The notes under the pieces are model-generated. The model saw only the letters and a program-made list of their open reading frames with translations, did not search any database and was not told the DNA's origin. A DNA stretch of 64,000 bases. It comes from Onthophagus taurus. Lineage: Eukaryota > Arthropoda > Insecta > Coleoptera > Scarabaeidae. The stretch lies in assembly GCF_036711975.1 (NCBI RefSeq), contig NC_091973.1, positions 4,526,001 through 4,590,000 on the forward strand, written 5' to 3'. The position numbers were made by a program, and so were the translations under genes. Position 1 is the first letter of the stretch, and each line of letters starts with the position of its first letter. Of this stretch, positions 1 to 64,000 are shown in pieces.

Positions 1-1314
1 TTTTATATGTTATTAATGGTGACATTCGGGATTCGAAGCATGTTACAAAAAAACTGTTAGAACAAAATTTGTAGCAAATTTAATTCTTAACAATATTGCC
101 CTCTTACACTTTTGCTCTCAGATGCGTAAATATCGAGAAAAATACCAAAATATGAAAATCAGATGAATGCCTAGTTTTATATGTTATTAATGGTGACATT
201 CGGGATTCGAAGCATGTTACAAAAAAACTTTTAGAACAAAATTTGTAGCAATTTTAATTCTTAACAACATTGCTCTCTTAGACTTTTGTTCTCAGATGCG
301 TGAATATCGAGAAAAATACCAAAATATGAAAATCAGATGAATGCCTAGTTTTATATGTTATTAATGGTGACATTCGGGATTCGAAGCATGTTACAAAAAA
401 ACTTTTAGAACAAAATTTGTAGCAATTTTAATTCTTAACAACATTGCTCTCTTAGACTTTTGTTCTCAGATGCGTGAATATCGAGAAAAATACCAAAATA
501 TGAAAATCAGATGAATGCCTAGTTTTATGTTATTAATGGTGACGTTCGGGATTCGAAGCATGTTACAAAAAAACTTTTAGAACAAAATTTGTAGCAAATT
601 TAATTCTTAACAACATTGTCCTCTTACACTTTTGCTCTCAGATGCGTAAATATCGAGAAAAATACCAAAATATGAAAATCAGGCGAATGCCTAGTTTTAT
701 ATGTTATTAATGGTGACATTCGGGATTCGAAGCATTTTACAAAGAAACTTTTAGAACAAAATTTGTAGCAAATTTAATTCTTAACAACATTGCTCTCTTA
801 CACTTTTGCTGTCAGATGCGTAAATATCGAGAAAAATACCAAAATATGAAAATCAGACGAATGCCTAGTTTTATATGTTATTAATGGTGACATTCGGGAT
901 TCGAAGCATGTTACAAAGAAACTTTTAGAACAAAATTTGTAGCAAATTTAATTCTTAACAACATTGCTCTCTTACACTTTTTCTCTCAGATGCGTAAATA
1001 TCGAAAAAAATACCAAAATATGAAAATCAGATGAATTCCTAGTTTTATATGTTATTAATGGTGACATTCGGGATTCGAAGCATGTTACAAAAGAACTTTT
1101 AGAACAAAATTTGTAGCAAATTTAATTGTTAACAACATTGCTCTCTTACACTTTTGCTCTCAGATGCGTGAATATCGAGAAAAATACCAAAATATGAAAA
1201 TCAGATGAATTCCTAGTTTTATATGTTATTAATGGTGATATTCGGGATTCGAAGCATGTTACAAAAAAACTTTTAGAACAAAATTTGTAGCAAATTTCAT
1301 TCTTAACAATATTG
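1..1314. repeat. 174-bp tandem satellite array, about 7.5 copies
   Basis: Unit starts recur at 1, 175, 349, 523, 695, 869, 1043 and 1217. The spacing is 174 bp throughout except one 172-bp copy, which lost an AT dinucleotide. Copies differ at only a few positions, for example GATGAATGCC versus GACGAATGCC. The last copy is cut off near 1314 and the array probably continues left of the window. It has no coding capacity. Diverged monomers of the same family lie near 54440-54560 and 55260-55415 in the opposite orientation. Confidence 0.97.
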
Positions 1315-1809
1315 TTAAGAAATATGAAAATTATTTATATTAATTATTTTTTTTAATAATTTCGAATTTGACGTAACTCGGGGATTCACATGAATCCAAT
1401 GAATTTATAATACATTTATTAATACTTATAATCCTATTAATATGACTAAACTGTATGATGTGATGATGACTCATCATATATGAATATAAAATCGTTAAGA
1501 ATAGTAAAATTTGTATTCTAAACCCCCTTCGGTTGGTAGTGTTGTACAAACAAAAAGCGAGCCTCCTCATAAAAAACATACGGTGTTTATTCATTCGAGT
1601 TTACTTTGTTGAAACGATCGGGAATCATTCATCGCGTAACTGATCGCGACCTTCGCCACACGACGTCACATATTTTCGAAACCGAAGCGTTTTTTTACAC
1701 TCGACGAATTTAGTGACGACGTAAATTCCTCCTCTCCCCGCGCCACCAAAAAGTTGCCCCCTTTTCGGTGTCAGTCAGCGACGAGCCGATTCGAAACCTA
1801 AAGGGAGCC

Positions 1810-4653
1810 ATGGATACGTCGCCGTTGGGCATTGATTTCGATGTGACCGCTAAGACCTGCAGGATGGACGCCTGTTTCTCTGCGTTCGACAAAAATGGGT
1901 AAGACACAATTTTTAAGAAATTAAATTCGGCCGAGTTTTGTAGTAGGGGATTTACTCAATTTTTGTGGGAGTGACGCGGTTAGGATAGCCAACAGTAAAA
2001 TGTTAAAACACGGTTACGTTATGTTATTAATAACTATTAAAGTATTACTGAATGTAATTGTAGCAAACGTTATCATTTCCGTTTAATGTTTACTGATAAC
2101 ACTTTTTTTTGCGAAGTTTTTAATCACACAAAGTATACAATACATAGAGAGAGATAACACGCTTTAGTTTAACGGTTCGCACGGTTCTCGTTAGTTATTT
2201 TTGTTTGGTTAGTTCTCGTATTTCGGTTTTTTCAAAAATTAGAAATATAAACAGTGTTGTGGGAGTAAATATAATAATGGTTATGAATGATTTCTAGCGT
2301 GTTAGATATTTATAGATTCTGAGGAAGTGGTGGGTTTTAAATGCGTGTTATAGGTCTATTATAGTATCTTTCTTGAGTTTGGAAAGGAGTTTTTATTTGA
2401 GATAACACCCTTGTGAAACTAATACATATCTAATTACGGGTCGAGTTCAAATTTAGGAGTATAATTTTGGTTGCTGGAAATTGTTGTGAAATTGGTAGGG
2501 GATTACACAAAGGTGTTTTTGTTGACAGTTCAATTCTGTTTAATCAAGTAACATGACCTTGGTATTGAAACGAAATAGCCTTAATTACTGATGAACCTAT
2601 ATTTGAAAATAATCGTGTGCCATATAATTATTACCGAAATGTAATTTGAAATGAACGTGAAAATGGTTGGGGAATACGAATACCAAGAGATGTTTTTGTT
2701 GAAAGTTCAATTCTGTTTATCCAGTAATATGACCTTGATATTGAAATGAAGGTCAATCGAGTACGATGGGATTTGGAATAATCCGGAGAAGGTCGCATCA
2801 AAGCCGTCGGAATATATCAGTGATAATTTAAATCGCTTCCCCGTATTTTCGCTTCCAATTAGGGAATTCGCGGAAACGGTTTCAAAACACGCCGCCGGGA
2901 GCCGAGTGCTCGACGGGTTTCCCCTCATCGATTTATTTGTCGCATTGGCACCACGAACCAGAGGGAATACCTGTCCATTTAAATTCAAATGGAATTTTTT
3001 AATAATGCACCGACACCACCACCGCGTAATGGCTTCATATTGAATTTTATTCCGCTCGCTCGACTCTCGGTAATGTATTTTGCCACGGGGGTCGTTTGAG
3101 TGTGTTAAATTGAAATTCAAAATGTCAAACCGAACGACGCTTTTGACCTTCATCGAAGGTCGCGCCCCTCTCGTTAATCGGAACGTGTTTTACACAAGTT
3201 TCCCAGCGCTAAAATATTACCATCGCGTGCCCTATCGAGCATGCTTCTGGTGCACGTCAAATAATTTGATTAAATCCGGGTTTGATCGATGAGGTTGCTC
3301 CGGCAACATTCACGTACCTAAATTGGGCTAATGCAAAGTTTTTCAGTGACGGCAAGTTGGACCTGGATGAGTTTCGATTAATTTGCAAGGCCCTCTTCAG
3401 GAACGACAAAGGAAAAATTTACTCTTTAGAAGAAAACAAATTAAAAGAAATTTTCGATATTTTCGATCAAGATGCTGATGGTTTCATTGACAGGGAGGAA
3501 TTTATCTTCTGTTGGAATCATTGGATTAAAGTCATAGTCCGGCCGATTTCCGCTTTTCTTATCGTAGACGTCCAAAATGACTTTATCACTGGAACATTAA
3601 ACATAAGTAATTGCTCAGCCCAACAGAACGGTTTTGAAGTCGTCGAACCGATCAATAGACTTTTAGAAACCGTTGAATTCGACGCCGTTTTTTACTCATT
3701 AGATTGGCATCCAAGCGATCACGTTTCTTTTATCGACAACATCAATCAAAGGGAAATTGATCCCTCAAGTCCCGTTGCAGCTGAAAACGCTCAATGTTAC
3801 GATACAGTTACGTTTGCAGGCCCCCCACCGATGAAACAACGTTTGTGGCCTCGACATTGCGTACAAGATACCTGGGGATCCGAGCTCCATAAGGACTTAA
3901 AGGTAAATTCCCCACCGAAGGTCGATCGATAACAATTAATCCTCTGAATAATTAAACAGTCGGAACACGTTATTTCTGCAATTCCGTTTAGTAATGATTT
4001 AAAATTTTATTTTATGCTTTCCTCGAAAAACTTAAAATAAAAATAAACGTGCACTTTCAAAGTAAAAAGCTCACACGTGACGCCTCCTGGGGGTTGCTGC
4101 TCTCAGCGGTTTTATTGGTGCGAATCTGGCTTCCCGGAAATTTAATATCACTACCCTGACTTTTAGCGGCTGCAGACGCATTGTACCGTTAAAGGTCACG
4201 AATAAAAGAAATTAATAAACGCAACGGCAGTCTTATAACCGTGTCTGGCGTTTTCAGGTCGTCGAGAATGCCATTAAAGTGTACAAGGGTACCAACCCGG
4301 AGGTGGATTCCTATTCAGTATTCTGGGATAATAAAAAACTCACCGATACCACTCTAAGCGCCCAACTTCGCCAGAAAAACGCCACCGATATTTACATCTG
4401 CGGCTTAGCTTACGACGTTTGCGTCGGTGCCACCGCAGTTGATGCTTTGGCAATCGGGTACAGGACGATTTTATTGGACGATTGCAGCCGAGGCGTTGAT
4501 TTGTTGGATATCGAAAAAACCAAAAACACTGTTATTAAAAACGATGGAGTTATCGTTAATTCAAACCAAGTCAAAGCTATGGTGGAGGGAAGAGATCGAC
4601 GACCAGAACTTGGTTATAAATTAGCTATCGAGCTAAAAGCTCATCGAAATTAG
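1810..4653 (+). CDS. Naam: Nicotinamidase with N-terminal EF-hands (Naam)
   Basis: Exons 1810-1898, 3347-3902 and 4258-4653 join in phase to a 346-aa protein. It hydrolyses nicotinamide to nicotinic acid and ammonia in the NAD salvage pathway. The N-terminus has two EF-hand loops, DKNGDGKLDLDEF (split by intron 1) and DQDADGFIDREEF. The isochorismatase-like hydrolase domain follows, with the catalytic Asp in DVQNDF, metal ligands in DWHPSDH, the catalytic Lys in VYKG, and the nucleophile Cys in GLAYDVCVGA. The EF-hand plus nicotinamidase fusion matches the fly Naam architecture. The ATG at 1810 is the first in frame and sits just upstream of the first EF-hand. AATAAA-like signals lie about 100 bp past the stop. 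In flies this enzyme affects lifespan and stress survival through Sir2; that is family knowledge. Confidence 0.96.
2493..2752. repeat. Diverged direct repeat in Naam intron 1
   Basis: A roughly 65-bp segment around 2514-2576 (GTTTTTGTTGACAGTTCAAT, then ATGACCTTGGTATTGAAAC) recurs with mismatches at about 2690-2750, offset by about 176 bp. It looks like two old copies of a tandem unit. The rest of the 1.4-kb intron shows nothing convincing. Confidence 0.7.
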
Positions 4654-5085
4654 ATAAAACAATTTTTCGCGAGCTAAATGTTGTACTTAAAAATAGCTTC
4701 TTAACTAAATCTTGCATTGTTACTGAATATATAAATCAATTATAATAATAATAATAATAAAAATAGTTTTGCAGTAAAATATAAAAACAAATCTTTTTAT
4801 TTAATCTGAGTTTAATGGAAAAGTTTTGATTCAATATCCACGATGTTTATGTTTGAATTAGAGTTTAATGGAATCGTCGGATTATTTACATAGTTAAATC
4901 TAACTAATTTGAGTCAATATTATTACTTTTTGGTGGATGCGCCGGATTATTAATTAATTATAATAATGGGTTAATTGAGTAAAAGCATGTTTGGTTGTAT
5001 CAAGTTGCTCGATGTTTTACGGGTTTTGCTTCTGGGATCGATTAAGGATTGCCGCGTTTTGATTAGGTCGGAGGTTCTGTAGATG

Positions 5086-5093
5086 TGACGTCA
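5086..5093. promoter_or_regulatory. Palindromic CRE (TGACGTCA) upstream of GluCl
   Basis: A perfect cAMP-response-element palindrome lies about 370 bp upstream of the GluCl start codon. Two more TGACGT half-site-like matches follow within 40 bp (GTGACGTTT, CTGACGTAG). The cluster lies in a GC-richer island that probably holds the GluCl promoter and 5' UTR. CREB or ATF binding is inferred from the motif only. Confidence 0.55.
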
Positions 5094-5456
5094 ACGGTAG
5101 GAGTGACGTTTGCGCTGACGTAGCAGGTATATGGGCAGTTCTTGGAATAAGAGACCTACTTGGCGGAAGACCAGAACTGTTTGGGCCACGATTTTGGATT
5201 CAGCTGAGTGTTTCCATCGGGAGGTGGCCCCGAATTCCCGTGCGCAGTCACCAGACGGTTAGGATCTGCGCGTGGACGCCGGACTTACAGATCAATACAG
5301 CGTCGTCACTTGCAACGGACAGTCGAGTATGAGCGTCGGACCCGTAGTAAGTTTCCGGCGACCGTCGTGTTTGGACGTGCACGCCTCTGGGCGTGAAACA
5401 TCGCAACAAACTTAGTTTTGATAGCGACTATCCGGAAACGGGTGGACCGCCAGGAA

Positions 5457-8400
5457 ATGATCGTCCCTGCGCTTGTACTTATTACTATTTTACTTCAAGC
5501 GGTCACGTAAGTTAAAAAAAAAAGTTTTCAAATAAAACTTCTAACCTCCACTGTAACTTAGATGTTCCAGTATCAAGATCAACTTCAGGGAAAAGGAAAA
5601 GGAGGTGCTTGATCAGATCTTAGGTCCAGGACGATACGACGCCAGAATCCGACCGTCGGGAGTAAACGGAACAGGTAAGAACATCGACCTCATACCTATA
5701 TCTCTTAGAGAGTACTACATCAACAAACAACTTCCCCAAGTCACAAAGTCACTCAAACCGAAAACTGAGTTTCCCGTTTGGTGTGTGCGAAAAACTGCAA
5801 ATGTAACTTGTTGTCCATCGCTTTAGATGGACCTGCCATTGTACGAGTAAACCTGTTTGTTCGCAGTATTGCAACTATCAGTGACATCAAGATGGTAAGT
5901 CGTGGGCCGGTGACACTCTGTGCTGTAGCTTAGTGTAGAAGTGCTACACGAGACCAGAGAACGCATGTTTTATTGGCGGCGAGCGGCTACTGATTCAAAA
6001 ATAGGTTCTTTTAGGCTAAAAAGAAACAAATTTTGATGAAACCATTTTGCCGCTCGTTTTAGATTCCCTAATTTTACCAAAAAAAAAGTCGAAATTAAAT
6101 AAATTTTAGACAAAATTAAAAAAAATATTAATCAAGTCAACTAATAATTATATTATTTGTTATTTAAGTTCATCTAGTTAGAGTTTTTGCCGCTCGCCAC
6201 CTACTATTTGGGCCTTCGTTGAGCTTTTGATAGTAGGTTTTGATAGAGTTATGCTAAGAATGTACGTACTTTTGAGGTAGTGCAGCTCGCCGCCATTTTT
6301 TTGAAATTCCGGTGCCATTCTCTTGTCCGTCCAAAGACTAACAAAACCGTTTAACGTCAGGACCAACAAACAAGCAACCAGACATCAACGCCCAACCAGT
6401 CTTTCGGTAGCCTTAATAGTCACTGACCACAATTTTCTTTCTAATCGATATAGATGGACCCGCTATAGTGAATGTCAACATTTTTGTGAGAAGTATCTCA
6501 AAAATTGATGACGTCACCATGGTAAGTTGACCACTTGGCCAAGAAAAAAAAGGGAATGTCGATATATAGTAGTGCTCTAGTAGACTATTTATTATTATTA
6601 TTATTATTAAAAAATCCTCTTTCCACGTTCTTTCCCAACAGAGTAGTTGCTTGTCATCATAAACATCCGTTGGACTCCGGTGACCGACCAAATTTAAACG
6701 AGACTACTTCTCATTAAATTTTTCGGTCGTTAGCAGTAGGGTGCCAGCAACAACGTATTATCTTATTTTCATTTTCTATGTTTAGAAAGATTAAATATAA
6801 ATTTCATGCGTTTAAGTTTAATATACAATGAGAGAGTAGTTATTGCTGGTTGAGATAGAAAATCATATGCAATCACCTAATGAAATAATTGGGGGTACGT
6901 CGTGTGTTGGGGTGAGGTGGCGAAAGTTCGTAAATTTTGTAGGGGTTGACAGCCAATGCTCGATGTGATTGACTCTGGGCCCCAAAATGAAGTAAAGAAC
7001 CAGATAATTGACGTTTGTTTTTCTTCGCACTGGTACAGGGGGACCCACTGTAGTGGCGATCAACATCTTTCTACGCTCTATCAGCAAAATAGATGATTAT
7101 AAGATGGTGAGTTGGTCTGCCAGTCATGTCAAGTATTGGATGGATGTACAAGTCGAAGAAAGGCGGTGTACTGTTGCGCTACAGCAAATCCTCTTCCCTC
7201 CAATAACCACTAACACGCGGTGTACTGTCTTTTAAACTTCCCGTATCAAAACCTCTTTGCATGCACACTTCCGTTTCGTCTCTATCAAGCTGAGCTTCGT
7301 CTTCACTACGCAAAAATTGGGGAAAAAATTCTGTATATAACAGTTTTTATCTACTTTATACGCTGTATATATCAGGTCCACGACGGAAAAGACCAAAAAC
7401 TGTGTTGCGGTGTTGGTATTTGTTGCTAGTGTGGTTCGTTGGTCAGTATAGTAGCCGTATTTAAGCTTGCATGCGCTTGCATGAACTCACCTTAACTAAT
7501 CTCGTGATTTCATAAACTCGCTACTATTTCAGGAATACAGCGTTCAACTCACCTTCAGGGAACAATGGCTCGATGAAAGGCTCAAATTCAACGATTTTGG
7601 AGGAAAACTCAAGTATCTCACCTTAACAGAATCCAACAGAGTTTGGATGCCCGATCTCTTCTTTGCCAATGAAAAAGAGGGACACACGCACAATATCATC
7701 ATGCCGAACGTCTACATAAGAATTTTTCCATATGGATCTGTTTTATACAGTATAAGGTATTTTTAATATTAAGTACACAAACATCTTCAAAATGCTTGTG
7801 TACAAATTTATGAACATACTTTTATATAATATATTTTTAGAATATCCTTAACGCTTTCATGTCCAATGAATCTCAAATTATATCCTTTGGATCGACAAAC
7901 GTGTTCTTTAAGAATGGCTAGTTGTAAGTGTATATATAGAATTGTGTTAGTAGTTTTATTAATGTTTGTGAATTTAGATGGTTGGACAACGAATGACTTG
8001 GTGTTTCTTTGGAAAGAAGGGGATCCTGTGCAAGTTGTTAAGAATTTACACCTACCACGATTCACGTTGGAAAAATTTTTGACTGATTATTGCAACAGTA
8101 AAACGAATACAGGTAAAGTGGTGTAAAGATGTGTAAGTGTGATGTTATTTTTGTTTTATTTGTTTTGTAGGAGAATACAGTTGTCTTAAAGTAGATCTTC
8201 TCTTCAAACGTGAATTCTCATATTACCTTATCCAAATTTACATCCCTTGTTGCATGTTGGTAATCGTTTCTTGGGTATCCTTCTGGTTGGATCAAGGGGC
8301 TGTACCAGCTCGAGTATCACTAGGAGTGACAACTCTTCTAACGATGGCCACACAAACGTCAGGCATAAACGCGTCATTACCTCCGGTATCCTACACGAAA

Positions 8401-8901
8401 GCAATTGACGTTTGGACCGGTGTATGTTTAACATTTGTTTTTGGAGCATTATTAGAATTCGCTTTGGTCAACTACGCATCTAGATCGGACATGCATCGTG
8501 AGAATATGAAGAAGCAAAGGAGGCAGTGCGAATTGGAACACGCTGCGTCGATGGACGCAACATCAGACCTGATAGACACTGACAGCAACGCCGCATTTGC
8601 AATGGTAAGGCTCTTTTCGCTCTGCACGGGATCGGACAGGCGCATTACGCATTGTGTGTCCTTTCAGAAGCCTTTGGTACGACATCCTGGCGATCCGATG
8701 AGCCTAGAGAAGGTCAGGCAGTGTGAGATTCACATGCAACAGGCGAGGCCAAATTGTTGTAAGTCGTGGTTGTCAAAATTCCCAACGAGATCCAAACGGA
8801 TCGACGTGATCTCGCGGATAACGTTCCCATTGGTGTTTGCCGTTTTTAACGTGATTTACTGGTCGACGTATTTATTCCGGGAAGATAGCGAAGAGTCGTA
8901 A
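5457..8901 (+). CDS. GluCl: Glutamate-gated chloride channel subunit (GluCl)
   Basis: Exons are 5457-5506, 5562-5674, one of three exon 3 cassettes (5827-5894, 6454-6521 or 7039-7106), 7533-7756, 7841-7923, 7978-8112, 8171-8604 and 8668-8901. All phases fit and give 446 aa. This is an invertebrate Cys-loop anion channel of neurons and muscle, the target of avermectins. Visible are a signal peptide (about 1-17), the Cys-loop CPMNLKLYPLDRQTC, the second extracellular Cys pair (YCNSKTNTGEYSC), M1, the anion-selectivity PAR motif starting M2, M3 (TGVCLTFVFGALLEF) and C-terminal M4 ending STYLFRED. The Pro in SLPPVSYTK and the M3 glycines, where resistance changes map in other species, look wild type. 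An 8605-8667 segment may be retained. The 3' UTR probably runs past 9000. Confidence 0.97.
5827..5894 (+). CDS. GluCl: GluCl mutually exclusive exon 3, cassette a
   Basis: This 68-bp cassette is flanked by an AG acceptor and a GTAAGT donor and encodes DGPAIVRVNLFVRSIATISD then IKM. It codes for the start of the ligand-binding domain. It has the same length and phase as the two cassettes downstream, so only one can be used per transcript. Fly GluCl has the same three-way choice at exon 3. Confidence 0.94.
5975..6294 (+). promoter_or_regulatory. Complementary GC-rich elements between GluCl exons 3a and 3b
   Basis: The element GGCGGCGAGCGGC (5975-5987) is complementary to three downstream sites in the same intron: GCCGCTCG (6049-6056, 8 bp), GCCGCTCGCCACC (6189-6201, 12 of 13) and GCTCGCCGCC (6285-6294, 10 bp). 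The three pairings overlap and so exclude one another. This resembles the docking-site and selector pairing known for mutually exclusive exons such as Dscam. The RNA function is inferred; the complementarity is seen directly. Confidence 0.5.
6454..6521 (+). CDS. GluCl: GluCl mutually exclusive exon 3, cassette b
   Basis: This 68-bp cassette encodes DGPAIVNVNIFVRSISKIDD then VTM. It has an AG acceptor and a GTAAGT donor and the same phase as cassettes a and c. It differs from a mainly in its C-terminal half. Confidence 0.94.
7039..7106 (+). CDS. GluCl: GluCl mutually exclusive exon 3, cassette c
   Basis: This 68-bp cassette encodes GGPTVVAINIFLRSISKIDD then YKM. It has an AG acceptor and a GTGAGT donor. 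It is the most diverged at its N-terminal end and shares SISKIDD with cassette b. A short direct repeat, GCGGTGTACTGT, lies downstream at 7163-7174 and 7217-7228. Confidence 0.94.
8605..8667 (+). other. GluCl: 63-bp stopless, frame-preserving optional intron in GluCl
   Basis: The segment begins GTAAGG and ends TTTCAG. It is exactly 21 codons long, has no stop and starts in phase 0. Splicing it out joins FAM to KPLVRHPGD, as in fly GluCl. Keeping it would insert 21 residues, including SLCTGSDRR, into the M3-M4 cytoplasmic loop. It could therefore be an intron, an optional exon part, or both. Confidence 0.75.
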
Positions 8902-10685
8902 AAAACTTTTGCGTGCCGCGCACTCACTGAACTTCTTGCTCAGAGGATATTTTTGAAAAAAATTAACAAAACTAAAAATAACTTAAATAAAGACGGACGC
9001 ATAACTCAGTAGACATCATACTCTTACTATATAAATAAGTCGTATAATACGCAAACGCTTATACAGGGAGGTATAATTTACAACAACAACATCAACAACA
9101 ACAGCCGGATGAAAAAAAGATATTGCCCCCGACAAATATCAGATATCATAAGGGAACTCGTAGATTTCACACGTCTGTTAGCGTATAACCATACAGACAC
9201 TAATGCACCACAAAAATCTAACTATGTACCCAATCTTCCAGTTGCGGAAAGCGGCGATTATCGTCGGCCGACTTCAACCTGTAGCTGTTTTTAAGTGTCT
9301 TGTGTTGAGCGCATGTTTTAACAACTATGTACACAAAACTCACTCATTTATTATTGGAGATAAACCCCCTCCCCGACCGATAAACGTTAAAAAAAATCAT
9401 GCACAGTATTAAGTGGTGCCAATTGCGAGAAACAGAACAATCACGTATTTTCGACTGGTTGAGCTAGAAATCGCTATATCATAGGCATTCAACCACAAGG
9501 AAATAATCACACTGCCAAAGGAACTGAGAAGATTAAGAAGACGGACAAGTTTTATTTTTGAGTTTTAAGCGGTTTTATGGAATTTGTGATCTCCAATACT
9601 AAAAGAGGACGTCAGTGCAGACTGTTTTTGAACGTTTGTCGTTTTTTCGTTACGTTGCTCTGTTGAATTTTATCTGTGTGATCCTTAACGGTGAACCGCA
9701 CAATCAACAAGGTTGATAATATTAGAGTTTTAATACGACATAAATTACTTTCCATCGTACAAGTAGGAAATTGTGATATGTTTTTTAGGGTATTTATTGC
9801 GATATTACCGATACCTATTATATAATTGAAATATGTAAAATGATATAAAATGAAATAAAAAAAACTCGGATAACTGTACAATAGGACATATTATATTGTA
9901 ATATTAAGGATATATAAGTTTATAACTTATATTGTTTAGCATATAGGTTTAAAATACTATCTTAATATTAAATAAATTGTTTTAATTTTAACAAGTCCCT
10001 TTACCTACAAATTCAAAACACAACAAACCCGTTTAGTTCCTTAAATAAACCTTGTTTATTCATGTACTAAGAAAAATGTTTATATTTATCGCACCTTAAA
10101 TCGTGCCAAATAACATTACACATTCGGCAGTTGACGAAACAATCCCAATGAGAAAATACCTTAGAAATAACTCGAAATAACTCTTTCACGTTAATACATA
10201 TATATATCAAAGGATGTACACGTGTAGAATTCGCAAGCAAAATTAATTGCAAGATTTCTAATTTTATTTACAGAACCGTTACGATAACAGATGGCGTAAA
10301 TTAATCCAATTTATTAAAATATTTTAAATTAATCGATAACATCCTTACTTTCACTTAGATTTGCATAATTACGTGTTTGAGAAGTCAATGTCACGACATT
10401 TCTAAGAGAATCGATCCAAATATGATCCGATTTAAATGTCATTTGATTACGTAACGCGGTTTTTGGGATCAATACTTTAAATTCAAATTTATGTTAAAAC
10501 GTTTTCTCCTCTATACGCTATATATTAATACATCAAAATCAATTTAAATCATATTTTGTATTATTTTTTAATAAAAATGTTTTATATTTGTGTTATTTTA
10601 AGTTATAGGAAAATAAAAAAATTCAAAAAAAAATATTTTGTTTTAATACCGAATTTTTTGATTAATACAGATTCTTATGTCACCA
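8902..10685 (+). other. GluCl 3' UTR and intergenic DNA
   Basis: There is no convincing gene here. A CAA-rich microsatellite is at 9078-9103. AATAAA-type signals occur near 9852 and 9971 and could end GluCl transcripts. The sequence beyond about 10000 is AT-rich and non-coding. Confidence 0.5.
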
Positions 10686-10694
10686 TATAAAAAG
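10686..10694 (+). promoter_or_regulatory. TATA box of the secreted Thr-rich protein gene
   Basis: TATAAAAAG lies 61 bp upstream of the start codon at 10747, which places transcription start near 10716-10720. The neighbouring convergent gene has an identical TATAAAAAG. Confidence 0.75.
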
Positions 10695-10746
10695 ATGACA
10701 CGACTAGTTTTGGGTCCATTTCGTTGAAAGATATCGCTGATTTAAC

Positions 10747-11756
10747 ATGCATCTAAAAATATTTTTGGTGTTTCTTCTCCATAAAGTTTCTTCTTCACCA
10801 ATCGGTAAGTATTATCTTCATTTTCTTATTGAGTAATTGTTTCAAACAACTCAAAAATAGGCCAACTAACCGGATTAGACGCAATAGATGGCCCATCCCC
10901 CATAGAAAACCAAGACGACGACTCAGAATCTTTCATTAACGTCTTACACGTCAATGAAAACGTACCCAATGAGGTAACAATTCCCGACGACATAATAAAC
11001 GACGTTACAAATGACGATCTCGAAGAAACTAACTGCGGAACAGATAAACCATTCAGAATTGGGATATCCGTTGCAACAACCCCCATGGATGAATTAACTA
11101 CAACTGAAGAAATTAATTTTTCAACCGAAAGCACCACAAAAGAAGACAAAGCAGATACAACAACCTTAAAAGTTGACGTGGAGGAAAAAACGGTTAATAT
11201 CGGGTTTAAAAAAACCACCATAACTGAATCCCCTACTTGGAAAACTTCCACAGTAAGAAACATCGAAGTTATCACCGAAAATATTCCAACCACGCAAAAA
11301 TTAGAGGGAAGATTTGGAAACGATTTAAACACCACTTCAGAAAGAACCCCAAAAAAACTTGCACCAACAGAATCCGAAAATAACCCGCACGGGTATCCAC
11401 AAGCCATATTCAACGGCGTTTTTGCAATCGGCAGATCAGATTTTGCCCCGGAATCATCAACAACCCCAAAACAGGGTAGTTTCGGATCATCGTTCCTAAA
11501 TTTAGCAAAAAAATTCGACGCTCGTTACAAATATAAATATTCATGGTCGTTTTCTGGTGTGGAAAAAACAACTCCTAAACCGCCAGAAATTGACGGTCCT
11601 TTATTTAATCAAAAATTTTTAGCTAAATTAACATCTTCCAACAAAAACATAAAATTAAACGCTACAAATTTATCCGAAACGGGAATTTTAACAACGAAAC
11701 CATCCGATTACAAAGGATTAAACCTGTATAAACCAACCATTGGTACCTTTTTATAA
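10747..11756 (+). CDS. Secreted Thr/Ser/Asp-rich protein, unknown function
   Basis: Exon 10747-10804 encodes a signal peptide (MHLKIFLVFLLHKVSSSPI), and exon 10861-11756 the rest, giving 317 aa. I do not recognise a family. After the signal peptide comes an acidic stretch (NQDDDSESF), one Cys (ETNCGTD), a Thr/Ser/Glu-rich region with many TT pairs that could carry O-glycans, and a less biased C-terminal part with PHGYPQAIFNGVFAIGRSDF and YKYKYSWSFSG. The strong TATA box and signal peptide suggest a tissue-restricted secreted product such as a cuticle, gland or mucin-like protein; that is inference. The AATAAA at 11770-11775 follows the stop closely. It is convergent with the Gly/Ser-rich gene, with 71 bp between stops. 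Confidence 0.8.
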
Positions 11757-11827
11757 AAAAAAAAACAAAAATAAAATTTTGATTGAGTTTTATTTATCGT
11801 TACATAATTTATTTTAAAATCCTGCTC

Positions 11828-12258
11828 TTAATGCTGCACCTGACCGAATCTTCCAAAATTTCCCGCAAAACTACGGCTCGAACTGCTGCTGGATGAAAAC
11901 GATCCGGATGCCCCATTTTTCGAGAATGAACCTGAATTCGCAGATGATTGCGATTTTGAAAATCCAGAACCGCCGCCTAAAGAACCCGCTTTACTTCCTG
12001 AATTTGAATTGGAAAATCCGCCAAAACCTTGGCTTTGTGAATTTGCGTTAGATCCGGAAAATCCCCCGTTTTGAAAACGATACGGAGTACCGTAAAATCT
12101 TCCGGGGGTGTTTATTGGCGCATAATCTAAAGGAAAATACAATAACGCTAAAAAACGAATTGATAAAATAACTTGTTTTTGAGCTTACTTTGATATAATC
12201 CGCAATGTCCACAAGAGAATATTATAAAAAACGTTAATAACACTATGATGTTCCTCAT
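11828..12258 (-). CDS. Secreted Gly/Ser-rich protein, unknown function
   Basis: On the minus strand, exon 12258-12189 encodes a signal peptide (MRNIIVLLTFFIIFSCGHCG) and exon 12126-11828 the remainder, giving 122 aa in phase. After LYQNYAPINTPGRFYGTPYR the protein is low complexity: Gly, Ser, Asn and Phe dominate, with repeats of the GFSxS and GSFSK type and a poly-Ser run. This composition fits structural secreted proteins (cuticle, eggshell, silk or glue), but the exact role is unknown. Its AATAAA (plus-strand TTTATT at 11789-11794) lies only 14 bp from that of the convergent neighbour, so the two mRNAs probably overlap at their 3' ends. Confidence 0.82.
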
Positions 12259-12305
12259 TTTGATCGCTGATCAACCTTCACTGGTGTCATGGTTCAATCG
12301 TTAGA

Positions 12306-12314
12306 CTTTTTATA
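12306..12314 (-). promoter_or_regulatory. TATA box of the secreted Gly/Ser-rich gene
   Basis: TATAAAAAG on the minus strand lies 48 bp upstream of the start codon at 12258. It is identical to the box of the convergent neighbour. Confidence 0.75.
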
Positions 12315-13588
12315 GGTCGATTTTGTTCGTTTCTGACAAAAAATCCCCTCTTTCGGAACGTATTCAACCGGCTAATTTTATTTGCCGTAACCGTTAACAC
12401 TTTTAAACCATTTCATAAAGGAAAACAGTTTCGTGTTATATTTTCCAAGATTATTATCCTTCCTTTGAATTTAATTATTGTTTAGTGCTTTTGTTCCTTA
12501 ACCTTTTGTTTCCTCCGAGACCTATCTACGTGACCCTCATATTAAGCAGGAGCAATAATACACATTTTCGAGGGTTAACGAACTGTAGACCCTGTTTTTC
12601 CCAACAGACCGTGAAGCATGTGGATAGTCAATTAATTTTGTGACCTTTATAAATCACTTTTTATTTTTGCTCCATTTTCTAGTAATTCTAGATAAAATCA
12701 ACTATAATTAAAATAAATAAATAAACACAAACACTGTAAAATAAAAAAAATCGTAAAAAATAATTCAAACAGTTTACCTGTGTCTTTAAGCTTGTTCTTA
12801 TTCTAACTTTTCCATATTTCTATGACGAGAATCCTTTTTATTATCCCTTTTCGTTCTGTATTACATGTATGTTGTTGTTTAAATATGATCTAAAAGATAA
12901 AAATAATAAAATCAAACGAAAGAAATAAAATCGCCACGTTTTTCTGTATACACACAGAAATTCCATACATATCTACATTCATCCCCACACAATACAAAAA
13001 AATTTCATTCAGACGCGATCTTTTTCATGGCTTATATCTGGACGTGCGGAACCTTTTTGGTATTTAAAGCCACAGCAAAGATGCAAAGGCAGCATATCTT
13101 TCTGCAAAATACCAATCTGCTACGCAACCTTGCCATGCACAAAAAATAAGTCGTGCATATGTATACAAGTTGACCAAAAGAACAAAATTGAATTCCAACA
13201 TATATTCAGTTATGGATAATGATTTTTTACGTTGACATTGAATTTCTAAGAGGTTACAGGTGGTGGTTGTTGTAAGCATCTTATTGTAGGTAAGTTTTTG
13301 ACGACAGAAGATGAAAGCGTTTCTGGAGAGAAAGGATTAATTATAGGATTCCGGGATGTGATAAAGCATTTCGGAGACGCAAGAGATGGTTTGGGTGAAG
13401 ATTGAGGGTAAATTGGGTCGTTTTGAGGTTGGGGGTGGCGGTAAATATTGACGGTGACGTCTGAATAATAGACGAGTGTTGTGGCCGAGGGTGGAGAGAG
13501 GTCGCGCGACTCGCCGTTTGGTAGTTATTGATTGAAGCAACAGCTGTGGGCGGGCGCGCGCAGCGCCGCGACGCTCCGGGGGGCGTAG
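12315..13588. other. Intergenic region
   Basis: AT-rich up to about 13300, then increasingly GC-rich toward the prohormone-4 promoter. I see no gene or recognisable repeat. Confidence 0.6.
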
Positions 13589-13599
13589 TTTATATAAAG
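13589..13599 (+). promoter_or_regulatory. TATA box of prohormone-4
   Basis: TTTATATAAAG lies in a GC-rich promoter about 75 bp before the start codon. Transcription start is expected near 13620. Confidence 0.75.
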
Positions 13600-13670
13600 T
13601 AGAGCCGTGAAGCGGCGCCCGTTTGTTGCAGGGGTGCACCGGTCGCGTCCTTTAGTCCAACGCCGCGACG

Positions 13671-14526
13671 ATGACCAGGGTGGCAATGGCGCCGCACCCG
13701 CTGCTCCTCGCGACGGTCGCGGTGGCGCTGTGTGCGGCCATCCCTAGGGCAGCCATGGCCATAGACCTCAGCCGTCTTTACGGCCATATAAGCTCCAAAA
13801 GGAACGGTAAGCATTAACGAAAGAACTTTAACCTTGAAACAGGGCGTGTCGGCGCGGAGTAAACCTGAAGCAACAGATGTCATACCATTGATTTTCAGGC
13901 GATGCCTGCCACCCCTACGAGCCATTCAAGTGTCCCGGGGATGGTAATTGTATTTCCATACAATATCTTTGCGATGGGGCTCCGGATTGTCCGGACGGCT
14001 ATGACGAAGACTCCAGACTTTGTACAGCTGCCAAACGACCCCCTGTTGAAGAAACGGGTAGTTTTCTCAAATCACTTTTGGCTAGTCATGGACCTAATTA
14101 TCTTGAAAAATTATTTGGGAGTAAAGCCAGAGATGCTCTTAAACCTCTAGGGGGTGTTGATAAAGTTGCCATTGCATTATCAGGTAATTTATTCGATTTA
14201 CTTAATTAATGCATCTTCCATGGAAAACTTTGATAATGGACCTGGTGATGCTTACTTTATTAGTAAGCCATCGAGGTCTATTATCTAAATCTGCTTTTTT
14301 TAATAAAAATAATTTTGTTATGTAAATTAAAGAATCACAGACGATAGAAGATTTTGGAGCGGCGTTGCATTTAATGCGCTCGGATTTGGAACACCTGCGA
14401 TCAGTGTTTATGGCAGTGGAAAATGGTGATTTGGGAATGTTAAAATCGTTAGGGATAAAGGACTCGGAACTGGGTGATGTAAAGTTCTTCTTGGAGAAGC
14501 TAGTAAACACCGGCTTCCTCGACTGA
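13671..14526 (+). CDS. Prohormone-4 neuropeptide precursor
   Basis: Exons 13671-13806, 13899-14183 and 14333-14526 join in phase to a 204-aa precursor. A signal peptide ends near AAMA. The predicted mature peptide IDLSRLYGHISS follows, closed by a dibasic KR; the bee peptide is IDLSRFYGHFNT. Next comes an LDL-receptor class A module (CHPYEPFKC to DCPDGYDEDSRLC) with six Cys and the acidic calcium cluster, a second KR (TAAKR), and a conserved C-terminal half ending FFLEKLVNTGFLD. This is the insect prohormone-4 architecture. The receptor and exact function of the peptide are poorly known. The 3' UTR appears long, with AATAAA at 16015-16020. Confidence 0.95.
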
Positions 14527-16020
14527 ACCATCTTCGACCCTGCTGCCGTCCTGTTTGCCCATCCGCAACCTCACGCGCCCCTCAGCAAGTCGTTTTATTC
14601 GTATCTCCCATACTGAGGATCCCGCTTAACCCCTCGGCAGCAGAGTCTTGCGCAGTCCGTCCCTCTCCCATCAGCGGGCGACGCGTTTCTGTCCCAACGA
14701 GCCGCCCGCGCCGCCGCCAAAAAAAATAAGAAAAAAAAACGCAAGTTAACAAGAAACAGCAACACAACAGAACTTATGAATACATATCAGCACCAAGGTC
14801 TATTTGGTCGAACTTAACAGATACATATCAATAATAAGTGTGAACTTTTTTCCTCGACTATCTCGGTGTTTTATAAGAAAAATGGAATTTTTCCTCATCA
14901 CTTTTTGCCGTGTGAAACGCCAGGTTTATATATAATTATATACATATACATAAAGTATATCGTGTACTTATGGTAATGTCGATTAGATATTAGTGATATT
15001 CGACGATAGTCTTTAAAGTACATTAATTATCCTTACGAAACAAACAAGCAAAAAGACAAAAAAAAGACACGTAATTATAAATACTACATATCATATTGCA
15101 TAAAGTTAAATTAAAAGGACTCCCGAGACAATTATTGCGGCACTAAAAATCGGACGTTTGGAGCACGCCGCGATTATGCAATCGTTGGTAAAGCATCAAT
15201 GCTTGCAAAACCGACAGATAATAGGGTAATTCGTCCGCCATGATATCTGTCGGTTCCATCGAGATGAGAGCTTCTTATTCGCCGTTTATTTCCAAATGGA
15301 ATAGAACGAACTTAGGGCCTACGTTCTTATCCCAACAGCGAATACGTTGCTTTCAAGACTAATACAGAACAAGATTATAGGCGATGTGCCTAACGCGGCG
15401 TGCTTTTTGTAAACGTCGAAATCATTGTGATTTTTGTATGTACATATCAATGAATAAAAAAAGCGACGCGCGGGTCCTGTTCTCCGTTTCGATAACGACC
15501 TGACATTTACCATTAGCGTCGAACGGGCCCGCGGATCGCGACGGCCCCTCCCCGAACAATACAATGCGATGGTAAAAAATGAAAACCGATGATTTCATCC
15601 TTTTATGACACTCAACGTACACAATCAGGCACGGGGATTTCAAAACCGTAAACAATCTAAGTCAATAAGGAAAGAAATACAAGAAATATATATAAATGTA
15701 TATTTTTTCGATCTTTGTGCCCGAAAACGCGAACTTTGGTTTAGTCACGTACACTATGCCTTCAAAAGAAAAATTTTAAAACAAAGGGCAGTGCAGGTGA
15801 CACTACGAATATTAAAAAAAATTATATACATAAATATATATACATACTATACGATATAATAAATATATTTCATATATTTATCGAAAGTTAACTTCAATAT
15901 ATATATATATTTTAAATGACGAAGGCTGGTTTACTATTATGTATACATATCAGATGTTTTTAAGATCATTGTATGTCATTGTATATTTGTTCTAAAGGAA
16001 ATTTATAAAGTCAAAATAAA
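14527..16020 (+). other. Probable long 3' UTR of prohormone-4
   Basis: There are about 1.5 kb of non-coding sequence to an AATAAA at 16015-16020. It holds a hairpin with 11-bp perfect arms (15209-15219 and 15245-15255) and AT-rich runs near 15820-15910. I see no other gene. Confidence 0.45.
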
Positions 16021-16549
16021 TATGTTGTCAACGATATAAGAATTTTTTTATTTTAAAATTCCTTCAAAAAGATTACACTAACTACATAATACTATTTTCA
16101 CCTAAACTTTTTTTGTCCGCTTCATGTTTGTACTATTGATTCGACGTTCATGGTGATAAACAACAAACGTAAATAGCATCGTTCTAATTAATTATTTAAA
16201 GTTTGCACCAACATTCTTCGATGACCTCAAAATATGCTGTTTTTTAACCGACATTTTTTAATTAATTAAACGTTCGATCTGATAACATAAAAAAAAATTG
16301 TATTTATTCAAATATGACGTGTTGGTTTAGTTAATTTATGCCATTTTTTTTTACCCGTCAAACTGTTGATTTATTTCCCGTTCCGCTAGCATGATATCAA
16401 CTTTTTTTTTCTTCCGGAATTCATAAAATATTAATCATATTTTGAGGATATAACTTTTTATATTATTTGTTGTATTAATAATAATTTATTGTCTCCAGAA
16501 GATTACAATATTAAAAAAAAAGAACATTATCCCTTTCCTCAGCCTCTCC

Positions 16550-17060
16550 TTGCTGCCCACTCCCTCAACACCTATCACTAATCCATCACCTCCTCCTTCA
16601 ACTCACTACACTCTACCAGCAGATGGTGTAGAAACTCCATACGGCCTACACCCCCTCTCCTCATCTTCCATCAATTATCTGTTGGTCCTTTCTTCATTTC
16701 CACACCTACACCTCAACCCCCTCCGTCATCAGGTACTTTGGTAGCCCCTCTACTACAATTTCATTATATTTTGGATTGTACCTGCTTCCACATCTCAATC
16801 CTCTGCCCATCCACCCTCTCCTCAAAACGCACCGCTTGCTTACCCGCCTCCACCCTCACCTTATCAACCTTAATTTCTTCCCTGACTATATATCCCGCAG
16901 TCTCCCTAGCCAACCCCAACACTCACCTCCAGTACCTGTTCTGCACATCCTCTAAGAGCGCTTGCTCCTTCCATCCCGATACCTCCACCATTACGTTACT
17001 TCGCAAAGTACCTGCCCCGTTTTGGACCCCATCTTTTTTGGGTGCCCATTATTTGTTGCA
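16550..17060 (-). mobile_element. Decayed LINE reverse-transcriptase fragment
   Basis: The plus strand is strikingly C-rich because a G-rich LINE tail lies antisense. On the minus strand one frame reads WKEQALLEDVQNRYWR, a stop where Trp is expected, then VLGLARETAGYIVREEIKVD and KVRVEAGKQAVRFEER. This is the conserved region downstream of the polymerase in ant and beetle LINE proteins. Farther on the frame is lost. It is a dead fragment with no flanking duplication visible. Confidence 0.72.
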
Positions 17061-17445
17061 GTATTTTATATAAATTGATGAATTTAGTGATAAGGTATTA
17101 ATAGCTTGTGTATTTAAATATAATTTATTAATAATATATATTCATATAGATAATATATATGTCAATATAATATAAAAAGTTAGAATGAAATACAAAGTAC
17201 AGAATTAGAATTAGACACAAAGTTGAAGTTGTAACTAAAAAAAAATTCTTGGCCGTGCATTGAACGCGTTCCCATCCCACTGAAGTAACGTAGAAGAAGC
17301 TTTTTTAGAGGGTACAATACTGAATTTGGCTAAGATATGTACCTTAATTAATGAAATACAATGTCGTCGTTATCGCCCGGAGGATTTTATTTTGCAAGCA
17401 CATGGTTTGCAATCACACTATACTTACGCGGGGTTGGAATCGGAT

Positions 17446-20400
17446 TTAAACCGATTCCGTGGGGCTTTGGAATTCGGATAATGCGTGTATAGGGTTCTGA
17501 ACTTTTTTCTGGGCGCCTTTACGTACTTTAGCGCGAGCTTCTTCCGGTTTTTCCGGCCTTACTAATGGTTTCTTTTCCGGTGCCTTCATTTTCCAAACAA
17601 CAATTGGGGACTATAAATAAAAATTATTTTAGTTTTTCTGCTATGGTTGTTTTGTTTAAACACGTTATAAGTACTTACGTACTAACATTCCGAAAAATAG
17701 CGATAATATTTAAGAAAAAGTTTGGGTTATTTAAAGATAGTGTTTAAATTAATACTTACCGAAACAGTTCCGTGTCGGGGATATTTCGTTGAAGCAACAT
17801 ATGAAGCTTTTACTGTGAGAACAACAGCGTTCATCAAATTTTTAGCCGCTTGAATTAATGAAGTCGCACTATCAAGCTGTAATAAATAAATTGGGGACAA
17901 TTATTATCACAAGGATGTTAACATTTAAAACAATTACATTTACCCCAGAAACAATCAATTCTCCACTTATATTTTGAACATCAGCTTTAACTTTTGAAGT
18001 GATGTTCATTTGGTGACAATACAATTGAATTCTTTGTAAGTAAGCCAGCAAATCTTTTTTGGTTGAGCTTTCAGGGCATTGATCGGCTATCTGTCTAGTA
18101 AGTTTATCAAGTTTAGTTCCGTATTCGGAAATCTTTTTGGCAGCATTAATAACGTCCATTGTGGTCTTCAATGGACCCCTTCCTCTAGTAAAATCAGTCA
18201 TTTCCATCATAATCATACACATATGCTTAGCTAAGACGATAATATCGTTTCCGGTATCATCCCATTTAGCAACTTCACGATCAAATATGAGCTTTTCGCT
18301 ACGGAAGAACTCAACTTGTTGCAAAATCTTTTGTTTATCTTCTTCGGGCATTTTGCCCATAGCTTCTCTAGCAGTTGTGATTCCACTAATTTCTGGGTAT
18401 TCATCAACACCATGCTCACCAGTGTGAGCACTCGACTTACTACGGTTATCATACGGAGTATTTTCACCTAATTCAACATCTTCTGGATCCAAATCTTCAT
18501 CAGCCTAATCAAAAAAAAATTATGAATAAAATATTCCTAAAATAAGATATGTTTTCTTACGCGATTCATTAAAACAGCACGTCGAATTTCACGTACTCCA
18601 TCGTACACCAACCGGGACGCATCAATAAAGTCATTTTCATCGACATCTTTCGCGGGATTACTCGATAAAGCAGAGACGGCAACGGCAACTCTTTGTCCAA
18701 ACTTGGGCATAACTTGGTCATTTAAAACCTTGACGGCTTCCAAAACCCGTTTGGTGTAAATGCAAGGTTCGTAATTGTCCATTTCAGCCGTGACGACGCT
18801 GCAGACTCTATTGGCACGTCCCCGTATGCCTCCAGCTGTACGATCGAGCGTGTCCGCATCACCTTCTTGAAGTGCGTGAACGCATTTGTTAACATCTTCC
18901 AAAATATGATTTTCGGACACCGCCAGAAAGTCATCGATGGTTGTAATATCGTCGACGGCTTCCGTTAAAATTCGTACTTGATTTTCCCAAGATTGTTTGA
19001 ACGCTTCCATATTTTCTTGGGCGACTTTGCTGCGCGGGCGAGCTGCCAAGATTCTTGCCGCGTTTATAACTTCGGGGCAAAGACTATCTATTTGAGCCGC
19101 GGCATATCGAACCATTTTTACGCCATCCTCATTATTTGACATGCTACAAACCAAATTGGCAACTTCGACCAATTTGTTTGAGTGTTCCTGAAAAACTACC
19201 GCGTACTCCTCCACTTCTTTTTCGTTGCCATTTTGAGCTGCCTTGATTAAAACCAACAATGGTACGTTGGTGTCCAAGAAACTAATCGAAGATATAATTG
19301 TGTTAATTGTAATTTTGGTTGTTTTTATTTTTTTTTAGTTAATTAGTACTACATGCATTGTGGACACAATTATCAAACAATTACTGAGAACGCATTTACC
19401 TATCAGAAACATGATCAACAACCGCTTTGCGTAGCTGCCGACGAAGATCTTTGGTCTTACGACCCATCTGATCAATAGCACGGGCCAATCCATCACTTTG
19501 TTCCTTATTTCCAGTCTGCAATTAATATTAAATCGTTTTGTACATGCGGCGCAATCAAAATTAAAAATTTAAGAAGAGAACGACACGATATTATATCGTA
19601 TAAAAGCGAAATGTATCATGTTAATGTCCTGAGGTTAAAAAATGTATTTATTCCAGCGGACACTGATAAAATGCACAAACAAACGAGTTACAGCTGCAGA
19701 TAGTTAGAGTGCGAAGGAAGTGTATTTAGCTAGCTTAGTTTCAACCGCTCGAAAAAAAATTAAAAATAATAACAAAAAATTAAAAAATAAAACGAGTTTA
19801 CACGAGTGCACATACATCATACATACAATTTCACGTCAATATTTACCCGAGGCAGTCCGCGCGGCACCTGCAATTGCTGTGACGGCGCGTAACAAAAAGA
19901 TATGATCAAAAAAACGGGGACTTTTAAAACCCTCTAAAATAATTCGACGTTTATACCTACGTTTGCCATATATTCCGAAAGCAAATCTTGTAGAGCTTGT
20001 CGCACCGCATTGCATTCAGAGACAATACGATTACGACGTTCATCTCTCGTACAACTCGAATCCGCCATCAAAGCTGCACCACTTATTATACTTTCTAAAC
20101 GCTCCTCAAGGGATGGTCTTGTTTGTACCTCATTGTAAGCTAAAGGTTCCATTTCCATTTGTTCCTATAAAAAAAATCATTTAGTTATTTTTTTGTACAG
20201 GGTGTCTCAGCGAGACTTAGATTCTGGGGTTCTGACCAAAATAAAAATTTGAGAATTCTCTTCGACTAAAATATATTCAGATTTCTAGCACTTCCGGTTA
20301 AATCGGAGGTTCTAGGTTTATGAATAACTTTACTTTTTGCAATTTGATTCGGCCATTATCGAGTTATTCGATTTTTTTCGACATTTGTTCAAAAAATCAG

Positions 20401-23400
20401 AGAACATTCTGTTTTTGGATATCAATTTAGGATTCAGAACATGCTTATGCAACATGATGGAGTATGTTTTGGTGCCGAGAACGGCTGTCTAGATCCTTTG
20501 GTCGGTTCTCAATGAGTTCGTGTCAGTCTCACTTGTTTACGTCACTTGATGCATGTGAGCTAATAATTATCTGTTAGGTGCCTTAATATTAATACTAAAA
20601 ATAGTTAAAACCGATAACAATAACGAAAATGATATTTACACATATCAAGAAATTCTTAATTTATTTTTTATACATGGAAAACGTGACAAAGTTCGTAGTA
20701 TGATTCCCAGATATTCTTTGGCAGCTCGAATTGAGGTGTTGGGACTGGGCTCGAAATAAGCCAAGGTATTCACCTCTTCCACTGTATAACCTGTATCTTT
20801 TTAACTTAATTCTCAAAAAGTGCGAGATGCCTACACCTATTTTGATCGTATCATCCTATTTTGATGCGAGATCGACCTATTTCGTTACTGTGTGGCTTCT
20901 CCAAGGTATTTAAATTAATTTTATACAAATATATCTACGCACATATTAAGCCCTACATAACACCCTTCCAGCATGGTTTTCTATAGAATCGCTCAACTGT
21001 AACAAACCTAGTTTGTTTTACACAATTTGTGTCTGATGTGCTAGATGATAGAGGCCAAGTAGACGTAGTTTACCTAGATTTTCAGAAGGCTGAATCATCA
21101 GTTGGATCATTATGTGTTGTTGCGCAAGTTGAGTTCCGTTGGATTTAGTAAACCTTTGATCTTCCTTATGGAGTCTTACCTTCGAGCGTCAGATACTTCG
21201 AACTGCAGTTCGTATCTTATTCGGCCAACGTCGGGAGTGCCTCAAGGTTCAAATGACATCACGGACTCCATTGATCGCGGTAAATTACTTTTTGCAGATG
21301 ACTTAAAAATTTTTACCTCGGAGAGCGGATAGTGTTGTTATTCAGAGTGGTTTGGATAGTGTTATCGAGTGGTGCGCGAATAACCGATTGTCTCTAAATG
21401 TGGCGAAGTGCGCCGTTGTTTCCTACACCAGAAATTCGCTGATACACACAGAGTACTGTATTGGTAATGAAGTCTTGCGGTGCGCTAATAATATTACAGA
21501 CTTGGGGGTAACTTTTGATTCAAAACTAACATTCATAGACCATGCAACTAATCTGTGCGCGAAATGTTATCGAACTTATGGTTTTATATATCGCAATTGT
21601 GAAGAATTTTCAACCGTTGGAGTTCTTACCATTTTTAATGCTCTGATTCGCTCGCGCTTTGAATACGCATCTTTGATTTGGCAACCTTTTTATGCTGTAC
21701 ATGTTAATTTATTAGAGCGCATTCAAAGATTATTCTTACAGTTTTGGCCTTACTGAATTGAGGTTAATGAAAACACAAAAAATGTGTGAAGAATTAGTGT
21801 TTATTAATTTGTTTATCTGAGCAACCGGTTTCGAAAAAATTACTTTTCGTCTTCAGGCGCAACGTCTAAAACGAACGATGGACAGAATTAAAAAACGCTC
21901 CATTTATTTTAAGATTATACACATATATATATACATATATATACAAACACACATCTATCCCAGTATATGTTAATAATTAAGAGAAACGTGGTCGGGTCCT
22001 AGGACCGATATATATATGTGTATAATCTTAAAATAAATGGAGCGTTTTTTAATTCTGTCCATCGTTCGTTTTAGACGTTGCGCCTGAAGACGAAAAGTAA
22101 TTTTGGGTAAGTTTAGGGTAAAGTATTATCGGTTGCACAGATAAACAAATTAATAAACACTAATTCTTCACACATTTTTTGTGTTTTCATTAACTAAAAT
22201 TTCCGAAGAATTATGGAGAAATACATTCCTTTTTTACTGAATTGACCAAAATTTATGTTAGATCGACGCAGTGTCGCTGATGTGTAGTTATTATAAACAG
22301 ATTTCCGCTGAATGCGACATTTTTACCAATATTTGGTCATTCATTAACAATAAAATCATAGAACACTTCACAATTATTAATCGCTAATATACCTTTTCGC
22401 CTTGATTACCATTCATTCTATGTATAATACTATTTTTCCATTTTGATATATTCATATATCTTACAATTATTTTTTGTACATTACTACATTTGTATTTTTT
22501 TTTCTTTTTGTATTCCTGTAATTGGGTGGAGACCTGTTGGAATAAAGCATTTATTATATTATATAATTTACTACATTTTTTGGTCAGCTTAACATTTTTC
22601 AAAAAAAAACCCTAATTATTTCCCAAACTATTAATGTTAAGTATAGGACATATAGGGTATAAAAGATGTAAAATGAGACGTCGAAGACGACTAAGTAATA
22701 AAATACGGGGGGAGCCATTTAAAAAATTGAAGTTATGGTAGTTCCAAATTTCGAAAAATTAACGTGCCTTAGTAAAGTGTCCAAACTATCTAGATAACCG
22801 TTCTTGGCACCAAAATCATGTTGCTTAAGCATGTTCTAAATCCTAAATTGATATCTCAAAAATCGAGTTTTTGAACAAATGTCTGCTGGAGCAGATTTTT
22901 CTAGAAAAATTCGAATAACTCGAGAATGAAGTTAACAAGTAAACCAAAATATGTATCTGAATTGTCAAATTTTTATTTTGGTCAGAACGTCTAATGACCG
23001 GTTTCGCTGAGACACCTGTATATTAATTAATGTGTCATACATCAAACTCATCCAATGCAGCGGCTAATTCACCAGGTCCTTCATATGTAGGTTGTGTAGG
23101 TTGTGGTGTACGACCTTGAGCAACATCACTGATAGTATTAACGGCTTCGCAAACTTGTTTAAGTACATAATCCCGATTAGCTTTTGCAGCGGCTAGCTCG
23201 GGATGACGTACGTAAACTTTCGAAGCGGTAAGCAACATGGTTGAATGTTTTTTAAGTACGGCACGTGCAGCAGCTAAGTCATCTCGTAATTGGAGATCTT
23301 TCAGTTCTTGCTGACGTTTGTGAGCTTGATTCATGAGATCGTTCGCGCTGCGACTAAAGTCTTTGATGTTTTTCAATAACTCATCTTGGCTAGATGCGTT

Positions 23401-23928
23401 TTTTAGTTTTTCGATGTCTCCTTCTACGACGTGAAGTGATTTTAAAAGTAAATGTACGTCTACCATGTCGGCTAAGATGAGAAGACGCGTGACAGCCGAT
23501 AATAGATTTCTAGCTGCGCGAACCATGTTGCCTCGTTTAGATGAAGAACAAGGATCTTCTGAAAATTCTCTGGCAGCAATGCTCATTGCGTTTCCCGTTT
23601 TGCGGACTTCATCGACGGCTGAGAGCATTTCTTGAGTTATATCTTTGTTCTCATAAGCGATTTGTTCACCTTTTTGAATAAAATTTTCTGTGGCTTTTTC
23701 GACTGTGCTTACGAGGGCGTTGGCGCGCTTGGATTTGCCTTTCTTCTTTTTGCTAGGACCTTTGGTGTTGACAAGAGTGGTAACTTGTAAAACAAGGGGT
23801 TCTAATGTTTTTTCAACGGACATTGTACGAATTTGTAAGTTCTTTGGATCCCATTTTAAACCAAAATGCTCCCCAATTATTCCAGCGGAGAGCATATCTT
23901 TGGTGTTTTGCTCTCTTAAACTGTGCAT
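17446..23928 (-). CDS. alpha-Cat: Alpha-catenin
   Basis: Minus-strand exons are 23928-23041, 20164-19961, 19515-19400, 19281-18561, 18504-17944, 17876-17760 and 17610-17446. They join in phase to 923 aa (fly about 917). The protein links the cadherin-beta-catenin complex to F-actin at adherens junctions. All three vinculin-homology regions are present: the N-terminal beta-catenin and dimerisation domain (from WDPKNLQIRTMSVEKTLEPL), the M region (EEAxx helices around FLAVSENHILEDVNKC) and the C-terminal actin-binding domain (KWDDTGNDIIVLAKHMCMIM onward), ending ALSEFQSPTESV. The ATG at 23928 is in frame, but the preceding TTAAG could be a splice acceptor, so a short upstream exon is possible. 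The minus-strand AATAAA is at 17391-17386. Intron 20165-23040 is full of transposons. Confidence 0.96.
20930..22400 (+). mobile_element. Degenerate non-LTR reverse transcriptase, interrupted
   Basis: Plus-strand pieces show YLDFQKA near 21076, GVPQGS near 21233, FADDLKIF near 21291, then SLNVAKC and LGVTFDSKLTF, and FEYASLIWQPF before 21763. The block normally between GVPQGS and NDI is missing in frame (GVPQGSNDITDSI), which removes part of the polymerase core. A further piece, LDRRSVADV, resumes near 22260 beyond the foldback element inserted at 21768-22189. It is not functional. Confidence 0.85.
21768..22189. mobile_element. Foldback element flanked by TTAA
   Basis: The outermost 50-60 bp are perfect inverted arms (TGAAAACACAAAAAATGTGT at the left, its complement at the right), and inner arms pair again around AAAAAACGCTCCATTTATTT. 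TTAA lies directly outside both ends (21764-21767 and 22190-22193), as for piggyBac-type targets. The left arm carries a hammerhead-like motif on the minus strand; in the right arm that motif is disrupted. No coding sequence. Confidence 0.85.
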
Positions 23929-26331
23929 CTTAACGGCGTCTTTAAGAAATCACTATTAGAGAACAAACAACTATATCAGGTATTAGTCATAGCTGGTTTG
24001 AGTTAGAATGAAACCACTCCCTTCTACTTACCAATGAACAATGGAGACTAACGTTTTTTATATTTAACTCGATACGTATCAAAACTTAAGAATTAATATT
24101 GACCACAATTTCAAATAATTTTGGCAATTTCACAGTCTTTACATCGAAAAATTTGTTTTGTTTAGCACTGCAACTGTTTTGCCTAAATAACGACTATCTG
24201 TCAGAAATTTGGCACTGTGTCGTACTACCAACCGTACAACTAAGAAAATTCCTAAACCCCAGTAGGAGGTATCATCTCGATCTCAATAGATGGCAGCACA
24301 TCCTCAACAAAATTAAAGAAGTATCGAGTGAAAACGTCATCACCTACAAACGAATAAGCCAATGAACTCGCTCGAATTCGAGATTAACCAATGTAAACGC
24401 TTGTTGCTGTGAGATAACGAGAAAATATAAAGAGATAGAGAATGAACTAACCTAAATCTACCTTATCCAATTAAAAAAAAATCAATACAACATATTCTAG
24501 ATTTTAATTTTTGTCTTAATCGATTAACTGCTTATCTAAAGTCATTTTAATGATAAAGATATACTATTAATATAAACAAAGAATAATTGATAAATAAAAA
24601 ATTAAAATAAATTTATTACTTTTCAAACTGAATAATAATTCTTCTACAACTTCTAACACATTTTCTTCAATAATTACATTTCTTGCAGTTAAAAGTAATT
24701 TTTGCCTTAAAACAACTCTGCTCTCACAAAGCTGCAATGCAATGAAGGAATTCTCCGATTCGCTAAGAGTATACTGAGATAATAAAGCAAGGACTTTTAT
24801 TTTTTGAACATTACTAGTTGTAAATTTTATGTAAAACATTTTGGACCCAACCCAAGCAAATTTAACCCAACCCAACCCAACTCAACATATTGTCCAAAAC
24901 ATACAACGCAACCCCACCAGGATCACCAAAACTATTAATCTTAAGGTATATCCACACCAAAGGGAAACATTCTGTTCCTGATTGTCGTAACCTGTTGAGG
25001 AAGCAGAAACAATAACAAATGTATCGTAAACATTTGAATACAACCAGCGGTGGCTGCAATTATTATTTTGCAAAAACAGAAAAATAACGTACATAAATGT
25101 TGGACTAGGCCGACTCTTTTAGAAAGAAATACACATGGTATCATGCGCCTTATTAGTTCATTAAAGTAAGATGATTTAATAGCAAAATCCAGGATCGACA
25201 ATGGAAATATAAAGAACTTTTGTCGTATAAGTAGCACTGCTAACGTAAATGTAGGCAAAACATTAGCTGATAAAATATGTTTTGCACCAGATTTACCCTT
25301 AAATATGTTGCGCCAATCGCTTTATTAATCTCTTCGGTACAAATGTTTACGCTGCAAAAGTCGCTACTCGGCAAACAACGTTGCGTCCGAAACAAAAATG
25401 TTTACAAATGTTTCTAAATTTTCTAATGATATTTATTGCTAAACACGGGAAGAAGCAATTTGTAGGAACATTTGTTCCTGCAATCATAAACAATAAGGAA
25501 CATTCAGAAACTTTGAGATGCAAGTTCCAGGAACAAGCAACATGAGATTGGTTTAATACATTTTAATACATTTTGCATATTAGACATATGCGCGGAAAGC
25601 TTCAAAGCTGCCCGGAACTACAGAACTCTTGAACCAAAACAGGGCTCTTTAGTTTCTCTATCTACGACTATTCTACCTTAACCACAACCACTCTCTTCTC
25701 TCTACTCTTCCTTCGGATTATAATAATATGGTGTATTCAATAACCATTACAAAATCCATCCAGTATGTTGTCTGTTAACTTCGTCTAGAAACATTTCGGA
25801 AACGAAGCTGAAGCATCCCCCGGGTATCCGATCGATTTTGTTTTTCGGTGTAACGTAATTACTCATGCTCTAAAGTACTTCCAATGTAATAAATTTAGGC
25901 ATTCCGTAATAAATAATGGTATAAGGGTGTGCTAAAGAAGGAATGGATTGCAATCCCCAAGAGTTTTACTTTAACTAATAAATATAATATTTATTATACA
26001 TAAATAATTATGGTATTTAAGCTAAATGAATAAGTTGAATAAATTATGAAATCAATAATAATTTAAAAAGAATTCGTAAATTCTCTAAATAAGTAATATT
26101 TGTAGTGATCGCTAATAGATGGCGGTGGTGGATAATAATATGTTTATTATTTGTGCGGATAGATGGCGCTATAAGCAGTTAATGGTTAGCGGTTTGTTGT
26201 TTGCGCAGGCGTTGTGTCGATTGTTTCGAAGGAAATTTGGCAACGGTTAGGCAAATAGTGAGTCCATAGTTGCGGGCAGGTGGAGTCCGTGGTTGGTCGG
26301 GGCATATGACATACCGAGCGAGACATTACTA
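23929..26331. other. Region between divergent alpha-catenin and orb2
   Basis: It should hold both promoters and 5' UTRs. I see no convincing gene. A minus-strand stretch near 24900-25000 (GDPGGVALYVLDNML) faintly resembles a LINE endonuclease. A short interstitial TTGGG-type tract is at 24850-24893. Two AGATGGCG-type motifs stand at 26116-26126 and 26161-26169, just upstream of orb2. Confidence 0.45.
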
Positions 26332-29300
26332 ATGGGTGAGTTTAGTTTAAGTGGCAACGCGAGCATCGGTTTGAGTGGCGTCGAGATCTCAGTGAACAAC
26401 GCGGGGAATTCTAAGGCCACCGCAAATACCATATTTTACACCACACCTACGTCGGAGGCGGCGAGTATACATCAGGCGCAGCCTCGGCCGGCGATGCAAG
26501 ATGAACTCTCCGAGAAGGCGGCTATCTCCAGCAGTACCCAGGGCGGAGATGAATTGGGTGTGACCGCGATCTCATCAATCTCGGCGATCACCGCGAGCTC
26601 TGCTCCCGACAAGCCTAAGGATTGCGACTCCAACTCAAACGTAGACCTGACGGACAAGTTGCCCGAACACGTGACGCCGCAAGCCACCAAACAAGCCCCT
26701 GCGGTTCTCGGGAGGGAGCCGTTGTTCCACCCTGCCGATGCCAATCCTTCGACCCCGACGCCGACACCGACGCCCGGTCCTGGTCCGGGCCAGTTATGGT
26801 CAACGGGCGTCGAGGACGGCTACGTCCACAACCTAAACGTAAACGGCGGTCTAGGCTTCCAGAATTACTCCTCCCAGCAGCCCCAGCTCTTTGGGAACCA
26901 AAACCAGGGCAGGAGGGCGATTACTGCGGCCCACAACTTCCCGCATAACGTCGTCCGACAACAATCTAGTCATCCGTTGTTCAAGAGTTACGGCTCTTGG
27001 ACGAATCCCGGCCAGGGAAGCTGGTCGGGGGGTTCCGCTTGGAACCGGGGCAGGAGCGTGCCGAATTTGACCCCGCTGCAACAGATCGGCGTAGGGAATC
27101 GAAAACCGAGCCCTACATTCAATCATCAACAGCCGCAGGCCATCTCCCCGGTCAAGTTCCGCCGGTCGACCTCTTATCCCGGCAAAGGCCACTTCCAGCA
27201 ACCTCCCACCTTCGAAATAACCGCCACGGACGAACCCCGGGAACTCCTGTCCTACCAGGTAATGTGTGGCCCTCTTGCACATCTCACCAATGCGCTAATG
27301 TTTGTGTACTACCTGCTCATGCCGCTCATAATACGCTGTTCTGCTTGTGACGTTTTCGTTTTGTTATTACCACCCTCTGGTGTATAGACTTTTATAGTTC
27401 TTTTTTTTTAGCCTCTAGTACCTGTGATATACTTATTTATTTTTTTTTGTGTCCTTTATTTTTTACATTTATTTTTTTTTATTTGTTTGTTAAATAAACC
27501 ATTAACTACAATGTTTTGTGTGTTATGTTTTTATTTACAACTACTGCTGCGCCTCGTTCTCGTCCTCGCTTCTTATTACCTCTAAACCGCTTACGAGGCG
27601 TTACATAACGCCGACGCGAGGTTTCGCGCGAATGTAGGTCATAGTGTACCGCGCGGCTCGACTTAAGGGAAAACGGTCCGCCTTATAAATATTGATTTTC
27701 CCGCATTGTGACCCATATAAATGTCGCGCATGGCTCCCGATCGGCGGCTCGCTTTCTTCAGCCGTCCGTTTTCCCGACGCTTTTTCAAACGTCCGTCGCT
27801 TCGCTACCGTTACGTGGCAGGTGAACACGACGCCCGAAATATCCGCACCACCGATCCACCAGCTAAAAATACCCGCAGACGCAGCCGCAGGCACTTTTAC
27901 TTCGCATTCCGTCCGGACAGAAAACGATATATTCGCCTCCATGCTTTGGATCCTCTCCCTATGCAATCATCGTCTGCACTGCACTCTACATACATACATC
28001 CTACATCGCTTAGCATCTTACTCTTCTTTGTGGACGCTATAGACATCAACCTTCATTCAAATATAAACAGACAGAATATATACACATACCAAAAATAACA
28101 CTGTATAGACGATTTTACTATTTGAGTTACACTTATACACTACATTTACATCATATTGAGTTTTTATAAAAAAGTTGATTGATAAATACATTTCAATTAA
28201 GATACTAATAAAGCGATTCATAAACAAAAACACATGCACTTGCCAAAATGCTATTATATTTTATAAATGCAGGTTATTAACTAACAACATGTAACACTAT
28301 CAAGTCTATGTAATATGATTAACTCGATTCAACGAAATTTAATAGTATATACAACAACAATAACAGAAAGTTTAGTTATTCTTATTTTCTTGTAATATAA
28401 AAAATGTAATAAAAAGTATTAAAATTTAAATAATTTCTCGTATAACGATCGAGCGAAGGTGAAATTACAGGGACTGTATCGCATTGTGTATGCGTTCAAA
28501 ATATGCAATGATTAATATGAATTTCAAATGTCGACATTATTAAATATGTATTAGTAAAAAAGTTCCGTAAATTATGTTCTGGTATCGTGATGTGTGGCGT
28601 GATGTTAAATAATTTTTGAACTGCGAATATTTTTTAATGAAAATTTGCTCGTATCGATCAGACTGGCCGGAAAAGGGTAATCGAGTTAAGGGCCCTTGCG
28701 ACGTCTAAAACCTCTTTGTAAAATTAGATGCGCATCGTTTGAGCTCTCGTCGTTGGAGAAGCGAAACGGTTCGTTGCAGGAAAATTACAATCCTCGTTTT
28801 TCTTATAAGGCGAGTTAATTGTAATCCAAATTAAAATTACCTCGTTAATCCTAATCGGTTTGAATATATGCAATTTAATTATAATCAAAACAACACCTCA
28901 CATCATTTCAATATATAAAGGCGACACTTGGAATGCATTTTGACGACATTGCAATTTGCTTATTAATAATAAAAAATCGCACTCAATTTTCATACACTAT
29001 TTCTTGGTAAGTATATCTGGATCAATTATTTGATCTAAGCTGCTTTTTATTAAAAATTTTTAATAAAATGAAATATGGTAAATGTTATTTATTATTTTCA
29101 GGATCGATGTGGAGTAAATGCAAACGGTAGCAGCCCATTGGATACAATGCGCGGGTTGGAGCATTATTTGAACGATTTCATGCGTCAACCAACCGACACG
29201 TCGGACTTAAAAGGTGAGTATTTATGAGAATTTACCACCCACGTGAGAACGAAATAGACACGGAGACGTTTTCACTAAAATTCCGATAAGATATCGAGCG

Positions 29301-32300
29301 AGAATCGTTCACGATAACACACCTTACCGTTTCCGTCAGGCGCAAGTGCGTTTCGCAAGTGTTTCGACATTCTATAATTTTTACAACAACCTCTTGATTT
29401 GTTTAGTAAATATTTTTACGAGAACAAAATATACATTCGCTACCTTCAACGTTAAACGTTTTTATTGCTCACTTTATTGTTTGCAATAGCTATCATCATC
29501 TGACGTACACCTGATACGGGGTGGAAAAACAAATAATGTGACGACACAATCTGTCTGGATATAAAAAAGATTTATTCCATTAAAAAAAAAGAATTCTGAT
29601 TCTGCGTTATCCAATCGTTGTGAAAGGGGGAATAATTGATTAGAAAAACCGTTCTTATTTCGCAAAAGTCGACGGCGTGATCATTCGTTGGAACCGCGAT
29701 TATCTCATAACCGAATCTAATGAGGAATGAAATTTTATTCGTTTCAATTATTCAAAAAAAAGAAATTTTTAAAAAGGTGTTGTAAAACAAGATAACATCA
29801 TGTTGAGTACTGCTGGAGGGTTGGAAACTGTAGGAAAGGGTAGACGAATGCGGAAGCCATATTGATTTTGGAAGGGCTTACGAAAAGCTTGGTAGTGTTT
29901 TTTTGCGCCCGGCTCTTTCTGCGAGAAATCTGGGAATCAATACCCATCTCAGCCCTACAAAAGGCATCATCTTCCTCTTTTTCCATCGTGTGTCCTTTGA
30001 AAACTTGACGCCGCTTTGACTGCGAATAGAAAATTCAAAAAAAAACACTTTTAAAGTGTTCCCATAAAGAATAAAATTTAATTGTCGATAATTTAATGCT
30101 TATTTTACAGCGGGATATTTAACTGGATATCGCAGTTGGTATAAAGTTACAAGTTGTGGCATCTGTTGCTGTAACAGTGCGTTGGTCTTTAAACACTTTA
30201 ATATATCAGAACAACTGTTTCGTGGTACTAAACAAAACTCGTAATATAATGACTACTTAACACGTCGTTATTATAAATTCAAAACTAGAAAATTTGAAGA
30301 AGTCTTAAAATAATAATTGTACACCTAGCTATTTTACGCTTTTCTAATTTTCGAGTAGAAACGTCGACGCGTCCCCGGACTATTTATAGTCGAAAACGTC
30401 TGTTGATAACGTTCCACGTGGGCTTCGAACTCCCGGTTGCTATAATATTTCGACGTTTCAAACTTTACAGCTTCATTATATTGAAAGGAATTTCGACGCA
30501 ATAATCTATTTTAATCCGTTGCAATTCGGCATTTAACCATAATTAACAGTTTGCATTCGTTTAATTGATAACGTATTATACACCGTTCGTGATCAATAAA
30601 CGAAATAATAAGATTAAAAAATTGTGTAGGTTTAAATTAAACAAGATTTCGCGAATCATTGAAAATTTAATTTAAACATCCGATTGTTTGTTTATTATAT
30701 CTATAACCGTTTGTTTTTGTTTTTAAATCTCCTATCTAATCAGGATAAGCTAATAAACATTTTTATTTCATTATTCAGAAAATTACTGAACACATTAAGT
30801 TATTCGAAATTTATTTAAAAATGCGTTATGAAGGTTAAAATTTTATATTTTCTAAAATCGCCGTCTCCAAGCAATGGCCATCACTCATTTTTAGAGCGTG
30901 CGCAGAAATACTTTTGTGTTCTAGATTAGGTAGGCGTAAATGCAGAATGACCAATTTTTTTTATTTTATTGACTAATTGAAAATTTTATTTAACATGAGT
31001 TCAACACAAACTGCTTCATTTGCACAATAATACAACATTGCCAATCCTTTTCATAACACATATACCAAAGTAATAAAATTTTTTATTATTTTTGTTGGTT
31101 TGGTTTTGGCACAAATTGAGAATCCATGATTAATCATCATGGTCAAGGTCGCTTGCGGCCGAGGCGCTACAATAAATACCATATCGACCTAAATCTGCTT
31201 AACACACGCATTGCACTACCAAATCGGAACTTGCCTACAAGAAAAAGTATACCTATACTATTACTATACTATTAGGGTGCTGGCTTTATTTACTGCTTTA
31301 TTTTTGAGTAATTTCTATCTAGTATATGTATTTGCTGATAATACAGAGAAAGTACAAAGAAAAGATTTCTAACTATACCAAAGGGACTTGATATATATAC
31401 ACATTAATAACTTCGCTGAGTGAAATGTACAAACTTCGTAATAACATAGTAACGAAAAGCAGTGATGTTTTGCCCAAACAACTACCAACAAACATCCAAT
31501 AATCAATACCCACATTAAATATGCACAAGTGACATCGCAGTCTACTAATCAAATAAGTTTAAGTAGTTGTTTCTAAGTTAGGTTTTACCATGTATATTTG
31601 TCTATTCTTAAATTTTTTTAATTCTGGTGTTTTATTAGACTAATATGGCTTGACATAAATATCGATAAATATCTTTACGGACCTGCCTTAAACGCAATTC
31701 AAGATTACATGATACACTCGACAGGGGCAAAGTTACCTTATGGTGGGTTCTAGGTCACAAAGGCATGGTGGTTAATGAAAAGTCGTTGGCCAAAGACAAA
31801 CAAAAAGGACTTAATGTCGCTCTTACATTACACATCTCTAAATTACCATCTCTTCAACATTGGACAAGATGAGGATCAAACTTTTCGACTTTGCAAACGA
31901 TAAGTCAGAGATTCTATGTAACTGCGTCTCCTAAGGCCCAAAATTTTTTTTTAGAAAGCTTTGCTTGACACCTTCTGCCACAAAGAAACAACACCTTGGA
32001 GCAATACTAGGTTCATCAAGGACTTAAATCTGCCTTAATCTTTTGGAGGGCGTAAGTTACAATCCACTCAGCCCGGCAGCAACAAAAAAAAATGCTTGAG
32101 ATGGATTTCGCGTTTCATTTTATGACTCAACTTTTACTCTTTGGTCTCAAAAGCTTTGGGATGAACATGACCATGAGGTTGAAAAAAATTTAAATATTTC
32201 AATTTCATGGTTTCTTAGGACAACTTTTGTATGAATTAGGTTGAGGTGAAACGTCAAAATTTAAAAGTAACCATGTTATCTAGCAATACTAGATTCATCA

Positions 32301-35300
32301 AGGACCTAAATCTGCCTTAATCTTTTGGAGGGCGTAATTCTTATGATTCAACTTTTACTCTTTGAAAGAAGCTGGTTGAGGTGAAAAGTCTAAATTAACC
32401 ATAATAGTCTGTTATCTTGATAAAATATATTTCAAAAATAAATTTTGTGTGGTTATCATGAAAGTTAATTCATAATAATATAAAACCAAAAGCGGTGAAA
32501 GTACTGAAAGGAGTTTTGTCATCTGTTCTATCAAGTATTATCAATAGAGAAATAAAACTTGGTCAATTTCCCGATATTCTAAAGTTAGGATGAATAACTC
32601 CAGTGCATAAAAAGGGCTCAAAAGCTCTTCCGGAGAACTATAGACCCATATCTATGCTGTCGGCCTTTGCCAAAATATTTTAATCATTTTTAAAAAGTAG
32701 ACTATTGTCCCATTTGAATATGATTAGTTTCCAAACTAGTGAGCAACATGGTTTCATAGGCGGTAAGAGTACACAGACTGCTATTATTTATTGTTAGAAC
32801 TTGTTTATAGAAATCTCAATGAGAGCAAAACCGTTTTGGCTGTTTTCCTGGACTTGCTATAATGCTTAGTAACCTCGAAGCTTTGGGAGTTCAGGGACCA
32901 TCACTGAGAGTTTTTAAAAATTATTTAAGAAATAGAAAGCAGTACACTGTTTACAATAATGCTACTAGCGGTAAGACTCATATCAAGTATGGAGTACCCC
33001 AGGGATCTGTCCTCGGTCCTCTGCTTTTTTAAATATATATAAATGATATAACCAATTGTTGTATGCATGGTGATCTTGCTTTGTATGCTCCGGAACCGTT
33101 TATCATACAGAAAACAGCGTTTGTAAGCATTTTCTACTCATAATAAGCTGAGTTTTATAACATAAGCTACGTCAAAATATCAATTAGTTAATACCTACAA
33201 AAAGTAAACTTGTATTACAAAATTAAAAATGAATTACACAAATTTTACGGAATGGCGTGCGGTAATTCGGCAGAAGCAAGGCGGTTGTATCAAGAAAGAC
33301 ATCCTAATCGCCCAGTACCACACCATAACTTGTTTTTACGCATTCACCAACTACTATGGGAAAATGGAAGTTTTAAAAAGAATACTGCTGATAATGGGCG
33401 GCCTATGGAAGTTGCAAATCCCCAAGTAGAAGAGGCTATCTTCAACGAAATTGATGAAAATCCGAAGAAAAATTGCAAACAACTTAAACCTATCTCACTC
33501 GACGGTTTGGAGAATTTATTATCTTATTGCCAAGAGATTCTCCGCCAAGATTGGCTTTTTGTACATGGATGCAAGGCATAATAGCTCAAAATCCTGAGTT
33601 TGGAGCCGAAGTTCTGTTTACCGATGAAGCATCTTTGTCGAAGAATGGTATTTTCAATTTTCACAATAACCATATGGGCAGAAGAAAATCCATATGAAAT
33701 TGCAGAAGGCCATCATCAGCAACAATTTTCCGTAAATGTTTGGGCTGTCATCGTCGGTAATCATTTGATAGGCCCACATTTTTTTCCGAACAGATTAAAC
33801 GGTGCAGATTATCGACAATTTCTAGAAGAAGTACTGCAAAAGTAACTGTAAGACAAAACATGTACTTTATGCATGATGGATCTCCTGCCCACTTTACTTT
33901 GGTTGCTTGCCAATACTTGGACGATGAATATCCAGACCGTTGGATCGGTCGAGGAGGTCCTTGGCCACCGCGATCTCCCGAACTTAATTGTTTAGATTTT
34001 TTCTGTTGTTTCTTTAACCGTGTATGATTTGTAGTTGTATTTCAAAAAATTGACCATGTTATTCAACATAAAAGTTGATTTTTCTCGAAAACGGTCAACT
34101 TTAAAGCTCATGACCTTCAGTACCTTTTTTGTGTAGAAAACATTGACGTTTCAAATGGATGTCTCAAAACCGTACTTTTTCCAGTCGCGTAGAAGTTGGG
34201 GTGAAAAACAACCACTATCCCTCCAAAATCTTAACCAATTAAGACTTCAAAAAATTTTTCTCGCACAAAACTTAGCTTATTATGAGTACGGTTCCGGAGA
34301 TCCGTAAAATACGATTTTTTTAATTAAATTTCAATAGCTTGTATCTCGAAAATGGTGTATTTTGGAGAATAAGTTGATAGAAACTTTTTTTCAAATTTTT
34401 GGACAAGCTATCACATCCTGAAGTTCTGCGCATATATTATGAAACACCCTATATATATATTACCCCGTCCCATGGTAAATACCCAAACAGTTCTACTTAA
34501 GCTTTGCCACAATGTTGATCTAATCATTTACGCCAGTTCTTCTTCATAGATCTTCATTTCGTATGTAGTCCTTCAGAGTTAGAACCAGGATCGACCTCTC
34601 CATCTATCTTTGCGTTACTTGGATCCTTCTGGCAGTGCCTACCGTTGATGTTAATGTTTCGGAGCCTTATGTCATAACCGGAAACACGCATTGATTGAAA
34701 GCCTTTTCTTTTGGAGATGTCTCTAAGTTTCTCATAGGCTGCCCATACGAATGTGATCCTTCTGTTTAGTTCGCTTGTTTGATTATCTGTCAACCCTCTC
34801 AATCTCATTATCTCCAATATTGATCTTAGAGTTGGGAACAAGATTTGTCATAAATTTTGATTTCTCCACGTTGATTTTTAGTACACACCTCCTTTAAGTC
34901 GTTCAGCATTAGTTTAATCTCTCCAAGGCTATCCGATATTAGAACTATATCATCCGCGCAAATTACTTAAGCATTTGCAATCCCGTCATTGTAGCATTCT
35001 TGTAGATGTTATAAATAAGTTTGGTATATCGATAATCGACTCAATTAAAAAAAAAAACCCGAGTATTTAACAACACTTCTTCTTCTTGCGTTGTTGTTAT
35101 ATTTTAGTGTTTATATCTTCCGTATCTTCCGCATCAGAGCATTATACGGTTGAGATTATTCTGAAGCGATCTTTCTAATAAAATTTTTCGGAACTGTTTT
35201 TCCTCCAATAACAATTTAAGGGAGATCGTAAATCACACTCAGGCAATCGGTCTCACCCCCGTCCGGTCCACCGCGCCGTTCTAAACTAGTTTCGTGTACT

Positions 35301-38300
35301 CACCAATAGATTTGACACGGAAAGAGAAATAAACTTTTTGCGCTATTGAAGTGAATCGGTATTGGAGAGACTTTAAACAGTTCCCGTTCGGTTATTATAT
35401 TTTATACATTTTTGAAAAATTTATATCCTACAACCATATAATGCTTTGACGCGGAAGATACGGGATAGCTTGTATACCTGTTATGGATTTTTATGTCTTA
35501 AAAAAAGTTGCAAAATTAGTTTAATGTTATATAAAGGTAATATTACGGAAGTAAACGGAGAAGTAGAATTGGCTTAAGATTACTTAAAAAAATTACTTCT
35601 TACAAACGGTGGTTTTCCGTTGGTTTAGAATTTTAACCGGACGCGCTCAGCCACGTGGACCGAAACCTTAAGTGAGTAAACGCAATTATTTTTGCTTAAG
35701 TACATTGAATGTATTAAGTATAAAAATAATTTTTTGTTTAATAACTATTTTGAGAATATAAATAATTTTTGAAAACGGTATGGTTCGTTCGTATGTAGCG
35801 GAAGCCTTCAAGTGGGGGACTTTGTTGGAGTCGTACTCGTCGTTGTCGTTTGGCCCCGGCCCCGGCCCCTCATCGCGTTTGCCCGAGGACAGTGCTGCTG
35901 GCCACGGAGTCCGTGGCGGTGCGACGCAACCGAAGCGCGGTTCCCGAGACTGTGAGAGTCACGGTCCGCGGTAACCTTCAGTGCGAGGCCGGCCACGTCG
36001 CGTGCAATACGAGACGTCGCGGTGAAAAGTGCGCGCGGATCTCAATTACGACGCTAAAGACACGTGACAAAACATTAAAAGAAAAAAAAAAATTGTTTTT
36101 CAAAATGTACGGTTCCGTTTCTAAATGGTCTAACAATCAATTTACGCAAATCAACCGTATTCCAAAAGGTTAGATATCAAAGATAATTATTTACAAGTTT
36201 TTATTAGTTACGAGTTAGTTCCGGATGGGTTTTTAGGTTTAAGGGCATTGGCACGTGCGAACACTTCCTGTGTATACTCCGCCCCCTCTTAACGATGACA
36301 CATGCGTGGCATCGCGGTTACGGCGGCGGCGGCGTCGCGACGCCTCTCAAAATGCGCGGATCGATAACGGACAATGAAGAGGTGGAGGCCGTACCTGCTA
36401 CGTCTCTCTACACCTTTTTTGCCCTCATAACGCCTTCTTCAGGGATCCGAAAATATCATTGCGCAACGAAAACCTTTGTAATTATTTGATTACCAACAAC
36501 GCGCTATCGGAGTTTACTAAAAATGTTGCGCAATATTCTTACTGCTTATTATCTTCCCGGTGCTAATCGGCACTTATTTTTCTGTTTTCCTTATGTTACC
36601 GTCCATTATGCAAATAATAGTAGTTATTGTGTAAGCCGTAACTCGTGCCGATCAAAAAAATGTACAATAAGCACAAAAATTTGTTATTATTTATTATACA
36701 TATAAAAATACATAACTAATTTTGTATGGGGCGTTAGTAGTTCGTAATCGTTGGTTTCCTCTTTAGTAACCCACATTTGGTGTCGCCGAAACGGCCCCGC
36801 TTCAATTCCTGGTTCGCCCCCGCCTCCGGTTACGCAATCTAATCGAATGGAATAATTAACCTGAATACTTTGCCGTTACGTGCTACCGTCGATAATTTTT
36901 ATTTTTTTCCAGTCGATCAGTTTCAACCCCTTTTTTTCTTCCTTTGCAGGTTTAATGAATTGCAATACCAACGCATATCCGTCGCTTACACACTCCCTAC
37001 ATGGTAAGTACCCCCGCTATTTTTTTAACATTACCAAAAAAGTTTTGTAAAAAAAGTTTTTTAATAACTGCTTATGTAAGTATTAGAAATTAAACTTAAA
37101 ATGGAAAGGTGCTTTGTTAAGTGTGGTAATTCTGACGTCACTTTTTAAACAAAATTAAAACAAAAAATAAAAATAATGCAACCACAATTTCATAAATATT
37201 ACTAAAAACAATTAATTAAACATTTCATAAACAACAAAAAAAAAGAAATTAAATCTAGCAATAATTTCGAACAATTACATAAGGAATTAAACACAACAAT
37301 AAAATTGAAAGGCACCTTAACGACAAAAATCCAATTCAATTTTTTTACAATTTTGAAAGCATTCCAAGACTTAATAGCTAAAAAACCCATTGTCATAAAT
37401 GTAAGTAAAAAGGAAATAAGAAATTAAAATTTAAAACACCTAAAATTAAATTTAACGTCACTCCTCTATAACAGCTATGTCAGTCCTTTAATTAATTACA
37501 TGAATGATTAATCTGAACCAACCCCACATCGAAACTCCCCTAAAACCCAACGATCGATGTTGCTGATGATGAATGCTTTTAACTCAAATATTTAATTTTA
37601 AATAAGAAATTGTTAGTTACGGTTTATTTCCTTTACGTATCTATAGTTAAATACGTACTTTTAACTATAAACACACGTCCGCAGTGGTCTTATACCGTTT
37701 TTAAATACCTTATCAGCACCTTATCTCTACATGAAAACCTTGGGGATTTACACCTACAAAAAATCAGGTACAATTTCGATTTTTGTCTGTTTCATTTAAG
37801 AAAAATTTTTAGTTATCGAAAAAAATAATTTTTTTTTAAAAGTCTAAAAATACATCTAAAAATAACCGGGACGTGGCTGCTGTCATTCGACGGGGTTGTT
37901 TTCGTATCCCTTGGGGCCGATTTTCGAAATGAGTGCCGGTCAATAGTGCACACGGAAGGTGGAACGGCGCGCCTGCGTCCCAACACCCTGCGATTCGGAA
38001 ACTACCCCAATTTTATAGGGCACGTGGATAGGGTGCAATAACCTTAAGACGACGGTATGGGGTCAACCCACCTCCATTTCGGGGACGATTCCCACTTATT
38101 TATTATCATTCCTAAACCAGTTCACTAGTATTAACATATAAAGTCGTCATCATTGCAAGTATGCAACCAATATCACAGTATTGGTATTGCATATTGTGTT
38201 GACGATAATTAATTAATAAAAAATTTTTTTTCTAACATAGGAAAGTCGCCATATTTTGGTGGTTTGGACGAACAGGCTGGTCCTGTTTTGTTAGAAGAAC

Positions 38301-39289
38301 CAGGTCATTTGGTGGATTCATCATTGGGTGGTGGTCAGCCGTTGAGCTCCCCATCGAGGTCTTCGCCCCATTCGCAGGGTTCGGAGGGTGGCGAAAGATT
38401 CTCGAGGAAAGTTTTCGTCGGCGGATTACCTCCCGATATCGACGAGGATGAAATAACGAACAGTTTCCGACGTTTTGGACCGTTGGTCGTCGATTGGCCC
38501 CATAAAGCTGAAAGCAAATCTTATTTTCCACCGAAAGGATATGCATTCTTATTATTTCAGGTAAAATCAACGCAAAAGTGTTAATAAAATGTTGATGATT
38601 TCATTTTTAGGATGAGAATTCTGTTCAAAGTTTGATTGACGCTTGTATTACGGATGAAGATAAATTATATTTATGCGTATCTTCTCCAACTATCAAAGAT
38701 AAACCAGTGCAGATTCGGCCGTGGAGACTCTCGGATGCTGATTTCGTGTTGGACGCGTCGATGCCGTTGGATCCACGAAAAACGGTTTTCGTTGGAGGCG
38801 TTCCACGTCCGTTGAAAGCGGTGGAGTTGGCTATGATTATGGATAGGCTTTACGGAGGGGTGTGCTACGCGGGCATAGACACCGATCCGGAGTTGAAGTA
38901 TCCAAAAGGGGCCGGCCGGGTTGCTTTCAGCAATCAGCAAAGTTACATAGCCGCCATTAGCGCTCGTTTCGTTCAGTTGCAACATGGTGACATCGATAAG
39001 CGCGTTGAGGTTAAACCGTATGTTTTGGATGACCAAATGTGCGATGAGTGTCAGGGGCAACGATGTGGTGGAAAGTTTGCACCTTTCTTTTGCGCCAACG
39101 TTACTTGTTTACAGGTAAATTTTTTTAAAAATTTTTAATTAAAATTAAATCTTTTTCGTAATTTCTTTTTAGTATTATTGTGAGCATTGTTGGGCAACGA
39201 TACATTCGAGACCTGGTAGAGAATTTCATAAGCCGCTGGTGAAGGAGGGTGCCGATAGGCCAAGAGCGGTGCCGTTCCGTTGGTGTTAA
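26332..39289 (+). CDS. orb2: Orb2 / CPEB2-4-type translational regulator, long isoform
   Basis: Exons 26332-27258, 29102-29213, 36950-37003, 38241-38560, 38611-39114 and 39173-39289 join in phase to 677 aa. CPEB proteins bind U-rich elements in mRNA 3' UTRs and control polyadenylation and local translation; Orb2 acts in long-term memory and spermatogenesis in flies. The N-terminal exon is Ser/Pro/Asn/Gly-rich and contains a PT repeat. RRM1 starts near residue 420 (KVFVGGLPPDIDEDEI), RRM2 near 525 (TVFVGGVPRPLKAVELAMIM), and the C-terminal ZZ zinc-binding domain runs from CDECQGQRCGGKF through YYCEHCWATIHSRPGREFH. A stop at 26248 makes 26332 the first usable ATG. Unlike fly Orb2, no long poly-Gln tract is encoded. 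Confidence 0.96.
27259..29101 (+). other. orb2 intron 1 with possible internal poly(A) site
   Basis: Reading on past the exon 1 donor reaches a stop at 27385-27387, and an AATAAA stands near 27494, so intronic polyadenylation could make a truncated product without RRMs. The rest has overlapping frames in a GC-richer stretch (27600-28000) that I do not regard as coding. Confidence 0.4.
28911..29006 (+). promoter_or_regulatory. Possible internal orb2 promoter and leader exon
   Basis: ATATATAAAG at 28911-28920 resembles a TATA box. It is followed by a stretch ending in a good donor (TTCTTG before GTAAGT at 29007) that could splice to the orb2 exon at 29102. A small open frame starting at 28934 would then read into a stop (WIDVE), so translation would have to restart at an in-frame ATG in exon 2 (TMRGLEH). 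Confidence 0.35.
31680..33075 (+). mobile_element. Degenerate non-LTR retrotransposon pieces in orb2 intron
   Basis: The plus strand shows RNase H-like VTLWWVLGHKGMVVNEK near 31730. A reverse-transcriptase stretch with stops follows: VHKKGSKALPENYRPISMLS near 32602, EQHGFIGGKSTQTA near 32740 and YGVPQGSVLGPLLF near 32988. The order (RNase H before RT) shows at least two fragments. A 50-bp segment around 32008 (CATCAAGGACTTAAATCTGC) recurs at 32284. Confidence 0.75.
33090..34455 (+). pseudogene. Mariner/Tc1-superfamily transposase relic
   Basis: An N-terminal helix-turn-helix region (YGMACGNSAEARRLYQERHP, then NGRPMEV) of the DUF4817 type is followed by DDE catalytic blocks in several frames: FTDEASLSKNGIFNFHNNHM near 33620, MHDGSPAHFTL near 33870 and GPWPPRSPELNCLDFF near 33960. 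Frameshifts make it non-functional. Inverted sequences flank it (CTCCGGAACCGT near 33090; ACGGTTCCGGAG near 34290), and GAAACACCCTATATA near 34440 resembles a mariner end. Confidence 0.82.
34554..35000 (-). mobile_element. RTE-like LINE reverse-transcriptase fragment
   Basis: Minus-strand blocks are ADDIVLISDSLGEIKLMLND near 34960, then KINVEKSKFMTNLVPNSK in another frame, then DNQTSELNRRITFVWAAYEK and LRDI near 34780-34710. This is the typical finger-to-thumb stretch of RTE-type elements. Frameshifts and stops mark it as dead. Confidence 0.8.
35757..36104 (+). promoter_or_regulatory. Putative promoter and 5' UTR of the short orb2 transcript
   Basis: TATAAATA at 35757-35764 is followed by a GC-rich block (35830-36060) that contrasts with the AT-rich intron around it. 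It leads to the ATG at 36105. An upstream small open frame, starting at 35780, lies in this leader. Confidence 0.45.
36105..36168 (+). CDS. orb2: Alternative first coding exon of orb2 (short isoform)
   Basis: ATG in good context (CAAAATG) opens MYGSVSKWSNNQFTQINRIP then K. The exon ends one base into a codon at a GT donor. That phase fits exactly the orb2 exon at 36950, which needs two bases. The joined short isoform would have 352 aa, with both RRMs and the zinc domain but a different N-terminus. Orb2 in flies also has isoforms differing in their N-termini. Splicing is inferred. Confidence 0.62.
38118..38222. mobile_element. Degenerate MITE copy in orb2 intron
   Basis: It shares GTCATCATTGCAAGTATGCA and GATAATTAATTAATA with the better-preserved copies at 48739 and 52926. 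The left end is eroded. Confidence 0.75.
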
Positions 39290-42237
39290 CGTAGGGGCGA
39301 GAATCGCGGTGCGGACTCCGTTCCATTGGAATGGGAGGACCCGTGGAGACGCGTAGGCATAATTACAATTATCTAGTAGCAATTATACATATTTAAAAGT
39401 ATATTTGAATACGATATGTGTAATCAAATTCTCTTTTCTCGCGACCGCGAGTGGTCGAAGGCGAGCTACGGCGCCGATAGCGATAGCGAAGACCACAAGC
39501 TTCGTTGACATAGTCAGGCCACTCCTCAAAAACAAAAAAAATTAAAATAAATAACACCCTAAATTTGTACCGAGCAATTCTATTGTATTTTTGGTTAGAG
39601 AATCGATCGAGGACGTGTAATTGAACACTAACAATATAAGCTGGGGCTTTTATAGAGAATTTTTTGCGTTTTTTCAAACACAGGAATAATTTAAATAATT
39701 TTTTTAAATATAAAAAATCACTTCAGTTTCCTGTGTAACACATTCTTAAAATAGCTCAGCCTAAATATAGCCAGAACACGCTCGCGGCGACCTGAAAAAA
39801 ATCTGGTCGCCATCTCGCGAACGTTATACAGCCAGTATATACAGTGATGGAAATAAGTATTCGAACGGTTTCGATACGAAATAGTTTTTGATGCAAAAAA
39901 ATAAAAAAAAGAAAATGGGTCCAAGTAGATAAAGGATACGCACGCATCCTTTTTAATTTCTCTAACCGGAAATGACAAATGAAAGAATGAAGTCGAAGTG
40001 GAGTCGGCGCAGACAGTCATGATGCTTGTGTCCCAGTCGGCAACGTTCAGGGTATTGTATATACTAGTCTAATCTGCGAGCCTGCCGGCGATCCACGTCG
40101 CCGGATATTTTCGCTGACGGCGGCGCAATTAGCCCCAAGTACCTGACCGGACCGCCCCACAGACACCCCCGCCCTAAACCCCCTTAAATACCGCCTTTCC
40201 CTCAGCCCCAACTAACTCAAACTATATAAAACGCCAAAAATATTTGGTATATTAATTAATTACTTGGCGTTTGAAATTGACCATTTCAATTTTTTTAAAT
40301 TAATTTTCCCCCAACATTTATTCGTCTCAAATTCATAGATAATACACCCTGTATATTAGAGATTTATTATTATTTTTATTATTTTATTAATTAAATGTAA
40401 TTGGTGTTAGTTTATATTTTTTTTATATATAGTGGTGTTTAATATTTTGTGTTCGTATTTTATATATATATATGTAAATTGATATATATATTTTGATGGA
40501 ATTTATTTATTTAATATACAATGTCTGTTTACTCAAGCTATATATTTTGATCTAATTGAATTTGAAAAGCCTTGTTTGCGTTATTTGGGGCGATTCTCAA
40601 AAAAGGAAAATCTTGTTTCGCACTAAACGTTACGTTACTTCATATCAAAACGAAATTTGGAATAAAATATAATGATTTAAAAAAAAAAAAAGAAGTGCGC
40701 GTAATTTAATATAAAGCTTTTTCAATTAATCAACTTTTGATCGATATATTGTAGATGTAAGTTTTATATAAAAATGAATTAATTAAACGTGTGGTGAATG
40801 AGAAAGGAGTATTAAAAAAATAGAATTGAAAGATAAAGGAAAAGTGGGTGGCGTAGAGTGCGAAACGAGGCTCACTTGCGTCCGCACGTTATACCTACCC
40901 TATTACCTACTATTTTATTTTTTAATGTGTGATAAATATTAGACGTCTTAATGTATTAATATTAAATAAATTGCACGGATGATAATGTATAGTATATTAT
41001 ATATATAGTATCAGCTATTCTAAGACTTGTATTTTTTAAATTTGAATTTTTATACTAAACTGTTATAAATGGTAATTAGCGGAGTTTTTGATGTGTGCAA
41101 TAAACAATATTGCGGCCGTTGGGCCGTGGCGGGCGTATTTTTTTAAATTTTTATTACATCGTATCGGCGAGTAAAGCGAAATGAACGATTAAAGCAAAAT
41201 TCTAATAGGGGAAAAAACGAAACCAAACAAGTTAAGAAAATAATAAAAATAAAATAAATGAAAACAAGAGAGAAAAAAAGGGGAGATCGAAAACGCTGTT
41301 TAATCGGACCCTTTTTGAATCATCTGATTTTAGCGACCTTTTTTATTGATTAAATAAATAAACGACGCGTCACAGCGCGACTTCACGCGTATATTTTTTA
41401 CTTTTTATAACTTTTCGATATACGGATAGGCTTCTTCTTCTTTTTTACGATACGTGGACGGTAATGATAATAAGCGAAGTATAATTATTATTATTACTAG
41501 TTCGTAATTCTTATATTTACGATTTAATATGTGGATTGAAATGCAGTTTTTGCGGCTGCGCGTAGTTACCGTTAGTGCAATATTTAAAAGAATAAATGCG
41601 GGACAGATCGCCCGGCTTAGTACATAGTCAATTGTCGACACAAGACGATAAGCGACGCGAAAAAAAAAATAAAATGAAATTTGTTAACCGAGCCGCCCCT
41701 TACCTCGATAGCTAGCGACACATTTTACTACTACTACTTTTGAAATAGCGTGTATATGTACCAGGGTATCGTGGCGGCCCGGTCTACGATTAGCACCAAA
41801 GTAGATTATATTTTTTATTTATCTAAATACTTTTTAGAAAGTTTTTATTACAAGTAACGATACTATTGTTTTTATATTGTTTTTTTTTGTACATTTTTAT
41901 ATATGTTTGTTAGTAAAGCGCGGTTCAAGCGGTCGATTTCTTTTGCCAGGGAAGTTTCTAGTACCACCTATTTTGTTGAACATGAAACTTTTTATGTTTT
42001 ATATAAATATTATAAAATGTCTGTGTTTATTTGATAAACTGCTGTTATATATTTTAAACCATTCGTCTTATTCTTTTCCATTATTCAAATCTTAATCCTA
42101 TATCTTACCATATTCATATTCGTATTCCACCAATAACAATAATTTTGATACAATCCATATTGCAGGTTTAAATGAGGTATTAATAATAAAAAACTTAATA
42201 ATTTTTAAAAAACTTCATTCCTGCTTTATTTAAATTT
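39290..42237 (+). other. orb2 3' UTR and intergenic DNA
   Basis: There is no convincing coding sequence. AATAAA signals occur near 40972 and 41099, so a 3' UTR of 1.7 kb or more is plausible. Long AT-rich runs lie at 40340-40700. Confidence 0.45.
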
Positions 42238-42286
42238 CCTCGGAACCGGTTTCGACCTTTACTTTAGGTCATCATCAGCCGAATCA
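42238..42286 (-). ncRNA. Hammerhead-ribozyme-like motif in a dispersed repeat
   Basis: The minus strand reads CTGATGA, a 4-bp helix II (GACC/GGTC) with an AT-rich loop, then GAAAC, the palindrome ACCGGT, and TCCGAGG. The bases before CTGATGA (TTCGG) can pair with CCGAG to form helix I. The palindrome could form helix III only in a dimer. One extra base stands between the core A and helix II, so activity is doubtful. The host repeat is not identified. Confidence 0.4.
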
Positions 42287-42563
42287 AATCTTTCAAAAAT
42301 TAACATAAATCAATAATATATCAAACTTCTTTAACATTTATAAAAAACTATTATTACAAACACTCAAATATAAAAAAAATTTTGGTATCATCTTAATCAC
42401 TTTTATTCCTGTACTAAGCTCTCTCCACTAACGGTATTAAGGTAAAAATCACAAATTTTTATATATTAATTATAAACACCAAAATTATTTTTTTATCCAA
42501 AATATATTTCAAAAACAAAAACCAATCTTACAAGAATTACAAATATAAAAAAAATAATTTTTA

Positions 42564-43474
42564 TCAATAATATGAATATGACGCATCCGGAACACTGGCT
42601 TCGGCGTGATGCTCTTCGGAACCATTTCCGTTTTGCTGACGACCATCGTGACCATCATAATCAACAGAAGCCGCAGCGGCGGCTCTTGCGGCATTATTTT
42701 GCGCTTCTCTTGCTGCTTGTTCTGCGTTGGCCGCTGCGTGTCTAGTTGCTCTAAAATCAATTAAAACTCCCTTTAATTGATCTGTGAGTTGTTCCAATCT
42801 TTGTTCGGCAGATCCAACCATCGACTCTTGGGCGGCTAATTCTCCGGCAGCTTCAGCGGCTGCTCTATTAGCTTGTTCAGAAGCTGCTTGGGCGACGTTC
42901 GAGGCTGCTTGGAGTACATTAACGTGTTGAGCGGCTTGTCTCGATGCTTTTTGAGCTGCGTCGGCTGCTCTTTCTGCTTGGCGAAGTTGTTGTCTTTCAC
43001 CTTCCAATGCAACCTTAGCATCACGTACTTGTTGCTCTAAACCTTGGAGGAGAATTTGTTTTCCAGCTAAAGCGGCTTGAGCTGTTGCTGATGCCTAAAA
43101 GATTTATTAAGAAAAAATATTTTTAAGAAAATTTTGACTTACTCCTGCTGCAGCTTGAGCTAAAGTATTTTTAGCAACATAAGCAGCTTGACTGGCCGCT
43201 AAATGTTGGTTTTGAACAGCGTTGTGAGCTTGTTGTGCAGATCCTTGAGCAATACTTCTCAATCCAGCCCCAACACTAGCACCTTCCTTTTTGCCGATAT
43301 CATTTTCGTCGTTATTGATGGACCCATCTCCATGGTTACTTCTAATGTGACGGTAAAATTCTGGGGTTGCAGAAATAGCAACTGAAAAGTTAACGAAGTG
43401 TAATCAAAATTCTTGAGGGATATTTTTTAAAACTCACGGGTGAAACAAGCCACTAAAACGAGTTGGGAGTACAT
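42564..43474 (-). CDS. Secreted Ala/Gln-rich coiled-coil protein (DUF745-like)
   Basis: Minus-strand exons 43474-43438, 43381-43143 and 43094-42564 join in phase to 268 aa. It starts with a signal peptide (MYSQLVLVACFTLAIS). A short charged segment (NNDENDIGKKEGASVGAGLR) precedes about 170 residues of Ala-, Gln- and Glu-rich helix with heptad character (AASNVAQAASEQANRAAAEA, EQRLEQLTDQLKGVLIDF). The tail is DYDGHDGRQQNGNGSEEHHA then a Tyr-rich end. The pattern resembles insect DUF745 secreted proteins and, more loosely, Ala-rich coiled-coil silks. The family assignment is tentative and no enzyme motif is visible. A TATA box lies 55 bp upstream of the start codon. Confidence 0.85.
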
Positions 43475-43528
43475 GTTGAGTGTGTTTAAACAAATCTTGA
43501 TTGTTGGCCAAATGTAGCAATCCGCCGA

Positions 43529-43536
43529 TATTTATA
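43529..43536 (-). promoter_or_regulatory. TATA box of the secreted coiled-coil gene
   Basis: TATAAATA on the minus strand lies 55 bp before the start codon at 43474. Transcription start is expected near 43500. Confidence 0.75.
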
Positions 43537-45728
43537 CTTAAATTTCGGATCTATAGGGAATATTGATTGGGTGTTTAGTGGGAGATTATATAAAAAAAGA
43601 TTTGAAAGTACAGGAATTATCAAAGAAAATTAAATACAAAGATGTGTACTTAAATAGGACATAAAGATGAGTGATTTTTTTTTTGTAATGAAATTTTTTT
43701 TAATTTGTTTCAAAATTTGTGATTAATTAAGATTATTTTCTTATTATTTTAATTTACTTTATCTTAATTTCACATTTGATCCTCTCTGTATAAACTAAAT
43801 TCCGTGAGGTAGGAGAAAAAGTACAACCGATATAATGCGGTCAAGCAGAACACAGCTTTTTATTGTTACGACATCATTTTCTTCTAAATTTCTTTAGCCA
43901 CATAACTTTGGTTATCGTAACAAAACGATTTTCCTTCAGGAAGTTTAAATAATCAATATTAAAATGTTGATTAATTTTAATCGTGCGATATTAATTAAAT
44001 TAGGTATTAATTTGATATGTAAGGTTTATTTGTTGTTTTTCCGATGGGGTAAAGTTTGTGTACTAAAAGTTTAAGTACCAATTGATGCACTCCGACGATA
44101 CGGCTCCTAAAAGCCTCTATAAAACCACAAATATAATCATAATTACGGTTGAGACCATTAAATTTCTGCAATACAAGATTTTTTTAATCTCCTTAATCAC
44201 TTAAATCACCATCATGTTGAATCATGTCTTAAAATATTAAGATTTTTTTTAATTCTTCAAAAAATACAACAGAATATGTTTTTTGGAAGCCGAAGCAGCC
44301 GAGGTAAGGAAGGGTAAAAAATTAATTTCTGATTTTAAGAAAATTGTGTAATATAGGAGCCGATTCCACCATGTTGTTGTGAGATGTTCTTAATTTTAGA
44401 AAGTCATTAAACCTTGTTTTTAATTTAATTGTGTTTTTCAGTTGAGCCAGGTTTAGTGGATAAGATTTCTTTGAAGATTAACAAACCTATTTATAAACAT
44501 GACGAACGACGATGAATACATTTTCACCAGAACTATAATTAGAGCTACGGCGTAACAGTGACGAACATACAAATACATTGTTTTTCTTAAAAACACTTCT
44601 GCTATTCAATTTTGATCCAAAGAGTGTGTGAAACACTCAAAAATGTCGACTACTTATAAATAAGGAAACTCTACTCCTAATAATAATAATATTTTTGACT
44701 ATCAAGAATTTGGGAATTGACTAGATTTGAGAATTGGAAGTATTTTGCCGAAGAAGTCAGATATCTTACAAAGTTATTCAGAAATTCCACATCAACGATA
44801 ACGAGTTACCTCACCATACCATAAACATCTACGTGATTATGGCGGAAATATTAATATTTTAGCAGTTTGTTGGTGTTAGCTCATCAGCCGTTTCATTTTC
44901 ATTGAGGTTGGTACGTTTTGTAATGTAGATTATTTATTTATTTATACATGGGAGTAGCGACACGAGTATGTATAAAAACAAAATTAATTCTATCTGGGTA
45001 CAAAACTGAGCATGGCGCATCGAATAACACGTCTAAAATTGTTTGGCGTAAGGACAAGTATGTCTAACTTAAGGCGATCTATCCGTACGATTGGAGAATT
45101 CTTATAAGACTGGTTCGAGCTGTTGATGTAAAATAAAAAATCATATCATAACCTGAAGAGGAAGCGAACATCACTACAATATCTACGCTGCTGAAGCGTG
45201 GGAATATGGTAGATTTGGCAGGCAAACGCGATACAGTAAACCATGTTGTACAGATTATGTTGAAACTAACCACAGCTGACTTAAAGCAATGACCATTGAC
45301 TAATCTGAACAGGACACGAACATCACTACAATATCTACGCTGCTAAAGCGTGGGAATGTGGTAGTCGCAATAACCATTGATCAACCTGAAGAGGAAGCAA
45401 ACATCACTACAATATCTACGCTGCTGAAGCGTGGGAATATGGTAGATTTTTCAGGCAGACGCGATTCAGTACACCATGTTGTACAGCTGACTTAAAGCTG
45501 AGTTTATCTGGAATGTTGTACAGCTGAGTTTATCTGGATTCAAACTGATGGAGAAAGTAATCTTGGTCGCCCCAATTAATACAAACACCAACATCATACG
45601 AAATCTGGTAGATTTGAACTGATCTTGACCAATTTCAAAGGCATGGGAAATAGTATTAAAATTGTAATTTGATTCATTTGTTTATTTACAAATAATTTAA
45701 CACCAACTAATTAATAAATTTTAAACAG
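43537..45728. other. Intergenic region
   Basis: No gene recognised. It is AT-rich, with the tandemly duplicated block at 45150-45560 described separately. Confidence 0.55.
45150..45560. repeat. Local imperfect tandem duplication
   Basis: The segment CATCACTACAATATCTACGC then TGCTGAAGCGTGGGAATATG recurs at about 45170, 45320 and 45405. Copies 1 and 3 also share the following part up to CACCATGTTGTACAG or its variant. The unit is about 120-150 bp. Confidence 0.85.
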
Positions 45729-46106
45729 CTATGACCCTTTTTCTTCTATTTCAACTTTTTGCTCATTTACACTTTGCTGTTCCTCCAACATTTTCTGTTG
45801 TTCCAAAGCTTTTTGTTCCATTTCTTGAAGTTCCTTCATACGCCTTTCAACAATCTTCTCCTGCATTCCTGAGTAAACCTTAATCAAGCGGTTGTTGCAG
45901 TTTATGTATTTAGAGGCGCAACGATCAACGCATAATTCTTCTTCGGGGTTTAATTCTCTTGAATTAAGTGTCGTTATACAATTCGAGAAGCATAAGTCGG
46001 ACATAACATTATAAAGTTGTAGAAAGTCTCTGAACTAAAATTGTATAATAAAAAATTTATTGATTAATTTGTGGTTAATTACCGTTTTTAATTGATGAGT
46101 TTCCAT
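45729..46106 (-). CDS. Mitochondrial small Tim chaperone, Tim10B/Tim9B type
   Basis: Minus-strand exons 46106-46083 (METHQLKT) and 46034-45729 join in phase to 109 aa. Small Tim proteins chaperone carrier precursors across the intermembrane space to the TIM22 insertase. The twin CX3C motifs that define the family are CFSNC and CVDRC; the second is followed by ASKYINCNNRL. The order FRDFLQLYNVMSDLCFSNC matches TIMM10B (FXC1) rather than Tim9 or Tim10. Only one extra Cys is seen at YINCN, where a full CX3C would need a partner four residues before (CASKYINC), so the second motif deserves care. The C-terminal tail is Glu/Gln-rich. AATAAA (TTTATT on plus) is at 45681-45686. Confidence 0.88.
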
Positions 46107-46503
46107 AATGTTCGATTTTTTTAAAGGTTATGTTTGTTTTATAGGTTAGGTTACTAAATTTTATGATTTTTTAAAACGTTAAAGAATTTTAATTAATATT
46201 TAAAGAAATTTGCGTTATAATTTATCAAAAATGCTTATTAATTTTTAAATTAATAAATACATTTTTAATTTTTGTGTGATGTATTTAGGGATTTTATTTT
46301 CTAACTGCCTCGTTTTCTTAGATACACACTAAACAGACTAAACAGGCATGTAGAAGCTAACTTCACATTCGTGATGTTACCAGCTTTGGATGGTCAGGTT
46401 TTTGTACAAAAAGCAACAACAAAATGTTCAACAAAACGCGATTAATGTTACATTAACTAGTGTTGTTGCTTCTTAATTATTAGTTTTGGATAAAGCACCC
46501 ACG
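46107..46503. promoter_or_regulatory. Bidirectional promoter between Tim10B and U2SURP
   Basis: The two start codons are divergent and 397 bp apart. The region has no TATA box that I can defend and is AT-rich. Both genes are housekeeping. Confidence 0.6.
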
Positions 46504-52512
<6,009 letters not shown>

Positions 52513-52923
52513 AAAAATATATTTGCTTTTCGCAGTGATTTTTTGACGATGATCCGTTTTTCCGATTTCGAGGTTTGTATTCGGAAGCAATTTCTTAACC
52601 CATACGAGCAACTTAACGGAGACTACTATTCTTTTCTTATTTTTTTTTTTTGTTTTATTTCCTCTGATTTAGTTCAAGATTTTCCCTTTCTTGGCTTTAA
52701 CGATATCACGATATATAATAAGAAGTTCCATTTAAGGATGTAGTAGGTGGGGAGTTAATTAAGTTTGTCCACAGCGATGGACTCTCCATCTACTGCATTC
52801 TTAATAACAAAGGTATATATATATATGATTTGTAATGAGATGAATCCACATTTCGGAATTCAATTTGGATAGGAAAAGGTTAATATGTATAGTAATTATT
52901 AATGTATTGTTATTCTTGCAACC
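52513..52923 (+). other. U2SURP 3' UTR region
   Basis: Non-coding and T-rich. Nothing further is recognised up to the MITE at 52926. Confidence 0.5.
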
Positions 52924-52925
52924 TA

Positions 52926-53092
52926 CGGAGTGTTAATTAATTATCGTACCCGACGTCATCATTGCGAATATGCAACCAACATCGCAGTGCAATACGCATC
53001 ATGCGCAAATCGCGTATTGCAATACCAATACTGTGATTTTGGTTGCATACTTGCAATGATGACGTCGGGTACGATAATTAATTAATACTCTG
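52926..53092. mobile_element. MITE with TA duplication, copy 3 (best preserved)
   Basis: It starts CGGAGTGTTAATTAATTATC and ends with the near-perfect complement. The arms include CGTACCCGACGTCATCATTG on both sides. It is flanked by TA at 52924-52925 and 53093-53094. At 167 bp it is almost one long hairpin and has no coding capacity, as expected of a mariner-type MITE. Confidence 0.92.
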
Positions 53093-53952
53093 TATTTCGA
53101 CGTTATGACCGAATTACCAAAAAAATTAGATTTTGATATAGAATTATGTATTTTAATTTTGTGCTAATTCGGTTGTATGATCTATTAAAACGAAGTGGGT
53201 GTCGAGAATCATAATATATTAGTTAACATTTTGTATATCTTTTTCTATCACTACTATTTTGGTTTCCTTTTAAATATTTGCAACTCAGGCACTTTAGATA
53301 TGACATTGCTAAACAGTTTTTTCCCAAACGTTCATAATTTCTTTTTTTTTATTAAAAAAAATATGTTTTTCTCTGTTCGTTTTTTGTTTAAGTTTCTGTC
53401 AATTTCTAATTAAATAATTTTCACTCAAAGAAGTACAAACGTATATGATATACATACCACTTAACTGTTTATAGTCTGTAAAAATATGGTATGTATGTGT
53501 ATGTAACTGTGTACTGGTGTAATAAAATTACATTTTTATTTAAGCTGCAACGCGTTTCTTTTTCCTAAAAAATTGACGTAATTTGAAATTGTAGGTGTGC
53601 CTATTTTTATCTGCAAACCTAATTTTTCCTAACTACGACTAAATTGTGATTTATCGATATTTATCACAAGTTGTTTCAATTAAAATTAAAATGTGTGTTT
53701 AAATCAACGCTACAATTGGTAGATAGGTTGCAAATAACAATGGATTGAACGTTGATTTTTGATACTTGTCATGAAGACAAACAATCAAATCTCATCATTA
53801 GATTAGTACTTTTTTAAATTATAAAAAAATTATTATCAAACTGATTGTTATATATATATATATATATATGTTCCGGTTGCGAAATTTTCTCAGTACTAAG
53901 ATCGATTAGTGTCTGATATTAATAAGTGTATATTAGAACATTTCAAACAAAA

Positions 53953-54017
53953 ATGACGGGAACTACCAAACACCCTCACGATGCCGAATATCGCCTTTTG
54001 GATACGGAGTATAAAAT
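53953..54017 (+). CDS. Possible first coding exon of an unassigned gene
   Basis: ATG in good context (CAAAAATGACG) opens MTGTTKHPHDAEYRLLDTEY then K and ends two bases into a codon at GTAAGA. A run of TATATA at 53850-53868 could serve as TATA. I find no downstream exon with a matching phase before the repeats, and the phase does not fit CLN3 exon 2. It may be an alternative leader of a downstream gene or a remnant left after transposon insertion. Confidence 0.3.
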
Positions 54018-54059
54018 GTAAGAAATTTAATTTTAAATATTTCATTTTTCACCTTGGCG

Positions 54060-55436
54060 TTATTCATTATAAATTAAAGTTCAAGTATTTCTGAAACAAT
54101 TCAAATAGTTTTGTGTATACATTTATTTTAATAGATAAAAAAGTTAAAATCTAAGATTTCGCTTTGATTAAACAATAATTTTTTTTATTATGAGACTTTA
54201 TTTATTAACTACGCAAAAATTGATTGACGCAAATGGTACTGAAGAAATTAAGAAGAAAACATTTATTACTTCACTTTATCTTCAATTGAAGTTAAATATT
54301 GTTACATTTTATGTGGTAACAAATAATAACATGGTAAATCCCAAAGTTTTTCAACTATAAAAAGATAACTTTTAAATTTAATTTGAATAATATTTGGTCG
54401 TTTTGATATTTTAATTCTGATTTACAAAACAAACGCATTCCTGAAGTTCCGGAATACTATTTTTCTGGATATCTATGTATCTGAGAGCAGTATTGTTAAG
54501 AATAAAATTTGCTACAATTTTTCTTCCAAAAGTTTTTTTCATTCTCCCATTCCTGTGCTGTGTATTGTTCATGACACTTGCGGCGTCAAAGACGTCGGCG
54601 AGATTATTATTATTATTTTTTCCATAAACTTGGTAATGGTATCATTTGAGATTCGGAGCGTGAAACCAAGTTTGGTAGACTAAGTATTGGTCGTGATATT
54701 TGGGGCTACTTCGAAGTCTAATTATTATTATTTTAACTAATTGTTACTATAAAACTAATTACTCAACCCCAATTTGATTAACATCTACTGCACTGCCCCA
54801 TTAGAAAGCAGCGTTAGCTACATTCAGAACAGAAAATGTTATTAATTATAAATTAAAGTTCAAGTATTTCTGAAACAATTCAAGTAGTTTTGTATACATT
54901 TATTTTAATAGATAAAGAAGATAAAATCAAAGATTTCGGTTTGATTTAAACATTCAACCTTAAACCTTAAATTTTTTTATTAGCGTGAGAATTTATTAAT
55001 TAATCACGCAAAAATTGATTGACGCAAATGGTACTGAAGAAATTAAGAAGAAAACAATTTCAAAATTTATTACTTCAATTTATCTTCAATTGAAGTTAAA
55101 AATTGTTACATTTTATGTTGTGCAAATAATGATACGGTAAATCCCAAAGTTTTTCAACTATCATCAAAGACGATAACCTATTGTCGAAATCCTAAAATAT
55201 TTTCGAGAATTTAATTTGACTAATATTTGGTCGTTTTGATATCTTAATTGTGATTTACAAAACAAACGTATTCCTGAACTCCCGTAATACTATTTTTCTG
55301 GATATCTATGTATCTGGGGTCAAAACTGCATAGAGCAATATTGTTAAGAATAAAATTTGCTACAATTTTTCTGCAAAAAGTTTTTTTATAACATGCTCCC
55401 ATTCCTGTGTATTCTTCATGATATAACAAATAATCT
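54060..55436. repeat. Two-copy direct repeat containing diverged satellite monomers
   Basis: About 500 bp starting at 54064 (TTATAAATTAAAGTTCAAGT) recurs at about 54845, sharing GCAAAAATTGATTGACGCAA and ATGGTACTGAAGAAATTAAG. Each copy ends in a segment resembling the inverted 174-bp satellite of the left edge (TTGTTAAGAATAAAATTTGC near 54496 and 55341). The two are separated by about 780 bp. The second copy is cut by a LINE. Confidence 0.85.
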
Positions 55437-55450
55437 GGTGGCGGTGTCTT

Positions 55451-56485
55451 GTATGTATGTATGGATTGGGGAGTGCATGCAAAACCGCACGCCACACTTA
55501 GGCCCCATTGGGCCCCTTGTGCATCCTCCCATTACACGCTCTGGTCACATCAACCAGCCTAAGGATTTATCAAAGGCTAGGACAGCTCCTACAGGTGCAT
55601 TCCTGATGTCATCTGTGGTTGGCCATTCCTCCCCGAAGGTCCTCAATCTGAGGTCGGTCAGAGAGGGGCAATCACACAAGGTGTGTTTAACCGTCTCGTC
55701 ATCCTGTTCACAGGCTCGACAGAGAGGAGAGTCAGCAAGCTTCATGTTTTGAAGGTGCTTATTTACTTTACAGTGTCCCGTGAGGAGACCTGTAGCAGTG
55801 CGAAGGGCACTTTTACCGAGCCCTACGAAAAACTGGGCTGTTGCGGCTGAAGGATATTTTAACAATTCCTTAGCGAGATGACAGCCCGGGGTACGGTCCC
55901 ACCCGTTTAAAATTTTTTTGTGGGTAATGTGCTTTATTAACTCGATATGAGTGGCTAAGGAGGGGGTAATTATCGGCTCGGGTGCACAGGGCGCTCTACC
56001 GGCAGCACGTTTGGCTAGCCTGTCCGCGTGGTTGTTACCCTTGGAGCCGGAATGCCCTTTAATCCACTGGATTCTGACAGAATTGTATTTCGCGGCCTCC
56101 TCCAGTGCTTTGTGACAATCCATAACTACTGCAGACGTTATAATAACTCTGCTTAAAGCTAAAAGAGATTGTTTACTGTCTGTAAAAATAGTAAAACACT
56201 TACCCCGCTTGTTGGATTCAACAATGCAGTCAGCAGCAAGTTTAATAGCAGTTAGTTCCGCTTGTATGACGGTGGTGCTGGACCCTAAAGGTTCTGAGAG
56301 GCGAATCAGGGGATCGTGAGAGAATACCCCCGCGCCTGCACCATTTCGTCCTTTTGAACCATCAGTGTAGATCTTTAAGGTTCTATGTACATCTACAACT
56401 GTGGGACTGGCGTGGGTGAGGTACTTCCTTGAGAAAACATATTTTGCTGGTCTGTGATCAGTCTTACACTCGAGTAGGTGTCTAG
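55451..56485 (-). mobile_element. 5'-truncated LINE (RNase H and 3' end) with 14-bp target duplication
   Basis: The minus strand keeps an open frame to a stop at 55545. It encodes RNase H with its acidic residues (IYTDGSKGRNGAG, QAELTAIKLA, FTDSKQSLLAL, GHSGSKGNNHADRLA) and a C-terminal zinc-finger-like CRACEQDDETVKHTLCDCPS typical of Jockey/I-type LINEs. The 3' end carries CATA repeats. GGTGGCGGTGTCTT flanks it at 55437-55450 and 56486-56499, a perfect 14-bp duplication. The undamaged frame indicates a young insertion. It is dead on arrival because the reverse transcriptase is missing. Confidence 0.92.
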
Positions 56486-56533
56486 GGTGGCGGTGTCTTA
56501 ATATTAACAAAAGATTCAATCCAGTCCACGCCG

Positions 56534-57752
56534 GTGCTTAGTACAGATGATTACTGTCAGGAAAAGGATGTGGAAATTACAGCTGTAACCCTGAAAAAAT
56601 ATAACATTGGTGACAAGGAAAAACTGAAATGGTACCTGGTAGACATTGCAGAAACGTATCCTAACTATAGAGTGCTACTTTCCAGAGATTTTAACACAAA
56701 TTGTATGCATAGCAACCAAGATTCCATGGCGGTTCGTAACATATTCAATATGTTTGGAATGGAAGGTTTCTTGTATGTATGTAGTTTCATGTGAGGTTGG
56801 TTAAACCACAGGTGGTATAACCAAAGCACTTAGGCCCCAACGGTCCCTTTGTACATCCTCACGGTTTACTTCGGCCATGTGTAGGTCTATTTGGAGGAGT
56901 GAAAGATGTTCGAAGATGGCATCCGATCAGGCTGATACCGCTTCTCGCCTCGCCTTCAGCCGGGCTGGTACTCCAACGCCCAGAAACTTGGGTGCATGGC
57001 TGAGTACCGCTCAAAGAGCGTAGACGCGCTTTCAACCCGTTTTTACGTTCACAACCTCCAACTACACATGTATCTGACGACAACCAGAGATGTTAGACTG
57101 GTTGCCGGGACCGACGGCTTAACGTCCCCTCCGAAGGACGGGGAGGCGACTCGGCGTGTATTCACTGGGAATAGAACCCAGGACGCCGGCGTGGTAGCCA
57201 ATCCTGGGTTTTCCAATGGTTTTCCAATCCTTCTACTTAGAGTATCACCAGGATCCGCAACCTGCATAGATAATATATTTACAGATTTAATAAACATCGA
57301 GGGAAAACTACAAATCCACACTTATCTGGTCATTTTGCGCAGATTGCTAAAGTAACAACAAAAATTACTTAAAAACCAGCTCTTAATCCAGCAAAAGGAA
57401 GCCTTGACGAGATAGCTGCAGAAGCATATTTAAAGCGATGCAAATATTAACTGTCCCTAGCGTCTACATACTGACGGCAGTTACCCTTCTGCATAAGAAC
57501 AAAATGAGATATTCATCTCATAGTGATATCCACCAACATGACACTAGGCAGAAGAACAGGATCGTCATTCCACAACACCACATCAAAAGAGCACAACAAA
57601 GCACTAATTATATGTGCATAAAATTATATTATAAATTGCCACCAGCATATTCTGAGTTGCCGTTGCCCATCTTCAGGCGGAAAGTGAAGCGATTGTTACC
57701 ACAATACTCCTTCTACTCAATAGAGGAATACTTAAATTGCATTTTTTATTGA
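56534..57752 (+). pseudogene. Second LINE relic, endonuclease start and RT end, split by a SINE
   Basis: Endonuclease-like YPNYRVLLSRDFNTNCMHSN and VRNIFNMFGMEGF (56534-56770) resume after the SINE as RVSPGSATCIDNIFTDLINI (57240-57300). A C-terminal piece follows at 57438-57752 with HDTRQKNRIVIPQHHIKR and YMCIKLYYKLPPAYSELPLP, the usual LINE thumb-end pattern. The polymerase core between is missing. Confidence 0.8.
56772..57225 (-). mobile_element. tRNA-derived-type SINE with LINE-like 3' tail
   Basis: On the minus strand, a B-box-like GGGTTCTATTCCCAG lies at the 5' side. It is followed by the motif GGACGTTAAGCCGTCGGTCC that is common in arthropod SINEs. The 3' part shares GAGGATGYACAARGGG and TGGGGCCTAAGTG with the LINE tail at 55500-55530 and ends in CATACATACAAG. 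No clean A box is seen, so it may be truncated at the 5' end. Confidence 0.72.
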
Positions 57753-58588
57753 ACATTATTATTATTTTTTTGTATTGTTGACTATTGTATGCACATAACA
57801 ATACATTGGGTGAGATTATTATCTTCTTATTTCTCAGAATCGTGCAATAGTTCCAAGGCTGTTTTTAATAAATTGACACTTTATGCGCCTGTTAGGCTTT
57901 TAATAAAAAACTAAGCAACTGGAACTTTCGCTGCTTCTGGAAAGTTCACCAAAGCATTCTTTTCCGATGGAATTGAATCATGATTACTTCTAAGATTCAC
58001 TCATCCATAAAATCTATTTTCATACAAAATTCAAATTTTTTGTAGCAATTTCATTAATAATAAGATTTATTAAAATCTTTTCTGTAAAAGCATCTTATTT
58101 TTCCTTATGGAGCTAGCTCTCACCAGAACATTTAGAATTTTCGTTTCTTCCAGAAATGAAGAGTCTGGTAATTTTGCAAGCTCGAATAATACATTTTCAT
58201 TCTCACAGATGGAATTATTTTAGGTCCCAACCTCAATTTTTTAATGAAATATTCTTAATTTGACGTTCGAACAAAATCTTTGAGACCTAAAATTATTAAA
58301 GATTAAATTTAAATTAAAAAATTTTGGTTCATTTTATTTTATGGTAAGATAATAATACAAAAATAAATATTTTATTATATATATTTGTTAAATAATAAAA
58401 ATTTTATAAAATTTCTCATTTTAATTGATGTTATAAAAAAAATTGATAATATAATAAAACTCCAACTTCACCTCACTAAGTGAAGCGACCTACCAAAAAA
58501 GCAACCCCATTAAAAATACAAAAAAAAAGTCGACGATGTCTGGCACAAGACGCATCGCTTCAACACTACCAAAACCGCCTTTCGGCCG
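57753..58588. other. Intergenic region upstream of CLN3
   Basis: AT-rich. Nothing recognised apart from the end of the LINE relic. Confidence 0.5.
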
Positions 58589-58598
58589 TATATATAAG
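58589..58598 (+). promoter_or_regulatory. TATA box of CLN3
   Basis: TATATATAAG follows a GC-rich patch (GCCTTTCGGCCG). Transcription start is expected near 58620, giving a leader of about 140 bases. Confidence 0.7.
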
Positions 58599-58758
58599 CA
58601 CTTGCAGAACGTTTTGCCATCCTATTAGCGTTTAAGTTCTCGTTTGGTACGGGTCGCGGTAAAATCTTCTTTAAACGCCACATGTTTTAGGCCTCATTCA
58701 CACTTTTCTTCTTATTAAAATACGTTTTTGTTCTTTATAATTTAATTAAAATAGTAAA

Positions 58759-61342
58759 ATGAACGGTGGTGAAGTTGTCGGACCGGAAGAGACGCCAAAT
58801 TTAAAAAAGGAAAACTGGAGGAATCTTGTTGCCTATTGGATTCTTGGGTTGTGTAACAATTATGGGTACGTCGTTATGTTGAGTGCTGCCAAAGACATTT
58901 TACATGCTCAAACGCCGGAAACATGGGGTGATGAGGTGAGTAATTTATTTTTTGAGCCGACCTGAAAACTTATCTTACTGCAATGAGTGCAACTCAAATA
59001 TTTATTTTCACTGAGATAAATATATTTTTATATGATAAATAAGAATTAAAATACCGGAAATACTAAACATAAAAGCATTTGAATATTTTGTTTATTAAAC
59101 AACCATGACCAACACTAAAGATAATAACGTTCAGCAAGAAATTCGCTGATAATGAAAGACGGATTTGTTACAATTGAATGAACTTTATTTAAATTTAGAT
59201 TCGTTTTAATTATTAATAATTTCAACAGAGTATTTTCGCAATCGTCTCAAAAATAAATTTAAAATAAAAAAGAATAATCAAAAACATTTTTGTTTCACAA
59301 TTTCGTTACAAATTTGATTTATCTGCCCATTTAGGAAGTGCGACAACAACAAAATACATCTTAAAAAAATAATGCGTTTCTTGAAAACAAGTTTTTGAAA
59401 TCAATTTTTAACGATCTATTGATAAAGCTGTGCAATTATATCGTAAAACAATGAAAAACACCTTCCTTTTTAGTCTAATTATCGGAAAGAAAATGTATAT
59501 AGATTTTTTGTGTTATCTATCTAACCCAAGTGTGTTCGTACTTAACAAATACTTGAAATAATTTTATAAAAAAACAACAACCAGTACGTTATATAACAAT
59601 TTTCTTTTTGATTTATTGCGTAGTTAACTTTTTTTTATTACGAGCGATTTTAATTATTTTATGGACGCGAAACCAATAAAAAAATGTTATAAAGATACGC
59701 AATACAAGAATTTAATTTTTATTGTATTAAAATTAGATTTCAAAAACATAACCGCAACCTTCGCGGGTCATGAATAAAACAAACGGGATTTAGAAATTTT
59801 TTAAGTGGGGAAGTCCCCTTGGTTTGCGCAAGAATTGTCACGACAGGTTGTTTATTGGAATATGTTGGGTATTTTTTTTAAAAGCATTCGCACGCCACAT
59901 CAATTAATCCCAATTGGCATTCATTGAGGATCAATAAAAACTCACGACCTCTAATCTTTTTTTTTACTTAAAATTTAATGAAATTATCTATTTTTTTTTT
60001 ATTTTTAGGGCCATAATAGCGAAAGAGACTGCAATTATATGTCAACGGGGGCCATATTACTAGCTGATATCCTTCCTTGTTTAGTTATTAAATTAATAGC
60101 ACCATTTTTACCGTTTTTCGTCCAGTAAGTTATAATGAAAATTAATTAATTTCCTTGGCTAATTAATTTTTTTCAGCGTACGCGTCGCTTTATGTGTTTT
60201 ATCAGCGGCTGGTGGACTCCTTTTGGTTGCTTTCAGTGAAAGCCAGTTTATGTCCATCTTTGGGGTGGTGATAACATCGTTCAGTTCGGGTCTGGGCGAA
60301 GTAACTTATTTGCAATACAGTTCGTTTTATCACAAGTAAAAATTACTCAAAAAATGAAATAAAAACCTTTATTACTTTTTTTAATTAATTTAGAAACGTA
60401 ATTTCTTCGTGGTCATCTGGTACCGGAGGTGCTGGGGTGATTGGAGCTTTATCTTACGCCGCTTTGAATAAGCTCGGAATTAGAAACGCTCTTTTAATCA
60501 TGTTGATTGTCCCCGTTTTGATGGGAGTATCGTAAGTTTAACTAACAAATATATATATTATTAATATATATATTATTTATTATTAATATATATTTATTTC
60601 GATTTTTAGTTTTTGGTTCATTTTACGACAGCCAGACGAGAAAGGCGATGTGGCACTTCAACATAAAATTAACAAAGATGAAATTAATGATCCTTACGAA
60701 AGTTTCAAAAAGAAATTGGCTATCTTACCTGGGTTAATGAAGTTTATGATCCCTCTCGGATTAGTTTATCTGTTTGAATACTTTATTAATCAGGGAACTG
60801 TAAGAGTCGTTTTAAAAGTATGATTTAATTTTATTTTTTTTAATATTTTAGTTTGAATTAATAAATTATGATGATACATTCATTGACCACGCCGCTCAAT
60901 ATAGATGGTTGCAAGTTGATTATCAAATTGGTGTCTTCATATCGAGATCGTCGGTTAATTTGATTCATATTAAAAATATTTGGATCATGGCGATTCTTCA
61001 ACTTTTCAACGTCGCCATCTTCACAACGGAAGCTATCTTTTATTACATTCCAGCGTTTTGGGTTGTGTTAATTTTGACTTTGTGGGAAGGTCTTTTAGGG
61101 GGTGGAGCTTATGTTAATACTTTTTATAGAATTTCCACTGAGGTGAGTGCTCTACGTGTTTTGTATATTTAATTTAAGGTGGCTAAACATTTTTTGTTTA
61201 GGTTTCAGAAGAAAATAAACAATTCTCTATGGCCACAACTAGTTTTGCTGACTCCGTAGGGATTACTTTAGCAGGAATTTTCGCGATTTTCGCACATAAC
61301 GCAATTTGCGATATGCCGAAACCTGTACGATTAACTTTTTAA
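58759..61342 (+). CDS. Cln3: CLN3 / battenin lysosomal membrane protein
   Basis: Exons 58759-58935, 60009-60124, 60177-60335, 60394-60531, 60610-60799, 60852-61142 and 61202-61342 join in phase to 403 aa. CLN3 is a multi-pass lysosomal and endosomal membrane protein of the major-facilitator-like battenin family; loss causes juvenile Batten disease in humans, and it is needed for glycerophosphodiester clearance. Family signatures: [20 protein letters not shown] (TM1), [78 protein letters not shown] and [19 protein letters not shown]. About eleven hydrophobic segments are visible. It ends [17 protein letters not shown] at 61492-61497. Confidence 0.97.
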
Positions 61343-61830
61343 TTTATTTATTTTTAAGTAGGTTGTTTTAATTTTTATATTATTAATTTTGTTAGAGTAA
61401 ATTATTTTTTATTGACTAATTTTTGTATTTATATTTTTTGACTCTCAGGTCGAACAAATTTTTTAAGAAAAAATCAAGATTATATGAAAGAAATAAACGA
61501 TTTTTATACGAATTTGTTTTTTCTCTCATTCTTATCTACAATTCTTTATAAAAATACAGAAATATTTACTTAATTTACGCTAATTTAAATGGCAAACAAC
61601 TTGTTGTTTCCAACTCAACATATTTGGCGAGGATTATTTCATTAATTTAACATCAAAATTAAACAAACAAGAACAACTTACTACTTAATAAACTACAAAA
61701 ATGTAGTATAAAAAATATATTAAAAAATTAATAAGCGGTTAATTTAAAATAGGAACTTATTTTAGCTTTTACAAATTCATGTCTTTTTATTCTTCATTTT
61801 TTGTTTTATTCACGACCAAAATCAGTCTTC
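61343..61830. other. Convergent 3' region between CLN3 and BAP55
   Basis: This stretch contains the CLN3 poly(A) signal (61492-61497) and, on the minus strand, AATAAA of BAP55 (plus TTTATT at 61805-61810). No other feature is seen. Confidence 0.6.
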
Positions 61831-61998
61831 TTAACACCCCCGATTTCTTACAACTCCTTTACCCACTTCTTCGTATTCTTGCTTAGAAACCCAGAGTTGA
61901 GTAAAAGTACCCAAGGAACTTAAAATCGAACCACCAAGCCATGATGCAAATCGTTTTTCCGACATTCCAGCTTGGCTAATTATTTTTAAACGCATGCT
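61831..61998 (-). CDS. Bap55: BAP55 / ACTL6-type actin-related protein, last exon only
   Basis: This single minus-strand exon (56 codons including stop) begins in phase 0 after an AG acceptor. It encodes [20 protein letters not shown], then [20 protein letters not shown] and [15 protein letters not shown]. The GGSIL[18 protein letters not shown] block is the conserved C-terminus of actins and Arps. The preceding MRLK-I and the final R-x-C fit ACTL6/BAP55, a subunit of Brahma (SWI/SNF) and Tip60 chromatin complexes, better than actin or Arp1. The remaining exons lie to the right, beyond a satellite-filled intron that leaves the window. Confidence 0.9.
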
Positions 61999-62050
61999 CT
62001 ACAAAGAAATTTCAACAAAATGTTATCATAAAAGAACAACATGGTCAAAA

Positions 62051-64000
62051 ATTCATCATAACTCATAAATTAAAAACGATGGATAAAAAAAGTTTTGACG
62101 AAAGTAGTTCATAATGAACCCATAAAACCTAATTCATAATCAGTTTTAACCTAGATGTTACTATTTCCTAGGAATAAAGTGAAAATTAACAAAACATCAA
62201 AATTTATGCTTTTCATAATAAAAAATTCATCATAACTCAAAAAATAAAATTGATGCGGTAAAGATTATGCGTGAAAATTGTACACAATGAACTAAGACAA
62301 CTTAATCCATACCCTATTTCATCGTAGCTTTCGTTACTATTTTATAATAAAGCAAAAATCATCAAAATATTAAAATTGAGTGTTTTCATTCAAAAAATTC
62401 ATCATAACTCATAAACTAAAACCGATGGATAAAAAAAGTTTTGACGAAAATAGTTCATAATGAACCCATAAAACCTAATTCATAATCAGTTTTAACCTAG
62501 ATGTTACTATTTTTTAAGAATAAAGTGAAAATTAAGAAAATATCAAAATTGATGGTTTACATAATAAAAAATTCGTCATAACTCAAAAAATAAAATTGAT
62601 GCAGTAAAAATTATGCGTGAAAATTGTACACAATAAACTAAGATAACTTAATCCATACCCTGTTTCAACGTAGCTTTCGTTACTATTTAATAATAAAGCA
62701 AGAACCATCAAAATATTAAAATTGAGTGTTTTCATTCAAAAAATTCATCATAACTCATAAATTAAAACCGATGGATAAAAAAAGTTTTGACGAAAATAAT
62801 TCATAATGAACCCATAAAACCTAATTCATAATCAGTTTTAACCTAGATGTTACTATTTTCTAGGAATAAAGTGAAAATTAACAAAACATCAAAATTGATG
62901 GTTTTAATAACAAAAAATTCATCATAACTCAAAAAGTAAAATTGATGCAGTAAAGATTATGCGTGAAAATTATACACAATAAACTAAGATAACTTAATCC
63001 ATACCCTGTTTCAACGTAGCTTTCGTTACTATTTAATAATAAAGCAAGAACCATCAAAATATTAAAATTGAGTGTTTTCATTCAAAAAATTCATCATAAC
63101 TCATAAATTAAAACCGATGGATAAAAAAAGTTTTGACGAAAATAGTTCATAATGAACCCATAAAACCTAATTCATAATCAGTTTTAACCTAGATGTTACT
63201 ATTTTCTAAGAATAAAGTGAAAATTAAGAAAATATCAAAATTGATGGTTTTAATAACAAAAAATTCATCATAACTCAAAAAGTAAAATTGATGCAGTAAA
63301 GATTATGCGTGAAAATTATACACAATAAACTAAGATAACTTAATCCATACCCTGTTTCAAAGTAGCTTTCGTTACTATTTAATAATAAAGCAAGAACCAT
63401 CAAAATATTAAAATTGAGTGTTTTCATTCAAAAAATTCATCATAACTCATAAATTAAAACCGATGGATAAAAAAAGTTTTGACGAAAATAGTTCATAATG
63501 AACCCATAAAACCTAATTCATAATCAGTTTTAACCTAGATGTTACTATTTTCTAGGAATAAAGTGAAAATTAAGAAAATATCAAAATTGATGGTTTTCAT
63601 AATAAAAATTCATCAACTCAAAAAGTAAAATTGATGCAGTAAAGATTATGCGTGAAATTGTACACAGTGAACTAAGATAACTTAATCCATACCCTGTTTC
63701 AACGTAGCTTTCGTTACTATTTAGTAATAAAGCAAAAATCATCAAAATGTTAAAATTGAGTGTTTTCATTCAAAAAATTCATCATAACTCATAAACTAAA
63801 ACCGATGGATAAAAAAAGTTGTGACAAAAATAGTTCATAATGAACCCATAAAACCTAATTCATAATCAGTTTTAACCTAGATATTACTATTTTCTAGAAT
63901 AAAGTGAAAATTAACAAAGTATCAAAATTGATGGTTTTCATAATAAAAAATTCATCATAACTCAAAAAGTAAAATTGATGCAGTAAAGATTATGCGTGAA
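62051..64000. repeat. 346-bp dimeric (higher-order) satellite in the BAP55 intron
   Basis: Starts of monomer A (ATTCATCATAACTCATAAA) are at 62051, 62397, 62743, 63089, 63435 and 63777: four intervals of 346 bp and one of 342. A diverged monomer B (ATTCATCATAACTCAAAAA) follows each A by about 174 bp. A and B share their first 15 bases but differ over most of their length, while successive A-B dimers are nearly identical. It is non-coding and runs off the window. Confidence 0.96.

Follow-up and report, generated by a model that had tools for sequence, protein, structure and literature searches.

Published docking/selector systems, in which pre-mRNA pairing governs the choice among alternative exons, assign a separate selector to every alternative exon and form pairings that enclose cassettes (PMC6071210; PMC8042237). 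Those closest to the locus described here are Dscam1 exon 6 and the 14-3-3zeta, Mhc and MRP1 clusters (PMC6071210), which combine one intronic element, several mutually exclusive complements and tandemly duplicated alternative exons. Competing RNA pairings can also be bidirectional, as in Coleoptera Dscam1 exon 9 (PMC8042237). As to the origin of competing selectors, copying of one arm of a stem-loop has been proposed both in the IRBIS paper (PMC4174434) and in PMC6071210. These statements, like those below on published GluCl genes, follow the accessible portions of the papers.

In T. castaneum, exon 3 of the glutamate-gated chloride channel (GluCl) is 68 bp long and has three variants, a number that the same paper gives as general in insects; how large a response they give, and the tissues in which they are used, vary from one variant to another (PMC10380907). 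Cassette 3c is called beetle-specific in work on Aethina tumida (PMC7017565), and exclusive use of one exon 3 cassette comes from published beetle work. In their accessible parts, the papers on T. castaneum (PMC10380907, PMC2064938) and A. tumida (PMC7017565) cover cDNA variants and expression, without intronic RNA pairing. In the open literature, subscription papers being outside its coverage, we found no RNA-pairing model for GluCl exon choice, which agrees with an earlier note on this DNA stating that no docking/selector model was known for the gene; as far as the accessible text goes, GluClalpha is mentioned there in a table of Drosophila ultraconserved elements.

In this study we focus on a GluCl gene in a 64-kb window, the whole stretch of DNA that was analysed (64,000 nucleotides). 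The gene is an insect GluCl, and a 146-residue stretch (8173-8610) matches the membrane domain of neurotransmitter-gated channels (Pfam PF02932, E 5.3e-35). The gene shares with those of T. castaneum (PMC10380907, PMC2064938) and A. tumida (PMC7017565) the presence of three 68-nt exon 3 cassettes (Table 1). Their peptides are related, and they form a tandem homologous array in which each cassette is in frame from exon 2 to exon 4. A tblastn search with the three cassettes over 5400-7700 retrieved only the known three (next best E 0.16), and thus no fourth cassette hidden in the 3a-3b intron. The same interval has no match to an Rfam family at E up to 5, and, as expected, neither viral contigs nor a single scan of contigs from prokaryote genomes yielded a GluCl relative.

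Table 1. Cassettes, complementary elements and motifs of the GluCl exon 3 region (positions in the window)
Feature	Location	Position	Strand	Remarks
Cassette exon 3a		5827..5894	+	68 nt, DGPAIVRVNLFVRSIATISDIKM; splice motifs, open frame with exons 2 and 4
Element A, G-rich arm	3a-3b intron, 81 nt in	5975..5987	+	GGCGGCGAGCGGC; arm common to the intron's three best inverted runs
Element B	3a-3b intron	6049..6056	+	complement of A, 8 bp; local A-B hairpin 5972-6062, z -2.55
Element C	3a-3b intron	6189..6201	+	complement of A, 12/13; also pairs with E
Element D	3a-3b intron	6282..6294	+	complement of A, 12/13; surrounding ~6277-6300 also pairs with F
Cassette exon 3b		6454..6521	+	68 nt; splice motifs, open frame with exons 2 and 4
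Site E	3b-3c intron	6908..6925	+	possible C partner; 9 bp perfect core 6915-6923
Cassette exon 3c		7039..7106	+	68 nt; splice motifs, open frame with exons 2 and 4
Site F	3c-4 intron	7155..7183	+	possible D partner; ~22 bp with bulges, -30.3 kcal/mol
Three TGCATG motifs	3c-4 intron	7258, 7468, 7478 (7258..7483)	+	candidate protein-based control

Within the 3a-3b intron, element A is complementary to B, C and D, and these mutually exclusive pairings go far beyond chance. The earlier note had described A as complementary to three later sites of the same intron, lying in GC-rich patches that stand out from AT-rich surroundings. Both observations are reproduced here: B pairs over 8 bp, C at 12 of 13 positions, and D over 10 contiguous bp (11 with the extra pair 5974/6295), while the four patches have a GC content of 0.85-0.92, against 0.17-0.49 elsewhere in the intron. 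Because the same bases of A are used each time, only one of A-B, A-C and A-D forms at a time, so the overlap and mutual exclusion claimed in that note are also confirmed. When the perfect inverted runs of the intron are ranked by stack score, the top three all involve A, at 28.0, 25.9 and 19.2. An arm with at least three partners appeared in none of 1000 dinucleotide shuffles at a stack score of 15, 17 or 18, and in one of 1000 at 13. Among 635 real windows of 559 nt, the length of the intron, two had such an arm at thresholds 17 and 18, both overlapping this site, and four at threshold 15, two of which again represent this site.

Word counts over the 64 kb give a similar picture. The 13-mer of A, allowing up to two mismatches, occurs three times, with C and D as its plus-strand copies and A as its minus-strand copy; shuffles have a mean of 0.16, and none of 100 reached three. 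The 8-mer GCCGCTCG is likewise present in three copies (A, B and C), against 0.36 expected, again unmatched in 100 shuffles. What is rare is the arm common to three partners; a single pair of such strength is unexceptional, since among the 2439 inverted runs of the window A-D ranks fourth (28.0, with two others at 27.0), A-C seventh and A-B about thirty-seventh. The fold of 5895-6453 suggested in the earlier note was run as 5894-6452, one base off the intron, and is moderately better than shuffles (z -2.06, 1/100). B, C and D look like copies of one arm, as in the stem-loop copying proposed in PMC4174434 and PMC6071210 (accessible text).

The docking/selector reading that had been put forward for exon 3 is only partly sustained. 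One element does have several exclusive partners. However, A, B, C and D are all confined to 5895-6453, so that A-B, A-C and A-D enclose no cassette. With A as docking site, we found neither one selector per cassette nor a pairing that encloses or exposes cassettes. Moreover, A has no partner above chance in the three other introns, where 136, 47 and 223 of 300 shuffles equalled the best duplex. In view of the layout and of these missing partners, A was rejected as the docking site for all cassettes. We also searched for a single docking site placed in either the first or the last intron and served by selectors in all three remaining introns, with a negative result (19 and 44 of 100 shuffles as good). 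Unlike the Dscam1 exon 6-type systems in the accessible part of PMC6071210, A and its three partners are not separated by any cassette, since they occupy one intron, and they do not provide a selector for every exon; the only pairings that span cassettes, D-F and C-E, were found post hoc and are known from one sequence.

The three states of A are predicted to be close in energy, with enforced-pairing minima over 5780-6600 of -197.1 (A-B), -196.1 (A-C) and -197.0 kcal/mol (A-D), and whether A-B or A-D prevails depends on where the fragment chosen for folding starts and stops. Growing transcripts were folded from 5828 onwards, as equilibrium folds and not as kinetics. In these, A-B stands at 0.92-1.00 for ends up to 6280 and A-C at 0.99 for an end at 6300; at 6320 the values are 0.19 for A-B, 0.55 for A-C and 0.29 for A-D. 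Pairing A-D then holds at 0.77-0.88 from 6360 to 6530, followed by 0.44 at 6600, 0.77 at 6800 and 0.46 at 7040. Across the three states the predicted accessibility of the splice sites is nearly equal (3a donor 0.25-0.36, 3b branch region 0.19-0.20, 3b 3' splice site 0.44-0.59), and direct splice-site masking is therefore unsupported. A helix joining the 3b branch region to the 3a donor, matched by 20 of 500 shuffles, was dropped because the donor region finds stronger partners in other stretches. The donor stretch 5893-5925 has its best predicted duplex with ~6166-6216, around C (-26.3 kcal/mol, first of 157 windows). Steric exclusion by a distant branch point near the preceding donor was also discarded, the AG-free zones upstream of 3a, 3b and 3c (56, 33 and 34 nt) being too short.

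When each of A to D was scanned against each other intron (12 element-by-intron tests), two outliers emerged, C-E and D-F, each equalled in 1 of 500 shuffles. Real windows reached the C-E value in 33 of 810 cases (9/336 when GC-matched) and the D-F value in 13 of 812 (5/194). The energy of the longer D (6275-6300) with F, -30.3 kcal/mol, was reached by none of 1218 real windows and none of 1000 query shuffles. Taking the C-rich elements with both following introns jointly, 994 real segment pairs with an identical layout included none that attained both values and three that attained the sum; GC-matched, the counts were 0/296 and 1/296, and 0/1000 for shuffled queries. The fairest and less biased test, which takes the best duplex anywhere between two introns, found D-F equalled in 10 of 260 layout-matched segment pairs and 1 of 42 GC-matched ones. 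Some weight beyond these counts comes from the fact that the best duplex between the 3a-3b and 3c-4 introns (i2-i4) involves D, which had been singled out in advance together with three other elements. Over all six pairs of the four introns, long-range pairing was equalled in 5 of 300 shuffles for i2-i3, 24 of 300 for i2-i4 and 50 to 234 of 300 for the other four. A second i2-i4 pairing of 11 bp, 6235-6245 with 7244-7254, was dropped after 21 of 300 shuffles (i4 arm against i2).

In transcripts ending at 7190, 7230, 7300 and 7400, folding gives 25.2, 10.1, 21.4 and 12.8 expected D-F pairs, which leaves A available to B or C. When the fold takes in the entire 3c-4 intron, D-F is lost (0.1, 0.1 and 0.0 expected pairs) and F folds locally, and the predicted pairing probability of C-E is 0.001-0.004. 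Being a post hoc discovery that disappears in complete-region folds, with a C-E counterpart that is nearly unpredicted, D-F is a lead and not a result. A layout with C and D as hub and A, E and F following 3a, 3b and 3c has D-F and C-E exceeding most real windows, again post hoc and with two different hub elements. The 3c-4 intron also contains an exact 12-nt direct repeat, GCGGTGTACTGT (7163-7174 and 7217-7228), whose first copy lies within site F.

The reading that we tentatively prefer, as possible rather than probable, is that competing RNA pairings in the 3a-3b intron allow several conformations, most likely modulating exon 3 use and not setting it in an all-or-none manner. As predicted for the growing transcript, A would pair first with B, briefly with C, and then mainly with D. 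The real hub would be D, which has a strong second partner, F, downstream of cassette 3c. Formation of D-F would loop out 3b and 3c, bring 3a closer to exon 4 and make A available to B or C; in the A-D state, the structure would include neither 3b nor 3c. As the hub, D would have the choice of A on its upstream side and F on its downstream side, as in the clade-specific pairings of Coleoptera Dscam1 exon 9 in the accessible text of PMC8042237, although GluCl, here a single sequence, would have one hub between cassettes and not a pair of docking sites.

Translated in the cassette reading frame, both 3a+3b double inclusion and exon 3 skipping lead to early stops, and any two 68-nt cassettes together should give the same frame shift (only 3a+3b was translated). 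As skipping and double inclusion of a 68-nt cassette are out of frame, a strict RNA switch is not required. Under the modulation model, the apparent strictness of exon 3 choice would come from frame loss and probably nonsense-mediated decay of wrong products, and not from the RNA switch. A fuller switch, with the docking site inside the cassette cluster, can be drawn: C and D would choose among the G-rich selectors A (after 3a), E (after 3b) and F (after 3c), D-F looping out 3b and 3c in favour of 3a, C-E enclosing 3b and A-D keeping the hub closed, all partly set by the progress of transcription. Such a switch would, to our knowledge, be without precedent in a ligand-gated channel, but we regard this version as very unlikely.

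The GC-rich pairing set may steer exon choice, or it could be a passive repeat. The latter would be a decayed MITE-like or foldback inverted-repeat insertion of ~320 bp (5975-6294), with A and D as terminal inverted repeats and B and C as subterminal copies, an explanation that is possible and only slightly less likely than the modulation model. Pairing of A with D continues inward past the core (5 of 1000 shuffles) and not outward (199 of 1000), so that its outer edge is sharp, as in MITE and foldback elements, and the two ends match as terminal inverted repeats at 13 of 14 positions. The interior (6057-6188) is very AT-rich, with a GC content of 0.17, and ATT flanks both ends, at best a weak candidate for a target-site duplication, being 3 bp long in AT-rich DNA. 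Moreover, two clear inverted-repeat elements exist elsewhere in the window (21763-22194 and 52933-53085). Against a mobile origin, the 64 kb contain no further copies of any of the four elements, and the ends are not mirror images, as B and C are oriented like D. If the patches do derive from a decayed mobile element, an insertion can mimic a docking/selector array, which would call for caution with scans that use complementarity alone.

The patches might instead be clustered sites at which one protein binds, either a DNA-binding factor of an intronic enhancer or an RNA-binding protein, the complementarity reflecting one site in opposite orientation; this is unlikely. The core is indeed common to A, B, C and D, each time in a different sequence context, and B and C contain TTTSSCGC, which we take to be E2F-like, while D contains GCCGCCAT, presumably YY1/Pho-like (5 and 2 plus-strand matches in the window, respectively). 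A short binding motif has no need, however, of complementarity that runs past the core, as it does in A-D and A-B (5 and 11 of 1000 shuffles); the A-B extension is inward, and A-C has no extension beyond the core (926 and 343 of 1000 shuffles). Quite unlikely is a further account, in which ordinary trans-acting factors set exon 3 choice through Rbfox (A2BP1)-type UGCAUG sites after 3c together with frame-based removal, the GC-rich patches being irrelevant to splicing. Of the nine TGCATG motifs on the plus strand of the 64 kb, three fall in the 426-nt 3c-4 intron, a count reached in none of 2000 intron shuffles, and the early stops of 3a+3b and skipped products would fit as well. Yet two of the three motifs lie within a 10-nt near tandem repeat, so the copies are not independent, and such control leaves the presence of A-B-C-D unexplained. 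We take TGCATG to be a putative Rbfox/A2BP1-type site that may act in splicing here; independently of the competing pairings, the cluster is a conventional candidate for exon 3 control. To chance clustering of GC-rich words we give very little credence: the window does contain other single inverted runs of similar strength (two at 27.0) and the 3a-3b intron fold is only moderately above shuffles, but the shared-arm statistics, from shuffles and real windows alike, already make chance unlikely.

GluCl is the avermectin target. Should intronic RNA pairing set the ratio of its exon 3 variants, switches of the docking type would no longer be confined to genes such as Dscam1, Mhc and 14-3-3zeta but would include a ligand-gated channel.

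Several other features of the window were recorded. A CU-rich 13-mer, AAATCCTCTTTCC, and close copies of it follow two of the cassettes, at 6612-6624 (~90 nt past the 3b donor) and at 7186-7198 and 7248-7260 (80 and 142 nt past the 3c donor). The inverted repeat at 21763-22194 is near-perfect, with arms of 57 and 97 nt, and is MITE-like or foldback; the one at 52933-53085 spans 153 bp with perfect 33-nt arms that start with TTAATTAA. Open frames at 13590-14530 contain IDLSRLYGHISSKR and an LDL-receptor-A-like cysteine pattern, and resemble an IDLSRF-like peptide precursor; the string IDLSRLYGH was not found in the open literature. Directly upstream of GluCl, 3270-4653 encodes a protein with EF-hand and isochorismatase domains, which we take to resemble a nicotinamidase. 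The window ends in two different tandem satellites, of 174-bp units at 1-1314 (7.6 copies) and of 346-bp units at 62047-64000 (5.7 copies).
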